Source: an uncultured Flavobacteriales bacterium
GTDB taxonomy: Bacteria > Bacteroidota > Bacteroidia > Flavobacteriales_G > Salibacteraceae
DNA: 64,000 nt
Direction of reading: 5' to 3'
Assembly: GCA_937899835.1 (NCBI GenBank)
Contig: CALCCE010000304.1
Span: 1 to 64,000 of the forward strand
Shown: positions 1 through 64,000 of the stretch, in pieces
Numbering within the stretch: the stretch's first letter is position 1
How the letters are laid out: each line of letters starts with the position of its first letter
Position numbers and translations under genes: made by a program
Notes under the pieces: generated by a model
The model's input: the letters and a program-made list of their open reading frames with translations, nothing else
Database searches by the model: none
What the model was told of the DNA's origin: nothing

Positions 1-119
1 TCCTCTACACCTGTCTCACCATTGCCCTGCGCCTCGAATCGGGATGGCTCAATCCCTATACGCATCCGCGGAAAGATAAATTGGCCCGCTATGCTGCCCG
101 GCTGCGGATGAACCCTTAG
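1..119 (+). CDS. C-terminal end of an unidentified protein
   Basis: An open frame (codons beginning at base 3) enters from the left edge and ends at a TAG at 117-119. The visible 38 residues begin LYTCLTIALRLESGW and end in a basic stretch (KDKLARYAARLRMNP). I do not recognise the family from this fragment. The first part is hydrophobic enough to be the end of a membrane segment followed by a positively charged cytoplasmic tail, but that is inference. It lies 70 bases upstream of the histidine kinase gene on the same strand. Confidence 0.5.
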   Translation, partial: LYTCLTIALRLESGWLNPYTHPRKDKLARYAARLRMNP

Positions 120-189
120 ATTTGTCTGTCTTCGGTGCGCTCCTTGAATGGAAAATCGCCGAAGAATTACAGCGGAGGTTTGGTTAAAT

Positions 190-990
190 ATGTCTGAAGC
201 GGGAGAAATTAGTGTTTCCTATTTGCTCATTGTGGGCACTGCCGGCATGGTGGTGATGGCCATCTCCATCATTTCGTTCATCATCTTTTACCAACGGCGG
301 CAAATGCGACAGCAATCGCTGATGCTGCGCATGCGCGAAGACCACCAAAAAAACCTGCTCAACGCTACCTTTCAAACCCAGGAGGGCGAACGCCGAAGAA
401 TTGCCCAAGACCTGCACGACGAAATTGGGGCCTTGTTGTCTACGGCCAAGTTGGGCCTCGATCAGTTGGGCCGTCAGGTAACCGAAGAGCACTCCAAAGA
501 GATGACCTTGCGCACCAAAGGCCTGTTGGACGAGATCATCAGCAATGTGCGCAAGATCTCTAAAGACCTGTTGCCAGCTACCCTCGAAGATTTTGGCTTG
601 GTAGACGCCATCAGCGAACTGGTGAAAAAGATTCATTATACCGGAGGCATTCAAATCGATTTTGAGCACAACGATGCCGAACGGCGTTTCGACCCCGATC
701 GGGAGCTTACTTTGTTTCGTATTGTGCAGGAGTTGATCAACAACAGCATCAAGCATTCCGGGGGCGATAGCATTGAACTTTCCCTCTATTTCGAACCCCG
801 GCAACTCACCTTGGTGCTCCAAGACAATGGCAAGGGCTTCAACTATGAAAAAACCATTTCAAACCCGCACAAGCGCACTGGTTTGGGCTTGAAAAACATC
901 GAAAACCGGCTGGGTTTGCACGATGCCAGTTTGCGGTATGTTTCCACGCCTGGCCAAGGAGTACGGGTGGAGATCAACATGGATATTTAA
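190..990 (+). CDS. Sensor histidine kinase, HisKA_3 (NarL/LytS-type partner)
   Basis: Membrane histidine kinase of a two-component system; it would autophosphorylate on His and pass phosphate to the response regulator encoded next. I start it at 190 because a GGAGG lies at 174-178; an in-frame ATG at 148 would add 14 residues. The 266-residue protein has one membrane helix near residues 10-35, then a HisKA_3 dimerisation helix with the H-box RRIAQDLHDEIGALL (His76), then an HATPase_c domain with N-box NNSIKHSGG, G1 box DNGKGF and G2 box GLGLKNIENR. There is no room for a separate sensor domain, so the stimulus may be sensed through the membrane helix or a partner protein. The response regulator starts 48 bases downstream, consistent with an operon. 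Confidence 0.9.
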   Translation: MSEAGEISVSYLLIVGTAGMVVMAISIISFIIFYQRRQMRQQSLMLRMREDHQKNLLNATFQTQEGERRRIAQDLHDEIGALLSTAKLGLDQLGRQVTEEHSKEMTLRTKGLLDEIISNVRKISKDLLPATLEDFGLVDAISELVKKIHYTGGIQIDFEHNDAERRFDPDRELTLFRIVQELINNSIKHSGGDSIELSLYFEPRQLTLVLQDNGKGFNYEKTISNPHKRTGLGLKNIENRLGLHDASLRYVSTPGQGVRVEINMDI

Positions 991-1038
991 GGGATTGTTG
1001 TAATTTAGAAAGGATAAACCAAACCATTAGGCTACTAT

Positions 1039-1704
1039 ATGGAGAGAATCATCAAATTAACCATTGCCGACGATCACAGCCTTTTCCGAAAAGGGTTGTC
1101 CTCCATGATCAATGAGTGTGAGGGCATCGACCTGATTCAGGAAGCGGGCAACGGACGCGAGTTGATCGACTCTATTGAGAAGGACAACTACGTGCCCCAT
1201 GTGATTTTGATGGATTTGAAAATGCCCCAGATGGATGGGATTGAGGCGACCAAATACCTCAAAGCCGTTCACCCGGACATTAAGATCATCGTGCTGTCGA
1301 TGTACGACGACGACAAATTCATCATCCACATGATTGAATCGGGCGCCAATGGATACCTGCTGAAAAACGCCGATGCTGAAGAGGTGCAAAACTCAATTCA
1401 CGCGGTGATGACCAACGGTTATTATTTCAATGACCACGTATCGACTGCCTTGCTAAAAGGCCTGGTGCGCAAAAAGAAGATCGTGCCGAGCTTCAACAAC
1501 AAAATTCACCTCACTGCTCGTGAGTTTGAAGTGCTCAAAATGATCTGCGATCAGATGACCAACGTAGAAATGGCCAAAAAGCTTTGCTTGAGTGCCCGAA
1601 CCATCGAAGGATATCGCAAAAAGCTTTTGGTGAAAATCGGAGCTAAAAACACCGCTGGCCTGGTGATGTATGCCGTAAAAAACAATTTGGTAGACCTGGA
1701 TTAG
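1039..1704 (+). CDS. Response regulator, NarL/FixJ family
   Basis: DNA-binding response regulator and likely target of the kinase just upstream. The receiver domain (residues 5-120) has the acidic pair Asp11/Asp12, the phosphoacceptor Asp59 in VILMDLKMP, Ser87 at the switch position and conserved Lys109 in YLLKN. A LuxR-type helix-turn-helix follows at about 155-215 (HLTAREFEVLKMI and LSARTIEGYRKKL). Length (221 residues) is normal for the family. A strong intrinsic terminator lies 39 bases after the stop. Its regulon cannot be read from the sequence. Confidence 0.93.
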   Translation: MERIIKLTIADDHSLFRKGLSSMINECEGIDLIQEAGNGRELIDSIEKDNYVPHVILMDLKMPQMDGIEATKYLKAVHPDIKIIVLSMYDDDKFIIHMIESGANGYLLKNADAEEVQNSIHAVMTNGYYFNDHVSTALLKGLVRKKKIVPSFNNKIHLTAREFEVLKMICDQMTNVEMAKKLCLSARTIEGYRKKLLVKIGAKNTAGLVMYAVKNNLVDLD

Positions 1705-1742
1705 GGAAGTCCCAGCCCCTTCCGGTTACCATGGATCGCCCC

Positions 1743-1766
1743 GCGCTATCGTAGCGCTTCTTTTTT
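1743..1766 (+). terminator. Intrinsic terminator after the two-component system
   Basis: A perfect 6-bp stem (GCGCTA at 1743-1748, TAGCGC at 1752-1757) with a three-base loop is followed by a T-rich run to 1766. It lies downstream of the response regulator and would end the kinase/regulator transcript. Confidence 0.75.
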
Positions 1767-1946
1767 GTAAAACCCCTTTCCCCCCAGTAGACATCTCGTT
1801 TCTCTTTCAACCGCGCCCCCACGCCTGGATTGGCTTTGTAGTGCCCAAATTCTCTTACAGAGCGATTTTTTTACGCTCCCCTACAGTCCTCTTTTTCCGC
1901 CTTATTCTTTTGGGAGTTTACTTGCTAAGCTGCCAATGATTTTGCA

Positions 1947-1968
1947 ACTTTGAAGTTCAAAGTACTTT
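1947..1968. promoter_or_regulatory. Palindromic operator-like site upstream of the membrane-protein operon
   Basis: ACTTTGAA (1947-1954), one base, then TTCAAAGT (1956-1963) form a perfect 8-bp inverted repeat. The second arm continues into ACTTT, giving a second palindrome AAAGTACTTT at 1959-1968. The 13-mer TTCAAAGTACTTT (1956-1968) recurs exactly at 2948-2960. The site lies 13 bases before the start codon at 1982. Position and symmetry fit an operator for a dimeric winged-helix regulator such as the one encoded at 2614; that link is inference. Confidence 0.6.
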
Positions 1969-1981
1969 AACCTCTACCGCT

Positions 1982-2617
1982 ATGAACAATCCGCAAGAGC
2001 AACTGGAAACCCTTCGCGAAATCCGCGAATTGATGGCCAAATCGTCTCGATTTCTCAGCCTGAGCGGATTGTCGGGCGTGTTTGCTGGCCTGTATGCCAT
2101 GGTGGGTGCTTTTGCAGCCTGGTATTTTTTGGGCCTGGGCACCAGCGGCAACTACTACGACCATGTGTATGAAAGGGGGGAGACCTACAACTTCGATGTG
2201 CTCTCTTTTTTCCTGATGGACGCCATGTTGGTGTTGGGCCTGAGCTTGCTCACCGGCTATTTGCTCACCCGCCGTAAAGCCCGCAAGGCGGGGCACAGCA
2301 TGTTTGGTGCTACGGCTTTTCGCCTGCTCATCAACCTCTTTTTGCCCCTGGCGGTCGGTGGAATATTTTGTTTACTATTGCTGCATCATCGGATGGTTGG
2401 GCTTGTAGCCCCTTCCACCCTCATTTTTTACGGTTTAGCGCTGCTCAATGCCAGCAAATACACCCTCAACGACATTCGCTACCTCGGTGTAGCCGAAATT
2501 TTGCTTGGTTTGATAGGGTGTTATTTTATCGGCCATGGCCTGCTAATTTGGGCCATAGGTTTCGGAGTTTTGCACATCGTGTATGGCGCCTACATGTATT
2601 TTAAATACGACCGATGA
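1982..2617 (+). CDS. Polytopic membrane protein of unknown function
   Basis: A 211-residue protein with a short cytoplasmic-looking N-terminus (about 25 charged residues) and roughly six hydrophobic helices. No catalytic motif is visible and I do not assign a function. Its stop overlaps the start of the winged-helix regulator gene in an ATGA, so the two are translationally coupled. The operator-like palindrome at 1947-1968 lies just before its start. A plausible reading is a membrane protein whose expression, or signal, is tied to the downstream regulator. Confidence 0.8.
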   Translation: MNNPQEQLETLREIRELMAKSSRFLSLSGLSGVFAGLYAMVGAFAAWYFLGLGTSGNYYDHVYERGETYNFDVLSFFLMDAMLVLGLSLLTGYLLTRRKARKAGHSMFGATAFRLLINLFLPLAVGGIFCLLLLHHRMVGLVAPSTLIFYGLALLNASKYTLNDIRYLGVAEILLGLIGCYFIGHGLLIWAIGFGVLHIVYGAYMYFKYDR

Positions 2618-2919
2618 AAGAAATCATTCACAAGCTGGATAAAACCTTCGAGAGCCGCATTCGCCTGGGCTTAATGTCGGTGCTTGTGATGAACGAGTGG
2701 GTCGATTTTGGCACCCTCAAAGAGTTGCTGGAAGTGACCGACGGCAACCTGGCCAGCCACGTCAACAGCCTGGAAAAGAAAAAGTATGTGGAGGTGCGCA
2801 AACAGTTCATTGGCCGCAAACCCAACACTTCGTTTCGTGCTACTTCCGAAGGAACCAAAGCATTTCAAGATCACTTAAAAGCCCTGGAAGCACTTTTAAA
2901 AAGCAACAATTCGAAATAA
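2614..2919 (+). CDS. Small winged-helix transcriptional regulator (HTH_27/MarR-like)
   Basis: A 101-residue protein with the fold order of single-domain winged-helix regulators: an N-terminal helix (ESRIRLGLMSVLVM), a recognition-helix region (DGNLASHVNSLEKKKYV) and a basic wing (KQFIGRKPNTSFRAT), followed by a dimerisation helix. It overlaps the preceding membrane-protein gene by 4 bases (ATGA). In other Bacteroidota, regulators of this type are commonly encoded beside membrane proteins. The palindromes at 1947-1968 and 2948-2960, flanking its own operon and preceding the next one, are the obvious candidate binding sites. Confidence 0.85.
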   Translation: MKEIIHKLDKTFESRIRLGLMSVLVMNEWVDFGTLKELLEVTDGNLASHVNSLEKKKYVEVRKQFIGRKPNTSFRATSEGTKAFQDHLKALEALLKSNNSK

Positions 2920-2947
2920 TCCCTTTTTTTAGCTGTAAGCTTTGTAA

Positions 2948-2960
2948 TTCAAAGTACTTT
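2948..2960. promoter_or_regulatory. Second copy of the operator-like 13-mer
   Basis: TTCAAAGTACTTT at 2948-2960 is identical to 1956-1968 and contains the 10-bp palindrome AAAGTACTTT. It ends four bases before the ATG at 2965, so a bound protein would occlude the transcription start region or the ribosome site of that gene. Confidence 0.6.
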
Positions 2961-2964
2961 TAAA

Positions 2965-3486
2965 ATGAAAAATCACGAAGAAAACCAACAACTGCTCCAC
3001 CGCATCCGAAGATGGGTGGTGTTCATCATGGTGGGGCTGGCGCTCAGCGGCCTCACCGCTTTTCCCATCCAAATCGCCTTCGAATGGCTTTTGCCAATGA
3101 TCAAGGAGGCGGGTCCGAGCTTTCCATTCTACAAATGGCTCCTCTACGTGGCCGGTGGTGTACAAGACACCTACCACCATTACCCATTTTTTGGGTACGG
3201 CACCGATTGGCTGGCCTTTGCTCACTTGCTGCTGGCTTTGGTCTACTACGGAGCGTGGGTAGACCCGGTTCGCAACCAATGGCTGTTTCGCTTTGGCTTT
3301 GTGGCCTGTGCAGGCATTGTGCCGTTGGCATTTATTGCCGGGCCGCTGCGCGGCATTCCATTTGCCTGGCAACTGATCGATTGCAGCTTTGGCGTGCTGT
3401 GTTTCTTTCCGCTGTTGCGTGCGCTCCAACTCACCAAAAGGCTCGAAAAACGGCAACCCCACAACTTTCAAATCGCAACTCCATAG
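2965..3486 (+). CDS. Membrane protein of unknown function
   Basis: A 173-residue protein with about four or five hydrophobic helices, separated by loops rich in aromatic residues (for example GVQDTYHHYPFFGYGTDW). No recognised family. The palindromic site at 2948-2960 sits immediately before its start and the next membrane-protein gene begins three bases after its stop, so it probably opens a second operon controlled by the 2614 regulator. Confidence 0.75.
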   Translation: MKNHEENQQLLHRIRRWVVFIMVGLALSGLTAFPIQIAFEWLLPMIKEAGPSFPFYKWLLYVAGGVQDTYHHYPFFGYGTDWLAFAHLLLALVYYGAWVDPVRNQWLFRFGFVACAGIVPLAFIAGPLRGIPFAWQLIDCSFGVLCFFPLLRALQLTKRLEKRQPHNFQIATP

Positions 3487-3489
3487 CCC

Positions 3490-4236
3490 ATGCTACGCTC
3501 TTTAAAACAATGGTTTCTCTGGCTCACCATCTTTAGCATCGCCATGGCTTTTTTAGAAACTGCCGTGGTGGTGTATCTCCGCAAGCTGTTTTACCCCGAT
3601 GGTTTTGGCTTTCCGCTGGTACCCATTTCGCAAGACCTCACGGTGGTGGAGTTTTGGCGAGAGGTGGCCACCATGATTATGCTCCTGGGAGCGGGTGTTA
3701 TGGCCGGTAAAACGGCTGCCAGGCGCTTTGCAGGTTTCTTGTTCTGCTTTGCCATTTGGGACATCTTCTACTACGTTTTTCTCAAGGTATTGCTCGATTG
3801 GCCTCAAGCCTGGGGCACCTGGGATGTGTTGTTTTTGGTGCCTTTTCCCTGGGTCGGACCTTTTGAAACTCCGCTGCTCATCACCTGCATCATGATCGGT
3901 CTCAGTGCCTCCATGGCCTGGTACGATCATCGGGGCATCAAGGCGGGGTTGCGCTGGCAAGAGTGGACGGCATTGATCACCGGTTCGCTGGTGGTCATCT
4001 TTTCCTGGGTGCTGGACTATTTCCGGTTCATCGAAACGCAATTTCCCAACGAAGTGCCCTGGACCCTATCGCTGGATCGGGCGCTTTTTGAAGGGGCCGA
4101 AACCTACGTTCCTCAAACGTTTGATTGGTGGATCTTCAGCCTTGGATTTGTGGTGATTTGTGCCGCTTGGGGCATCTACTTGTACCGGATGCGCGGCAAA
4201 GCGCAGGTTCAGGAATTGTCGCCGGTGCTGCGCTGA
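3490..4236 (+). CDS. Polytopic membrane protein of unknown function
   Basis: A 248-residue protein with about six or seven predicted membrane helices and aromatic-rich loops (FAIWDIFYYVFLKVLLDW). No catalytic motif or known family was recognised. It starts three bases after the preceding membrane-protein gene and is surely co-transcribed with it. Its 3' end overlaps the convergent desaturase gene by 28 bases (4209-4236). Confidence 0.75.
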   Translation: MLRSLKQWFLWLTIFSIAMAFLETAVVVYLRKLFYPDGFGFPLVPISQDLTVVEFWREVATMIMLLGAGVMAGKTAARRFAGFLFCFAIWDIFYYVFLKVLLDWPQAWGTWDVLFLVPFPWVGPFETPLLITCIMIGLSASMAWYDHRGIKAGLRWQEWTALITGSLVVIFSWVLDYFRFIETQFPNEVPWTLSLDRALFEGAETYVPQTFDWWIFSLGFVVICAAWGIYLYRMRGKAQVQELSPVLR

Positions 4237-5120
4237 CGTTTGGGAAACAAACCGTGCACCAACTGGCCCCAAAAGGTTTTGGGAAATTGTTTGATGCCGG
4301 CAAACCCGAGCCGGATGTCGCGGCCATCTTTTGGAATGTAGGCAGTGCCAAAAAGGTAGTCCCAAATGCTGAGGGTGATGGCAAAGTTGGCTCCGAAACG
4401 CCGTTCGTTTGGCAGGGAATAGGCGTGGTGCCAAATGTGCATTTTCGGGTTGTTGAAAATGTATTTGAGCGGTCCGTAGCTAACGTTGAGGTTGCTGTGG
4501 TTCATGTGCCCGATCACCAAGGTGAAAATGTGGATGGCAAAAAAATCGTTGAGTCCGATGCCAATCATCGCCAGCGGAATGTATTCGATGGTGCGGTAGA
4601 CAACGGTTTCCATCCAGTGAAAACGCAAGTGGGCGGCAAAGCCCATTTGCTCTACCGAGTGGTGTACTTTGTGAAACTCCCACAAAAAAGGAACCCGGTG
4701 GAGCAGGCGGTGGGTCCACCATTGCACAAAATCACGCAGCACAAACCCCAAGAGCAGGTGCAGGCCCACCGGTAGGGCAATCACCCAATCGGCTACGAGG
4801 TTTTGCACCCCAAAAAGGCCTAAAAATTTTCGAAACAGCTCTACACCAACATCAGAGGCAGCTGCGTATATCACCAGCCAAAACAGGCTGAAATTGAAGA
4901 ACATGTAAACGAAATCGAGCCAAAAATCTTTGCGGAAACGCGGTTGATCTTTGCGCCAGGGAGCCAGTATCTCCAAGCCGAAAAAAATGGCCGAAATGCC
5001 GATGAGCATCCAGGTGTAGTTGTGCCACCACGGATCGTATTGAAAGGTGAGTTCTTTCCATATATGGTTGGCAAAACCGGTGTACCCGTTCAGAAAAATG
5101 TCCCAATACTTTTGCAGCAT
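4209..5120 (-). CDS. Sterol desaturase / fatty acid hydroxylase family protein
   Basis: Integral-membrane di-iron enzyme of the fatty acid hydroxylase superfamily, which hydroxylates or desaturates lipid substrates. The histidine signature is complete: HRLLH at residues 137-141, HKVHH at 150-154 and HIWHH at 228-232, with further histidines (HMNHSN) between them. Several hydrophobic helices precede and separate the motifs. Length (303) is typical. The substrate is not known from sequence; in Bacteroidota, candidates include carotenoids, fatty acids and ether lipids. It converges on and overlaps the 3490 gene, and a palindrome related to the 1.9 and 2.9 kb sites lies just before its start. Confidence 0.9.
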   Translation of the reverse strand: MLQKYWDIFLNGYTGFANHIWKELTFQYDPWWHNYTWMLIGISAIFFGLEILAPWRKDQPRFRKDFWLDFVYMFFNFSLFWLVIYAAASDVGVELFRKFLGLFGVQNLVADWVIALPVGLHLLLGFVLRDFVQWWTHRLLHRVPFLWEFHKVHHSVEQMGFAAHLRFHWMETVVYRTIEYIPLAMIGIGLNDFFAIHIFTLVIGHMNHSNLNVSYGPLKYIFNNPKMHIWHHAYSLPNERRFGANFAITLSIWDYLFGTAYIPKDGRDIRLGFAGIKQFPKTFWGQLVHGLFPKRQRSTGDNS

Positions 5121-5121
5121 T

Positions 5122-5139
5122 ACTTCGAAAGTACTGAAG
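5122..5139. promoter_or_regulatory. Degenerate third copy of the operator-like site
   Basis: This stretch contains AAAGTACT, the core of the sites at 1956-1968 and 2948-2960, flanked by ACTTCG and GAAG so that outer half-symmetry is partly kept. It lies immediately upstream of the minus-strand desaturase start (5120). It is weaker than the two exact copies and could be chance. Confidence 0.35.
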
Positions 5140-5180
5140 GATGCCCGTTTGGGGAGTAACTCAAGTCACAGGATTAGAGA

Positions 5181-5765
5181 TCAATTCCTGGCCAACAGTG
5201 GAATTTCATTTCCCGGAACCAGTTCTAAAGCCTGGTTGAGGTGGCGCTGTTGGTGCAACAGCATGAATTGAAGTGCATCGCCCAAATTGAGGGTGAGAAT
5301 GGGAAAGAATTGTACAGGAACCCGATGTCGGTTGAGGTTGAGGTTCCGGGCACGGTCAATCACGATCTGCAACTCCCGAAGGTGCAAGAGAAACTCTTGG
5401 ATAGGATTCTCATCCGCATTACCAAATTTCGGGTTGTAGCGGGACAAGGTTTTCATTTTTTGATCCCGCTCGGGCGACAATGCCTTTAAAATCCAGCTGC
5501 CAAACCAACCGGAACTGAAACGCTCGTGCTGCGCTCCATTTTCGGGCGGTAGGTCCGAAGTGCGCAGCCGCAGTTGCAAACTGTAGTAGCGGGCAAAGAG
5601 GTTGAGGTGCTCCAAACATTCGCAAATGTTCCAGGTTTCGGCATCGGGTTTCCATAGCAAAGCCGAGTGGCTCAGTGGAAACAATTGTTCTTTCACAATC
5701 ACTGCCTGCCGTTGCACCTCACGGTCCAGGTAGTTCAACAATTCGTTCCGATTCGAAAATTTCAT
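5181..5765 (-). CDS. DinB-like four-helix protein
   Basis: A 194-residue protein resembling the DinB/YfiT superfamily, four-helix bundles that often bind a metal ion through three histidines. Candidate ligands are His in ECLEHLN (first half) and the two His in HQQRHLNQ near the end. I choose the ATG at 5765, 16 bases downstream of a TAATTTTG -7 box on the same strand; a TTG six codons earlier would overlap that box. Members act as metal-dependent transferases, often in thiol metabolism, but substrate specificity cannot be read here. Confidence 0.75.
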   Translation of the reverse strand: MKFSNRNELLNYLDREVQRQAVIVKEQLFPLSHSALLWKPDAETWNICECLEHLNLFARYYSLQLRLRTSDLPPENGAQHERFSSGWFGSWILKALSPERDQKMKTLSRYNPKFGNADENPIQEFLLHLRELQIVIDRARNLNLNRHRVPVQFFPILTLNLGDALQFMLLHQQRHLNQALELVPGNEIPLLARN

Positions 5766-5780
5766 AACGCTAAAACAATA

Positions 5781-5788
5781 CAAAATTA
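5781..5788 (-). promoter_or_regulatory. Promoter -7 box for the DinB-like gene
   Basis: On the minus strand this reads TAATTTTG, an exact match to the Bacteroidota TAnnTTTG box, 15 bases before the start codon at 5765. No clear TTG -33 element at the usual distance. Confidence 0.4.
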
Positions 5789-5960
5789 CGATTTACGGAT
5801 CGGCTGTAGCTTAGCATAAATCAAGATTTGTCAAGAAACCGACACTTCCCGCACTTGAATCGACGGTTGGAGAAAAGTTACCGACGGTATTTCATATCCT
5901 CACTTGGACCAGGTTAGCCCGTTAATTCGCCACTCGTAAAATACGTGTGCAGGCAGCTAT

Positions 5961-6830
5961 TTAAATCAGCTTAAAATTTTTGTACTCTCCCACGCGCCAG
6001 CCGGTGAGGCGCTCAATGCGGTAGAGCAAGGCTTCTTTTGCCGTGAAGTTGGTGCGGCTCAGGTCGTGATCGAATTGCCAGTTGCTGCGGTCGACCCGGG
6101 CTTGCATCACCGCCGGATGGCTGCCTTTGAAGCGCGCCAAAGCATCAATTTCGGAGTAGTCGAAAGCTGCGCGTTTGGGCACGTTCTTTTCCATCCACTG
6201 GTCGTCGTGCCACAGTTTGTTGAAGCTCTCTTGTTTGGCCTGCTGCTTTTCGGGTGGTTTCACCCAGCCGTAGTGGTACATGTGTGCCTCTACCGGTTTT
6301 ACCTGTAGTTTGCGGTCGTTTTTGCGAAAACCTTGTGCATCGCGGTAACTGGTGATGGCTGCTTTGGGGCGCACTATGCGCACTTCCCGGCGGTACCACC
6401 GCCGACTGATGCCCACATAGTCGTAAGAGCCATAGAAATGGGTGTAGTGCAAGAGCAGCCCCTCTACTTCCTGGTGGTTTTTCCATTGTTCCATGCCGCG
6501 TTTCAGGGCCGCATGGTATTGTTCGTGAATCACCTCATCGCCTTGGATGTAAAACGCCCAATCGTAATCTTCGGGAATGGCGCGGAGGGCTTTGTTGGTT
6601 TCTTCCGCCAGCACCCTGCCGCCTTCGCGCAACGAATCGTCCCACTCGGTCTCAAGAATCTTGAGCTTGGGCGAATCGATGCTTTGTATCAACTCCAGTG
6701 TGTTGTCTTCCGAGTGGCCCACGGCCACTACAAAAAGGTCGCACAACGGTAGAATGGAGGTAATGGCCTCCACAATAGGGTAGTCGTATTTCAGTGCGTT
6801 GCGAACGAAACTGAAGCCGGCTACTTTCAT
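5961..6830 (-). CDS. Glycosyltransferase family 2-like protein
   Basis: A 289-residue cytoplasmic protein with a GT-A-like N-terminus: a beta strand and FVRNAL, a VVAVGHSEDNT segment, and YIQGDEVIH, where the acidic pair stands in the place of the DXD metal/nucleotide-sugar motif. The C-terminal half is basic and aromatic-rich. It overlaps purB by four bases (6827-6830) and is downstream of it on the same strand, so it is probably co-transcribed with a purine gene it has no obvious link to. Donor and acceptor are unknown. Confidence 0.75.
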   Translation of the reverse strand: MKVAGFSFVRNALKYDYPIVEAITSILPLCDLFVVAVGHSEDNTLELIQSIDSPKLKILETEWDDSLREGGRVLAEETNKALRAIPEDYDWAFYIQGDEVIHEQYHAALKRGMEQWKNHQEVEGLLLHYTHFYGSYDYVGISRRWYRREVRIVRPKAAITSYRDAQGFRKNDRKLQVKPVEAHMYHYGWVKPPEKQQAKQESFNKLWHDDQWMEKNVPKRAAFDYSEIDALARFKGSHPAVMQARVDRSNWQFDHDLSRTNFTAKEALLYRIERLTGWRVGEYKNFKLI

Positions 6831-8188
6831 CGCACCAGCGAAATTCCGGTGTAGTTGAATGGAGAAATGGCGTGCAACTCTGCCTTCACCGATTCGGAAA
6901 CCTCCAAGCCTTCAATAAACGTTTGGATGGCTGCTTGATCGATGGTGTTGTTGGTGCGGGTGAGTGCTTTTAGAGCCTCGTAGGGAGAAGGGTAGTTTTC
7001 CCTGCGCAAAATGGTTTGAATGGCCTCGGCCGCTACGGCCCAGTTGGCTTCGAGGTCTTTTTGCAAAGCCGCTTCGTTGAGCAACAATTTGCCCAGGCCC
7101 TTTTCAATCGACTTGAGGGCGATTACGGTGTGGGCAAAGGGCACTCCGATGTTGCGCAAAACCGTAGAATCGGTAAGGTCGCGTTGCAGGCGCGAAATCG
7201 GCAATTTACCCGCCAAATGACTAAACAGTGCATTGGCAATGCCCAGGTTGCCCTCCGCATTTTCGAAATCGATGGGGTTCACCTTGTGGGGCATGGCCGA
7301 ACTGCCTACCTCACCGGCTTTGATCTTCTGCTTGAAGTAGTCCATCGAGATGTAGGTCCAGATGTCGCGGCAAAAATCGATCAAGATGGTATTCACCCGA
7401 CGAAAAGCATCGCACAGCGCGGCAAAATGGTCGTAGTGCTCAATTTGGGTGGTGGTTTGTGCCCGGCTCAGGTTCAAATAGTCGTTGGTAAACCGATTGC
7501 CAAAAGCTACCCAATCCACATCGGGATAGGCCACATGGTGGGCGTTGAAATTGCCGGTAGCTCCACCAAATTTGGAAGAGATCGGAATGGTAAACAACAC
7601 CTTTTCCTGTTCTATCAGGCGTTCGACAAACACATAAATTTCCTTTCCCAGCCGGGTAGGGGAGGCCGGTTGGCCGTGGGTACGGGCCAGCATGGGAATG
7701 TCTTTCCAGGTTTCGGCCAATTGGTGCAAAGACGCAATGAGGGCCGATAGCATGGGATGCAAGCAGTTTTCCAGGGCTTCGCGTACCGAGCAGGGCACCG
7801 CCGTATTGTTGATGTCTTGAGAGGTGAGCCCAAAATGAATGAACTCTTTGTGCGCGCTCAAGCCCAAACCTTCAAATTTCTCTTTGAGAAAATATTCGAC
7901 TGCCTTCACATCGTGATTGGTGGTTTTCTCAATCTCTTTGATGCGCATAGCGTCCTCGGTGGAGAAATTGCGGTAAAGGTCGCGCAACGATTCAAATACC
8001 CCATGGTCTACGTCTTGCAATTGTGGCAAGGGCAGTTCGCAAAGGGCAATAAAATATTCCACCTCTACCCGGGTTCGGTAGCAAAAAAGAGCCGATTCAG
8101 AAAAATAGCCACCCAAAACTTCGGTGTGTCGGCGGTAGCGCCCGTCGACCGGGGAGATAGCATTTAAAGTTGCGTTGATGGAATCCAC
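6827..8188 (-). CDS. purB: Adenylosuccinate lyase
   Basis: Catalyses two beta-eliminations in purine synthesis: SAICAR to AICAR plus fumarate, and adenylosuccinate to AMP plus fumarate. The fumarase/aspartase superfamily signature GSSAMPHKVNPIDFENAE, carrying the catalytic loop serine, is present, as are TSQDINNTA and ARTHGQPASPT with the catalytic His. Length (453) and the N-terminal LNAISPVDGRYR match the E. coli-type PurB. The start is a GTG at 8188; no in-frame ATG lies nearby. A TAnnTTTG box sits 30 bases upstream. The glycosyltransferase gene overlaps its 3' end. Confidence 0.96.
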   Translation of the reverse strand: MDSINATLNAISPVDGRYRRHTEVLGGYFSESALFCYRTRVEVEYFIALCELPLPQLQDVDHGVFESLRDLYRNFSTEDAMRIKEIEKTTNHDVKAVEYFLKEKFEGLGLSAHKEFIHFGLTSQDINNTAVPCSVREALENCLHPMLSALIASLHQLAETWKDIPMLARTHGQPASPTRLGKEIYVFVERLIEQEKVLFTIPISSKFGGATGNFNAHHVAYPDVDWVAFGNRFTNDYLNLSRAQTTTQIEHYDHFAALCDAFRRVNTILIDFCRDIWTYISMDYFKQKIKAGEVGSSAMPHKVNPIDFENAEGNLGIANALFSHLAGKLPISRLQRDLTDSTVLRNIGVPFAHTVIALKSIEKGLGKLLLNEAALQKDLEANWAVAAEAIQTILRRENYPSPYEALKALTRTNNTIDQAAIQTFIEGLEVSESVKAELHAISPFNYTGISLVR

Positions 8189-8217
8189 AGGGTAGGTATT
8201 TGAGAAAAAAGAAGGGG

Positions 8218-8225
8218 CAAATGTA
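8218..8225 (-). promoter_or_regulatory. Promoter -7 box for purB
   Basis: On the minus strand this reads TACATTTG, an exact TAnnTTTG match, about 30 bases before the purB GTG start. The -33 element is unclear. Confidence 0.4.
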
Positions 8226-8321
8226 CAAAATCAACGCTAACCATTTGGGGCACTAACCAACTGATTGTCTGAACACTTTTCATTCCTCACTGACCGGATT
8301 TCGCTAATTTTGAGGCACCCC

Positions 8322-9161
8322 ATGAAAAGGCATTTGCAGCACATTCAATACGCATTTAAAGGTTATAGAACCGCCTTTAAATTGCTGTTTGGTACCCGTC
8401 TCGCCTGGTTTTTGGTGGTGCCGCCCATCGTTTATGCGCTCACCTTTTTAGGAAGCCAATTCTTGGGCGAGGCGGTTTCAGAAAAATCTACGCTGGTGTT
8501 CAATCTGTGGATCGATGTGGACGCATGGGACTTTTGGGGGGCATCGTACATTGGCCCTTTTGTCAGTGGTTTTGTAAAAGTGATGGTTCGCATCCTGTTT
8601 TTTTTACTCATGGCCTACCTTTCCGGTACGATTACTCTGATTCTGTTATCCCCGTTTTTGGCCTTTCTCTCCGAAAGAACCGAGCAACACCTCACCGGTC
8701 GCAACGACTACCCGTTCCACCTGCTACAATTTGTACGCGATGTGGTTAGAGGTATTGGCATTGCGCTGCGCAATGCGGTGTTGCAGTTGGGTTTTACCCT
8801 GTTTTTCTTTTTCATTGGTTTTGTGCCGGTTGTAGGTTGGATCATCAGCATTGTTGGTTCTTTTGTGGTTCCGGCCTATTTTTATGGTTTTTCGTTCATG
8901 GACTATATTCACGAACGCCGGCGGCTGTCGCTCGCAGAAAGTGTGCAAGAAGTGCGCAGGCACAAGTGGATGGCCATCGTGTTGGGTACTCCTTGTTGGC
9001 TGGCCATGTTCATTCCGCTAATTGGTTCTTTTTTTGCGGCTTATGCCGCTCTCTTTTCTACTGTTGCGGCCACTGCCGCTATGTTTGAGGTGCCCCAGTA
9101 CCGAAACGTCAAAGAAAACAAGTCCCTTGGTACTCCAACCAATGTGCAATTGCCCCGTTAA
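8322..9161 (+). CDS. EI24-domain (CysZ-like) membrane protein
   Basis: A 279-residue polytopic membrane protein resembling the EI24/CysZ family. It opens with a basic amphipathic segment (HLQHIQYAFKGYRTAFKLL), then a first helix, with later helices around GTITLILLSPFLAFLSER and FFFIGFVPVVGWIISIVG. CysZ imports sulfate in proteobacteria, but many EI24 homologues have no tested substrate, so I do not assign sulfate transport. I use the ATG at 8322 rather than an upstream TTG at 8265. It is divergent from purB and sits six bases before mqnA, suggesting co-transcription. Confidence 0.8.
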   Translation: MKRHLQHIQYAFKGYRTAFKLLFGTRLAWFLVVPPIVYALTFLGSQFLGEAVSEKSTLVFNLWIDVDAWDFWGASYIGPFVSGFVKVMVRILFFLLMAYLSGTITLILLSPFLAFLSERTEQHLTGRNDYPFHLLQFVRDVVRGIGIALRNAVLQLGFTLFFFFIGFVPVVGWIISIVGSFVVPAYFYGFSFMDYIHERRRLSLAESVQEVRRHKWMAIVLGTPCWLAMFIPLIGSFFAAYAALFSTVAATAAMFEVPQYRNVKENKSLGTPTNVQLPR

Positions 9162-9167
9162 CTCACC

Positions 9168-9920
9168 ATGAAGATATCTTCCGTCAATTACCTCAATTCA
9201 GTGCCGTTTGTCCGCGGACTACAGCACTCCGGTTTGTTTTCCGATTTTGTTCTCCGGCTCGATCCTCCGGCCTTGTGCGCCAAAGTTTGGATAGAGGGCA
9301 CAGTAGATGTGGGCCTGGTTCCTGTGGCGGTATTGCCCCTGGTGCCCGACTATGAAATAGTCGCCGATTATTGCATTGGTTGCGATGGAGCGGTGCACAG
9401 TGTAGCCCTGTTTAGCGAGGTGCCCTTAGAAGAAATCGAAACGGTGGTGTTGGACTATCAGTCCCGCACTTCGGTGAATTTAGTGCGGGTGTTGGCGCGT
9501 CACCATTGGAAAACCCACCATTGGCAATGGAAACCCGCTGATCCGGGCTATGAGCAACACATTTCGGGAACCACCGCGGCCGTAGTGATTGGCGATCGGG
9601 CGTTCGACATGTACCACTCCTTTCCTCACGTGTTCGATTTGGGAGAAGGCTGGAAAGAATTTACCGGTTTGCCCTTTGTGTTTGCGGTATGGGCGGCCAA
9701 TCGGCCCGTGGCACCAGCCAAGCGAAAAGCCTTCAATGCAGCCCTCTCCTGGGGATTGGATCATCGGGAAGAAGCCATTGCCACCTTTGAGGGAACCTTA
9801 GAGCAGCAGGCATTCTACGCTGAATACTTGCGTCAATACATCCATTACGAATTGGGAGCACCTCAGCTGGAGGCAATTAAGCGATTTCACGCTTACCTAA
9901 AAGAAGGAACTACGATTTAA
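9168..9920 (+). CDS. mqnA: Chorismate dehydratase (futalosine pathway)
   Basis: MqnA-family enzyme that dehydrates chorismate to 3-[(1-carboxyvinyl)oxy]benzoate, the first step of the futalosine menaquinone pathway. The protein has the periplasmic-binding-protein-like fold but no signal peptide. Typical segments are SSVNYLNSVPFVRGL at the start, GTVDVGLVPVAVLP, DYQSRTSVNLVRVL and ISGTTAAVVIGDRAFD. The length of 250 residues is usual. No other menaquinone gene is nearby; it follows the EI24 membrane-protein gene by six bases. Confidence 0.92.
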   Translation: MKISSVNYLNSVPFVRGLQHSGLFSDFVLRLDPPALCAKVWIEGTVDVGLVPVAVLPLVPDYEIVADYCIGCDGAVHSVALFSEVPLEEIETVVLDYQSRTSVNLVRVLARHHWKTHHWQWKPADPGYEQHISGTTAAVVIGDRAFDMYHSFPHVFDLGEGWKEFTGLPFVFAVWAANRPVAPAKRKAFNAALSWGLDHREEAIATFEGTLEQQAFYAEYLRQYIHYELGAPQLEAIKRFHAYLKEGTTI

Positions 9921-9994
9921 AGGGTTGCACCTGCAGCTTTTGTCCAGCAGGATCGCCTTGTGCGGTAAAGAAGAGCCCGGATTTAACCGTCCGA

Positions 9995-10618
9995 TTAGTC
10001 TTGCGGTTCACGCGGTGGCATGGGCTTCCAATCACTGCGCTTGAGCAGCAAGCCGTCGAGAAATTTTTCGTATTCCTGAAGCTTCACCGGTGCATCGTAG
10101 CGGTTTTTCACACTCTTTTTGCGACCGTTGATGTTGGCAGCGGTAAACGTTGAAGGAATATCGGTGATGGGACCATCAAATTCGTTGGGCAGCTTGTAGT
10201 AGGCTACCGCTTCAATCCGTTGACGAATTTGATCCATTTCCGCTTTTGAAATGCGGGTTTCATATTTCCCGTTTTCCAGGCTTTCTACCCAGTTTTTTAC
10301 ATGTAGGGTAGCATAACCGCTTTGAAAAACCATGAGTTTGTAGGTAGGGCAGCGGCCAAAACAAGGCGTGCGCTCGATACTCACAAAGAGGGAATCGGGC
10401 AGGCTTTTGGTATATCTTGGCGTTTCGTTGGGTGGGGTAGGTGTAAGCGCACCTTCGGGCTTTTCGGGGGCTTGGGCTACCTGTGGAGGGTCGGCCTTGG
10501 CCACTTCCTTGCTTTTGGGCACTTCTTGCTGTGCGGTGCTGTCTTGTGTTTTTTTAGCGCCATTGCAAGCGGCCATAAGCAGCACAACTGAAAGTAGAAG
10601 CGGAATAATTGCTTTCAT
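9995..10618 (-). CDS. DUF6438-domain lipoprotein
   Basis: Start placed at the ATG at 10618, which gives a lipoprotein signal (MKAIIPLLLSVVLLMAAC) with lipobox LMAAC; the Cys is near residue 18. A low-complexity Pro/Lys/Glu linker follows, then a domain with SIERTPCFGRCPTYKLMVF, the CFGxCPxY signature of DUF6438, a family of unknown function. The two cysteines could form a disulfide in the periplasm. It lies 41 bases downstream of yidC on the same strand and may share its transcript. Confidence 0.85.
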   Translation of the reverse strand: MKAIIPLLLSVVLLMAACNGAKKTQDSTAQQEVPKSKEVAKADPPQVAQAPEKPEGALTPTPPNETPRYTKSLPDSLFVSIERTPCFGRCPTYKLMVFQSGYATLHVKNWVESLENGKYETRISKAEMDQIRQRIEAVAYYKLPNEFDGPITDIPSTFTAANINGRKKSVKNRYDAPVKLQEYEKFLDGLLLKRSDWKPMPPREPQD

Positions 10619-10659
10619 GGTTCGAAATTTTTCAGCTTGTACCCAAAACCGGGCCACAG

Positions 10660-12636
10660 CTATTTACGCTTCTTGCCAGCAGCACGCTGGTTGCGTATTT
10701 GATTTTGCTGACGCTGCATGTCTTCCAACTTCGCCTGAAATTTTGATTTCTTTTTCGGAGCCTTCTTTTTGTTGGCTTGTATCTTGGCGTGAATGGCTTC
10801 CTCGTTGATGAAAAAGCGCTTGATGACCAATTGTTGAATGATGGAAATCACATTAGAAGTAAAGTAGTAATAACTCAACCCGGCCGAATAGCTGTTGAAG
10901 AAACCAAGCAACATCACCGGCATGAAATACATCATGATCTTCATTTGCGGCATTTGACTGGCCGACCCAGTCATTTGCATGTTGTAGCGCGTGTAGAAAA
11001 AGGTGGAACCGGCCATCATGAGCGTGAACAGGCTCACGTGGTCGCCATAGAATGGAATGTCGATACCGAATTGCGACAAGTCAAAAATAGAGTCGTAGGT
11101 ACTCAAGTCGTCGGCCCACAAAAAGCCCTCTTGCCGCAGCTCGATGGAGGAAGGGAAGAAGCGGAACATGGCGTAGAGAATTGGCATTTGCAACACCATC
11201 GGAATACAGCCTGCCATGGGATTGACCCCTGCCTTGCGGTAGAGCGCCATGGTTTCTTGCTGCTTCTTCCCCGTTTCAGCATCCTTAAACTTCTCGTTGA
11301 TTTCTTCAATCTCCGGCTTTAGCACCTTCATTTTGGCGCTACTCACATAGTTTTTGTAGGTAAGCGGAAAAAGCAGCAATTTGATGAAAATGGTCAACAG
11401 CAAGATAATGATGCCATAACTCAGCGAACCCCAGCCGTCCATCACGTTGAACACGGGGATGATGAGGTACTGATTCACCCACTTGAAGACAGCCCAGCCC
11501 AGGTTGATTTGATTTTCCAATCCAATCCCAATTTCTTCCAGGGTTTGGTAGTGGTTGGGACCAAAGTAGAACTGGCTGTTAAAAGTGCCTTCACGGCCCA
11601 GATCGATCGCAAACTTGGCACCTAACTGCTTGGTATAGCGGAAGGAATTGCCTGGAATCTCGGAACTTACTTTGGCATCTACTTTCGAAAAAGGTGCTTC
11701 GGGAATAATTCCGACCGAGAAGAATTGCTGCTTGAAAGAAACCCACTCGGTATTGGTCGTCAATACTTCTGATTCAGGGTCTTTGGATTGCTCCGAGAGC
11801 TCGTCTACATCTTCGTCCTGGTACTTGTAAAAAACCGTGGTGGTATTGCGCTCCAATTCAATGCTCTTCTCTTTGGAAGGTACCTTCATCCACCATTCGA
11901 AACCAAAACTTCCGGCGTTAGACCGATTGTCGAGAATATCATCCATGCCGACTACTTTCATGGAGTAATCCATGAGGTAGCTCTGACCAGTCAGTGAATA
12001 GGTATATTCAATGTATTGGTCGTCCGTAGCGCCAAACAAGCGCATGGAAAGTGATTCGGAGCCTTCTTCGCCCGTTACCGAGACGGAAGGCCCTTGAGCC
12101 TGAAAGTAAAGTTCGCCAGTGTTTACAGTGCGACTTTTCGCATCGAAAAAGGTGTATTCAAATGCAGATGAATCTTCGTCAAACAGCATCAGCGGAAGCG
12201 AGTCGAAGGTCTGGTATTCTTTGAGTTCCACCGATACCAACCGCCCGCCTTTAGAGCTAACCGTGGCTTTTATCTTTTCGTTTTCGATGGTGAAGTACTC
12301 CGCAGTGCCTTCAGAAGCCCGATAAAACATGCCGTAGTTGGCTTGCTTCTTTTCTGTTCTCAGGCTGTCTTGCAATACGGTGTAGGCCGAGTCGCTCAGG
12401 TTTTTACCAGCGGTATCCACCTGTATTTCGGCCATGTCCGAGTCGGAATCCTCGGACTCGAGTTGGGAGAAATTTTTTCGGGCTTGTTCGCGGGCTTGTT
12501 CTTCCTCGACCGCCGTGATCGAGTCTTGTAAGCGTTTCTGCTCTGCGAGTTCTTCCTCGGTAGGTTGATTGTACCAGGTAAATCCGATAAATACTACTCC
12601 AATGAGCAGCATTCCGATCAGCGTATTCCTATCCAT
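10660..12636 (-). CDS. yidC: Membrane protein insertase YidC
   Basis: Inserts and folds inner-membrane proteins, alone or with SecYEG. The 658-residue protein has the layout of the Bacteroidota long form: an N-terminal membrane anchor (LIGMLLIGVVFIGFTWY), a highly acidic linker, a large periplasmic beta domain to about residue 360, then the conserved five-helix 60KD_IMP core with GIIILLLTIFIKLLLFPLTY (substrate-groove region) and NPMAGCIPMVLQMPILYAMF. The tail is strongly basic (KKKAPKKKSKF and beyond), suited to ribosome contact. A -7 box TATCTTTG lies about 30 bases upstream. pyrG precedes it on the same strand. Confidence 0.97.
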   Translation of the reverse strand: MDRNTLIGMLLIGVVFIGFTWYNQPTEEELAEQKRLQDSITAVEEEQAREQARKNFSQLESEDSDSDMAEIQVDTAGKNLSDSAYTVLQDSLRTEKKQANYGMFYRASEGTAEYFTIENEKIKATVSSKGGRLVSVELKEYQTFDSLPLMLFDEDSSAFEYTFFDAKSRTVNTGELYFQAQGPSVSVTGEEGSESLSMRLFGATDDQYIEYTYSLTGQSYLMDYSMKVVGMDDILDNRSNAGSFGFEWWMKVPSKEKSIELERNTTTVFYKYQDEDVDELSEQSKDPESEVLTTNTEWVSFKQQFFSVGIIPEAPFSKVDAKVSSEIPGNSFRYTKQLGAKFAIDLGREGTFNSQFYFGPNHYQTLEEIGIGLENQINLGWAVFKWVNQYLIIPVFNVMDGWGSLSYGIIILLLTIFIKLLLFPLTYKNYVSSAKMKVLKPEIEEINEKFKDAETGKKQQETMALYRKAGVNPMAGCIPMVLQMPILYAMFRFFPSSIELRQEGFLWADDLSTYDSIFDLSQFGIDIPFYGDHVSLFTLMMAGSTFFYTRYNMQMTGSASQMPQMKIMMYFMPVMLLGFFNSYSAGLSYYYFTSNVISIIQQLVIKRFFINEEAIHAKIQANKKKAPKKKSKFQAKLEDMQRQQNQIRNQRAAGKKRK

Positions 12637-12666
12637 CTTGTTGGTTGATGCCAGTCAATTAAGCGG

Positions 12667-12674
12667 CAAAGATA
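12667..12674 (-). promoter_or_regulatory. Promoter -7 box for yidC
   Basis: On the minus strand this reads TATCTTTG, an exact TAnnTTTG match 30 bases before the yidC ATG, between pyrG and yidC. It suggests yidC has its own promoter even though pyrG is upstream on the same strand. Confidence 0.45.
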
Positions 12675-12714
12675 GTACTTATTGAGGGGATAAAATGGCG
12701 TGACAGCCTGCGAG

Positions 12715-14343
<1,629 letters not shown>

Positions 14344-14376
14344 TTACAACCGTCGTAGAAACCTCGATTAACGGTG

Positions 14377-14408
14377 CGAAATTAGCAATTTTACCTACGT
14401 GTTCCCAA
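14377..14408 (-). promoter_or_regulatory. Candidate promoter for pyrG
   Basis: On the minus strand, TTG (plus-strand 14406-14408), 21 bases, then TAATTTCG (14377-14384): one mismatch from the Bacteroidota TTG-N17-23-TAnnTTTG pattern. It lies 42 bases before the start codon. Confidence 0.4.
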
Positions 14409-14433
14409 CATGGATATTTAATCTATCCACAAG

Positions 14434-14454
14434 AATTCAACAGAGGGTTGAATT
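14434..14454 (-). terminator. Hairpin at the 3' end of the TonB-dependent receptor gene
   Basis: A perfect 8-bp inverted repeat (AATTCAAC at 14434-14441, GTTGAATT at 14447-14454, five-base loop) overlaps the receptor's stop codon. On the minus strand only a short T-rich stretch follows, so it is a weak terminator or an mRNA 3'-end stabiliser. Confidence 0.35.
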
Positions 14455-16780
14455 AGAAGGTAAGGTAAAGACCGGCACTGGGCATAAAGGGCAGCTGATC
14501 CACGCGTTCGCCCGATACCCGATCCACATAAAAGATGTTTTGACGATCGTAGGCATTGGTGACACCCAGGTTGGCTTCGAGCATCGAACTAACCGAAATG
14601 GCCCAGGTCTTTTTCAGGGAGATGTCCATCCGGTGGTAGAAGGGCAAGCGGCCTTTGTTTATTTCCGCATAATTGATGCCCAATTGTCCGTTGGTACTCG
14701 TATAATCGGTGTTGATGCCGTTGCTGAAATCGAACTCTTCGAAGAAGCCTTGCGTTTGGGTGAACGGGAAGCCCGAACCCAGGTTCCACCGCACACTCAA
14801 CTCGAAATTGCGGTTGGGCCCGAAACGGTAAGTTCCCAACAGGTTGACGTTGTGCCGGCGGTCAAAAACCGGGTTGTATTCTTGAATTCCATCCCAACGG
14901 GTGACCACACCCAAAGAATAAACGGCCCACAAATAGAAGCGATCGCGGGTATACTTCATCACAAAGTCAACCCCGTAGGCATCACCTTCTTCCACGATAA
15001 AGTCTTTTTTCAACACATCGGGCTGGTTGAGGTTATCCTCGGTATCTTCAAACAGCTTGTTCCGGTTGATGTTGGTCAGCTGCGTAAACCGCTTGAGGTA
15101 GCCTTCTACGTTAATGTTCAGGTTAGGGCCCAGATCGCGTTCCACACCAATAATTAAGTGTTGTGCTTTTTGCAATTTGTGGTTCACTTCTCGGATGTCG
15201 CCGTTTTGTTGCACAAAGTCTTTTTGCAGGTTGTCGGGTCCGGAAAGGAACCCGTAGAAAAGGTTGACCACATCGCGGTCGGAGTTGGCACTGATGAGGT
15301 TTTGCGAATACAAACCGGCGGCCATTTTAATCCGGGTATTGTCGTTGATGTTGTATTTCGCACCCAGGCGCGGCTCTGGCGAAAGGGTGTTGAGCGAAGC
15401 ATAGTAATGCATGCGAATGCTGGGGTCCAATACCAGCTTACCGGCATTGAGGCGGTATTTGAAATACCCGGCCAATTCAGTCGTGTTTTCATCTTGCTCT
15501 ACCCGGCGGCCCGCTTCGTTGAAGAATTCGAAGTCGGTGCCAAAGCCCAACACCTCCAAACCATACTTGATTTCATCATTGAGCAAGAAATAGGTAAAGT
15601 CCAAACCGAGGTTAAAGCCATCGATGGAGCTCGAACGTGGTGGAACATTTTCTTCAATCAGTTCAATGTCGTAGGTAGAGTAGGCAAAGTTACCTTCCAC
15701 CAGTACTGGCGAACCAGTAGGCACCAACACAAAGTTACTTCCCCCACCAAATGCTTGCCAGTTGAGGTCAGAAACCGCCTGATAACGCACCTGATCGTTG
15801 AATGAAAACCCAAAAAGGTTGAATTTACTACCGTTGTCGCCGTTGAAAGATACCTTTCCGTAGAGGTCGGTGAAGTTGAAAGGAAGGCCGTCTTCGTCGA
15901 TGTATTCGTAGAAAACTTTGGAACTCTGTTCCAGGTAAGAGTGCTTGGCCGAAATGATGTAAGAAGAAGAACTACCGCCCGGTTTGTCGGGCCGCTTGAT
16001 CGGACCTTCTAATAATAACTTTGCAGCAAAGGTGCTGGCGCCCACTTTTCCGGCCACTTCATTTTTGTTACCATCCCGGGTGGTGATGTCCATTACCGAA
16101 GAAATACGGCCACCGTATTCGGCATTGAAACCACCCGTATAAATGTCGGCATTGCGGATAATGTCGGTATCGAAAACGGAAAACAAGCCAATGGAGTGGA
16201 AAGGGTTGTAGATCACCATACCGTCCAACAGCACTTTGTTTTGAATCGGAGAACCGCCACGTATGTAAAGTTGGCCCCCCTGGTCTCCCGTAAAAATCAC
16301 CCCTGGCATCACCGTAAGGTATTGCGCAATGTCTGCCTCACCACCCACCGATGGCAATTGCTTGATTTCGTTGGGCGTAATCTTCTGAACCGATACCTTC
16401 ACCTCGGTGCGTGCTTCCTGTGCAGCTGCCGAAATGTTCACCTCTCTCAGCTTCACGCTCGATTTTTTCAAAAAGAGTTTGCGGGTTAAGATCTGTCCTT
16501 TAGAAATGGTAATGTCTTGGTAGAGCGTATCGTAACCAAGGAAAGAAACCGTTAGCGTGTAGGTGCCAGCAGGTACTTTAGCAATGCTGTAAAAACCGTT
16601 TACATCGGTTACCGCTCCGTAGCCCGTACCCTTGAGGTAAACATTGGTAAAAATGATGGGCTCCTGGGATTTTTCATCGTAAACGAAACCCCTGATGGTA
16701 CCCTGTGCCATGATGAAGGTGGCGCAGAGGGTAAAAATTGTGAACCAAAAAAAGCGGGGGAAGACCGTCTGTAACCGCAT
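14453..16780 (-). CDS. TonB-dependent receptor with carboxypeptidase-regulatory-like N-domain
   Basis: Outer-membrane 22-strand barrel of 775 residues. Starting at the ATG at 16780 gives a signal peptide ending near CATFIMAQ. Next comes a carboxypeptidase regulatory-like domain (GTIRGFVYDEKSQEPIIFT), then the plug (YIRGGSPIQNKVLLDGM, GGFNAEYGGRISSVMDI), then alternating aromatic barrel strands ending in AGLYLTF, a classic C-terminal Phe. It uses ATP-independent energy transfer from TonB/ExbBD. No SusD partner is adjacent, so it is not an obvious polysaccharide locus; the ligand is unknown. A TTG-initiated 20-residue extension is possible but would precede the signal peptide. Confidence 0.93.
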   Translation of the reverse strand: MRLQTVFPRFFWFTIFTLCATFIMAQGTIRGFVYDEKSQEPIIFTNVYLKGTGYGAVTDVNGFYSIAKVPAGTYTLTVSFLGYDTLYQDITISKGQILTRKLFLKKSSVKLREVNISAAAQEARTEVKVSVQKITPNEIKQLPSVGGEADIAQYLTVMPGVIFTGDQGGQLYIRGGSPIQNKVLLDGMVIYNPFHSIGLFSVFDTDIIRNADIYTGGFNAEYGGRISSVMDITTRDGNKNEVAGKVGASTFAAKLLLEGPIKRPDKPGGSSSSYIISAKHSYLEQSSKVFYEYIDEDGLPFNFTDLYGKVSFNGDNGSKFNLFGFSFNDQVRYQAVSDLNWQAFGGGSNFVLVPTGSPVLVEGNFAYSTYDIELIEENVPPRSSSIDGFNLGLDFTYFLLNDEIKYGLEVLGFGTDFEFFNEAGRRVEQDENTTELAGYFKYRLNAGKLVLDPSIRMHYYASLNTLSPEPRLGAKYNINDNTRIKMAAGLYSQNLISANSDRDVVNLFYGFLSGPDNLQKDFVQQNGDIREVNHKLQKAQHLIIGVERDLGPNLNINVEGYLKRFTQLTNINRNKLFEDTEDNLNQPDVLKKDFIVEEGDAYGVDFVMKYTRDRFYLWAVYSLGVVTRWDGIQEYNPVFDRRHNVNLLGTYRFGPNRNFELSVRWNLGSGFPFTQTQGFFEEFDFSNGINTDYTSTNGQLGINYAEINKGRLPFYHRMDISLKKTWAISVSSMLEANLGVTNAYDRQNIFYVDRVSGERVDQLPFMPSAGLYLTF

Positions 16781-16968
16781 GCTAATAGGGAATAGATGAA
16801 GGTTGCGAATGTAGAAAATCTGTAGCGATAAGAAAGCCAAAAATGGTTAACCCGGCATATAGGTTAGGGAATGGCTCATAGAGTGGATAAGCGGTAGAAC
16901 CAAAAAAGAAAACGGTAGAGTTGAATGAGAAATGGTTCAAAAGACCGTTTAAGGGCATCAAAGGTCGA

Positions 16969-17973
16969 TTAGTGCAGAATTTTGTACACCAATTCCCGCA
17001 ACAACTCGCCGTCGGGGGTGCTGGCATTGTTCCAACCCTTCGATTTTAGGTCGTATTCCCGTAGGCTTCCAATGATCTCCACCGTTTTGCGCGGATTGTA
17101 GTAGCGCGAAGCTGTTTGGTAATCTTTCACGAAAAAGGGGTGAATACGGAGTGCTGAAGCCACCGAACGTTCGCTTTTGTCTTTTAAGAAATGATAGGTG
17201 AGAATCTTGCTGAAAAAGTTGTAAAGGCTGCTCACCGTCACCACAAAAGGATGTTGTTTGGGGTTTTGAGAAAAGCCCTGTACAATGCGGTTGGCCTTCA
17301 TCACATCGTGCTTTCCCAGTGCATTTTGCAGTTCGAAGGTATTGTACTCACGGCTGATGCCGATGTTTTCCTCAATGTGTTGGGGTGTGATTTCTAACCC
17401 CTCCGGAAGGTTGAGCAACAACTTGTCCAACTCATTGGCGATTTTACTCAAATCTGTGCCAAGGTACTCCGTGAGCAACACCGAAGCTTTGGGCGAAATC
17501 CGCATCCGCTTGCTCACCAGATACTTGTTAATCCAAGCCGGAATTTGGTTGTCATACAGCTTTTTGGATTCGAAAAAAACACTGTTTTTGGCCAATGCCT
17601 TGAAAAAGGCTTTGCGCTTATCGGGCTTTTTGTATTTGTAGCACAGTACCAGTACCGTAGAAGAAAGCGGATTTTCTACGTAAGCCGCTAAATCCTCGAT
17701 TTTGCGCATCTGTTGTGCCTCACGTACAATCACCACCTGATGGTTGGCCATCATTGGGAAACGTTTGGCCACTTCTATTACTGTGGCAGCATCCGTATCA
17801 CGGCCGTATACCACCGTTTGGTTGAAAGCCTGCTCCGATTCGTCCAGCACATGATTGGCAATGTAATCGGTGATGTAGTCGATAAAATAAGCCTCTTCTC
17901 CGAAGAGAAAGTAGATCGGGCGGTATTGGCCCGTCTTCAGGTCTTTAACTATTTGATCGAAAGTAGCGGCCAT
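16969..17973 (-). CDS. holA: DNA polymerase III subunit delta
   Basis: Clamp-loader subunit that opens the sliding clamp. The 334-residue protein starts MAATFDQIVKDLKTGQYRP and has YFLFGEEAYFIDYITDYI, the degenerate AAA+ P-loop region of HolA, followed by FPMMANHQVVIVREAQQM and the C-terminal helical collar. Its ATG overlaps the amn stop by one base (TAATG at 17971-17975 read on the minus strand), so its translation is coupled to amn. No terminator is obvious in the 188 bases between it and the receptor gene. Confidence 0.93.
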   Translation of the reverse strand: MAATFDQIVKDLKTGQYRPIYFLFGEEAYFIDYITDYIANHVLDESEQAFNQTVVYGRDTDAATVIEVAKRFPMMANHQVVIVREAQQMRKIEDLAAYVENPLSSTVLVLCYKYKKPDKRKAFFKALAKNSVFFESKKLYDNQIPAWINKYLVSKRMRISPKASVLLTEYLGTDLSKIANELDKLLLNLPEGLEITPQHIEENIGISREYNTFELQNALGKHDVMKANRIVQGFSQNPKQHPFVVTVSSLYNFFSKILTYHFLKDKSERSVASALRIHPFFVKDYQTASRYYNPRKTVEIIGSLREYDLKSKGWNNASTPDGELLRELVYKILH

Positions 17974-18746
17974 TACTCGAATCGCAAATGCTTGACCGAC
18001 CGGCCGTGGTTGATGATTTCTTTCAACGAATCGATGCCGATTTTTACGTGTTGCTCGGCGAACTGTTGGGTAACTACTTTATCGCTGGCCGTGGTTTTTA
18101 CTCCATCGGCAATCATCGGTTGGTCCGATACCAACAACAAGGCTCCGGTAGAAATTTGATTGGCAAACCCTACCGTAAACAGCGTGGCCGTTTCCATATC
18201 AATGGCCATTGCCCGAATCTTGCGCAGGTATTTTTTGAACTTTTCGTCATGCTCCCACACCCGCCGGTTGGTGGTGTATACCGTACCGGTCCAGTAGTCG
18301 CGGTTGTATTCCCGAATGGTAGAGGAGATCGCCCGTTGCAGGTTAAAGGCAGGCAAGGCCGGCACTTCTTTTGGAAAATAGTCGTTGGAGGTTCCTTCCC
18401 CCCGCACCCCTGCCAGGGGCAGAATGAGGTCGCCCAATTCGTTTTTGCGCTTCAAGCCGCCACACTTGCCCAAAAACAACACCGCCTTGGGCGAAATGGC
18501 ACTGAGCAAATCCATAACGGTGGCCGCATTGGCGCTGCCCATCCCGAAATTGATGATGGTGATGTTGCCCGCGGTGGCGTTGGGCATCACCTTGCCCACT
18601 CCTTGTACCGGGATGTTGTGTAGATTCGCAAAAAGGTCGACGTAATTGTTGAAGTTGGTTAATAAAATGTACTCACCGAAGGACTCCAAGGGAGTGCCCG
18701 TGTACCGGGGAAGCCAGTTGCCTACAATTTCTTCTTTCGTCTTCAT
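17973..18746 (-). CDS. amn: AMP nucleosidase
   Basis: Hydrolyses AMP to adenine and ribose 5-phosphate. The 257-residue protein is the short, catalytic-domain-only form of the phosphorylase fold. Visible signatures are NITIINFGMGSANAATVMD, FLGKCGGLKRKNELGD, AIDMETATLFTVGF with the ribose-binding Glu-Met-Glu-like segment, and LLLVSDQPM. I start at 18746 (MKTKEEIVGNW); a longer frame reaching 19112 would be antisense to the HsdR_N gene and is rejected. It is coupled to holA by a one-base overlap. The start is only 27 bases from the divergent gene at 18774. Confidence 0.92.
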   Translation of the reverse strand: MKTKEEIVGNWLPRYTGTPLESFGEYILLTNFNNYVDLFANLHNIPVQGVGKVMPNATAGNITIINFGMGSANAATVMDLLSAISPKAVLFLGKCGGLKRKNELGDLILPLAGVRGEGTSNDYFPKEVPALPAFNLQRAISSTIREYNRDYWTGTVYTTNRRVWEHDEKFKKYLRKIRAMAIDMETATLFTVGFANQISTGALLLVSDQPMIADGVKTTASDKVVTQQFAEQHVKIGIDSLKEIINHGRSVKHLRFE

Positions 18747-18773
18747 GCGTCTACCATTTCTTGATGTTGCAGC

Positions 18774-19232
18774 ATGCAAGCCCTGAACCTGCCCACATAC
18801 ATTTTCAAAATTAAATCGGAGGGGCAAAGATCCCAAATTTTCGACAGTACTCGCCGTAAATATGTTGCCTTGACTCCCGAGGAATGGGTGCGGCAAAACT
18901 ATGTGGAATTTTTGGTGCAGGAGCGGCAGTTTCCCCGCTCGTTGATGGCCATCGAGCAATCGCTCACCTACAACCGGATGCAACGCCGGTGCGACCTGTT
19001 GGCCTACACCCAAACCGGGCAGCCGGCATTGATGGTGGAATGCAAAGCCCCAAATATTAAGATCGACCAAAAAGTATTCGATCAGATTGCGCGCTACAAC
19101 ATGAGCCTTCAAGTACCGTATTTGGCGGTAACCAATGGCTTAGAACACTACTATTGCTACATCGATTTAGCCAACCGTAGTTACCGGTTTTTGCCCGATT
19201 GTCCCGCTTTTGGCCAATTGACTACCGCTTGA
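18774..19232 (+). CDS. Small stand-alone HsdR_N-type nuclease-like protein
   Basis: A 152-residue protein equivalent to the N-terminal nuclease domain of type I restriction HsdR subunits (type I R protein N terminus family), with no helicase part and no hsdM/hsdS nearby. The PD-(D/E)XK-like core is seen as RMQRRCDLLAYTQTG (Asp) followed by ALMVECKAPNIKI (Glu-x-Lys) and a helix QKVFDQIARYN. Such solitary proteins are widespread in Bacteroidota, usually near holA, as here. A housekeeping nucleic-acid role is more likely than restriction, but this is untested. It is divergent from amn with only 27 bases between start codons. Confidence 0.85.
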   Translation: MQALNLPTYIFKIKSEGQRSQIFDSTRRKYVALTPEEWVRQNYVEFLVQERQFPRSLMAIEQSLTYNRMQRRCDLLAYTQTGQPALMVECKAPNIKIDQKVFDQIARYNMSLQVPYLAVTNGLEHYYCYIDLANRSYRFLPDCPAFGQLTTA

Positions 19233-19274
19233 TCGAAACCGACGGCTTAGAATCCTCGTCCTGAGTGGTTTTGA

Positions 19275-19282
19275 TAACTTTG
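19275..19282 (+). promoter_or_regulatory. Promoter -7 box for the first S8 protease
   Basis: TAACTTTG matches TAnnTTTG and lies 40 bases before the ATG at 19323. No convincing -33 TTG at the usual spacing. Confidence 0.4.
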
Positions 19283-19322
19283 TACAGGAACTTCCAGCTG
19301 ACATTTGCGTATTTATCAGCCT

Positions 19323-22175
19323 ATGAATAGAATTCTGAAGCGGAGTATAGTGACGGCCATCGCCGGATTGTGGAGCATGATGGCTTGGAATGGGGCTTTG
19401 GCGCAATCAACCACCAACCTGGATTTGTATTTGCAAGGGGTGGTGGCCAATCCCGAAATGCAAACCACCGACATTCATTTGTTTGTTCAAGGCGATGTCA
19501 ACCGTATTCAAAGCCGCACTGAAGCCCTTGGAGGCGTTTTTAAATACCGATTCCGCAACTATGCGGCCATCCTTTTACCAGTACCCGCTTTGCCACAATT
19601 GGCCGATGAGCCTTACGTTTCGCGGGTAGTAGCCAGCATGGGCAAAGGCCAGCCACTCAACAACCAATCGGCCATCAACAACAATGTGGTGATCGTGCAA
19701 AACGGACAAGCCCCCTTGCTTCAAGGCTATGACGGTAAGGGCGTTTTGATGGGACTGATTGATACTGGCATCGATTTCAATCACCCCGATTTTCAAGACA
19801 GTTTAGGCAACACCCGGGTCATTCAAATCTGGGACCATACCGTTACGGGAAACCCAGCAAAGACTCCCAGCTATGGCTACGGCCAGATTTACGACAGTAC
19901 CGAAATCAATGCCGGTACTTGCCCTCATGTGGATGATCCGGGCTGGTTTGGCCATGGCAGCAACGTAAGTGGCATTGCGGCCGGAAATGGTCGGGCAGTA
20001 GGAGATTATAAAGGAGTAGCCCCCGAATCTGAAATGATCATTGTGCGCAGCAATTTTGCTGCTGCCAACTGGACGGCCACCATTGCCGATGCGGTGGATT
20101 ATATTTTTAGAAAAGCCGATTCTTTGGGCCGGCCGGTAGTGATCAACGCCAGTTTGGGTACTTACTACGGATCACACGACGGTTTTGATCCGCCTGCGCA
20201 AATGATCGATAGCCTGTTGGAGGCCAAACCCGGTCGGGTGATGGTGGCTGCGGCAGGCAACTCAGGCAATTGGGTACCCTATCACCTGGGTTACGATGTT
20301 ACCTCCGACACCAATTTTACCTGGTTCGAATACAATCCCAATCCAGGCTTACCCTATGGCGCAGTATTCTTTGAAATCTTTGCCGATACGCAAGATTTTA
20401 ACCAAGTTTCTTTCGCCTTGGCAGCCGATCAGGTGGTAGGCGGATACGCTTTTAGAGGACGCACCGCTTTTGATGGAATACAGAATCGACTCAACACCAC
20501 CTTCAACGATTCCATCATGTACAATGGTGCCAGAGTGGCGAGCATTCAAACTTTTGCTTTTGTTGGCGATGGTGGAGTTTACCGCTTCCAGATAGTCATC
20601 CGTCCTGATTCTACACAATACAATTTTCGTTTGGAAACCACGGGTTCGGGCCGCTTCGATGTGTGGTCCGACACCTGGACGGGCCATTCGCACATGGTAG
20701 ACACTGCTTTGCCAGATGCCGCCACGTACCCACCGATTGTTAATTACAAGCGTCCCGACCTTTTTAAAACCCTGGTGTCTTCCTGGACCTGTTCTGACCA
20801 TGTGATCACTGTGGGCAACTACATCAACCGCGATCAATACCTGGACGTAGACAGCAACCTGCAAACCTTTCCTGATCCGGCCGGTACGATTTCCGACGAT
20901 TCAAGCTGGGGACCCAATCGACAAAACGGACAAAAACCAGACATTGCTGCGCCCGGAGGCATGACCTTGGCCAGCGGCAAACTCGATCACCTCGCCAACC
21001 TGTTGGCCAACACTTCGTTTCGGTCAAGGGTAGGTTTGGGCGGTTTTCACTACCGCAATGGCGGTACTTCCATGGCCGCACCGGGAGTAGCAGGCATTGC
21101 TGCGCTCTACTTGCAAAAATGTCCTCAAGCCACTTACGCTGAGGTAAAACAAGCCATTGTCAATTCTGCGAAAGTGGATGCATTTACCGGCGGAGTTCCC
21201 AATGAACGTTGGGGTGCCGGAAAAGCCGACGGTTTTCAGGCGCTGTTGCAATCGCAATTTCAACCGCAGCTGACCACCGCAAGCGGAAGCCACAACGTGT
21301 GCACAGGCGATACGCTCGAATTGTTTGCTGGTGCCAACTTCACCGTGGAAGAAGCTTACAATGGAACTCAACTCATTGCTCCTTTGGTAACCAACCAAGG
21401 CGCTTTTCATGCTTTAGTTGCCAACAGCAGCGGTTGTTTGGCGTGGTCTGATACCCTGGTGGTCACCGAAACCAACCCGCCGGCCATGCCTGCGGTGCAA
21501 ACTGGTGGAGCCACGGCCTTTTGTGAAGGAGATACCTTTCAAATGAGTGTGCCCAATACCTTCTCGGCCTACGCCTGGACCAATGGTGACACCATCGCGG
21601 TTACCGGAATTGTGGATACCGGTTGGCACAGTGTAGAAGTCACCGATGCCAACGGCTGCACCGTTTCCTCGGATAGCGTTCAACTGAGCTTTCATCCAAC
21701 ACCTCCTGTGCCGGTGGTGCAATGGAATACCCCCGTTTTGTCTACCGGGAATTTTGCCGGCTACCAATGGTATTTTAACAGTTTTCCACTCAGTGGAGCT
21801 ACCGATAGTGTTTTAACTGTTTCGCAGTCGGGGGTGTACTTTGTGGAGGTAAGCAATTTGGAGGGATGTAGCTCCAATTCCTCCATCGTAGATGTGTTTT
21901 TTACCGGGATAGCTACTACTCAAAATCAAGACTTGGTCTGGTTCCCCAATCCGGTACGTGATGAAATGCAGATTCACTTGCAATCCCAAAGTCGCGAATC
22001 GATTGAATTGCAATTGTGGGATGTATTGGGAAATCGACTTCCTGGGTGGAGTCAACAATATTCTGCTGGAACAAAGCAAATCACTTGGAATCTTGGAGGC
22101 CTGCCCAGTGGGGTATACCTCTTAGCGGTGCAACAAGGTCTGAACTATTCCACCCACAAGGTCGTTATTCAATAA
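19323..22175 (+). CDS. Subtilisin-like (S8) protease with T9SS type A sorting domain
   Basis: Secreted serine protease, 950 residues. A signal peptide (to about MMAWNGALAQ) precedes a propeptide-like region and an S8 catalytic domain with triad Asp147 (GLIDTGIDF), His211 (WFGHGSNVSGIAAG) and Ser583 (GGTSMAAPGVAG). The large gap between His and Ser reflects an insert with a beta-rich, PA-like or jelly-roll region. Ig-like repeats follow (two copies around VTDANGC), then a C-terminal domain WFPNPVRDEMQIHL to the end (GLPSGVYLLAVQQG), the T9SS type A signal that directs transport through the outer membrane and surface attachment or release. The second protease gene begins four bases after its stop. 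Confidence 0.93.
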   Translation: MNRILKRSIVTAIAGLWSMMAWNGALAQSTTNLDLYLQGVVANPEMQTTDIHLFVQGDVNRIQSRTEALGGVFKYRFRNYAAILLPVPALPQLADEPYVSRVVASMGKGQPLNNQSAINNNVVIVQNGQAPLLQGYDGKGVLMGLIDTGIDFNHPDFQDSLGNTRVIQIWDHTVTGNPAKTPSYGYGQIYDSTEINAGTCPHVDDPGWFGHGSNVSGIAAGNGRAVGDYKGVAPESEMIIVRSNFAAANWTATIADAVDYIFRKADSLGRPVVINASLGTYYGSHDGFDPPAQMIDSLLEAKPGRVMVAAAGNSGNWVPYHLGYDVTSDTNFTWFEYNPNPGLPYGAVFFEIFADTQDFNQVSFALAADQVVGGYAFRGRTAFDGIQNRLNTTFNDSIMYNGARVASIQTFAFVGDGGVYRFQIVIRPDSTQYNFRLETTGSGRFDVWSDTWTGHSHMVDTALPDAATYPPIVNYKRPDLFKTLVSSWTCSDHVITVGNYINRDQYLDVDSNLQTFPDPAGTISDDSSWGPNRQNGQKPDIAAPGGMTLASGKLDHLANLLANTSFRSRVGLGGFHYRNGGTSMAAPGVAGIAALYLQKCPQATYAEVKQAIVNSAKVDAFTGGVPNERWGAGKADGFQALLQSQFQPQLTTASGSHNVCTGDTLELFAGANFTVEEAYNGTQLIAPLVTNQGAFHALVANSSGCLAWSDTLVVTETNPPAMPAVQTGGATAFCEGDTFQMSVPNTFSAYAWTNGDTIAVTGIVDTGWHSVEVTDANGCTVSSDSVQLSFHPTPPVPVVQWNTPVLSTGNFAGYQWYFNSFPLSGATDSVLTVSQSGVYFVEVSNLEGCSSNSSIVDVFFTGIATTQNQDLVWFPNPVRDEMQIHLQSQSRESIELQLWDVLGNRLPGWSQQYSAGTKQITWNLGGLPSGVYLLAVQQGLNYSTHKVVIQ

Positions 22176-22179
22176 CAGC

Positions 22180-24249
22180 ATGAAAAATCTTGTTTTTATA
22201 ACCCTTTTCGGTCTTATTCTTGGCTGGTCTGCCACTGCGCAAAACAAGACTGCAAAAAACCTTTACCAATTGCCGCAAGGAATGACAGCCGACGATTATC
22301 AGGTCGGTTTGGTGGTATTGAAACTCAAAGAGCAGCACCGGCCCTTTGCTCAAGACGGTGAAATCAACCTCGCTGCCCTGCACGATGCCTTAGCGCCTTT
22401 TGGCGACTATTCCTTCACCCGACTTTTTCCACATTCTCCACGGCCCACCGAAGATCGCGATCACCTGGGGCGGAAATTAGTAGACATTACCCTCATCTAC
22501 GAATTGAAACTAAACGAGTCGGTAGCAATTCCTCAGGTCATTCGTGCCCTTTTGCCGCTGGGTATTTTCGATTACGTGGAGCCCAAAATCCTGGACAAGA
22601 TCACTTTCATACCCAACGATCCCGAGATCAATGATCAGTGGCACCTGGATTTGCTCAAAGCGTTTGACGCCTGGGACATCACTACCGGCGATACCAATGT
22701 GAAAGTAGGGGTCATTGATACCGGCATTGATCCTGACCACCTGGATTTGCGCCACAACATTGCTTACAACCACCAAGATCCTATCAATGGTTTTGATGAT
22801 GATATGGACGGTTATGTAGACAACTTTCGGGGGTGGAACCTTCCTTCCAACAACAACGATCCCTCTATATCCGACAACGACCATGGAGTGCACGTTTCTG
22901 GTTGTGTTTCCGCGGGCACCAACAACAACATTGGTGGAGCAGGCATAGGTTGGAATACCCGAATTCTTCCCATCAAAGGCGGAAGTGGCAATTCCATCTC
23001 TCGGGGCTACGAGGGCATCGTATATGCAGCCGACCAGGGTTGCGACTTCATCAATTGCTCCTGGGGCAGTTATTTCAAAAGCCAGTTCAACCAAGACATC
23101 ATCAACTATGCGACCATCAACCAAGGCGCATTGGTGTTTGGAGGAGCGGGCAACCGAGGTACCGATGACGTTTTTTATCCGGCGGCTTATCAGCACGTGA
23201 TGAGTGTTGGAGCCACCACCATTACCAATGCCCGCGCAGGTTTCTCCAATTTTGGCTACACCGTGGATGTATTTGCTCCCGGAGATGATATTTGGTCGAC
23301 CCTGGACAGCAGCAAATACGGTTTCAATCAAGGTACTTCGATGTCTTCGCCCATGGCGGCAGGATGCGCTGCCTTGGTGAAAGCGCAATTTCCGTGGATG
23401 ACTCCACAGCAATGTGGAGAACAAATTCGGGTAACTGCCATGAACATCGACTCGGTGACGCCCAACCAAAGTTTAGCAGGTCAGTTGGGGCGTGGTCGGG
23501 TAGACCTTATCAAAGCCCTTTCGGGCATGAACACGCCTTCGGTGGTATTGCTCGATGCCATCATTACCGATGACAACGATGAAGTCTACATTCCGGGAGA
23601 TACGGTGTACTACTCGGCCAGTTTTCTCAACTACCTGGCCCCAACCGGCACCTTGAACGCCTTGATGACAACCGCTTCACCAGATGTAACGATCATCAAC
23701 GGAAGTGTGACCCTCGGGGTAATGAATACCCTGGAAAACAAAGACAATTATAACAATCGCTTTGCGGTGGTGATCAACAATTCGGTAGCAGTCAACGAAG
23801 AAATTACTTTTCGGGTGCGGCTTACCGACGGCACGTATCAAGAAGATTACCGTTGGTCTATCTTGGTCAATCGCGACTACCTGAACATTGCCGAAAACCG
23901 CATTCATACCTCGATGATTGGAAACGGACGGGTTGGCTATCGCGATGCGGCAGGAACATTAGGACTAGGACTTAGTTTGGATGGAACCATCAGCAGAATT
24001 TATGAAGCGGGTTTAATGGTCGGGCAAAACACCGGCACGGCCAAAGTCGTGGACGCGGTTACAGGCGAACCCAATCAAATTGATGACGATTTTCGGCCAC
24101 TGCTGGCTCCTTTTCGGGTCATGAATGGTCCTGTTTCAGATTTTGACGGGCGTGGTCGGTTCGATGACAGCCAGGCGGGGGCAGATAACCTCGGGCTTAC
24201 CATTGATCAACGTTCGTTTGCCTGGAATGATTTGGGACACCGCAATTAA
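22180..24249 (+). CDS. Subtilisin-like (S8) protease, N-terminal part of an interrupted gene
   Basis: Signal peptide (MKNLVFITLFGLILGWSATAQ), inhibitor-like propeptide and a complete S8 domain with Asp180 (GVIDTGIDPDH), His235 (DNDHGVHVSG) and Ser387 (GTSMSSPMAAG). A Ca-binding-like acidic stretch (GFDDDMDGYVDN) is present. The frame ends at TAA 24247-24249 in the middle of a beta-rich C-terminal region, without a sorting signal. The same frame resumes after a second stop (TAG 24268-24270) and continues through a T9SS domain to 25032. As encoded, the 689-residue product would have an intact catalytic site but could not use T9SS. It follows the first protease by four bases and is co-transcribed with it. 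Confidence 0.88.
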   Translation: MKNLVFITLFGLILGWSATAQNKTAKNLYQLPQGMTADDYQVGLVVLKLKEQHRPFAQDGEINLAALHDALAPFGDYSFTRLFPHSPRPTEDRDHLGRKLVDITLIYELKLNESVAIPQVIRALLPLGIFDYVEPKILDKITFIPNDPEINDQWHLDLLKAFDAWDITTGDTNVKVGVIDTGIDPDHLDLRHNIAYNHQDPINGFDDDMDGYVDNFRGWNLPSNNNDPSISDNDHGVHVSGCVSAGTNNNIGGAGIGWNTRILPIKGGSGNSISRGYEGIVYAADQGCDFINCSWGSYFKSQFNQDIINYATINQGALVFGGAGNRGTDDVFYPAAYQHVMSVGATTITNARAGFSNFGYTVDVFAPGDDIWSTLDSSKYGFNQGTSMSSPMAAGCAALVKAQFPWMTPQQCGEQIRVTAMNIDSVTPNQSLAGQLGRGRVDLIKALSGMNTPSVVLLDAIITDDNDEVYIPGDTVYYSASFLNYLAPTGTLNALMTTASPDVTIINGSVTLGVMNTLENKDNYNNRFAVVINNSVAVNEEITFRVRLTDGTYQEDYRWSILVNRDYLNIAENRIHTSMIGNGRVGYRDAAGTLGLGLSLDGTISRIYEAGLMVGQNTGTAKVVDAVTGEPNQIDDDFRPLLAPFRVMNGPVSDFDGRGRFDDSQAGADNLGLTIDQRSFAWNDLGHRN

Positions 24250-24270
24250 GTAATTTTTGAATATACCTAG
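24247..24270 (+). other. Two in-frame stop codons splitting the second protease
   Basis: TAA at 24247-24249 and TAG at 24268-24270 are in the same reading frame as both flanking open frames. Between them the frame reads VIFEYT, and after them HNPSASDLLALHSG, both natural continuations of a secreted-protease beta domain. No base has been gained or lost. This looks like two nonsense substitutions rather than a gene boundary. Confidence 0.75.
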
Positions 24271-24312
24271 CACAACCCCAGTGCGTCCGATCTTTTAGCG
24301 CTCCATTCGGGA

Positions 24313-25032
24313 ATGTATACCGATTGGGATATTGTGATTGCGAACCGCAACAAGGCTTTTTACATGCCCGAACGCCTGATGGGTTACTGTCAATACACCA
24401 TTGCCTCCGGAGCAGGGTTGTTTGGCGGGGTGCAGTTGCTCACACCAGGTTTTTTCTACACCTATTCGCTTGATCTGGTCGGCGGTGGCAACGGAGGAGT
24501 TGATATTTTCGATGTAGGTGGCTTTTCATCGGAAGACAAGTTTACCAGCATGAGCACCAATCGGCCCTCTGCGGGTACCAACAGCACCAATGGCAACGAT
24601 GTAGCCCAGGTGGTAGCTACCGGACCTTTTGATGTGCTCGCTGGCGATTCGATCAAAGTAGCGTTTGCCATCCATATGCACGAAAGCCTGGATAGTCTTG
24701 CCGCCAGTGCCGACTCCGCCTACCTGCGTTACAACGGCCAGTTGCCGGTGAGTGCACCAGAGTTGACCGAGGGTCAAAATAATTGGAGGGTATTCCCCAA
24801 TCCCAGTCAGGGACTCCTCACCCTTCAAGGACAAGTTGCAGCCGGTGAAAAGGTTGAGTTTCGGCTCATGACCTTGGAAGGAAGGACGGTTCGTGCCTTG
24901 CAGCTATCAGGACAGCCACAAAATGCAAATCAATTTGAGCTCAACCTCGAAGGATTACCGGCAGGTATCTACCTCTGGCAAGTTTCGGGCAACACCATGG
25001 TGAAAACCGACCGTTTGGTGTTGTTGGACTGA
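24313..25032 (+). pseudogene. Detached C-terminal part of the second protease, with T9SS type A domain
   Basis: In-frame continuation of the 22180 gene: the first Met here (GMYTDWDIVIANRN) is internal to a beta-rich domain and no signal peptide, ribosome site or promoter precedes it. The end, NWRVFPNPSQGLLTLQGQ through GLPAGIYLWQVSG, is a good T9SS type A sorting domain. Alone it could not be exported, so it is best treated as the stranded remainder of a disrupted gene. Codon use and composition match the first part, suggesting recent interruption. Confidence 0.75.
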
Positions 25033-25079
25033 ACCTTGAGAATCATTCTTCGAAAGGTACAAGGCGCAAAGAGAATTGC

Positions 25080-25087
25080 TATTTTTG
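25080..25087 (+). promoter_or_regulatory. Promoter -7 box for the DUF5606 gene
   Basis: TATTTTTG matches TAnnTTTG and lies 24 bases before the ATG at 25112, a normal distance. No clear -33 TTG. Confidence 0.4.
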
Positions 25088-25111
25088 TCACCTTTTCACA
25101 AATATTGAATT

Positions 25112-25618
25112 ATGGATCTGACCAAGATCATTTCTATCTCGGGAAAGCCCGGCCTGTTTGAAATTGTAGGCCAAATGAAGAATGGGGTAGTGGTAGAATC
25201 GCTCTTAGATGGGCGCAGGACCCCTGCTTATGCGACTCAACAAATCAGTTCTTTGGAAGACATCAGCATCTATTCCGATGACGATGATGTGCCGCTCAAA
25301 GACATTTTTGGCATGATTAAGGCCAAAGAAAACGGTGGTAAAGTGACGTTGAGTTCGAACAACAACAGCGCTTTTAAAGCCTATTTCGAAGAGGTTTTTC
25401 CAGATTTTGATCGCGATCGGGTGTATACTTCCGACATTAAGAAAGTGGTGAAGTGGTACAACCTGTTGATGGAAAAAGGGTATCTCGAAGAAGAAGAAGC
25501 CGAAGCTACCGAAGAAGCCCCCTTAGTGGAAGATGCTGAAATTGTGGAAGAAAGAACCGAAGAAGCTTCGACCACTTCTGAAGCCCCTGAATCCACTACT
25601 ACTGAAGAGGAAGATTAA
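25112..25618 (+). CDS. DUF5606 protein
   Basis: A 168-residue cytoplasmic protein of the Bacteroidota-specific DUF5606 family, whose function is unknown. The conserved domain covers about residues 1-130: it opens with a small beta-rich part (SISGKPGLFEIVGQMKNG, VVESLLDGRRTPAYA) and is followed by a helical part (SDIKKVVKWYNLLMEKG). The last 45 residues are a Glu/Thr-rich, disordered acidic tail, variable in the family. It has its own -7 box and is 41 bases upstream of the M3 peptidase gene. Confidence 0.85.
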   Translation: MDLTKIISISGKPGLFEIVGQMKNGVVVESLLDGRRTPAYATQQISSLEDISIYSDDDDVPLKDIFGMIKAKENGGKVTLSSNNNSAFKAYFEEVFPDFDRDRVYTSDIKKVVKWYNLLMEKGYLEEEEAEATEEAPLVEDAEIVEERTEEASTTSEAPESTTTEEED

Positions 25619-25659
25619 CGATTTTTCTCTTCAAGCTGTTTCTCCAAAGCCTTAATTTT

Positions 25660-27384
25660 ATGTCTGATTCTTCCATCGAATTGCCGGTAAAGCCTGAACG
25701 GCGACTTTTACCCGACGATTTCACCGTAACCTCCTGGGACCAACTCCAACCTTACTTTGAGGAATTGCTGCACCGGGAGACGCCCACTCCGGAAGAATTG
25801 TACAGCTGGATGAAGGACCGCAGTGAACTCGAAGCGGTGCTGGAAGAAGACCTGGCCTGGCGTTACATCAAAATGAACATTGATACCACCGATCCTGAAC
25901 TGGCCAAGTCGTTTCAGTTTGTGGTGAAGGAGGTAGAGCCCAAGATTGCTCCTTACTCCAATCAGTTTGACAAAAAGCTGCTGGGTGCCGACCAATTGCA
26001 AGCGTTGGATCAGGAGAAATTGCACATTCACTTGCGCAAGGTGCGCAAAGCCATAGAAATTTACCGGGAAGAAAACGTTCCACTTTTTGCTCAACTGCAA
26101 ACCGAGGCCCAACAATATGGCGTGCTCACTGGCGGGATGACCATTGAAGTGGAGGGAAAAGAGCTGACCATGCAAGGGGCAGCCAAATACCTGAAAGATC
26201 CCGATCGTGACCGCAGGGAAGCGGTGTATCACCAAATGACCGCCCGTTGGCAAAAAGAGCGCGAGAAGTTAAACACCCTTTTCGATCAATTGCTGCAGCT
26301 GCGTAACGGAGTTGCTACCAACGCCGATTTTCCCAATTTCAGAGATTATATGTTCAGCGCCATGAGCCGTTTCGACTACACGGTTCAGGATTGTTACGAT
26401 TTTCACGAAAGCATTCGCACAGAGATTTTACCCATTGTAAAAACCTTTGCCGAAGAGCGCCAGGCCTTGCTCAATGTAGAAGCACTCAAACCCTGGGACG
26501 GAGAAGTTGACCCCAGTGGTCAACCGGCTTTAAAACCATTTGATACCGGTGCTGAACTGCTCGAAAAGTCCATTGAATGTTTTCGCCGGGTGCGCCCCTT
26601 CTTTGGCGATTGTTTGGCCATTATGCGCGAAATGGGGCATCTCGATCTCGAATCGAAAAAAGGGAAGGCCCCGGGAGGATTCAACTATCCTCTGTATGAA
26701 ACCGGAGTGCCCTTTGTGTACATGAATGCAGTAGGTGCCTTTCGCGATGTGGTAACCATGGTGCACGAAGGTGGACATGCCATCCATTCTTTTTTATCGC
26801 GCAACCTGGAGCTAACCGCCTTCAAGCAATTGACTTCCGAAGTGGCTGAATTGGCCTCGATGAGCATGGAGCTCATTTCCATGGAACACTGGGACGTTTT
26901 CTTTTCCAATGAAGAAGAACTGAAACGCGCCAAAAAAGAGCAGTTGACCAAGATCATCAGCATTCTACCGTGGATTGCCATGATCGATAAGTTTCAGCAT
27001 TGGGTGTACGAAAATCCGAAGCACAGCCAGGAAGAACGCACCGCAAAATGGGTAGCCATTCACCAGGAGTTTGCTACCGGCCTCACCGACTGGACAGGGG
27101 AAGAAGAAAACCGTGCCATGGCCTGGCAAAAGCAGTTGCACGTGTTTGAAGTGCCGTTCTATTACATCGAATACGGCATGGCCCAGTTGGGTGCCATCGC
27201 GTTGTGGCGGAACTACAAACAAAATCCTGAGAAGGCTCTGGATCAGTACGAAGCGGCCCTAAAGCTCGGGTATACGCGCTCTATCGGTGAAATCTACGAA
27301 ACCGCCGGAGTCAAGTTTGATTTTTCAGCCGGTTACGTGAAAGAATTGGCGGCCTTTGTGCGGGAAGAGTTAGCACAGTTGTAA
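25660..27384 (+). CDS. M3 family oligoendopeptidase (PepF/Pz-peptidase type)
   Basis: Cytoplasmic zinc metallopeptidase that cleaves short peptides. The 574-residue protein is largely helical, with the zinc motif HEGGH at 369-373 (MVHEGGHAIHSFLS) and the downstream third-ligand region (LASMSMELISMEHWD, the Glu about 25 residues later). The preceding GGFNYPLYETGVPFVYMN segment is typical of the family's active-site strand. No signal peptide. It converges with murB, with 22 bases between the two stops and no evident terminator. Confidence 0.92.
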   Translation: MSDSSIELPVKPERRLLPDDFTVTSWDQLQPYFEELLHRETPTPEELYSWMKDRSELEAVLEEDLAWRYIKMNIDTTDPELAKSFQFVVKEVEPKIAPYSNQFDKKLLGADQLQALDQEKLHIHLRKVRKAIEIYREENVPLFAQLQTEAQQYGVLTGGMTIEVEGKELTMQGAAKYLKDPDRDRREAVYHQMTARWQKEREKLNTLFDQLLQLRNGVATNADFPNFRDYMFSAMSRFDYTVQDCYDFHESIRTEILPIVKTFAEERQALLNVEALKPWDGEVDPSGQPALKPFDTGAELLEKSIECFRRVRPFFGDCLAIMREMGHLDLESKKGKAPGGFNYPLYETGVPFVYMNAVGAFRDVVTMVHEGGHAIHSFLSRNLELTAFKQLTSEVAELASMSMELISMEHWDVFFSNEEELKRAKKEQLTKIISILPWIAMIDKFQHWVYENPKHSQEERTAKWVAIHQEFATGLTDWTGEEENRAMAWQKQLHVFEVPFYYIEYGMAQLGAIALWRNYKQNPEKALDQYEAALKLGYTRSIGEIYETAGVKFDFSAGYVKELAAFVREELAQL

Positions 27385-27406
27385 GCCGTTCCCGTCCACA
27401 CCACCT

Positions 27407-28423
27407 TTAAAGAATATTTACTTCGCGTTCCAGTTCAATGCCAAATTGGGCTTGGATGGAGCGCAACACTTCGGTAGAGAGGTCATAAATGGCTTTGCCA
27501 TTGGCTTCTCCGTAATTGACCAATACCAGCGCTTGCCGTTTGTGAACGCCGTATTGATCGAAAGTTTTTCCTTTCCAGCCCGCCTTTTCAATCAGCCAGC
27601 CTGCGGCTACCTTGGTCGTTCCAGCTGCGGCTGGATAGCCTACGATTTCCGGAAACGTTTGCTTTAAAGCTTCAAACTGTGTGGTGGGAATGACCGGGTT
27701 TTTGAAAAAACTACCCGCATTGCCAATTTCTTTGGGGTCGGGCAATTTGCTTTGTCGTATGTTGATCACTGCCTCACTGATGGCACGAATGGAAAGTTCC
27801 TGCACACCCATAGCTTGCAGCTCCTTTTCAATGGCTCCATAACTGGTTTTGAAAGCTGGCTGTTTGTTGAGCACGAGGGTCACGCTGGTGATTAGGGTTT
27901 TGCCTTTCAGTTCGCGCTTGAATATACTGTCGCGGTAGCCGAAGCGACAATCCGATTTCTTGAACTTTAGCCGTTCTCTGGTTTCCAGGTTCACAGCCTC
28001 CAACTCCTGAAACACCTCTTTGAGCTCTATACCGTAGGCCCCAATGTTTTGTATGGGTGCCGCTCCAATGTTGCCAGGAATCAACGATAGGTTTTCTATT
28101 CCGCCCCAGCCGCGTTCTACGGCGTATTGCACTACTTCGTGCCAGTTTTCGCCAGCTCCAACCTTCAATACTACCTTGTGGTCGTCTTCTTCCACTACCG
28201 TTTTGCCCTTGAGCCCCACCTTAAGCACCAAACCTTCGAAGTTTTCGGTAAATAAGATGTTGCTTCCGCCTCCGAGCACCAACTTTTTCATGGTCTGGTA
28301 TTCTGACAACTGTTGTAAGGCAGAAAGGTCTTCCAGTTGATCTATAGCGGCAAAATGCCGGGCACTAACGGCAATGCCAAAAGTGTTGTAAGAGCGTAGG
28401 GAGTGGTCTTGAAGCAGCGCCAT
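27407..28423 (-). CDS. murB: UDP-N-acetylenolpyruvoylglucosamine reductase
   Basis: NADPH- and FAD-dependent enzyme that reduces enolpyruvyl-UDP-GlcNAc to UDP-MurNAc in peptidoglycan synthesis. The FAD-binding region is visible as KLVLGGGSNILFTENFEG and LSLIPGNIGAAPIQNIGAYG; the proton-donor serine lies in GNAGSFFKNPVI. The length of 338 fits the type I (E. coli-like) form, with the YGVHKRQALVLVNYG C-terminal domain. A TAATTTTG -7 box lies 43 bases upstream. Confidence 0.96.
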   Translation of the reverse strand: MALLQDHSLRSYNTFGIAVSARHFAAIDQLEDLSALQQLSEYQTMKKLVLGGGSNILFTENFEGLVLKVGLKGKTVVEEDDHKVVLKVGAGENWHEVVQYAVERGWGGIENLSLIPGNIGAAPIQNIGAYGIELKEVFQELEAVNLETRERLKFKKSDCRFGYRDSIFKRELKGKTLITSVTLVLNKQPAFKTSYGAIEKELQAMGVQELSIRAISEAVINIRQSKLPDPKEIGNAGSFFKNPVIPTTQFEALKQTFPEIVGYPAAAGTTKVAAGWLIEKAGWKGKTFDQYGVHKRQALVLVNYGEANGKAIYDLSTEVLRSIQAQFGIELEREVNIL

Positions 28424-28465
28424 AGATTTGCCGAATCGGATAGTTCAGAAATGAATAGAAAGGAG

Positions 28466-28473
28466 CAAAATTA
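28466..28473 (-). promoter_or_regulatory. Promoter -7 box for murB
   Basis: Reads TAATTTTG on the minus strand, an exact match to TAnnTTTG, 43 bases before the murB start in the divergent region shared with the formyltransferase gene. Confidence 0.4.
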
Positions 28474-28543
28474 GAAAATATCCGGTGGTGAAAAGGACGC
28501 TCAGGTATAGAATAGCATTCCAAGCAAAGCCAGAAATACTTTG

Positions 28544-28551
28544 TAGGTTTG
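28544..28551 (+). promoter_or_regulatory. Promoter -7 box for the formyltransferase operon
   Basis: TAGGTTTG matches TAnnTTTG and lies 57 bases before the ATG at 28609. The -33 element is not clear. Confidence 0.35.
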
Positions 28552-28608
28552 CAACAGATTTGTGAACCCTTTGCGTTTCACTGCAATGTTGCCAACAAAG
28601 CGGACGCT

Positions 28609-29370
28609 ATGAAAGCACTTATTTTCCTCGGGAGTAAGGAAATAGGCTACGAATGTTTGCTCTATCTCATCGAGCAACGAGAGCGCCTTGGTGTAAGGAT
28701 CGCCGGTGTACTCACCAACGACCGAAGTCTTGGTAAGAACGGTCCCAGCATTAAAGAATTGTGCGCCAAACAAGATTTAAAGCTAATTTCTTCGCTTGAC
28801 CAATTGTTGGAACAACCCGATTGCGATTTTCTGGTTTCGGTACAATACCATGAAATACTCAAGACACCCCACATCCGCAAAGCCCGGAAGTTGGCGGTCA
28901 ACTTGCACATGGCACCACTACCCGAATACCGGGGGGCAAACCAGTTCTCTTTTGCCATCATCGACCGATATCCGGTCTTTGGTACAACTATCCACCAATT
29001 GGAAGAGTCGGTAGATGGGGGGGCAATACTGTTCGAGAAAAGGTTTCCAGTTCCTGAAAATATTTTTGTCAAAGCGCTTTATCAGCTTACATTTGACGCC
29101 TCTATCGAGCTTTTTCAGGAATCAATCGGGAAAATCATAAACGAAGATTATCAAGCAGTTCCACAGGAACAATGGGTGAACGATCGTCCAACCGCTTATC
29201 ACTGGCGAAAAGAAATTGATCGCATCAAGCAAATTGACGGTAACTGGGACAAGGAAAAACAAGCTCGGCACTTTCGCGCCACCTTCTTTCCTCCGTTTCC
29301 ACCTCCGTTTATGATGATAGATGGACAAAAAAAGTTGCTTTCGGAAGAATGGTATCACAGTCTGGGATGA
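28609..29370 (+). CDS. Formyltransferase-family protein (possibly sugar N-formyltransferase)
   Basis: A 253-residue member of the 10-formyl-THF-dependent formyltransferase fold. The catalytic Asn and His are in VNLHMAPLPEYRGANQ and the Asp in ESVDGGAILF, so the active-site triad is kept. There is no C-terminal tRNA-binding OB domain of the length found in Fmt, and the next gene, overlapping by ATGA, is a glycosyltransferase; together these suggest formylation of an amino sugar in surface glycan synthesis rather than Met-tRNA. I use the ATG at 28609 (MKALIFLGSKEIGYEC); an upstream TTG would add residues that do not fit the fold. Confidence 0.8.
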   Translation: MKALIFLGSKEIGYECLLYLIEQRERLGVRIAGVLTNDRSLGKNGPSIKELCAKQDLKLISSLDQLLEQPDCDFLVSVQYHEILKTPHIRKARKLAVNLHMAPLPEYRGANQFSFAIIDRYPVFGTTIHQLEESVDGGAILFEKRFPVPENIFVKALYQLTFDASIELFQESIGKIINEDYQAVPQEQWVNDRPTAYHWRKEIDRIKQIDGNWDKEKQARHFRATFFPPFPPPFMMIDGQKKLLSEEWYHSLG

Positions 29371-30455
29371 AGAAAAGGGTCATTTTTACGGTAACCAACG
29401 ATCTGAGCTACGATCAGCGTATGGCCCGAATCTGCACCACCTTAGGAGATGCAGGATATGACATTACGTTGGTGGGACGTAAAAAGCGCTGTAGTGATTC
29501 GGTTGCAGATCGATCTTACAGGCAAGTTCGTCTTTATTGCTTCTTTGAAAAGGGTAAATTATTCTATTTGGAATACAATATTCGCCTGTTTTTCTTCCTA
29601 CTTTTTCAAAGCTTCGATATCGCCTGTGGCATTGATCTCGACACCTTGTTGCCGGTGTACCTGACCGCCCGACTGCGCGGAAAAACTTTGGTATACGATG
29701 CGCACGAATATTTTACGGAGATGGAAGAGGTGGTTGCCCGACCAGCCATCAAAAAAGCGTGGTCGATGTTAGAACGCACCATTGTGCCCAAAGTAAAATA
29801 TGCCTACACCGTTTCTGACGGTTATGCGCGCATGTTTAAAGAAAAATACGGCACCGATTTTCAAATCGTTCGCAACGCTACGGTACTCAACGGCAAGCCG
29901 ATCTTGAAAAAAGACGATTGTTACATCCTTTATCAAGGTTCTGTGAACGTTGGGCGCGGCTTGGAAGCATTGATCGAGGCCATGCCACACATCAATTGCA
30001 AGCTCTACATCTGTGGCCAGGGCGATGTGTACGACGACCTGAAAGCGCAAACTCAAGCCTTGGGCTTGGAAAACAAAGTGAAGTTTTGGGGCTACATTCA
30101 ACCCGAAGACCTCAAAGAGTTCACCTATCACGCTACCATAGGCATTACCTTATTTACCAATGCCGGATTGAGTAACCAATACTCGCTGGCCAACCGCTTT
30201 TTCGACTATATGCATGCAGCGGTGCCACAAGTAGCCATGAGCTACCCGGAATACCAGAAGATGAATTCGGAATTTGAAGTGGCCGACCTGTTGCAGGAAT
30301 TGACTCCTGAAACCATTTCTACTTCGATCAATCGAATGCTCACCGATCGCGAATACTACAAACGGTTGCGCGACAATTGCCTAAGGGCCAGAGAGGTATA
30401 CAATTGGCAAAATGAGGCCGAAACCCTCAAGGCCCTTTACGGAAAAATCGGATAA
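29367..30455 (+). CDS. Glycosyltransferase family 4 protein
   Basis: A 362-residue GT-B glycosyltransferase. The N-terminal domain starts KKRVIFTVTNDLSYDQRM and contains VYDAHEYFTEME; the C-terminal domain has LYQGSVNVGRGLEALIEA and the donor-binding region around FDYMHAAVPQVAMSYPEY in place of the usual EX7E segment. It transfers a nucleotide sugar to an acceptor that cannot be deduced. The ATG at 29367 overlaps the formyltransferase stop (ATGA). Its TAA stop (30453-30455) abuts the convergent methyltransferase stop with no base between. Confidence 0.85.
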   Translation: MKKRVIFTVTNDLSYDQRMARICTTLGDAGYDITLVGRKKRCSDSVADRSYRQVRLYCFFEKGKLFYLEYNIRLFFFLLFQSFDIACGIDLDTLLPVYLTARLRGKTLVYDAHEYFTEMEEVVARPAIKKAWSMLERTIVPKVKYAYTVSDGYARMFKEKYGTDFQIVRNATVLNGKPILKKDDCYILYQGSVNVGRGLEALIEAMPHINCKLYICGQGDVYDDLKAQTQALGLENKVKFWGYIQPEDLKEFTYHATIGITLFTNAGLSNQYSLANRFFDYMHAAVPQVAMSYPEYQKMNSEFEVADLLQELTPETISTSINRMLTDREYYKRLRDNCLRAREVYNWQNEAETLKALYGKIG

Positions 30456-31229
30456 TTAGTCCTGTGGCCGACGGGCCACGAAAATGACCTCATCAGGGTT
30501 GAGGCGGTAGTGTTCAATCGCTTCCTCGCCCAATTCCTTCGCATACCTTCGCTCCTTCACTTCGAAACCAACATTGCGCAAGCGTTGGCTAAAATCTTTG
30601 CGGCCGTATAGCCGTACGTGATCTTCTTGCCCAAAGTGGGCAAGGCGTTCCTCCGGCGATGTAATGGCAGGGTCTTCCTTGGTTGCTCCTTCGTGAAAGG
30701 GCACCTGCAAAATGGTGTAACCACCGGGTCGCGTGATGCGGTAAAGCTCCTTCATGGCCGCCTCATCATCGGGAATGTGCTCCAAAACATGGTAGCAAAT
30801 CACCAGGTGAAAACGTTGATCAGGCTCCGGGAGCAACGTAATGTCGTATCGGCGGTCTTCCTTGGCCGTTTCGTAATCGGTACTGATGTAGTTGATGCTC
30901 ACAATATCGCACAGGCGGGTAGACAAGGCACGGTGGGGCGAAAAATCCAAGACCGTCCACAAATTGTAGTCGATGTTGAGCTCATGGTGCAAAAAGAGCC
31001 ACTGAAGCCGCATGCGCTTGATGCTTCCACAAGAAGGACAAAGCTCATCGGCAAAGCCAACATCGTTGCTAATGGGAATAAACTTTCGAAAACTTTGTTG
31101 ACACACCGGACATTGGTAATTGCCGCCTTGGTAAACAATGGTGAGGCTCTTCCGAATGCTCGGTTCAATGGTTTTTACCCATTTTTCGGGTAGCAGCCGG
31201 AGGGCAAATCGTTTGAAAGTTTGATACAT
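30456..31229 (-). CDS. SAM-dependent methyltransferase with N-terminal zinc-ribbon-like cysteines
   Basis: A 257-residue protein. Residues about 38-70 contain two Cys-x2-Cys pairs (CPVCQQSF and ELCPSCGS), a treble-clef or zinc-ribbon pattern. The class I methyltransferase fold follows: WTVLDFSPHRAL (SAM-binding strand), VICYHVLEHIPDDEAAMKEL (motif II-like, typical of Methyltransf_11) and LYRITRPGGYTILQVPFHEG. The substrate is unknown; its place between glycosyltransferase genes suggests surface glycan decoration. It is eight bases downstream of the family 2 glycosyltransferase and probably co-transcribed with it. Confidence 0.85.
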   Translation of the reverse strand: MYQTFKRFALRLLPEKWVKTIEPSIRKSLTIVYQGGNYQCPVCQQSFRKFIPISNDVGFADELCPSCGSIKRMRLQWLFLHHELNIDYNLWTVLDFSPHRALSTRLCDIVSINYISTDYETAKEDRRYDITLLPEPDQRFHLVICYHVLEHIPDDEAAMKELYRITRPGGYTILQVPFHEGATKEDPAITSPEERLAHFGQEDHVRLYGRKDFSQRLRNVGFEVKERRYAKELGEEAIEHYRLNPDEVIFVARRPQD

Positions 31230-31237
31230 GCGAATGA

Positions 31238-32122
31238 CTACCGAAGGTGTTGCAACAAGTGTCCCAACTTATACCAGTCGAATTGCTTGAGGTTAGGGGA
31301 ATCGGAGTGCAAATTATTCAAAATCTTTTTCTCTTGTTGTTTATACCCCCACCGAACCACGCCAGCTAAGCCCCAGCGTTTGAGGCGCAGGTAATACCGG
31401 TAGAGACGTACATCCTGGTCCACAAGTTGGTTTTGGACCAGAAAAGCCAGGTTGCGGATGCCCTCCCTGGTTTTGCGCAAAAACTCATCACAAGTTTCGA
31501 GCCCAATATGGCGCAGTGGATTGTCCAGGTGCAAAATGGAAACGCCACTGCGTTTTAGCTCCAACCCAAAAAGCGTGTCTTCGTGGCCGTATCCCTCCAA
31601 ATCTTCGTTGAGGCCAATCGTTAGAAAAATGGATCGTGGCACCACAAAATTGTTGGTCATAAAAGTGCGGTAGGGGAAGGGGATACGCTGAGAGGCAGTG
31701 CTCACCTCGCGCGCCTGCCCAATTTGCCACCGCAAAAGCAATTCCCGGTTTTCGGGTGGGGCAGGGCTGTAGGTGCGTCCTCCGCACAACACCTTTTCAG
31801 GATGTAAATGCCCCAGGTAGTTTTTCAAAAAATCGTCGGATTCTACCGCCGAATCGCAATCCATGAAAAGCAATTGATCAAACTGAGCATCGCGTGCCAA
31901 TCGGTTGCGGATGGCAGAACGGCCCAGATTGCGGTCCATTTCCTGGTAAATCACCCCTTCCAACTGCAACAGCTTTCGGTTAGCTGCTTTGAAAACCGGT
32001 TCGGAGCCATCGTCATACAATCGGATTTCGAAAGGAACATGTGCGTTTTTTGCTTGTTTCAGCAGGTCGCCCACCAGAGCTTCCATTCCGAAATTGTAGA
32101 CCGGAATGAGAATGGAGATCAT
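31238..32122 (-). CDS. Glycosyltransferase family 2 protein
   Basis: A 294-residue GT-A glycosyltransferase with ISILIPVYNFGMEALV at the N-terminus, the nucleotide-sugar region EIRLYDDGSEP, an RNLGRSAIRNRLA segment and the metal-binding DXD-like motif LLFMDCDSAVESDDF. The acceptor-binding region includes NEDLEGYGHEDTLFGLEL, with the ED motif typical of GT2 (the catalytic base). It is followed by the methyltransferase gene and preceded, four bases away, by ftsE on the same strand. Confidence 0.88.
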   Translation of the reverse strand: MISILIPVYNFGMEALVGDLLKQAKNAHVPFEIRLYDDGSEPVFKAANRKLLQLEGVIYQEMDRNLGRSAIRNRLARDAQFDQLLFMDCDSAVESDDFLKNYLGHLHPEKVLCGGRTYSPAPPENRELLLRWQIGQAREVSTASQRIPFPYRTFMTNNFVVPRSIFLTIGLNEDLEGYGHEDTLFGLELKRSGVSILHLDNPLRHIGLETCDEFLRKTREGIRNLAFLVQNQLVDQDVRLYRYYLRLKRWGLAGVVRWGYKQQEKKILNNLHSDSPNLKQFDWYKLGHLLQHLR

Positions 32123-32126
32123 AGGC

Positions 32127-32825
32127 TTATGTCGCGCTGGTATTGGCCTGCCCAGTGGGCTCTACCATGTTGCCATATTCACAGGTCACCGTACGGGAAG
32201 GAAACTTTTCCATCAAGGTGATATCGTGGGTAGCCATGAAAATGGCCCGGCCACTTTTGCTGATGTCGATCAGCAGTTGAATGATGGATTGCGAAGTTTC
32301 CGGGTCGAGGTTTCCGGTAGGCTCATCGGCCAAAATCAAATCAGGATCGTTGATCAGTGCCCGGGCAATGGCTACGCGTTGTTGTTCGCCACCCGATAAT
32401 TCGTGCGGCATTTTATAACCCTTTGTAGCCAATCCTACCTTCTCCAACACGTTGAGAATGCGGGTTTGCATTTCTTTCTTGTCCTTCCAGCCAGTGGCCC
32501 GCATCACGAAATTCAGGTTTTCGTTCACCGTGCGGTCGGTCAGCAATTGAAAGTCTTGAAAAATGATGCCCAGCTTACGCCGAAGGAAAGGAATTTGGCG
32601 GTTTTTGAGCTTATGAAGCTCGAATCCAACCACGTTACCCTGGCCTTCTTTCAAAGGCAATTCGCCGTATAAAGTGCGCAGCAAACTGCTCTTGCCAGAG
32701 CCCGATTTTCCAGTGAGGTATACAAACTCTCCCTTTTCTATCGTTAGAGATACGCGAGTCAACACCAGGTTGTGCTGCTGCGAAACGGTAGCATCTTGCA
32801 ATTCGATGATGGTGTCCAAAGCCAT
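32127..32825 (-). CDS. ftsE: Cell division ATP-binding protein FtsE
   Basis: ABC ATPase that, with FtsX, controls peptidoglycan hydrolases at the divisome. The 232-residue protein has Walker A GKSGSGKS at 39-46, signature [15 protein letters not shown], Walker [15 protein letters not shown] and the switch His in MATHDI. A longer frame that reaches 33113 would overlap the divergent TPR gene and is rejected. ftsX is not next to it; the downstream gene is a glycosyltransferase four bases away. A TACCTTTG -7 box lies 14 bases before the start. Confidence 0.92.
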
Positions 32826-32838
32826 GTCGAGGTTTTTG

Positions 32839-32846
32839 CAAAGGTA
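32839..32846 (-). promoter_or_regulatory. Promoter -7 box for ftsE
   Basis: Reads TACCTTTG on the minus strand, an exact TAnnTTTG match 13 bases before the ftsE start. A TTTG lies 26 bases further upstream, longer than the usual spacing. Confidence 0.4.
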
Positions 32847-33018
32847 CACATTTCGGGTCTCGACTTTTTGAACAAACCAGGATAAAAAGAGCCCCGAACT
32901 CCCTGAAAGACTTGATTTTACTGCATTTGTATCAACATTTTCCGGTTGATAACTATTCCTTCGCGGAAAGTCAGCCGGTACTATCGTTGCTAATTTAGCC
33001 GCTAGACGTAATACTGTT

Positions 33019-36000
33019 ATGGTTAACCTGAAGCAATTGTTCGCCCAAATAGGGTTGGCGAGCGCATTTTGCGTATGCCTGTTTTCGGCCATTTCGGCCC
33101 AACAGACTACCACTTACATCACTGAAATCGATTCTTATCGGGAAGCACTCCAGCTTTTTCAACAAAAGCAATTCGGAGCCGCCCAGCGCTTGTTTGTCCG
33201 AGCTATCGGAGAAGTAGACGATCCCAATTCAGAAATTGCCGTCAACTCCGAATACTATTCGGCACTCTGTGCTGTCGAGCTATTTCATAAAGATGCCGAG
33301 CATTTGGTGAAAGAGTTTATTGCAGATCATCCCGAAAGCCAATGGGTGCGGCACGCTCATTTTCAATTGGGGCGCTACAACTACCGCAAGCGCAAATGGC
33401 AAAAGGTGATCACCTATATGGCGGCAGTCAATGTGTACGACTTGACTGAAAAAGAACGTTCTGAGTTCTATTTCGACCTGGGGTACAGTCATTTCATGCA
33501 AGAAGACTATGAAAAGGCTTCGAACATGTTCTACGAAATCAAGGACGCCGAAACGCCTTATTTTGCACCTGCACAGTTCTACTACGGCCACATCAACTAC
33601 GATTTGGGCAATTACGAAACCGCCCTTCAAAGCTTTCGCCAGGTAGAAAACCATGAGAAGTTTGGCCGTCTGGTGCCCTACTACATTGCACAAATCTTTT
33701 ACCAGCAAAAGAATTACGACAAGTTGTTGGACTATGCTCCTAAGTTGCTGGACAATGCCGTACCCAGCCGAGCCTCCGAGATTGCTCGCCTCATTGCCGA
33801 TGCTTACTACAGCACCGAACGCTACCAGGAGTCTATTCCATTCTTTCAGCTGTACCTGCAAAAAGCACAGCGCCCTACGCGGGAAGATCAATACCAGTTG
33901 GCTTACGCTTACTATTTGACCAAGGATTACGAAAACGCCGGGGCCTATTTCACCAAGTTGACCTACACCAACGACAGCTTGTGCCAAAACGCCATGTATC
34001 ACCTCGGGAACTGCTACCTGAAACAAGACAAAAAGAAGTTTGCCCGAACGGCTTTCAAGTCGGCTTTTGAGTTGGATTTTGATCCAACCATCACCGAAGA
34101 CGCGCTCTACACCTACGCCATGCTTTCTTACGAGCTTTCGCTCGATCCTTATCAAAAGTCGATTACCGCATTCCAAGATTACATCGAGCGCTACCCTGAT
34201 TCTGATCGGGCCGATGAGGCCCAGGGCTTTTTGCTCAATGTATTCTTAACGACCAATAACTTTAGTGGAGCCATTGCCTCTTTGGAAAGCATGCGCCAAC
34301 TCACACCCAAGTTGAAGGAGGCTTATCAGCAAGTTTGCTTCAACCGGGCGGTTGAAATGTTCAACAGTGGATCGCACGCCCTTTCAGTACGCTATTTCAA
34401 AAAGGCGCAAGAATATCCTATTGATCCCAAGATCAATACCATGACATTTTACTGGATTGGGGACGCTTATTATCGTGCAGGAAAATACAGTGAAGCGGCC
34501 TCCAGTTACCAGGAGTTTTTGTTGCAACCACGGGCTATTTTTCAACCCGAGTTTACCAAGGCCAACTACAACATGGCTTATGCGCACCTCATGTTGAAAG
34601 ACCAAAACAAGGCCGAAGCATGGTTTCGCAAATACCTGGCAGACAAAGGGAGCAAGGATCCATCGCGGGTAACGGATGCCAAACTCCGCTTAGCCGATGG
34701 CTATTACCTCGACAAAGACTACGAAAAAGCGGTGGCTTACTATCGCGAGGCCATTGCCGAAGACCCACAAAACTCTGATTATGGCCTGCACCAATTGGCC
34801 ATGACTTACGGGTACCAGGGCAAATTCGAAGACAAAATTTCGGTGCTGAACCAGTTGCTGGTCGAACACCCTAAATCCTCTCGGTCGTTGTTGGCCAAGT
34901 ACGAGTTGGGCCGCAGCTACATGACCACCAATGAAACCGACAAGGCGATGGCCACTTTTGATGCCATCATTGCCAGCAAGCCTGAAGGTAAAAGCCGAGT
35001 GGTGAAAGATGCTTTGGTAAGCAAAGGGGTGATCTACTACAACCGCAATGATGTAGACCAAGCACTTCCCATTTTCAAAACGGTGGTGAAGGATTATCCG
35101 ACTTACGAAGATTCCCGGGAAGCCATTGTTTACACCCGAAACATCTACACCCAGCTGGACCAGGTAGAAGTGTTTGAAGAATGGATCGATGGTTTGGCCT
35201 TTGTGGATTATTCTACTCAAACCCGTGATTCCATCAATTATACCGCAGCCGCCAACAAGTTTTTCGAGGGCGATTACCCGAGTGCCATGGCCAGCCTTGG
35301 CAAATACCTGGAGCGTTTTCCGAATGGCGTGTTCAAACACAGTGCGCACTACTACCGGGCCGAAATTCAATTTGACCGGGAAAATTATCAGGAAGCCCTG
35401 GCCGACTATCAGGAGGTTAACAAAATGCCCTTCAACCAGTTTTCGGAAACATCGAGCCAAAAGGCAGCGGATATCAATTTTTACTACCGCAACTACGTAG
35501 CGGCTCTGCCCAACTTTCAGCGCTTGGAAGAATTGGCCGAAAGCAAAGAGTCCATGGATGCAGCCTTGATTGGGCAGATGAATTGCCATTTTGAGCTGGA
35601 CAACCATGAACAGGCACAAACCTATGCCTCCCTGGTGTTGGATACCGATGCCGAAGGTGAGGAAGACCTGGAAGCCAATACCCGTTTTATTCTCGGAAAA
35701 TCCGCTTTTGAACTGGAAGATTATGCAACTGCCAAAACGCAGTTTACGATGGTGGGTACCCTGGCTCAGGATGAAAAAGCCGCAGATGCACGCTACCACC
35801 TCGCCCGGATACTTTTTATCAACGAAGAGTACCAGGCCTGCGAAGATGAAATCTACAAACTGGTGCAAGAAAAGCCCGAGTATGGATATTGGGTTGCTAA
35901 ATCGCTCATTCTTTTGGCCGATAAGTTCGTGAAAGACGAAGATTATTTCCAGGCGAAAGCCACTTTGAAAAGCATCATCGACAATTACGATGGCGATGAT

Positions 36001-36174
36001 TTGGTAACCATTGCCAACGAGAAACTGGCCGAAGCCGAACGCCTGGAAGCGGAAGCCGAAAAACCAGCACCCGCTCCTGAGTCTGACGACCTGGATTTTG
36101 GATACGACAACTTATTTGAAGAGGAAGAAGTTCCCGAAGAGGAAATCCTCGAAAGCAACAATATTGACGATTGA
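33019..36174 (+). CDS. Large tetratricopeptide-repeat protein
   Basis: A 1051-residue exported protein: signal peptide ending near FSAISAQQ, then TPR and TPR-like helical repeats across almost the whole chain (for example DLGYSHFMQEDYEKASNMF, LGNCYLKQDKKKFARTAF and ADGYYLDKDYEKAVAYYREA), and an acidic C-terminal tail rich in Glu/Asp. Long TPR proteins of this type are widespread in Bacteroidota, often encoded beside outer-membrane proteins; their role is probably as a periplasmic scaffold, but the exact partner is unknown. The outer-membrane barrel gene begins three bases after its stop. The ATG is 193 bases from the divergent ftsE start. Confidence 0.88.
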   Translation: MVNLKQLFAQIGLASAFCVCLFSAISAQQTTTYITEIDSYREALQLFQQKQFGAAQRLFVRAIGEVDDPNSEIAVNSEYYSALCAVELFHKDAEHLVKEFIADHPESQWVRHAHFQLGRYNYRKRKWQKVITYMAAVNVYDLTEKERSEFYFDLGYSHFMQEDYEKASNMFYEIKDAETPYFAPAQFYYGHINYDLGNYETALQSFRQVENHEKFGRLVPYYIAQIFYQQKNYDKLLDYAPKLLDNAVPSRASEIARLIADAYYSTERYQESIPFFQLYLQKAQRPTREDQYQLAYAYYLTKDYENAGAYFTKLTYTNDSLCQNAMYHLGNCYLKQDKKKFARTAFKSAFELDFDPTITEDALYTYAMLSYELSLDPYQKSITAFQDYIERYPDSDRADEAQGFLLNVFLTTNNFSGAIASLESMRQLTPKLKEAYQQVCFNRAVEMFNSGSHALSVRYFKKAQEYPIDPKINTMTFYWIGDAYYRAGKYSEAASSYQEFLLQPRAIFQPEFTKANYNMAYAHLMLKDQNKAEAWFRKYLADKGSKDPSRVTDAKLRLADGYYLDKDYEKAVAYYREAIAEDPQNSDYGLHQLAMTYGYQGKFEDKISVLNQLLVEHPKSSRSLLAKYELGRSYMTTNETDKAMATFDAIIASKPEGKSRVVKDALVSKGVIYYNRNDVDQALPIFKTVVKDYPTYEDSREAIVYTRNIYTQLDQVEVFEEWIDGLAFVDYSTQTRDSINYTAAANKFFEGDYPSAMASLGKYLERFPNGVFKHSAHYYRAEIQFDRENYQEALADYQEVNKMPFNQFSETSSQKAADINFYYRNYVAALPNFQRLEELAESKESMDAALIGQMNCHFELDNHEQAQTYASLVLDTDAEGEEDLEANTRFILGKSAFELEDYATAKTQFTMVGTLAQDEKAADARYHLARILFINEEYQACEDEIYKLVQEKPEYGYWVAKSLILLADKFVKDEDYFQAKATLKSIIDNYDGDDLVTIANEKLAEAERLEAEAEKPAPAPESDDLDFGYDNLFEEEEVPEEEILESNNIDD

Positions 36175-36176
36175 TC

Positions 36177-37886
36177 ATGAAGTTTGACATTCTTCGCTCC
36201 CTGGTATTCCTGGCCTTGTTGGCAGGATGGAGTACGGCAACGTTGGCTCAGGATGATATTTCGGTAGAAGATGCCGATACCATCAAAGCCAATCCAATAG
36301 TAGTTACAGGCCAAGGAAATCGATCGGTTGCTGCCCCCAAACGCATCAACGATCGCCCACAGTTGGTCAATGATGTTCCGGAAGCACCCAAGGTGAACTA
36401 CCAGACGCAAAACCGGCAATTGAACCAGGAGTTTGATCCCGAACCGATCAATGCTCCACGCATGCGGGGTGTGCCGCTGCCCAATTTGTATCGCGGCCAC
36501 GCCAAAGTAGGTTTGGGCAATTATGGTACTTCCATGGCAGACATACATGTGAGCAGCCTACGCTCACGAGAGAAACATTTGAATGCCCGCTACCGTCACT
36601 TTGCTTCCTCCGGGCAGTTGGATGACGTAGGTCCAAGTAATTTTTCTCAAAATCGCCTCGACCTGTTTGGAAAGAAATATTACAAAAAGCACACTTTGGG
36701 TGGTGGTTTTACCTACGATCGCAATGTGGTGCATTTCTATGGCTTCAACCCCTCCGAATTCGATACCATTTCCAAGGGTGACATCCGTCAGCGGTTTTCA
36801 AAAGTAGCCGGCGATGTGGAGTTGCAAAGTTTTTACAAAGATTCTGCGAGCATCAACCACAACATTAAGGCGCGCGGCTACAACCTCACCGATTTGTTTG
36901 AGGCCAACGAGAGCAATGTAAGGGTAGATGCTAAATTGAGCCGCTATTTCAAGCAAGAGCAGTTTGTGGTCGATCTTGGTTTTGACTACAACAACTTTAA
37001 AATGGTGGGCGATACCCAATCCAATGGCATTGTGTTCATCAATCCCAAGGTAGTGTCTCGGGGCGATCGTTGGAACCTTTCGTTGGGCATGAATGTCATG
37101 ACGGAATTCGACGAGCAATCCAACTTCCACTTTTACCCCAATGCCCAGTTCCGCTACAAGGTATTGGGAGACATCATCATTCCTTACGTTGGCATTACCG
37201 GTGGGCTGTCGCGAAACAGTTTCAATTCGCTTACGCAAGAAAACCCGTTTATGGTTTCAGCCTTTGAGTTGCGCAACACCAACACCAAGTACGAATATTA
37301 CGGAGGGGTGCGGGGCGCCTACAGCGCTACTACCTCATTCAATTTTCAGTTTGCCAAATCGAAGTTGGAAGACATGCACTTCTTTGTGGCCGATTCTACC
37401 AACGGTGTGAACAACCGGTTCACGGTAGTGTATGATACGGTGGTGGTAACGCACCTTAGCGGGCAAATATCGCATCAGAAAACCGACAAGCTCAACCTCT
37501 TACTACGCGCTGATTACTTTGCGTACAACATGAGCAATGAGTTCGAAGCCTGGCAGCGGCCCAACTTGAGGATAACCTTCGCCGGACGGTACCAGTTGAA
37601 CCAAAAGTTGCTCTTTGAGGCCAGCGTATTTGGCATTTCGGGCATGGTGGCCAGAAGCTTTGATGCTGCCGGAGCAGAGGAGAGCTACGGGTCGGGAATT
37701 TTCGGCGATCAGCTCGATGGCATCGTGGACCTCAACCTAGGGGTTGAATACCGCTACACCGAGCGTTTAGGGGTATTTTTGAAGCTCAACAACCTGGCTT
37801 CCATGCGTTACAACCGGTGGCAAAATTACCCGACTCAGCGCTTCAATGTGCTCGGTGGTTTGAGCTATTCTTTCTGGGGAAAGTAA
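36177..37886 (+). CDS. Outer-membrane beta-barrel protein
   Basis: A 569-residue protein with a signal peptide (MKFDILRSLVFLALLAGWST, cleaved near LAQ), a Pro-rich linker, then many alternating amphipathic strands typical of an outer-membrane barrel (GKVGLGNYGTSM-like and RLGVFLKLNNLASMRYNRW segments), ending LGGLSYSFWGK with a terminal aromatic pair. No plug domain or TonB box was seen, so it is not a TonB-dependent receptor in its own right. It is coupled to the large TPR gene three bases upstream, which suggests they act together in the envelope. Confidence 0.8.
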   Translation: MKFDILRSLVFLALLAGWSTATLAQDDISVEDADTIKANPIVVTGQGNRSVAAPKRINDRPQLVNDVPEAPKVNYQTQNRQLNQEFDPEPINAPRMRGVPLPNLYRGHAKVGLGNYGTSMADIHVSSLRSREKHLNARYRHFASSGQLDDVGPSNFSQNRLDLFGKKYYKKHTLGGGFTYDRNVVHFYGFNPSEFDTISKGDIRQRFSKVAGDVELQSFYKDSASINHNIKARGYNLTDLFEANESNVRVDAKLSRYFKQEQFVVDLGFDYNNFKMVGDTQSNGIVFINPKVVSRGDRWNLSLGMNVMTEFDEQSNFHFYPNAQFRYKVLGDIIIPYVGITGGLSRNSFNSLTQENPFMVSAFELRNTNTKYEYYGGVRGAYSATTSFNFQFAKSKLEDMHFFVADSTNGVNNRFTVVYDTVVVTHLSGQISHQKTDKLNLLLRADYFAYNMSNEFEAWQRPNLRITFAGRYQLNQKLLFEASVFGISGMVARSFDAAGAEESYGSGIFGDQLDGIVDLNLGVEYRYTERLGVFLKLNNLASMRYNRWQNYPTQRFNVLGGLSYSFWGK

Positions 37887-37888
37887 GT

Positions 37889-37908
37889 AGCTGAAAAACA
37901 GCTCTTTT
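37889..37908 (+). terminator. Weak hairpin after the barrel gene
   Basis: A 5-bp stem (AGCTG at 37889-37893, CAGCT at 37899-37903) with a five-base A loop is followed by CTTTT. It begins within three bases of the stop and may be a weak intrinsic terminator. Confidence 0.35.
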
Positions 37909-37990
37909 GAGTGGCTCTCCTTGTTAATTAGATGTTAATAAAAAGCCTGACTTTTAGGGCTTTCCAAGCGGTTTTGGCGCTTGTCTTTGG

Positions 37991-37998
37991 TATATTTG
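37991..37998 (+). promoter_or_regulatory. Promoter -7 box for gyrB
   Basis: TATATTTG is an exact TAnnTTTG match, 38 bases before the gyrB ATG. Several TTG/TTTG trinucleotides lie upstream, none at the standard distance. Confidence 0.45.
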
Positions 37999-38003
37999 CT
38001 TAG

Positions 38004-40001
<1,998 letters not shown>

Positions 40002-40020
40002 TACAACTACCACATATATT

Positions 40021-40049
40021 AAAAAAGCGGCCCAATAGCCGCTTTTTTT
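40021..40049 (+). terminator. Intrinsic terminator after gyrB
   Basis: A 10-bp perfect stem (AAAAAGCGGC at 40022-40031, GCCGCTTTTT at 40038-40047) with a six-base loop and a T run to 40049, 20 bases after the gyrB stop. Confidence 0.85.
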
Positions 40050-40067
40050 ATGCTTTAAAATTGCCAT

Positions 40068-40111
40068 AAAACGAAACAGCCGCCCGATTTTTCTGGCGGC
40101 TGTTTCGTTTT
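40068..40111. terminator. Strong bidirectional hairpin between convergent genes
   Basis: A perfect 17-bp inverted repeat (40068-40084 and 40095-40111) with a 10-base loop; both outer edges are T- or A-rich, so it can terminate from either strand. It lies between gyrB and the convergent anti-sigma-like gene whose stop is at 40128. Confidence 0.85.
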
Positions 40112-40127
40112 ATCAAGTAGGGGCGGA

Positions 40128-41534
40128 TTAGCTTCCACTAACAGCAATAGAGCCTTGGTAATGCATCGGCTTGCCGTCTTTGTCGGTAGTAACCACGGTC
40201 CAGACGTAAGTTTCGCCTTTACGCACCCGTTGGGTACTTTGCGCCAAACGGCCGTCCCACGGAGCGATTTCGGAAGTGTTGTACACCATCACCCCGCTGC
40301 GGTCGTAGATCGTCAGCTGAAAAGGAGGATGACTACTGGTAATGGCAAATGGAAACCAGTTGAGATTTTCACCATTCGGACTTGTAGGGTTGAAAGATCG
40401 AGGCGCCAACAGGTTGTAGTCAGAATATACCTGAACGTTTTCTTCCGTAACAGAGGTGCACCCGGCATCGTTCATCGCCAACACTTTTACCTGATGGGTG
40501 CCTTTGGTGTTAAAAATGTATTCTACCCGGTTGGTACCCATGAAAGTCGTTTCCTGAGTCGATAAACCTTCTTGACGAGTGCCCATATCCCACTGCAATT
40601 GAACGTTCTCGTTGGAAGTAACTTCCAAAACAGTGTAGGGGTTTCGAGTGAGATCGTCGGGCATTTTGGTGGTGATCGAAATTTGAGGGGCTTGTGCCAC
40701 TTCAATGGAAAGTTCATTGGACAAGTGCTCTTCTCCGTTGACATCAATGACTTTGAGGCGAACAGCATAGGATCCAGAACGCTCAAAAGCGTGAATGGGC
40801 ATTACTTCTTCTGAGGTATGGCCGTCTCCAAACTCCCAAATAAATTGACTTCCTGTTCCGGTAAGTTTAGCACTAAACGGTATAGGAGCTTGAGGACAAA
40901 CAGGGCCTTCGGTACTCGAAATTTCCACGACCATTGGTTGAGGAAGGTCCGGTTGAGGGCCGTCCACAATAGGATAGTTGGAGTTGAATGAAAATACTTT
41001 AGGAGCTGTAGTAACCTGATCTGGTGCTTCTTGAACAGGCTGCGTAACCACTTCTGACGGAGCGGTGTATTGAGAAGTCGTCGTGCTTTGGCTGTGAACG
41101 GTTCTCGGCTCGCTGGAGGCTGCGAAAGTATTGGCTTCCGATTCTAAAAGAGTAGCACTGATGGTCGATGCTTCCTCTGGCGTGTTTGCGGAAGAGGAAG
41201 GGACCACGGATTCGGAAGGTTGCTCTACAAGACCAGTGCTGGTAGCATTTTCAGGAGGTGTTTGAGCAATCATTTGTGTGGAAGCGGCTGCTGGAACTTT
41301 GGCTTGTGGTAAAGTGGTGCTGTCTTCAGAGAGCATCCAGTAGGAGCCTGCGGTAAGTAGTACCGCTGCCCCGGTGGCCAGCAGCCAACCTTTTCGGCCA
41401 CTCCCAACAGGAGTAGAAGAGGCATCCATCTTAGCGGAAAGCTCTTCCCAATGTGCGGGGTTGTAAGGAACCTCAAGCTGCTCGAGCGCATCTTTCATTT
41501 GGTTCTCAAACCCGGTATGATTTGTCTTAGCCAT
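40128..41534 (-). CDS. Membrane-anchored PKD protein with gliding-motility-type C-terminal domain; putative anti-sigma factor
   Basis: A 468-residue protein with an uncleaved-looking single membrane helix at about 49-68 (GWLLATGAAVLLTAGSYW). The first 48 residues are cytoplasmic and resemble the FENQMKDALEQLEVPYNPAHW segments of anti-sigma-like proteins in this phylum. Beyond the helix are a Thr/Ser/Glu-rich linker, a PKD domain (FIWEFGDGHTSEEVMPIHAF) and a C-terminal domain (RSFNPTSPNGENLNWFPFAI, LTIYDRSGVMVYNT, TYVWTVVTTD) like the CHU_C/T9SS type B region. Its ATG overlaps the sigma-factor stop by one base. Role as a transmembrane anti-sigma factor is inference from that coupling and topology. 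Confidence 0.8.
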   Translation of the reverse strand: MAKTNHTGFENQMKDALEQLEVPYNPAHWEELSAKMDASSTPVGSGRKGWLLATGAAVLLTAGSYWMLSEDSTTLPQAKVPAAASTQMIAQTPPENATSTGLVEQPSESVVPSSSANTPEEASTISATLLESEANTFAASSEPRTVHSQSTTTSQYTAPSEVVTQPVQEAPDQVTTAPKVFSFNSNYPIVDGPQPDLPQPMVVEISSTEGPVCPQAPIPFSAKLTGTGSQFIWEFGDGHTSEEVMPIHAFERSGSYAVRLKVIDVNGEEHLSNELSIEVAQAPQISITTKMPDDLTRNPYTVLEVTSNENVQLQWDMGTRQEGLSTQETTFMGTNRVEYIFNTKGTHQVKVLAMNDAGCTSVTEENVQVYSDYNLLAPRSFNPTSPNGENLNWFPFAITSSHPPFQLTIYDRSGVMVYNTSEIAPWDGRLAQSTQRVRKGETYVWTVVTTDKDGKPMHYQGSIAVSGS

Positions 41535-42106
41535 TATTGGTAATTCAAGACTTTATGAAATGCTTTTTTCAAATTCATTTTCGCTTTCGCGAGGTTCGAC
41601 TTGCTGGTACCAATACTGATGCCCAACGAGTCGGAAATTTCTTTGTGACTAAGGCCTTCCAACACGTAAAGGTTAAATACTGTGCGGTAAGCCGGTGAAA
41701 GCTTTTGCACCTCCGCCAAAACACGTTTCGTTTCTATCGGAGGCCCTTCGTCATCTTCAACTGCGCCATAACCTTCTTTTTCCTGAAGGTGATCCATATA
41801 ATCATCGTCCACGTGAACAAAATGATTTTTGTTCCTCCTAAAATGATCGATGGCAGTGTTCACCACAATTCTTCTTATCCAACCTTCGAAAGAACCTTTG
41901 TTGTTGTACTTGCTCATGTTTGCAAATACTTTGATGAAACCCTCCTGGAGAATGTCTTTGGCCTCGTCGGCGTCTTTAGCATACCTCAGGCACAGTCCCA
42001 TCATTTTCCCATAGAAGCGTTCATAAACCTGTTGCTGACTCGCTCGGTCGCCTTGCAGGCATCCGGCGATAAGCAACTCAAATTCATGTTTACTTACAGC
42101 TCCCAT
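41534..42106 (-). CDS. ECF RNA polymerase sigma factor
   Basis: A 190-residue ECF (sigma-70 group 4) factor. Region 2 is seen as LCLRYAKDADEAKDILQEGFIKVF and GSFEGWIRRIVVNTAIDHFR; region 4 as LSPAYRTVFNLYVLEGLSHKEISDSLGISIGTSKSNLAKAK, the typical DNA-binding helix-turn-helix. A short acidic linker (DEGPP) joins them. It lies upstream of the PKD protein with a one-base stop/start overlap, the usual layout of sigma/anti-sigma pairs. An inverted repeat GACGC-N4-GCGTC (42125-42138) lies in its leader. Confidence 0.93.
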   Translation of the reverse strand: MGAVSKHEFELLIAGCLQGDRASQQQVYERFYGKMMGLCLRYAKDADEAKDILQEGFIKVFANMSKYNNKGSFEGWIRRIVVNTAIDHFRRNKNHFVHVDDDYMDHLQEKEGYGAVEDDEGPPIETKRVLAEVQKLSPAYRTVFNLYVLEGLSHKEISDSLGISIGTSKSNLAKAKMNLKKAFHKVLNYQ

Positions 42107-42124
42107 CGGTCAATACAAATAGTA

Positions 42125-42138
42125 GACGCTAAGGCGTC
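42125..42138 (-). promoter_or_regulatory. Small inverted repeat upstream of the ECF sigma gene
   Basis: GACGC, four bases, GCGTC, 19 bases before the sigma start on the minus strand. It could be a leader hairpin or part of an operator; nothing else confirms either. Confidence 0.25.
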
Positions 42139-42245
42139 AAAGAGGTTGCTTTTTTTTGCCTGTTTTTTCCAATTGGAAAATAATCATTTAAGAAGGATGG
42201 GTCAAGCCGACTTAACCCACAAAGAAATAGTCTTTGAAATGGGGG

Positions 42246-45200
42246 CTACCGCACCAAGGTAACGTGACCGGACACCTCTTTGGGCACACCAGCAAAATCG
42301 CGGTAACGAATGATGTAGGCATAATTTCCAGTAGGGAGAATGGTGCCGTCCTGGTTGTTGGTACCATCCCATTGGTTGGCTACATCTGTAGTGGCAAAAA
42401 CCTGTTGGCCCCATCGGTCGTAGATGATCATTTCAAAGTCGGGAAACCGGCCTCTAAAACCTTCTCCAACGGGCCCGAAGGTTTCGTTCAGATCATCGCC
42501 ATTCGGGGTAAATGCCTGTGGCACCCAAAAGGTGGAAATGTATTCTACGTAGAGCGAGTCGTTCACTGTATCGGTGCAGCCAAACTCATTTTCGATGGCC
42601 AACTCGATGTACTTCCAGCCCGTATCTTGATAAAATATGGAAAAATTGGACTTGGTACTGGTGCGGCCATTTCCTAAGTCCCAGTTGCGTATGAAGCTAC
42701 TCCCCGATAGGTCAGTAAATTCTACCACCGGGTCTTCACTGTTTGGAAAAATCGGAAAATAATTGAAAGATGCTCTCGGATTGGGTCGGCTATTGATATA
42801 GCACGGTTTTTTCAATCGGGTAATACACCCCAGGTCGGTGGTTACCTTTAGTGTTACATCATAGCAACCCACTCCTACAAAAGCATGGGGTACTAATGGG
42901 TCATTGTCTTGTATGGTGGTGCCGTCTCCGAAATCCCAGTCGTAGGCATAGCCCGGAGGAGCAACCGAATCGGGCGAAAAGTTGACCGTGACCGGGTCAC
43001 AACCTTCTAAAATGTCTGCCGAAAATTCAGGATTTTGAAAATCGCCCACGTAAATGGTTATTGTTTCCACGTCTACCGTTGAAAGGCAAGCGTCTTCTAC
43101 CGTTACGGAATACGTAGTGGTCACAACCGGATTGACAAAAAAGTTGGTGCCCTGACCAAGGCCTTGGTTGAAGGTATACGTCAAGGGTTGTACCCCACCG
43201 CCAGCGGTTGCCGACAGTTCAATCACATCTCCTTTACAAATGGTATCGCTACCATTGGGCGCGGTAGAAGCCTGAATGTCTGGATATCCCCCTACTTGGA
43301 TCAGAGTGAAGGCAGTTGTAGCCGGAGTGTTGCAAGCATCGGTTACCGTCACTACATATTGAGTAGTAGCATTGGGCGAAACCACATGTGCAGACCCTAT
43401 GCCCAAACCGTTGTTCCAATTGTAAGTGTAGCCTCCAAACCCTCCTGTGGCAGAAGCACTAATCGTAGCAAAATCGCCCGGACATATCGTATCTACCGGA
43501 AATGGGTTGGTGGTTACTTGGATGGAAGGATAGCCTCCTACCTGCACAAAAACATTGGTGATGAAAGCAGGACTGGCACAACCATCAGTTACGGTAACTA
43601 TGAACAAAGAAGGACTGGTAGGCGAAACCACAATTGGGTTACCCGTAGACCCATTGCTCCAGGTATAATTATAATTTCCGTCTCCACCGGTGGCCACCAC
43701 GCTGAGGGTAGTTTGATCACCAATACAAATGGTATCATCCGCTGTGCTGGCTATAGCACCGAGAGTATCCAATACCGTTACATCAACCGTATCCAAAGGA
43801 CCGCTACACCCGTTTGAATCAAAAACTTGCACGGTGTAACTGGTAGGCATTGCGGTAGTTACGTTAACGCTGGCTCCGGTTTGTCCAGTGCTCCATACAA
43901 AGGTATAAGGAGGTGTGCCTCCGCCAGCTGTGGCTGAAATGGTGTGGGTGTTGCTCACACAAACCGTAGTATCGTTGGATGCAGTGATGGTAAGCGAATC
44001 AGGTTGCGGAATGTTGACGGTATCCACGGTAGAGCAACCGTTTGCATCTGAAACGGTGACAAAATTATCGCCAAAACACAGCCCAAAATTCGTAGCAGAT
44101 GTTGTGCCGTTGGCCCAGGTAAAAGTATATCCTGGTTGGCCACCCGCTGCGGAAATCGTTGCCGAACCGTCACAGTTTGTTGTGCCAAAGCAACTCACCG
44201 GTTGAATATTGCTGGAAGTCGGTATAATTTGCGGAGGTTGATTGATGGTAACATTGCCAAAAGCCACCGAACCATTTCCATCAACTACCAAAGCAGAATA
44301 AGTACCCCCTGGTAGGTTAAGTACTGAATCGGTAGGGTTAGAGCTGGTTACTTGCCGAACAATGTTGTTGTTGGCATCCCGCCAGGTAAAAAACCAAGGG
44401 CCCACTGAATTGGAAGAAGTGTCTGTTCCTGTGATGTAGCCTGTACTATCCCCAAAACAGGGGACATCGAGGGAGTCAAAGACCGGAAACAAGCAAGAAG
44501 GAGTAACCAATACTGAGTCAGAGACGGTTGTGCCATTGCAAAGTGTTGCAGTAGCATAGTAGGTGGTAGGTTGTGTTGGTGAAACGTTGATAGAGGCTGT
44601 ACTGCCCACGGGTGGGCCGCCAAATCCTACCGTCCAGTTGAGGGAGCCTGGTGTATACCTCCGGCTGTCATTGGTAGCGGTCCACTGTGAATTGTTCCGT
44701 CCGGGAACTACGAAAGCTGTGGTACCCGCAATGTTGTGTAATCCTTGTGTCGCCCGATTGGGGTTGCCGGGAGGCCAGGTAAAACAGTTCGGTTTGGTGG
44801 TGATGTGGTTGTCAATAACGTTGGATCCCTCGTGCAACACAATTTGAAAAGTGCCAATGGTTCCGGTGCAACTAAACATGTACACATTATAGGAAACGAC
44901 AAACATTCGGTTTGGAGCAGTTCCAATTGTTTGGTAGCGCACAAAAGGACCTGCACCACCGGTGATCGATGGGTTCCAATCTTGCCAGGGGCCGAAAATG
45001 CAGTTTTTGGGCACGTTTCCTGCGGCACTTGGAATAGCATTAACACCCCAGTTGTTTCCCCATCCGAATGCAGGAGGAGTAAACGAAATCCAACCATTGG
45101 CCGCGATGTAGCAAGTCGTGTAGGTATTACAGAAAAAATCAAAAGAGAAACCAATGGGCACTGCTCCCGAAACAGCATCATCTCCCAGGGTAAGGGCTGT

Positions 45201-45398
45201 TCCAGTGGTCGTTTGAGGTGCAAACGGAATCGTGGAAATAACGTAGCTGTTGGAGTTGATCGATCCCGTTACCGAAGCGGTAAGGGTAACCGTATCCGGA
45301 GGACAAAAAATCGTGTCATTGCCAACAGATATCTGGGCTATGGTTGCTAAAGGCAGTGAAAAAACCGCCAACAGGAATGGAAGAATAAAGCGTCTCAT
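42246..45398 (-). CDS. Giant secreted adhesin-like protein with SprB, Ig-like and PKD repeats and T9SS type B domain
   Basis: A 1050-residue exported protein. Starting at the ATG at 45398 gives a signal peptide (MRRFILPFLLAVFSLPLATIAQ). A beta-rich N-domain of about 230 residues (IPFAPQTTTGTALTLGDD, AANGWISFTPPAFGWG) resembles a secreted carbohydrate- or matrix-binding module. Next are SprB-type repeats (PVSCFGTTNCDGSATISAAG, GDNFVTVSDANGCSTVD), three closely similar Ig-like repeats (each starting DTICxGD and ending VTVTDxC), two PKD domains (YDWDFGDGTTIQDNDPLVPH) and a C-terminal T9SS type B/gliding-motility domain (VPQAFTPNGDDLNETFGP, FEMIIYDRWGQQVFATTD). SprB is the mobile gliding adhesin of flavobacteria; whether this cell glides is unknown. 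Likely surface-exposed. Confidence 0.9.
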   Translation of the reverse strand: MRRFILPFLLAVFSLPLATIAQISVGNDTIFCPPDTVTLTASVTGSINSNSYVISTIPFAPQTTTGTALTLGDDAVSGAVPIGFSFDFFCNTYTTCYIAANGWISFTPPAFGWGNNWGVNAIPSAAGNVPKNCIFGPWQDWNPSITGGAGPFVRYQTIGTAPNRMFVVSYNVYMFSCTGTIGTFQIVLHEGSNVIDNHITTKPNCFTWPPGNPNRATQGLHNIAGTTAFVVPGRNNSQWTATNDSRRYTPGSLNWTVGFGGPPVGSTASINVSPTQPTTYYATATLCNGTTVSDSVLVTPSCLFPVFDSLDVPCFGDSTGYITGTDTSSNSVGPWFFTWRDANNNIVRQVTSSNPTDSVLNLPGGTYSALVVDGNGSVAFGNVTINQPPQIIPTSSNIQPVSCFGTTNCDGSATISAAGGQPGYTFTWANGTTSATNFGLCFGDNFVTVSDANGCSTVDTVNIPQPDSLTITASNDTTVCVSNTHTISATAGGGTPPYTFVWSTGQTGASVNVTTAMPTSYTVQVFDSNGCSGPLDTVDVTVLDTLGAIASTADDTICIGDQTTLSVVATGGDGNYNYTWSNGSTGNPIVVSPTSPSLFIVTVTDGCASPAFITNVFVQVGGYPSIQVTTNPFPVDTICPGDFATISASATGGFGGYTYNWNNGLGIGSAHVVSPNATTQYVVTVTDACNTPATTAFTLIQVGGYPDIQASTAPNGSDTICKGDVIELSATAGGGVQPLTYTFNQGLGQGTNFFVNPVVTTTYSVTVEDACLSTVDVETITIYVGDFQNPEFSADILEGCDPVTVNFSPDSVAPPGYAYDWDFGDGTTIQDNDPLVPHAFVGVGCYDVTLKVTTDLGCITRLKKPCYINSRPNPRASFNYFPIFPNSEDPVVEFTDLSGSSFIRNWDLGNGRTSTKSNFSIFYQDTGWKYIELAIENEFGCTDTVNDSLYVEYISTFWVPQAFTPNGDDLNETFGPVGEGFRGRFPDFEMIIYDRWGQQVFATTDVANQWDGTNNQDGTILPTGNYAYIIRYRDFAGVPKEVSGHVTLVR
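43020..43745 (-). repeat. Three tandem ~80-residue Ig-like repeats within the adhesin gene
   Basis: Three successive units, each about 245 nucleotides, start with Asp-Thr-Ile-Cys-x-Gly-Asp and end near Val-Thr-Val-Thr-Asp-x-Cys. Unit starts lie near 43736, 43492 and 43246 on the minus strand. Unit 1-2 similarity is high over the hydrophobic core (TYNWNNG-like against NYTWSNG-like); unit 3 is more diverged (TYTFNQG). Confidence 0.6.
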
Positions 45399-45425
45399 GT
45401 TTCCCGCAGAGATGGACCTAATTGT

Positions 45426-45433
45426 CAAACTTA
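45426..45433 (-). promoter_or_regulatory. Promoter -7 box for the adhesin-like gene
   Basis: Reads TAAGTTTG on the minus strand, an exact TAnnTTTG match, 27 bases before the ATG at 45398. Confidence 0.4.
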
Positions 45434-45629
45434 CAAATTCTTACCTTGAGTCATATTCGAACCAAGGTGGTTCTTTTATCATTTTCGGGTCCAATCTTGG
45501 TATGCCGATAAGATTTGGACTTCACCAGAGGAATGCACCCAATGACTCAGACGAAGCGAAAGGTAAACCGTTGCTTCTAAAGGCCGCTAAATCCTTAGCA
45601 AAATTTCCCGCCAGCCGGTTGGAATTACC

Positions 45630-45637
45630 TAATTTTG
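45630..45637 (+). promoter_or_regulatory. Promoter -7 box for mdh
   Basis: TAATTTTG is an exact TAnnTTTG match, 59 bases before the mdh ATG; it lies in the divergent region between the adhesin gene and mdh. The -33 element is not convincing. Confidence 0.4.
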
Positions 45638-45696
45638 GCCCCCGTCAAAAATTCGATAAGTCTTTCGAAATCATTTTATAACCTAAGCACTTAACC

Positions 45697-46629
45697 ATGA
45701 AAATTACCGTTGTCGGAGCAGGAAACGTTGGAGCCACCTGTGCCAATGTGATTGCCCACAAGGAATTGGCCAACGAAGTATACCTCGTTGATATCAAAGA
45801 AGGATTTGCAGAAGGCAAAGCACTCGATATCTGGGAGACCTCACCCATCAATCTCTATGATTCTCGCACCATTGGAGTCACCAACGATTACTCGGCTACC
45901 GCCGGATCGGATGTAGTGGTAATTACCTCTGGGTTGCCACGTAAGCCGGGCATGAGCCGCGATGATTTGATCGCAACCAACGCCGGAATCGTTCAGTCGG
46001 TGACCGAAAACGTAATGGCCACCTCTCCCGATGCTAAAATTGTCATCGTTTCCAATCCTCTGGATGTGATGACCTACGCTGCCTACCTCACCGCTAAAGT
46101 GGATAGCAAACGCGTCTTTGGTATGGCAGGTATTCTGGATACCGCCCGATACCGTTCTTTCCTGGCTATGGAATTGAACGTTTCTCCAAAAGATATTCAA
46201 GCAGTTCTCATGGGTGGCCACGGTGATACCATGGTACCACTGCCACGTTATACCACCGTGGGCGGAATTCCTGTGACCGAATTGATCGAGGACGATAAGC
46301 TCGAAGCTATTGTAAACCGCACCAAAAAAGGTGGTGGCGAAATCGTGAAGCTTTTAGGTACTTCAGCCTGGTATGCTCCCGGAGCTGCTGCTGCACAGAT
46401 GGTAGAAGCCATCGTACGCGATCAACGCCGGGTATTCCCCGTCTGCGCATGGTTGCAAGGCGAGTATGGCATGAGCGACATCTACCTCGGTGTTCCGGTA
46501 ATCCTCGGTAAAAACGGTATCGAGCGCATTATTGAGTTGGAATTGAACGCAGATGAGAAAGCTTTGCTCGACCAATCGGCTGAAGCTGTACGCAACGTAA
46601 TGGGCGTTTTGGACAAAATGAATGCCTAA
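45697..46629 (+). CDS. mdh: Malate dehydrogenase
   Basis: NAD-dependent oxidation of malate to oxaloacetate in the TCA cycle. The 310-residue protein has the Rossmann motif [16 protein letters not shown], the coenzyme-specificity acidic region [17 protein letters not shown], substrate-binding Arg in [24 protein letters not shown] and the catalytic His in [11 protein letters not shown]. This is the lactate-dehydrogenase-like form of Mdh, typical of Bacteroidota. It is followed by a terminator hairpin at 46667. Confidence 0.96.
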
Positions 46630-46666
46630 TTACATTGAACAGTTTACCACTGAATCAATTATGATG

Positions 46667-46698
46667 GAAGGCATCCCGAAAACCGGGGTGCCTTCTTC
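46667..46698 (+). terminator. Intrinsic terminator after mdh
   Basis: A 12-bp stem with one wobble pair (GAAGGCATCCCG at 46667-46678, CGGGGTGCCTTC at 46684-46695) and a five-base loop. The following T run is short, so it may be less efficient than the others in the window. Confidence 0.6.
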
Positions 46699-46792
46699 AT
46701 ATATAATAAGGTAGCTTTGCAAGGTGCTACAAACCTTCTGTAAAAGACGGCTTCCCAAGGTTTTTCCAGACTTTTTGAGGAAGAACTTTAAA

Positions 46793-46823
46793 TTGGTTTA
46801 TCCGGTTTGTTATTCTATATTTG
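46793..46823 (+). promoter_or_regulatory. Promoter of secDF, near-complete Bacteroidota consensus
   Basis: TTG at 46793-46795, a 20-base spacer and TATATTTG at 46816-46823 fit the TTG-N17-23-TAnnTTTG pattern exactly. The start codon follows after 44 bases. One of the two best promoter matches I found in the window. Confidence 0.65.
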
Positions 46824-46867
46824 CAGGCTCAAAAAAATAACCTGACTACACTTAAAATCAGAATTCA

Positions 46868-49800
46868 ATGCAAAACAAGAGTGCAATCTGGGCATTCACC
46901 ATTCTACTGATCATCGCTTGTCTCTACCAGCTTTCCTTTAGCTTCGTGACCAGCGCAGTAGAAGACGATGCCGAAGAATTGGCATCCGAAATGGTGGATT
47001 CAGTCCGGACTGATGCCAAGGCGTTGGAAGCGATGAACATTGAAGGAGAGCTACCCGCTGCGGTGGCAGAGAGTCTCCAAACCCGATTCAATGCTCAAAT
47101 TCTGAAAGATTGGAACAACAAAGAGGTTTACCCTCTCATTGGAACTACTTACCGGCAGTGTAAGAAAAACGAAATCAACCTCGGACTAGACCTTCAGGGC
47201 GGCATGAGTGTGACCCTGGAAGTGGCCGTGGAAGATATGATCGTAGCGCTTTCCAAAGAAGATCAATCAGAAGAATTTCAAAAGGCGCTGCAATTAGCGA
47301 AAGAAATGAAAAAAGGAAGTGATGATGATTTCACTACCCTTTTCGCAGCAGCTTGGGACGAAGTATCACCCAGCGGAAGTTTGGCTCCTATCTTCCACAA
47401 ACGGGGCAACCAAGAGAAGTTTCCACGCGAAGCCAGTAACGAGCAAATTCTTTCCACTATTCAAGAGGAAGCTGAAGAAGCTGTAAAACGTACCGAGCAG
47501 GTATTGCGCAAGCGGATTGATAACCTTGGAGTAGTACAACCCAAGATTCAGCGTTTGAGTGGTTCAGGTCGCATCATTATTGAACTACCCGGTGTTAAAG
47601 ACACTGAGCGGATCAAGAAAATTTTGGAAGGTACTGCTAAGTTGGAGTTTTGGGAAACCTACACCAACAACCAGCGGATGTACAATGCCTTTAATGAGGT
47701 GGATGTATTGTTGGCAAAAAGGTTGTATCCCAATGCGAACAAGAATGAAGAAGCTTCCACGGTGGCTGATTCAGCCGACTCGGCTAATGTTGACCCTGCG
47801 GCAACCGTAGCAGCGGTTGAAGAGGAACCAGCACCAGAGACTGAACCACAAGTAGCGGATATCAATGAGTTTGATTTTGAATCTGATTCAACGGTTGGTG
47901 GTGATTCTGCTATAGAACTCTCTACCGCTGATATCGACGACTTGTTGGAGACACAGGATACCCTACAAGATCAAAATTCTTCTGTTGATCCTACCAAGAA
48001 TCCTTGGTTTGCTATTTTCTCTCCAAACCTAATTCCAAACCAGGAAGTACAGGGCGGATACTCTTTTGGTCGTGGTCCAATTTTAGGATACGTAAAAGAG
48101 TCTGACAGAGAGAAATTCTACGAGTACATAGATCGCGAGGATGTTCAACGTATCCTTCCGAAGAGGGCAAAATTTTTCCTTTCGGCTAAGCCTACTGCTC
48201 CTGATGCCAAAGTACGCTTCTATTCTGTTTATGCGGCTAAGGTGACCAACTCCGATGGCAAAGCTCCATTGGAAGGTGACGTAATTACCAACGCCTTTGT
48301 AGACCAAAGTCAGCTTGGTGAGCCGGAAGTAGTGCTCATTATGAATGGTGATGGTGCTTCTACCTGGGCACAGCTCACTGGTGATAACATTGATAGTAAC
48401 ATTGCCATTGTTCTTGATGATCTGGTATATTCAGCACCTACTGTAAATGGTGCAATTACTGGTGGTCGTTCTAACATTTCCGGCCAGTTTTCGCCTGAAG
48501 AGGCAGAGGACCTTGCTAACATTCTGAAAGCAGGTAAACTCGAAGTAGAGTCACGCATCATTGAAAGCCAGGAAGTAGGGCCATCCTTGGGCCAGCAGTC
48601 GGTGAGTAACGGTCTTTGGTCATTCATCATCGCTCTGATCCTTGTACTCATTTACATGGCATTCTACTACGCCCGTGCAGGAGTAGTCGCTGACATTGCA
48701 CTGTTCGCCAACATGTTCTTCATCATTGGTGTACTCGCTTCTTTAAATGCAACGCTTACCTTACCGGGTATCGCCGGTATTGTGTTGACCATTGGTATGT
48801 CGGTAGATGCCAACGTACTCATCTATGAACGGATTCGGGAGGAACTATCCGCCGGTAAAGGTTTGCGCCTTGCCATTGTAGACGGTTATAACAATGCCTA
48901 TAGCTCCATCATCGATGCCAACCTCACCACCTTGTTGACAGGTATTGTATTGAGTGTGTTTGGCACCGGCCCGATCAAAGGTTTCGCTACGACACTGATC
49001 ATTGGAATTCTTACTTCGTTGTTCTCTGCCATTTTCATTACTCGTTTGGTATTCGAGTGGCAACTGCAACGCAAGAAAACCATCGACTTTGCCACCAAGG
49101 CTACCAAAGGCGCTTTCAAAAACCTCAACATTGCTTTCATTCCTCGCAGAAAAATGTTTTACCTGATTTCAGGGATCATCATTGCGGGTGGTGTAGCTTC
49201 TATGGCTTATAAAAGCTTAGACTACGGAGTAGATTTTACCGGTGGTCGAACCTACGTATTGAAATTTGAGCAGGAAGTACCCGATACTCAGCCATTGAAA
49301 GATGCGCTGGCGTCTGTTTTCCTCGACAAGGCAGGGAACAAACAAGAGCCAGAAGTAAAATCCTACGGTAGCAGTTACCAGTTTCAGATTACCACCAATT
49401 ACATGATGGATTCTGAGATTACAGGTAGTGAAGCAGATTCGACTGTTCGAGCGGCATTGATGACAGGTACTGAGACCATCGGCAATCCGTTTACGGTGGA
49501 AAGCTCTTCTAAAGTAGGTGCTACAATTGCAGATGATATTCAAACCGCTGCTATTTGGTCAGTTCTTTTCTCCTTGGCCATTATCTTCCTCTACATTTTG
49601 TTCCGCTTTAAGCACTGGCAATATGGATTGGGTGCATTGGTCGCTATGTTCCACGATGTATTGATCGTACTTTCCATCTTCTCCATCTTCCACGGTATTC
49701 TACCGTTCTCGATGGAAATTGATCAGGCCTTTATTGCTGCTATATTGACTGTAGTAGGGTATTCCATCAACGATACGGTGGTGGTGTTCGACCGGATTCG

Positions 49801-50059
49801 TGAATACCTGGGTATCTACAAACGGAAAGAGTACAACGAAGTCGTAAATAGCGCATTGAACAGCACCTTGAGTCGTACCATCAATACCTCGCTGAGTACT
49901 TTCTTTGTATTGCTGATGATTTTCCTCTTTGGAGGAGCAGTAATCAAAGGATTTGTATTTGCCTTGATGGTAGGTGTAATTGTAGGAACTTATTCCAGCT
50001 TGTGTGTAGCCACTCCTATTGTATTGGACTTTAACCGCAAAAAGGCGGTCGATAAATAA
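46868..50059 (+). CDS. secDF: Protein translocase subunit SecDF (fused)
   Basis: Proton-driven partner of SecYEG that pulls exported proteins into the periplasm. The 1063-residue protein joins SecD and SecF, as is usual in Bacteroidota. SecD: one N-terminal helix, LGLDLQGGMSVTLEV, the periplasmic P1 domain, and helices with LTIGMSVDANVLIYERIREE, including the conserved Asp. SecF: LDYGVDFTGGRTYVLKF and later SINDTVVVFDRIREYLG. An acidic, low-complexity insert of about 90 residues (roughly 300-385, Glu/Asp/Ser-rich) sits between the P1 halves. A near-consensus promoter precedes it and a terminator follows 28 bases after its stop. Confidence 0.97.
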   Translation: MQNKSAIWAFTILLIIACLYQLSFSFVTSAVEDDAEELASEMVDSVRTDAKALEAMNIEGELPAAVAESLQTRFNAQILKDWNNKEVYPLIGTTYRQCKKNEINLGLDLQGGMSVTLEVAVEDMIVALSKEDQSEEFQKALQLAKEMKKGSDDDFTTLFAAAWDEVSPSGSLAPIFHKRGNQEKFPREASNEQILSTIQEEAEEAVKRTEQVLRKRIDNLGVVQPKIQRLSGSGRIIIELPGVKDTERIKKILEGTAKLEFWETYTNNQRMYNAFNEVDVLLAKRLYPNANKNEEASTVADSADSANVDPAATVAAVEEEPAPETEPQVADINEFDFESDSTVGGDSAIELSTADIDDLLETQDTLQDQNSSVDPTKNPWFAIFSPNLIPNQEVQGGYSFGRGPILGYVKESDREKFYEYIDREDVQRILPKRAKFFLSAKPTAPDAKVRFYSVYAAKVTNSDGKAPLEGDVITNAFVDQSQLGEPEVVLIMNGDGASTWAQLTGDNIDSNIAIVLDDLVYSAPTVNGAITGGRSNISGQFSPEEAEDLANILKAGKLEVESRIIESQEVGPSLGQQSVSNGLWSFIIALILVLIYMAFYYARAGVVADIALFANMFFIIGVLASLNATLTLPGIAGIVLTIGMSVDANVLIYERIREELSAGKGLRLAIVDGYNNAYSSIIDANLTTLLTGIVLSVFGTGPIKGFATTLIIGILTSLFSAIFITRLVFEWQLQRKKTIDFATKATKGAFKNLNIAFIPRRKMFYLISGIIIAGGVASMAYKSLDYGVDFTGGRTYVLKFEQEVPDTQPLKDALASVFLDKAGNKQEPEVKSYGSSYQFQITTNYMMDSEITGSEADSTVRAALMTGTETIGNPFTVESSSKVGATIADDIQTAAIWSVLFSLAIIFLYILFRFKHWQYGLGALVAMFHDVLIVLSIFSIFHGILPFSMEIDQAFIAAILTVVGYSINDTVVVFDRIREYLGIYKRKEYNEVVNSALNSTLSRTINTSLSTFFVLLMIFLFGGAVIKGFVFALMVGVIVGTYSSLCVATPIVLDFNRKKAVDK

Positions 50060-50086
50060 CACTTTTCTTCTATTTACAAGAAGGTG

Positions 50087-50126
50087 AAGCCCTTCCGGAT
50101 AAACCGGAGGGGCTTTTCATTTTTTT
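50087..50126 (+). terminator. Intrinsic terminator after secDF
   Basis: A 12-bp stem with one wobble pair (AAGCCCTTCCGG at 50087-50098, CCGGAGGGGCTT at 50104-50115), five-base loop, then TTTCATTTTTTT. It ends only 17 bases before the tatA start codon. Confidence 0.8.
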
Positions 50127-50142
50127 GAGGCATCTTTGTACC

Positions 50143-50370
50143 ATGGCCAATGGACTTTTGTTGTTTATCGGAACCCCTGAACTGATCATTGTGATGCTGG
50201 CAGTACTCTTGCTGTTTGGGTCAAAACGCATTCCTGAATTTGCCCGTGGGCTTGGTAGGGGCATTCGTCAGTTCAAAGATGCTACTCAGGACATTCAAGA
50301 CGATATCTTGGATTCGGCCCGAAGCATTGAGCGGGAAGCCCGCATGAAAGACAAGAAGGACGAGAGCTGA
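50143..50370 (+). CDS. tatA: Sec-independent translocase TatA/E-family protein
   Basis: A 75-residue twin-arginine translocation pore component, exporting folded proteins. One short N-terminal membrane helix (TPELIIVMLAVLLLF), the conserved FG hinge (FGSKRIPEFARGLG), an amphipathic helix (GIRQFKDATQDI) and an acidic/basic cytoplasmic tail. The ATG at 50143 follows the secDF terminator by 17 bases, so tatA must have a start or promoter embedded near the hairpin, or be reached by readthrough. The absence of tatC nearby is not unusual. Confidence 0.9.
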   Translation: MANGLLLFIGTPELIIVMLAVLLLFGSKRIPEFARGLGRGIRQFKDATQDIQDDILDSARSIEREARMKDKKDES

Positions 50371-50406
50371 AACAACCCCACGTACTAATTTTCTAGTTCC
50401 CCCCAT

Positions 50407-51345
50407 ATGGATTATTTCCTGTTGATTGCCGGACTTGCGGTGCTGGTGCTTAGTGGGGAAGTATTGGTGAAAGGAGCGGTGGGGATTGCCCTTAGGTTGC
50501 GCATTTCTACACTTGTGGTAGGCATGACCGTGGTAAGCTTTGGTACTTCGGCACCCGAGCTATTGGTGAGCTTGCAAGCCTCGTTATCTGGCAATCCGGC
50601 AATTGCCATTGGAAATGTAGTAGGCTCTAACATTGCCAACCTTGCCTTGGTATTGGGCCTCACTGCTTTGGTGCTTCCATTACCCGTGGAGCGGGATTCG
50701 CTTCGAATCGACTGGCCGGTAATGATGTCTGCCACCATCCTCTTGATTCTATTCATTTTTAACGGTACGGTCAACCGAATAGAGGGAGGCCTTCTCTTTG
50801 GGCTATTGATCCTCTTTACGGTTTGGCTGATCAGGAGGTCGCGAAAAAATGCCAAATCTTCGGATGAAAATGAAGCGGAACCGCCACCGCTTTGGCATTT
50901 GTTTCGAGACCTTGGCCTGGTGGTTTTAGGATGTGTGGGCCTGGTGTTTGGTGCAGATTGGCTGTTGGAAGGCGCGGTAAACATTGCTGAATCATACGGG
51001 GTGAGTAAGCACGTAATTGGTGTCACCATTGTAGCATTCGGAACCAGTGTTCCCGAATTGGTCACCTCTTTGGTCGCGGCTTTCCGAAAGCAAAGCGACA
51101 TTTCTATCGGCAACCTGGTTGGTAGCAACCTATTCAACATCATGGCTATTTTGGGGATCACCGCAATGGTAAAGGACATTCCGGTTGAGGAAATCGTGAT
51201 ACAACGCGACATTTGGTGGGTATTTGGGGTTTCTCTTTTGTTATTGCCGCTTATGCTTATCGGTCGCAAAATTGGACGATGGCAGGGCATTTTGCTTTTC
51301 TCCATTTATATCGCTTACCTATTAATGCAGGTTTTTTCAGTATAA
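50407..51345 (+). CDS. Calcium/sodium antiporter, CaCA family (YrbG-like)
   Basis: A 312-residue inner-membrane antiporter with about 10 helices. The two inverted alpha repeats that define the family are present: GTSAPELLVSLQASLSGN with VVGSNIANLALVLGL, and GTSVPELVTSLVAAFRKQ with LVGSNLFNIMAILGI. These Glu/Asn-containing segments form the cation site. Ca2+/H+ or Na+/Ca2+ specificity cannot be told. The start lies 36 bases after tatA, so it may be co-transcribed with it. Confidence 0.93.
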   Translation: MDYFLLIAGLAVLVLSGEVLVKGAVGIALRLRISTLVVGMTVVSFGTSAPELLVSLQASLSGNPAIAIGNVVGSNIANLALVLGLTALVLPLPVERDSLRIDWPVMMSATILLILFIFNGTVNRIEGGLLFGLLILFTVWLIRRSRKNAKSSDENEAEPPPLWHLFRDLGLVVLGCVGLVFGADWLLEGAVNIAESYGVSKHVIGVTIVAFGTSVPELVTSLVAAFRKQSDISIGNLVGSNLFNIMAILGITAMVKDIPVEEIVIQRDIWWVFGVSLLLLPLMLIGRKIGRWQGILLFSIYIAYLLMQVFSV

Positions 51346-51439
51346 CCCTTTTTATAATGGGGGTGCTTTCTTTTTTTTAATAAAAAATTAAAGAATGCGC
51401 TGAAATTTCAGGGGGTTTGTTGGTAAAAAGTGCAAAATT

Positions 51440-51472
51440 TTGAGAGTCGACCCCTAGAAAAGGTTACTTTTG
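51440..51472 (+). promoter_or_regulatory. Promoter of the glutamine synthetase gene
   Basis: TTG at 51440-51442, a 22-base spacer and TACTTTTG at 51465-51472 fit the Bacteroidota consensus. The start codon follows after 40 bases. A T-rich leader (TTTCTTTTTTT) lies between. Confidence 0.6.
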
Positions 51473-51512
51473 CTTTGAATTTTCTTTTTTTAGCAAAAAA
51501 CACTTACGATCC

Positions 51513-53705
51513 ATGTCTACGTTTCGTTTTCGTGCCCTTGAGGCCACTCTCTCCCGCCAACCGGTAGAAACCACGGCTCCTGCTGAGTTGATATCTGATT
51601 ACTTCGGGGAAAATGTATTCAATCAAAAATCCATGATGGAATTTTTGACGGAAGAAGCTTATGAAAGTGTGATGGAAGCCATCGAGCAAGGCACCCGGAT
51701 CGACCGAAAAATTGCCGATCAAGTTGCCTCTGCCATGAAAGCTTGGGCACTGTCGAAAGGAGCTACCCACTACACCCACTGGTTCCAGCCTTTGACCGGA
51801 CGTACCGCTGAAAAGCACGATTCATTCTTCGATCCAGTAGGCAATGGTCGTTCCATCGAGCGTTTTGAAGGAGATCAATTGGTGCAGCAAGAGCCGGATG
51901 CTTCCAGTTTTCCAAATGGAGGTATCCGCAACACTTTTGAGGCTCGGGGTTACACCGCTTGGGATCCTACCTCACCGGCTTTTATCATGGGCGGTACTCT
52001 TTGCATTCCAACCGTTTTTGTGGCCTACACTGGCGAAGCCCTGGATTATAAAGCTCCGTTGTTAAAAGCCCTTGGAGCCGTAGATGAAGCTGCAGTAGAG
52101 GTCTGCAAGTTTTTTGATAAAAACGTAACCAAGGTAAACGCGACCCTGGGTTGGGAACAAGAATACTTTCTGGTAGATGCTGCGCTTTTCAATGCACGGC
52201 CTGATCTGGTGTTGACTGGCCGCACCTTATTTGGGCATAGCTCTTCGAAGGGACAACAATTGGACGACCACTATTTTGGTTCCATCCCAGATCGGGCCGC
52301 GGCCTTCATGCGCGATTTTGAAGCAGAAGCCCTGCGCCTGGGCATTCCGGTGAAAACCCGTCACAATGAGGTGGCACCCAACCAATTCGAATGTGCTCCT
52401 CTTTTTGAAGAGGCCAACCTGTCTGTAGACCACAACCAGTTGGTGATGGATGTGATGGAAAAAACGGCCAGTCGACACAACTTTAGGGTCCTGTTGCACG
52501 AAAAGCCCTTCGCAGGGATGAACGGTTCCGGAAAGCACAACAACTGGTCTTTAGCTACCAATACGGGGGTTAACCTGCTAAGTCCGGGCAAGACACCCAA
52601 GACCAACCTGCGCTTTTTAACCTTTTTTATCAATACCATCAAAGCAGTACACGATCACGCAGATTTGCTGCGGGCCTCCATCGCCAATGCAGGTAACGAT
52701 CACCGATTGGGCGCTAACGAAGCGCCACCCGCCATCATTTCCATCTTTATTGGTTCACAATTGACCAAAGTGCTCAATGATCTCGAAGCAGAGGTAAAAG
52801 GTGGTAAAATGACCCCCGATCAGAAAACCGACTTGAAACTGCGCGTAGGCCGCATTCCTGAAATCCTGTTGGACAACACCGACCGCAACCGTACTTCTCC
52901 ATTTGCCTTCACCGGCAACAAATTTGAGTTCCGTGCAGTGGGTTCTACTTCCAACTGCTCTTCGGCAATGACCGCTTTAAATACCATCATTGCCAAGCAA
53001 CTGCAGACCTTTAAAAAGGATGTAGATGCTATTATTCAGCGCGATAAGGTAAAGAAAGATGAAGCCATTTTTCAAGTACTACGGGAATACATTGTATCCT
53101 CAAAAAACATTCGCTTTGAAGGCAACGGCTATTCTGACGATTGGGTAAAAGAAGCAGAAAAAAGAGGTTTGTCTAACGTAAAAACCACTCCTTATGCCCT
53201 TGGAGCTTATTTGAAAGAGGAAGTACTGTCTCTTTTCGAAGAGTTCAACATCATGAGTAGGGTAGAGGTAGAAGCACGGCACGAAATCAATCTGGAGAAC
53301 TACCAGATGAAAATCCAGATCGAATCTCGGGTCATGGGTGATTTAGCCATCAATCATTTTTTGCCCTCCGCCCTCCGTTACCAGAATCAGTTGATTGAAA
53401 ACGTTCAGGGGCTTATTGCTGTCTTAGGCGAGGAAGCCGGGCGCGAAGCTGGGGCCGCTTCCATTTCGTTGATCAAAGAAGTTTCAGAAAGGGTGAATAC
53501 CATTCGCAAAGCTGTTCACGACATGACTGAGGCGCGAAAGAAAGCCAATGCGATTGAAGATATGGAAGCCAAATCCAAATCTTACTGCGATGCCGTGATT
53601 CCTTTTTTTGAAATCATCCGTTACGAAATCGATAAATTAGAATTGATTGTGGAAGATGACCTCTGGCCACTTCCCAAATACCGCGAAATGTTGTTTACCC
53701 GATAA
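51513..53705 (+). CDS. glnA: Type III glutamine synthetase (GSIII)
   Basis: ATP-dependent synthesis of glutamine from glutamate and ammonia. Its length (730) and motifs identify the GSIII family, not the ~470-residue GSI. Seen: NAGNDHRLGANEAPPAI (family signature), KTRHNEVAPNQFECAPLFEE, HNNWSLATNTGVNLL, GMNGSGKHNNWS with the glutamate-binding region, and RNRTSPFAFTGNKFEFRAVG. GSIII forms dodecamers with the rings in the opposite orientation to GSI. A clear promoter precedes and a terminator follows. No glnB/amtB gene adjoins it. Confidence 0.97.
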   Translation: MSTFRFRALEATLSRQPVETTAPAELISDYFGENVFNQKSMMEFLTEEAYESVMEAIEQGTRIDRKIADQVASAMKAWALSKGATHYTHWFQPLTGRTAEKHDSFFDPVGNGRSIERFEGDQLVQQEPDASSFPNGGIRNTFEARGYTAWDPTSPAFIMGGTLCIPTVFVAYTGEALDYKAPLLKALGAVDEAAVEVCKFFDKNVTKVNATLGWEQEYFLVDAALFNARPDLVLTGRTLFGHSSSKGQQLDDHYFGSIPDRAAAFMRDFEAEALRLGIPVKTRHNEVAPNQFECAPLFEEANLSVDHNQLVMDVMEKTASRHNFRVLLHEKPFAGMNGSGKHNNWSLATNTGVNLLSPGKTPKTNLRFLTFFINTIKAVHDHADLLRASIANAGNDHRLGANEAPPAIISIFIGSQLTKVLNDLEAEVKGGKMTPDQKTDLKLRVGRIPEILLDNTDRNRTSPFAFTGNKFEFRAVGSTSNCSSAMTALNTIIAKQLQTFKKDVDAIIQRDKVKKDEAIFQVLREYIVSSKNIRFEGNGYSDDWVKEAEKRGLSNVKTTPYALGAYLKEEVLSLFEEFNIMSRVEVEARHEINLENYQMKIQIESRVMGDLAINHFLPSALRYQNQLIENVQGLIAVLGEEAGREAGAASISLIKEVSERVNTIRKAVHDMTEARKKANAIEDMEAKSKSYCDAVIPFFEIIRYEIDKLELIVEDDLWPLPKYREMLFTR

Positions 53706-53731
53706 ATTGGGGATGACGCTATAGTTATTAC

Positions 53732-53766
53732 AAGGGGTAGGTTCTTTGAGGATCACCCCTTTTTTT
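53732..53766 (+). terminator. Intrinsic terminator after glnA
   Basis: A 7-bp stem (AAGGGGT at 53732-53738, ACCCCTT at 53755-53761) with a 16-base loop is followed by a T run to 53766, 27 bases after the stop. Confidence 0.7.
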
Positions 53767-54056
53767 ATTCCCCAATGACTAAGATTTCGCGTTCCGACTG
53801 CATTTTCATGGAAGAGCATCGCCCTGCCGTTTCGAACATTTATCAATCGTAAAATAGTGTATCGGTCAGTGTAACTTTTAGCAACGGAACAGTTATGAGA
53901 GCGAAAGTCAACTGGAAAGAGAGAGATCAGTCGCGCAGAATAGAGGAATGCAAGGCAGAGAGAGGTAGCCAAAAAAACCGGTTAATTGGCCAAAAGAAGG
54001 CGATTCGTCCCTTAAAAACCAGCTTTGATATGAATAAAATAATTAGTTAATTTGCT

Positions 54057-54096
54057 AACCCCTTGAAATTTAGAATTGCGATTCAAGAGGGTTTTT
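54057..54096 (+). terminator. Terminator-like hairpin just before the PorE-like gene
   Basis: An 11-bp stem with one bulged A (AACCCCTTGAA at 54057-54067; TTCAAG, A, GGGTT at 54082-54093), a 14-base loop and a TTTTT run (54092-54096). It ends 15 bases before the ATG at 54112, so it is either a terminator for unseen upstream transcription or an attenuator of this gene. Confidence 0.5.
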
Positions 54097-54111
54097 AATC
54101 CCTGCAAAACC

Positions 54112-56163
54112 ATGAAATTAATGAGAACCATTGCCGTTCTGTTTCTGGCCTTCGGTGTTAGTTTTACCTCCTTTGCCCAGAAGGATTTAACCAAAACCGC
54201 CGAACTTGCGTTTGAAAGCGAGTCCTACTCTGATGCCATTCTTCTATTTAAGAAGGCATATACCAAAGAAAAAGATTCGAAGAAAAAGGGAGAGATCCTT
54301 TTTAATATCGCCGAATGTTACCGGAACATTCAAGACCCTAAACAAGCCGAAGTATGGTATAAAAAAGCCATCAAATTCAACCATCCTGATCCATTGGCCA
54401 ACCTCTACCTGGCGGATGTGATTAAAAGTCAAGGCCGCTACGATGAAGCCATCGTTGAATACCAAAAGTACAAGGCCAAAAATCCGGGCGACCCACGTGG
54501 TGATAGCGGAATCAAATCTTGTGAAATGGCTTCCAAGTGGGAGGAAGAAAAAGACAAATCAAAATACAAAGTGGAGAATGAGGTATTGCTCAACTCCAAA
54601 GAGTTTGACTTCTCTCCAACTTTTGCCGATAAGAAAAACAACGCTGTGATTTTTACCTCCTCCCGCCAAGGTTCTACCGGTGGCGGAGACGATGGTGTAA
54701 CCGGTCAAAGTTTTACCGATCTTTTTTACTCAGAACGTGATAAGCGCGGTAAATGGAGTGTTCCTGAACCTTTGAATACCACTATCAATACGGCTGGAAA
54801 CGAAGGTTCGGCGGCTTTGAATACCCGTCGTAACTTCATCTACTTCACGCGCTGCGAAGCGCAAAACAAAAAGCAGTTGGTTTGCCATATTTATGGTGCC
54901 AAAAAACAAGGTAGACTGTGGGCAGAGCCAACACAAATAGAATTTGAAGACGATTCGCTGAAGAAAGTGCACATGGGACACCCTTGTCTTTCTAAGGACG
55001 ACATGGTGATGATTTTCGCTACTGACGCTCTTGGCGGTCAGGGAGGGAAGGATTTATTTTACAGCACTTACGACAAGAAAGCCAAGAAATGGTCTAATCC
55101 AGTTAACCTGGGCCCTGAGATCAATACCTCAGGCCATGAAATGTTTCCATTCCTACGCCCTGACGGTACTTTGTTTTTTGCTTCGGATGGTCATATCGGC
55201 ATGGGAGGCTTAGACATCTTCAGTGCTGCTTCTACCGGTAAGAATGCATGGGGCAAGCCTGAAAACATGAAATCGCCCATCAATTCGCCTGCCAACGATT
55301 TCGGAATCATTTTCGAAGGCAATAAAAACCGTGGTTTCCTTACTTCTGACCGGAAAGACTCGCGCGGTGCAGACGACATTTACCAATTCTATCAACCACC
55401 TACCATTTACATCCTTCAGGGAACTGTAACAGATGTAGAAACCAAAAAGCCTTTGGTTGGCGCCAAAGTTACGCTTGTTGGAACCGATGGCTCTTCGGTA
55501 GAAGCGGTTACTGACGAGTTGGGCTTTTACATGTTTGATAAAAAGGAAGGAACAAACGATCGTTTCCTTTCCGAAAACACAGCCTATACCATTGAAGTCT
55601 CCAAAGAGGGCAGCGATCCTGGTTATTTGAATGCCAAAGGGCAAGAAACCACCGTAGGGGTGGCAAAGTCCACCACCTTTGTGCACGACTTCGGCTTGCA
55701 ACCTTTCTCGGATGAGATTACCTTCCCCAAGGTTTTATACGACCTTGGCAAATGGGACTTGCAAGTAAATGATTCGGTTAATTCAAAGGACTCTCTCAAC
55801 TTCTTGTACCAAGTGTTGGTAGACAACCCCAACATTGTGATCGAGCTATCAGCACATACTGACTCTCGGGGTGGTGATAAAGCCAACGAAACGCTATCTC
55901 AAAAGCGTGCACAGAGTTGTGTAGATTACCTCGTAGAGAAGGGAATTCCAGAAGATCGCATGAAGCCGCAAGGTTATGGTGAGCGTTCACTTAAAATTAC
56001 TGACGAAACTATTGCTGCACTGCCAACTGTGCAAGAGCGCGAAGCTGCTCACCAAGAAAACCGGCGAACAGTATTTAAAGTATTACGAGACGACTATGTA
56101 CCCAAACCTGCTGCTCCCGCCGAGGGAACTGAAGGTGGTGACACAGAAGGTTCAGACGGTTAG
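54112..56163 (+). CDS. PorE-like OmpA-family protein (TPR, PD40 propeller, regulatory domain, OmpA_C)
   Basis: A 683-residue envelope protein. Signal peptide (MKLMRTIAVLFLAFGVSFTS, cleaved near FAQ), then TPRs (FNIAECYRNIQDPKQAEVWY), a WD40-like PD40 beta-propeller (DFSPTFADKKNNAVIFTSS, EMFPFLRPDGTLFFASDGH), a carboxypeptidase-regulatory-like domain (LQGTVTDVETKKPLVGAKVT) and an OmpA C-terminal peptidoglycan-binding domain (ELSAHTDSRGGDKANETLSQ, RMKPQGYGERSLK). This domain order matches PorE, a T9SS component of Porphyromonas that links the system to peptidoglycan, but many paralogues share the architecture. PorE is a lipoprotein; here no lipobox Cys is seen, so the orthology is not certain. 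Confidence 0.85.
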   Translation: MKLMRTIAVLFLAFGVSFTSFAQKDLTKTAELAFESESYSDAILLFKKAYTKEKDSKKKGEILFNIAECYRNIQDPKQAEVWYKKAIKFNHPDPLANLYLADVIKSQGRYDEAIVEYQKYKAKNPGDPRGDSGIKSCEMASKWEEEKDKSKYKVENEVLLNSKEFDFSPTFADKKNNAVIFTSSRQGSTGGGDDGVTGQSFTDLFYSERDKRGKWSVPEPLNTTINTAGNEGSAALNTRRNFIYFTRCEAQNKKQLVCHIYGAKKQGRLWAEPTQIEFEDDSLKKVHMGHPCLSKDDMVMIFATDALGGQGGKDLFYSTYDKKAKKWSNPVNLGPEINTSGHEMFPFLRPDGTLFFASDGHIGMGGLDIFSAASTGKNAWGKPENMKSPINSPANDFGIIFEGNKNRGFLTSDRKDSRGADDIYQFYQPPTIYILQGTVTDVETKKPLVGAKVTLVGTDGSSVEAVTDELGFYMFDKKEGTNDRFLSENTAYTIEVSKEGSDPGYLNAKGQETTVGVAKSTTFVHDFGLQPFSDEITFPKVLYDLGKWDLQVNDSVNSKDSLNFLYQVLVDNPNIVIELSAHTDSRGGDKANETLSQKRAQSCVDYLVEKGIPEDRMKPQGYGERSLKITDETIAALPTVQEREAAHQENRRTVFKVLRDDYVPKPAAPAEGTEGGDTEGSDG

Positions 56164-56223
56164 GGCTGGAAGCAGATTCTGTTTCTTTGCCCGGATAACC
56201 ACACAATAAATTGTAATCCAGAG

Positions 56224-56250
56224 GCATCCCCATTTTGGGGATGCTTTTTT
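56224..56250 (+). terminator. Intrinsic terminator between the PorE-like gene and purM
   Basis: A perfect 8-bp stem (GCATCCCC at 56224-56231, GGGGATGC at 56237-56244), five-base loop, then six T. It ends nine bases before the purM start codon. Confidence 0.85.
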
Positions 56251-56259
56251 ATTTCGACC

Positions 56260-57426
56260 ATGTCAGAAGGACTTAAATACGATGCTCGGGGCGTTTCAGC
56301 CGATAAGTCAGAAGTACACGAGGCCATCAAACACCTTGATAAAGGGGTTTTTCCCAATGCATTTTGCAAAATCTTACCGGACATAGCGGCAGGAGACGAC
56401 AGTTACTGCAACATCATGCACGCCGATACCGCGGGCACAAAAACCTCGCTGGCCTATTTGTATTGGAAAGAGACCGGCGACCTTTCTGTTTGGAAAGGCA
56501 TCGTTCAGGATGCTCTGGTAATGAACTTAGACGACTTGATCTGTGTAGGAGCAACCGACAACATTATCATGTCCTCCACTATTGGGCGCAACAAGCACCT
56601 CATTCCCGGAGAAGTAGTTTCTGCACTTATCAATGCCACTTCCGAGTTCATTAACGACATGCGCGAATGGGGCATTGGTATGTCGCTGGCGGGGGGAGAA
56701 ACCGCAGACGTTGGCGATATCGTGCGCACCCTCGATGTGGGCTTCACAGCTTTTGTGCGTATGCCTCGGGCAAAAGTGATCGACATGCAGGTGCAGCCGG
56801 GAGATGTGATTATTGGCCTTGCCTCTTTCGGACAATCGGCCTATGAATATGACTATAACGGGGGAATGGGCAGCAACGGCCTGACCTCTGCCCGGCACGA
56901 TGTGTTGGCCCACGACCTTGCTGCTAAATATCCTGAAAGCTTCGATCCTAACACCCCACGGGATTTGGTGTATGCCGGAGGCCGCAGCCTGACAGAAGCA
57001 GAAAAGACAACCGGTATTCCAGTAGGGAAACTCATTTTAAGCCCTACAAGAACTTATGCTCCGGTAATTGCCGCAATGCTCAAGGAGCACCGTGAGCGCA
57101 TTCATGGCATTGTGCATTGCAGTGGAGGAGCACAAACCAAGGTGATGAAGTTTGTACAGAACCGGCACATCATTAAAGATCAATTGTTTGGCATTCCCCC
57201 CCTTTTCCAGTTGATCCAAAACGAATCCAAAACCGATTGGAAAGAAATGTACCAGGTGTTCAACATGGGGCATCGAATGGAACTCTATGTACCCGCTGAA
57301 ATTGCAGAAGAGTTGATGGCCATTTCCAAGTCGCTGAGTGTAGACGCCCAAATTATCGGTAGGGTAGAGGAAGCCAGCGAAAACCGGCTCACCATTGAGA
57401 GTCCTTATGGCTCATTCATTTATTAA
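56260..57426 (+). CDS. purM: Phosphoribosylformylglycinamidine cyclo-ligase (AIR synthetase)
   Basis: ATP-dependent ring closure of FGAM to AIR in purine synthesis. The 388-residue protein has the PurM/AIRS signatures in a form typical of Bacteroidota: [55 protein letters not shown] and [18 protein letters not shown] in the C-terminal domain. Its start lies nine bases after the terminator of the previous gene. prfA begins 11 bases after its stop, so purM, prfA and pyrF are probably co-transcribed. Confidence 0.92.
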
Positions 57427-57437
57427 ACATTGCCGTT

Positions 57438-58520
57438 ATGATCCATCAACTGGAAGCCATTAAGGAGCGCTGGGGAGAGGTGAGTAAGCTCATCGTTGAT
57501 CCAGATGTCATTGCGGACATGAAACGCTATGTGAAGCTCAACAAAGAGTACAAAGACCTTGGAGCCATCGTAAAAGCGTATGAGGTGTATGCCAATGTGT
57601 TGGAAAACATCGACTCTTCTAAAGCCATGTTGGAAGAAGAGACGGATCCTGAATTCCGGGAAATGGCGCGGCAGGAACTGGATGAGTTGACTACCAAAAG
57701 GGAGACGCTCGAATCTGAGATTCGGATCATGTTGATTCCCAAAGATCCTGAAGACACTAAAAACGCAGTGATGGAAATTCGGGCCGGAACCGGAGGCGAT
57801 GAAGCCAGTATTTTTGCGGGCGACTTGTATCGGATGTATACCCGTTTTTGCGAAGGCCGCGGCTGGCGCACCGAATTGGTAGATTACACCGAAGGAACTT
57901 CAGGAGGCTATAAGGAAATCATTTTCAACGTAACCGGTGAAGACGTTTACGGAGTATTGAAATACGAAGCTGGTGTACACCGGGTCCAACGGGTACCACA
58001 AACGGAAACCCAAGGGCGTGTACATACTTCTGCGGCTACAGTGGCGGTTCTTCCCGAAGCCGACGAATTCGACATCGAATTGAAGGCCGAGGACATCAAG
58101 CGCGATGAGTTCTGTTCATCAGGACCAGGCGGGCAGTCGGTGAATACTACTTATTCTGCTATTCGGCTTACCCACCTGCCCACCGGGATTGTGGTGCAGT
58201 GCCAGGACCAAAAATCGAAGCTGAAAAACCTCGACAAAGCGATGGGGGTGCTTCGTTCACGGATTTATGAAATGGAGTTGGCCAAGCGCAATTCGGAAAT
58301 TGCTGCCAAACGGAAATCGATGGTCTCAAGTGGCGACCGCTCGGCAAAGATTCGCACTTACAACTATCCTCAAGGACGGGTAACCGATCACCGCATCAAC
58401 CTTACCCTTTATAACCTGGGTGCTATTATTGACGGTGATATCAATAAGATCATCGAAGAACTACAGCTGGTGGAGAATGCTGAAAAGCTCAAAGAGGGAA
58501 GCTTGTTGGCAGAAAATTAA
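57438..58520 (+). CDS. prfA: Peptide chain release factor 1
   Basis: Recognises UAA and UAG and triggers peptide release. The 360-residue protein has the peptidyl-transferase-centre motif GGQ at 231-233 ([18 protein letters not shown]), the Gln being the residue methylated by PrmC. The N-terminal helical domain and the codon-recognition domain ([40 protein letters not shown]) are standard. It is five bases upstream of pyrF and 11 bases after purM. Confidence 0.97.
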
Positions 58521-58525
58521 GTGTG

Positions 58526-59347
58526 ATGAACCGTGAAGAACTTTTTTCCCGAATTCGGGAAAAGCAATCATTTTTGTGTGTAGGGCTGGATTCTGACATC
58601 CACCGTTTGCCCAGGCACCTGCTGAATAGTGAAGATCCAGTGTTTGAGTTTAATCGGCAAATTGTGGAGGCTACTGCAGATTTGTGTGTTTCCTACAAGC
58701 TCAACATCGCCTTTTACGAAAGCCAGGGAGCAAAAGGGTGGAAGAGCCTGGAACGCACGCTGGAAATCTTACCTCAAGACACTTTTATCATTGCTGATGC
58801 CAAACGGGGCGACATCGGGAACACTTCGCGGCTCTACGCCAGTGCCTTTTTCGAAAACCTTGATTTTGACTCTGTAACGGTGGCTCCCTACATGGGTGCC
58901 GATTCTGTTACTCCTTTTTTGGATTACGAGGGCAAATGGGTTATTCTTTTGGCCTTGACATCAAATCCAGGTTCCAACGACTTTCAACAATTGGAGTTGA
59001 AGGATGGAAGTCCGCTGTATCATTCAGTAATCCAGACCTCTGCCGGATGGGGAAGTCCGGATCAATTGATGTACGTGGTAGGAGCTACACGCGGAAGCGG
59101 TATTGGTGAGGTCCGCAATTTGGCGCCAGAACACTTCTTTTTGGTGCCGGGAGTAGGTGCCCAAGGCGGTAGCCTGGAAGAAGTGGCGCAATACGGATTT
59201 AATGACCATTGTGGTATTTTGGTGAATAGCTCCCGAGGAATCATTTTTGCCAGTGAAGGTGAAGACTTTGCCGAGGCGGCAAGGCAATCGGCCCAGCAAT
59301 TGCAACAGCAGATGAAGCAGCTTTTGCACGACCGCGGATTGGTGTAA
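58526..59347 (+). CDS. pyrF: Orotidine 5'-phosphate decarboxylase
   Basis: Decarboxylates OMP to UMP. The 273-residue protein is the longer PyrF form (type 2, found in Bacteroidota and Mycobacterium): [14 protein letters not shown], the catalytic Asp/Lys network in [20 protein letters not shown], and phosphate-binding [16 protein letters not shown] use the ATG at 58526; a GTG one codon earlier is equally in frame. Six bases after prfA. Confidence 0.95.
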
Positions 59348-59404
59348 GCCAGTTCTCCCGGTAAAAGCCTACCTTTAGGTTCCCCCCCCGCATGCTGTTT
59401 ATTT

Positions 59405-60688
59405 ATGACGGAGGCCTTTCTGCAATATGTCTGGCGCTTCGGGCTATTTGATAATCGTCAACTGACCACATCGGCTGGTCGTACCATCGAAATCATTGCC
59501 CTGGGCGACTTGAATACCGATGCCGGACCCGATTTTTTCAATGCTCAAATCAGGCTTGGAGAAACACACTGGGTGGGTAATATCGAAATACACCTCAAAA
59601 GCAGCGATTGGGCGAAACATCGCCATCACCAGGATTCGGCCTACAACAACGTGATATTACACGTAGTGGAAACCTCTGACGGTGAAGCTAAAACTGAGAA
59701 TGGGAGAACGCTTCCCGAGGTGGCAATTGGTCAACGGATTCGCAAAGATGTTTTGTCCAATTACCGCAACATGCTCGAAAATGGCCAGTGGGTGGCTTGT
59801 CAGCCGCGGCTTCAGGAGGTGGAACCACTTTTGGTCAACACCTGGGTCACACGCATGGTAATTGAACGTTTGCAACGCAAATCGGCAATTATTGAGCGAC
59901 TGCTCGACCGTAATCAGCAAGACTGGGCGGAGGCGTTTTACCAAATCCTGGCGCGTAATTTTGGTTTCAAAACCAATGCTGAGCCATTTGAGCAGTTGGC
60001 CAGAAGCCTCCCATTCAAATACCTTGCCCGGCATCGAGATGACCCTTTCCAGTTGGAAGCCTTAATCTTTGGACAAGCCGGCATGTTATCTGGTGCGCCA
60101 AAAGATGATTATCAGCGCCAACTTCAAGGGGAGTACCATTACCTGCAACACAAATACGACTTGCGGCCCTTAGAAGTGAGGCAGTGGAAGTTTGCCCGTC
60201 TGCGCCCTTCTAATTTCCCTTCCGTTCGCCTTGCACAGTTTGCCCAACTCATTCATTTATGGGATGCCATGTTTTCCAAAGTGTTGGAAGCTCCAAGACT
60301 ATCGGATTTGGAAACGATATTCCAAATTAAAGCCGGAGCCTACTGGGACACGCACTATCATTTTGGACGTACCAGTCGAAAGCAAGTGAAACGTATCGGA
60401 AAGATGTCGGTTCACAACCTGTTCATCAATACTGTGGTTCCTTTTCTGTTCACCTATGGGCGTCATCGGGGGAAACCAAGCCTGGAAGAACGCGCCTTGG
60501 CGTGGTTGGAACTGTTGCCTTCGGAAAACAACACGATCGTGAGAGGGTGGCAAGATATTGGAGTAGGAGCGAGGTCCGCTTTCCGCTCTCAGGGCCTTCT
60601 GGAACTGAAAAGCAACTATTGCAATCGGAAAAATTGTGTAAATTGCAGCATCGGTAACCGTTTGCTCAAATCACCCCATGATCGATAG
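59405..60688 (+). CDS. DUF2851 protein
   Basis: A 427-residue member of DUF2851, a Bacteroidota-wide family of unknown function. Recognised from the N-terminal LQYVWRFGLFDNRQLTT, LGDLNTDAGPDFFNAQIRLG, VGNIEIHLKSSDWAKHRHH and the C-terminal cysteine cluster NYCNRKNCVNCSIGNRLL (three Cys), which may bind a metal. Its acidic and His residues in the N-terminal core resemble a nuclease or hydrolase site, but no activity is established. It overlaps the PspC gene by 11 bases. Confidence 0.85.
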   Translation: MTEAFLQYVWRFGLFDNRQLTTSAGRTIEIIALGDLNTDAGPDFFNAQIRLGETHWVGNIEIHLKSSDWAKHRHHQDSAYNNVILHVVETSDGEAKTENGRTLPEVAIGQRIRKDVLSNYRNMLENGQWVACQPRLQEVEPLLVNTWVTRMVIERLQRKSAIIERLLDRNQQDWAEAFYQILARNFGFKTNAEPFEQLARSLPFKYLARHRDDPFQLEALIFGQAGMLSGAPKDDYQRQLQGEYHYLQHKYDLRPLEVRQWKFARLRPSNFPSVRLAQFAQLIHLWDAMFSKVLEAPRLSDLETIFQIKAGAYWDTHYHFGRTSRKQVKRIGKMSVHNLFINTVVPFLFTYGRHRGKPSLEERALAWLELLPSENNTIVRGWQDIGVGARSAFRSQGLLELKSNYCNRKNCVNCSIGNRLLKSPHDR

Positions 60689-60899
60689 GATACAAGCCTT
60701 CTTCGAAAAGCAGGCCTTTGGCGTTTGCGGCTGGCTAGGTGATAAACTTGGCATCAAGACTTCGCGCATACGCCTTTATTTTATCTACTTATCGTTCATT
60801 ACACTTGGCTCGCCCCTGATCCTTTATCTGATACTCGCTTTTTTGCTGGAACACAAAGATCTTTTCAAGCGGAAACGCAAAACCTTCTGGGAGCTATAA
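60678..60899 (+). CDS. PspC-domain protein
   Basis: A 73-residue membrane protein of the PspC family: amphipathic N-terminal segment (FEKQAFGVCGWLGDKLGIKT), one or two hydrophobic helices (LYFIYLSFITLGSPLILYLI) and a basic tail. PspC sits in the inner membrane in envelope-stress responses in enterobacteria; here it is a solitary small version of unproven role. It overlaps the end of DUF2851 by 11 bases and precedes the potassium channel gene by nine. Confidence 0.85.
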   Translation: MIDRIQAFFEKQAFGVCGWLGDKLGIKTSRIRLYFIYLSFITLGSPLILYLILAFLLEHKDLFKRKRKTFWEL

Positions 60900-60908
60900 C
60901 CGGCCTAC

Positions 60909-61937
60909 GTGTTATTTAATCTCAAATACTTTAAGGAAATCTACATTGCCTTAGGCTTGTTGCTAGGGGTAATCTTGATGGGGTCTATCGGCTTTGTGCT
61001 GGTAGAAGACTATACCTTCGATCAGGCCTTTTACATGACCGTAATTACCGTTTCTACGGTGGGGTTTGGAGAGGTTTTTGGCGAAATGTCTTCCCTTGGG
61101 CGGGTTTTCACCTGCTTTATGATAATTGTCAGTTTTGGTATTTTCGCCTATGCCGCTACTTCGATAACGCGCTATCTGGTTACCGGACAGTACCGCTACT
61201 ATTTCAGAGACTATAAAGTGAATCAGGAAATCAAAAAATTGCAAAACCACGTCATCGTATGTGGTTATGGGAGGAACGGAAAACAAGCGATCAAAACCCT
61301 GGAAGCCCACGGTATGCCATTTATCGTGATGGAAGACCGAGAGGAGATCATTGAAGAGCTACGCAGAGAATCTTCCAAAATTCCATACATCATGGGGGAT
61401 GCAACGCTGGAAGAAAACGTAGTTCTGGCAGGGGTGATGCGGGCCAAGGCCATCATTACTACCCTTCCCAAAGACAGTGATAACCTATTTGTAGTGCTCA
61501 CGGCGCGTGAGTTGAACAAAAAGATCACCATCATTAGTCGGGCATCACAAGACAATTCGGACAAAAAGTTGAGAATTGCCGGAGCCAACAATGTCATTAT
61601 GCCCGATAAAGTGGGTGGAGCTCAAATGGCTTCTTTGGTGGTTACACCAGATGTAGTAGAGTTTATCGATCACCTGTTTGTGCAAGGTCCTGGAAAAATC
61701 AACCTGGAAGAGATCACATTTCGCAACATTCCTTCAGAAATGCAGTACAAGACCTTTCGGGAGCTGGAATCCAAGTACCGGACTGGGGCCAGTTTGGTAG
61801 GGTGTAAGTTGCCGAATGGAGAAATCATCGTCAACCCAACAAAAGACCTCGAACTGGTACCCGACTCAAAGCTATTTGTATTGGGTACAACGGAACAAAT
61901 CCAACGCCTGAACCAAATTCTGTTAGGTCTGAACTAA
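60909..61937 (+). CDS. Potassium channel with RCK/TrkA domains
   Basis: A 342-residue two-helix channel with a cytoplasmic regulator. Selectivity filter TVGFG at about 50-54 within ITVSTVGFGEVFG, flanked by a pore helix and two membrane helices. The TrkA-N (Rossmann) domain follows (HVIVCGYGRNGKQAI, nucleotide-binding Gly-rich loop; YIMGDATLEENVVLAGV), then a TrkA-C domain (KFVLG-like VLGTTEQIQRLN at the end). It resembles MthK/Kch-type channels gated by Ca2+ or nucleotides; the ligand is unknown. The start is GTG at 60909. It overlaps the next gene by one base. Confidence 0.92.
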   Translation: MLFNLKYFKEIYIALGLLLGVILMGSIGFVLVEDYTFDQAFYMTVITVSTVGFGEVFGEMSSLGRVFTCFMIIVSFGIFAYAATSITRYLVTGQYRYYFRDYKVNQEIKKLQNHVIVCGYGRNGKQAIKTLEAHGMPFIVMEDREEIIEELRRESSKIPYIMGDATLEENVVLAGVMRAKAIITTLPKDSDNLFVVLTARELNKKITIISRASQDNSDKKLRIAGANNVIMPDKVGGAQMASLVVTPDVVEFIDHLFVQGPGKINLEEITFRNIPSEMQYKTFRELESKYRTGASLVGCKLPNGEIIVNPTKDLELVPDSKLFVLGTTEQIQRLNQILLGLN

Positions 61938-62872
61938 TGGCAAACGAAGCATCCACCACCAAAATATTGATTACCGGAGCCAATGGAATGCTGGGCCAAA
62001 AATTGGTCTATGCGGGGCTTCAAGATCCCAATCTCGATATCATAGCTACCGGGAGATGTCCCAACCGATTGGTGCAAACTCAAGGGTATACTTACCTGGA
62101 AATGAGCATTACCGATAGTGAGCGAGTACATGCGGTTTTTCAAGAGCATCGCCCGGATGTGGTGATCAACTGTGCCGCAATCACTCAGGTTGATTACGCG
62201 GAAGAAAATCCGTCAGAGTGCTGGCGGGTGAACGTAGATGCTGTAAAAATCCTTCTGAAAGCCACTGCAGCAGTAAGTGGAAAGTTTATTCAGGTATCTA
62301 CCGACTTTGTGTTTGATGGCACGCAAGAGCCTTACCGGGAAACCAGTGTGGTTAATCCCGTCAATTATTACGGTAAATCCAAGGCGGAGGCAGAAAAACT
62401 GGTTCGCAAATCGGGCTTAGCGTTTGGCATCGTTCGAACGATCTTAGTATACGGGGTAACCGACCACCTGAGTCGGTCCAACGCTGTGTTGTGGGCCATT
62501 CGTTCGCTTCGGGAAGGGAAGGCCATTCGAGTAGTGGAAGATCAGTTCCGAACCCCCACCTTAGTGGAAGATTTGGCCGCAGGAATCTTAGCAATTGTTC
62601 GGCGGAACAAAAAGGGTACTTTTCATATTGCTGGCAAAGACCGTATGAGCATTCATCAACTGGTTATAGCCGTGAGCGAAGCGTTTGGTTTAACCAACGA
62701 TGCTGTAACACCAGTAGCCACCGCCAGTCTCAACGAACCCGCTCGCAGACCACCATGCACCAGCTTCGATTTGTCGAAGGCGAAAGAGCACCTCGACTTT
62801 GAGCCCCGTAGTTTTTCGGAAGGGCTACAATTGGTAGCCCAACAATTGGAAAAAATAACGGCTCAGCCTTAA
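61937..62872 (+). CDS. SDR-family reductase, dTDP-4-dehydrorhamnose reductase-like (RmlD)
   Basis: A 311-residue extended short-chain dehydrogenase. NAD(P)-binding GANGMLGQKL, the Ser/Thr of QVSTDFVFDGTQEPYRET, and active-site Tyr-x3-Lys in YYGKSKAEAEKLV. The RmlD signature region (FVFDGTQEPY) supports a role in nucleotide-deoxysugar synthesis, but the rest of an rml cluster is not adjacent, so other SDR activities are possible. Its ATG overlaps the channel stop (TAATG), so translation is coupled to a functionally unrelated gene. Confidence 0.88.
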   Translation: MANEASTTKILITGANGMLGQKLVYAGLQDPNLDIIATGRCPNRLVQTQGYTYLEMSITDSERVHAVFQEHRPDVVINCAAITQVDYAEENPSECWRVNVDAVKILLKATAAVSGKFIQVSTDFVFDGTQEPYRETSVVNPVNYYGKSKAEAEKLVRKSGLAFGIVRTILVYGVTDHLSRSNAVLWAIRSLREGKAIRVVEDQFRTPTLVEDLAAGILAIVRRNKKGTFHIAGKDRMSIHQLVIAVSEAFGLTNDAVTPVATASLNEPARRPPCTSFDLSKAKEHLDFEPRSFSEGLQLVAQQLEKITAQP

Positions 62873-62921
62873 GCCTTAGCTAATTTTTCTATCTTGGTTG
62901 CCTCTACCAAGGCATTTCCTG

Positions 62922-64000
62922 ATGAATAGATTTGTTGTAGCCATTTTACTTGGCCTGTTACCTGTTTTTTCTTTTGCTCAAGATGCCGCTGACAGCCTTG
63001 CACAAGTAAATGAACCGGTCAAAGAAGCGACCATTGACGATAAGATCAATGCCATCTTTCAGCCGGTAACCGATGCTGTAAATACTGTCATTTTCTTCAA
63101 TGCCTTTAAGTACAATGGCTCCGGAGTGCCCTTCGTATTGGTGTGGCTGATCGTAGGAGCACTGTTTTTCACTGTTTTCATGCGTTTCGTCAATGTCATG
63201 GCTTTCAAGCACGCCATTGATGTAGTTCGAGGCAAATTCGATAATCCGAATGACGAAGGTGAGGTATCCCACTTCCAAGCACTTACGGCGGCCCTATCCG
63301 GCACGGTAGGAGTAGGAAATATAGCAGGTGTTGCGGTAGCCGTTTCATTGGGTGGTCCCGGAGCTACATTTTGGATGATTCTGGCCGGTTTATTTGGTAT
63401 GTCCTCCAAGTTTGTGGAATGTACGCTCGGACTGAAATATCGGAAAACCAATCCTGATGGTTCCGTCTCTGGTGGCCCGATGTACTATTTAAGTCGCGGG
63501 CTGGCGCAAATGAACATGGGCGGCCTGGGAAAAGTACTTGGAGCATTGTTCGCAGTGGCCTGTATTGGTGGGTCTTTTGGTGGAGGCAACATGGTTCAAA
63601 TCAATTCTGCTACTTCACAGTTAGTGAGCGTAATGGGCGGAGAAGGTAGCTTTTTGGATGGCCGTGGATGGATTTTCGGAATCCTGATGGCTGTAATTGT
63701 TGGCTTCATCATCATTGGCGGAATCAAAAGCATTGTAAAAGTAACCGACAAAGTAGTCCCCTTTATGGTAGGCATCTATATTTTAGGTGCTCTTGTGGTC
63801 ATTTTTGGAAATATTACTGAAGTACCTGGTGCCTTCGCAGCTATTTTTAAAGGAGCCTTTGCTCCAGAAGCCATGTACGGTGGCTTAGTGGGAGTATTGA
63901 TTTTGGGATTCAAACGGGCAGCATTCTCCAACGAAGCCGGAATTGGATCGGCTTCTATTGCACACTCGGCCGCTAAAACCGATGAGCCGATAAGTGAGGG
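62922..64000 (+). CDS. Sodium:alanine symporter family (AGCS) protein, 3' truncated by window
   Basis: An open frame from ATG 62922 that runs off the right edge (359 complete codons seen). An N-terminal signal-like segment ([20 protein letters not shown]) and a short linker precede the transporter domain; the extra leader is a feature of many Bacteroidota AGCS proteins. Family signatures include [20 protein letters not shown] (the P-x-G and sodium-site region), [16 protein letters not shown] and [11 protein letters not shown], and [17 protein letters not shown] near the visible end. It would co-import Na+ with alanine or glycine. Confidence 0.93.

Follow-up and report, generated by a model that had tools for sequence, protein, structure and literature searches.

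We propose that the gene at 22180-25032 on the forward strand of the window (the whole 64 kb stretch of DNA that was analysed) is the single copy of a positionally conserved T9SS type A subtilase, probably inactivated by two in-frame stop codons in the recent past of this lineage or strain. A single reading frame, opened by the ATG at 22180 and continuing to 25029 (+), is broken by a TAA at 24247-24249 (codon 690) and, after six further codons, by a TAG at 24268-24270 (codon 697), which leaves a 5′ part (22180-24249) and, in the same phase, a 3′ part (24271-25032) closed by a TGA at 25030-25032. A sequence-only reading of this DNA had described a T9SS subtilisin gene split in this way; re-reading of the DNA confirmed its coordinates and the shared phase of the two ORFs, and the description is borne out by the intact orthologues discussed below. 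No frameshift was found in the gene. The codon-usage scores of the broken frame are positive throughout, across both stops, and those of the other two frames at the same locus are zero or less, while residues 1-950 align as one continuous protein with full-length homologues. Sensible protein sequence had been claimed between and after the stops, and both the coding signal and the homology beyond them agree with this.

The two parts together have the layout of the T9SS type A (TIGR04183/PF18962) subtilases of peptidase family S8. The 5′ part consists of a signal peptide-like N-terminus, a propeptide, an S8 catalytic domain (Pfam Peptidase_S8, PF00082, 6e-48) and a long beta-rich region that extends to residue 689. 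The full Asp/His/Ser triad is present, since Asp180, His235 and Ser387, the residues already assigned to it by the sequence-only reading, are invariant together with Asn325 in an alignment of 14 homologues. The 3′ part, in which the earliest ATG is at 24313 and no signal peptide of its own was seen, contains the remainder of the beta domain followed by the C-terminal T9SS type A sorting domain (Pfam Por_Secre_tail, PF18962, 4.6e-10; TIGR04183, 9e-8), where it had been placed before. The gene differs from T9SS type A subtilases in the two stops between protease and sorting domain, such that the sorting domain is in phase with the S8 domain but does not share an open frame with it. The source genome encodes a T9SS, as indicated by a SprA_N domain in a 2479-aa frame (5e-162) and by at least 150 scored type A sorting domains (380 first-look candidates), which represent a very large T9SS cargo set. 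The window also contains two CHU_C (type B) proteins, at 40128-41534 and 42246-45428.

The orthology of the broken gene is fixed by its position. A DUF5606/DUF6852 gene, assigned by domain match, lies 79 nt downstream (25112-25618, +), and an intact orthologue followed on the same strand by a DUF5606/DUF6852 gene, at a distance of 2-144 nt, is found in 32 distinct other genomes or records. By position, the broken gene is hence orthologous to a T9SS type A subtilase, and it shares the gene neighbourhood of that subtilase. No second copy of it is present in the source genome. In 29 of the 34 other genomes of the same family there is one long, stop-free match to the full 950-residue reading, with unbroken frames of roughly 770-980 residues, the shortest of which reaches a contig end, and within this family search the stops occur only in the source genome of the window. 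A search across the class gave a match at E ≤ 1e-100 in 150 of 395 genomes, and among the matches listed the only stops are those described here and those of an unrelated, decayed paralogue (L165, G096:C1:3971000-3977000) in a single-contig genome, G096, that also keeps an intact copy of the subtilase. That paralogue has an N-terminal frameshift and two TAG codons at other positions, and a break site common to both genes was accordingly rejected. Interruptions are therefore rare among the matches listed, and each arose independently. Homologues that are naturally split at the same boundary, which would speak against a broken gene, were sought in the 35 genomes of the family, among the matches listed for the 395 genomes of the class and in 80 loci of a second collection, in which no relative exceeds about 41% identity (about 42% for the best relative overall); none was found, and the interpretation of the sequence-only reading stands.

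The codons that the stops replace were determined by reading the stop columns against the codons of 63 homologues, an alignment that the sequence-only reading had called for. The first column, in which no homologue has a stop, contains Tyr in 42 and Phe in 11 of the 63, and the second contains Ile (43), Val (12), Leu (6), Met (1) and Phe (1). No codon in the second column can be turned into TAG by fewer than two substitutions, so that the two stops required a minimum of three base changes, or some local event of equal effect, within 24 nt. The earlier reading was right that two stops are present, but its count of two substitutions was too low, as the second stop alone takes at least two changes. 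Both the six intervening codons and those flanking the stops are typical of the family. When the protein is modelled with AlphaFold as read through (mean pLDDT 72), both stops fall within one predicted strand, E690-698, of the beta-rich domain, which places the break in mid-domain on this model rather than at a domain border or a natural protein boundary. Any role of a template switch or local repeat in creating the stops was rejected, as exact direct or inverted matches of at least 9 nt that would cover one of the stops are absent to a distance of about 1 kb. A short inverted repeat, AATTA-AG-TAATT at 24244-24255, holds the first stop, probably by chance.

With intact orthologues at the corresponding position in relatives, the broken gene resembles the interrupted coding sequences, or unitary pseudogenes, of bacteria, which likewise have in-frame stops, intact relatives and no other copy in the genome. 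Median identity to homologues is 0.32 and 0.33 in two segments before the stops and 0.36 and 0.43 in two segments after them, with the sorting domain itself being variable in the family (median 0.20). Because the conservation of these segments does not fall from one side of the stops to the other and the coding signal is kept, the break appears to be recent. Of the possibilities listed by the sequence-only reading, recent pseudogenization or strain-specific loss fits best, and its suggestions of phase variation and of useful readthrough found no positive support. Recent inactivation is the simplest interpretation, with the stops inferred to exist in the organism itself.

The sorting domain is established as essential for export by the T9SS (PMC4560394), which implies that the stump, as encoded, would not be secretable by this route. 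Translation would halt at codon 690, partway through a strand of the beta domain that lies between protease and sorting signal, and the product would be a signal-peptide-bearing protease stump that lacks the C-terminal domain required by the T9SS. It might be held in the periplasm, as a protease that is exported but not secretable, or else, since it ends in the middle of the beta domain, it may just be broken down. The 3′ part, having no signal peptide, would not be exported. The intact subtilase encoded immediately upstream might compensate for the loss.

Recent inactivation is complicated by the clustering of the lesions. Decay alone should scatter them over a gene, but here both lie within 24 nt, and two random nonsense sites in this gene fall no more than seven codons apart in 1.5% of draws. 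Unlike typical unitary pseudogenes, the gene has clustered stops, no frameshift and no further decay, and with at least three base changes packed into 24 nt, the second stop alone needing two or more, the damage has the appearance of a single local event, or of an error. The main rival, which we consider possible though less likely, is that the stops stem from an error in the local consensus or assembly and that the gene is intact in the organism. In its favour, closely packed changes are confined to 24 nt of an otherwise undamaged gene, the assembly is in 307 contigs, and in a resequencing study sequencing errors accounted for 28 of 73 interrupted genes in bacteria (PMC1852416). Against it, the stops are separated and flanked by codons typical of the family, and there is neither a repeat nor a second copy to account for a misjoin. 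The consensus also appears to be generally good: no other gene in the 64 kb window is visibly broken, and no stops are present inside any scored match of four families in the source genome, neither of which shows any sign of a genome-wide poor consensus, a possibility that was rejected. A candidate second broken gene at 50368-50386 was likewise rejected, being the end of a tatA-like ORF followed by an exchanger gene in phase.

Readthrough of the stops at a rate sufficient to yield a full-length secreted protease is very unlikely. Both halves are well preserved, and a survey has argued that in-frame stops in prokaryotes are often read through, over short evolutionary times (PMC7918605); the gene resembles the readthrough genes of that survey in having conserved sequence on both sides of its stops. 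It differs from them in having two different stops in tandem, which would multiply the loss, and in that these are shared with no relative (class-wide, among the matches listed). The release factor 1 gene (prfA) is intact in the window, and the two codons are ordinary terminators there, with 26 of 35 genes ending in TAA, six in TAG and three in TGA. Recoding of TAA or TAG was rejected on these grounds and because no further case turned up in the window or among the T9SS cargo genes that were examined; there is no sign that either codon is reassigned in the genome. Among these cargo genes there is no second example, as the short-frame genes inspected, which lie within contigs rather than, like several others, at contig edges, are whole short genes apart from one ambiguous case (L144), and a recurrent pattern of stop-split cargo was rejected as well. 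A double stop acting as a leaky or strain-switchable gate, with the protease either kept periplasmic or passed full-length through the T9SS, is given almost no credence. T9SS cargo needs a signal peptide, and a real fission into two genes, one for a protease of the periplasm and one for a T9SS tail protein, to which the two ORFs and the ATG at 24313 might point, seems highly improbable when the second ORF lacks this peptide, when the boundary is inside the predicted strand 690-698 rather than at a domain border and when no homologue (class-wide, among the matches listed) is split there. Ordinary gene loss or a local sequence error, rather than a new mechanism, is most likely.

For annotation, the two ORFs should be merged into a single broken gene, and this widespread secreted protease should not be counted among the products of the genome unless the reads are checked. 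If the stops are real, they offer a clean example of a bacterium with abundant T9SS cargo that has recently lost a secreted protease whose gene position is conserved.

The intact subtilase upstream (19305-22175, +; 956 aa; PF00082 and PF18962) is separated from the broken gene by 4 nt and is itself a T9SS subtilase, a homologue of which also precedes the orthologue in several relatives. Its S8 match is in two separated pieces, one at residues 144-321 and one further on, which suggests that the catalytic parts are separated by a long insert. Neither Rfam nor tRNA features were detected in the window. The conserved neighbourhood as a whole covers 16969-27384 and includes a holA-like gene, a phosphorylase-superfamily gene, one or two T9SS subtilases, the DUF5606/DUF6852 gene and an M3 peptidase. 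The phosphorylase-superfamily and holA-like genes recur near the orthologue, and the parts of the neighbourhood outside the subtilase-DUF5606/DUF6852 pair are found in fewer than the 32 genomes or records that have the pair.
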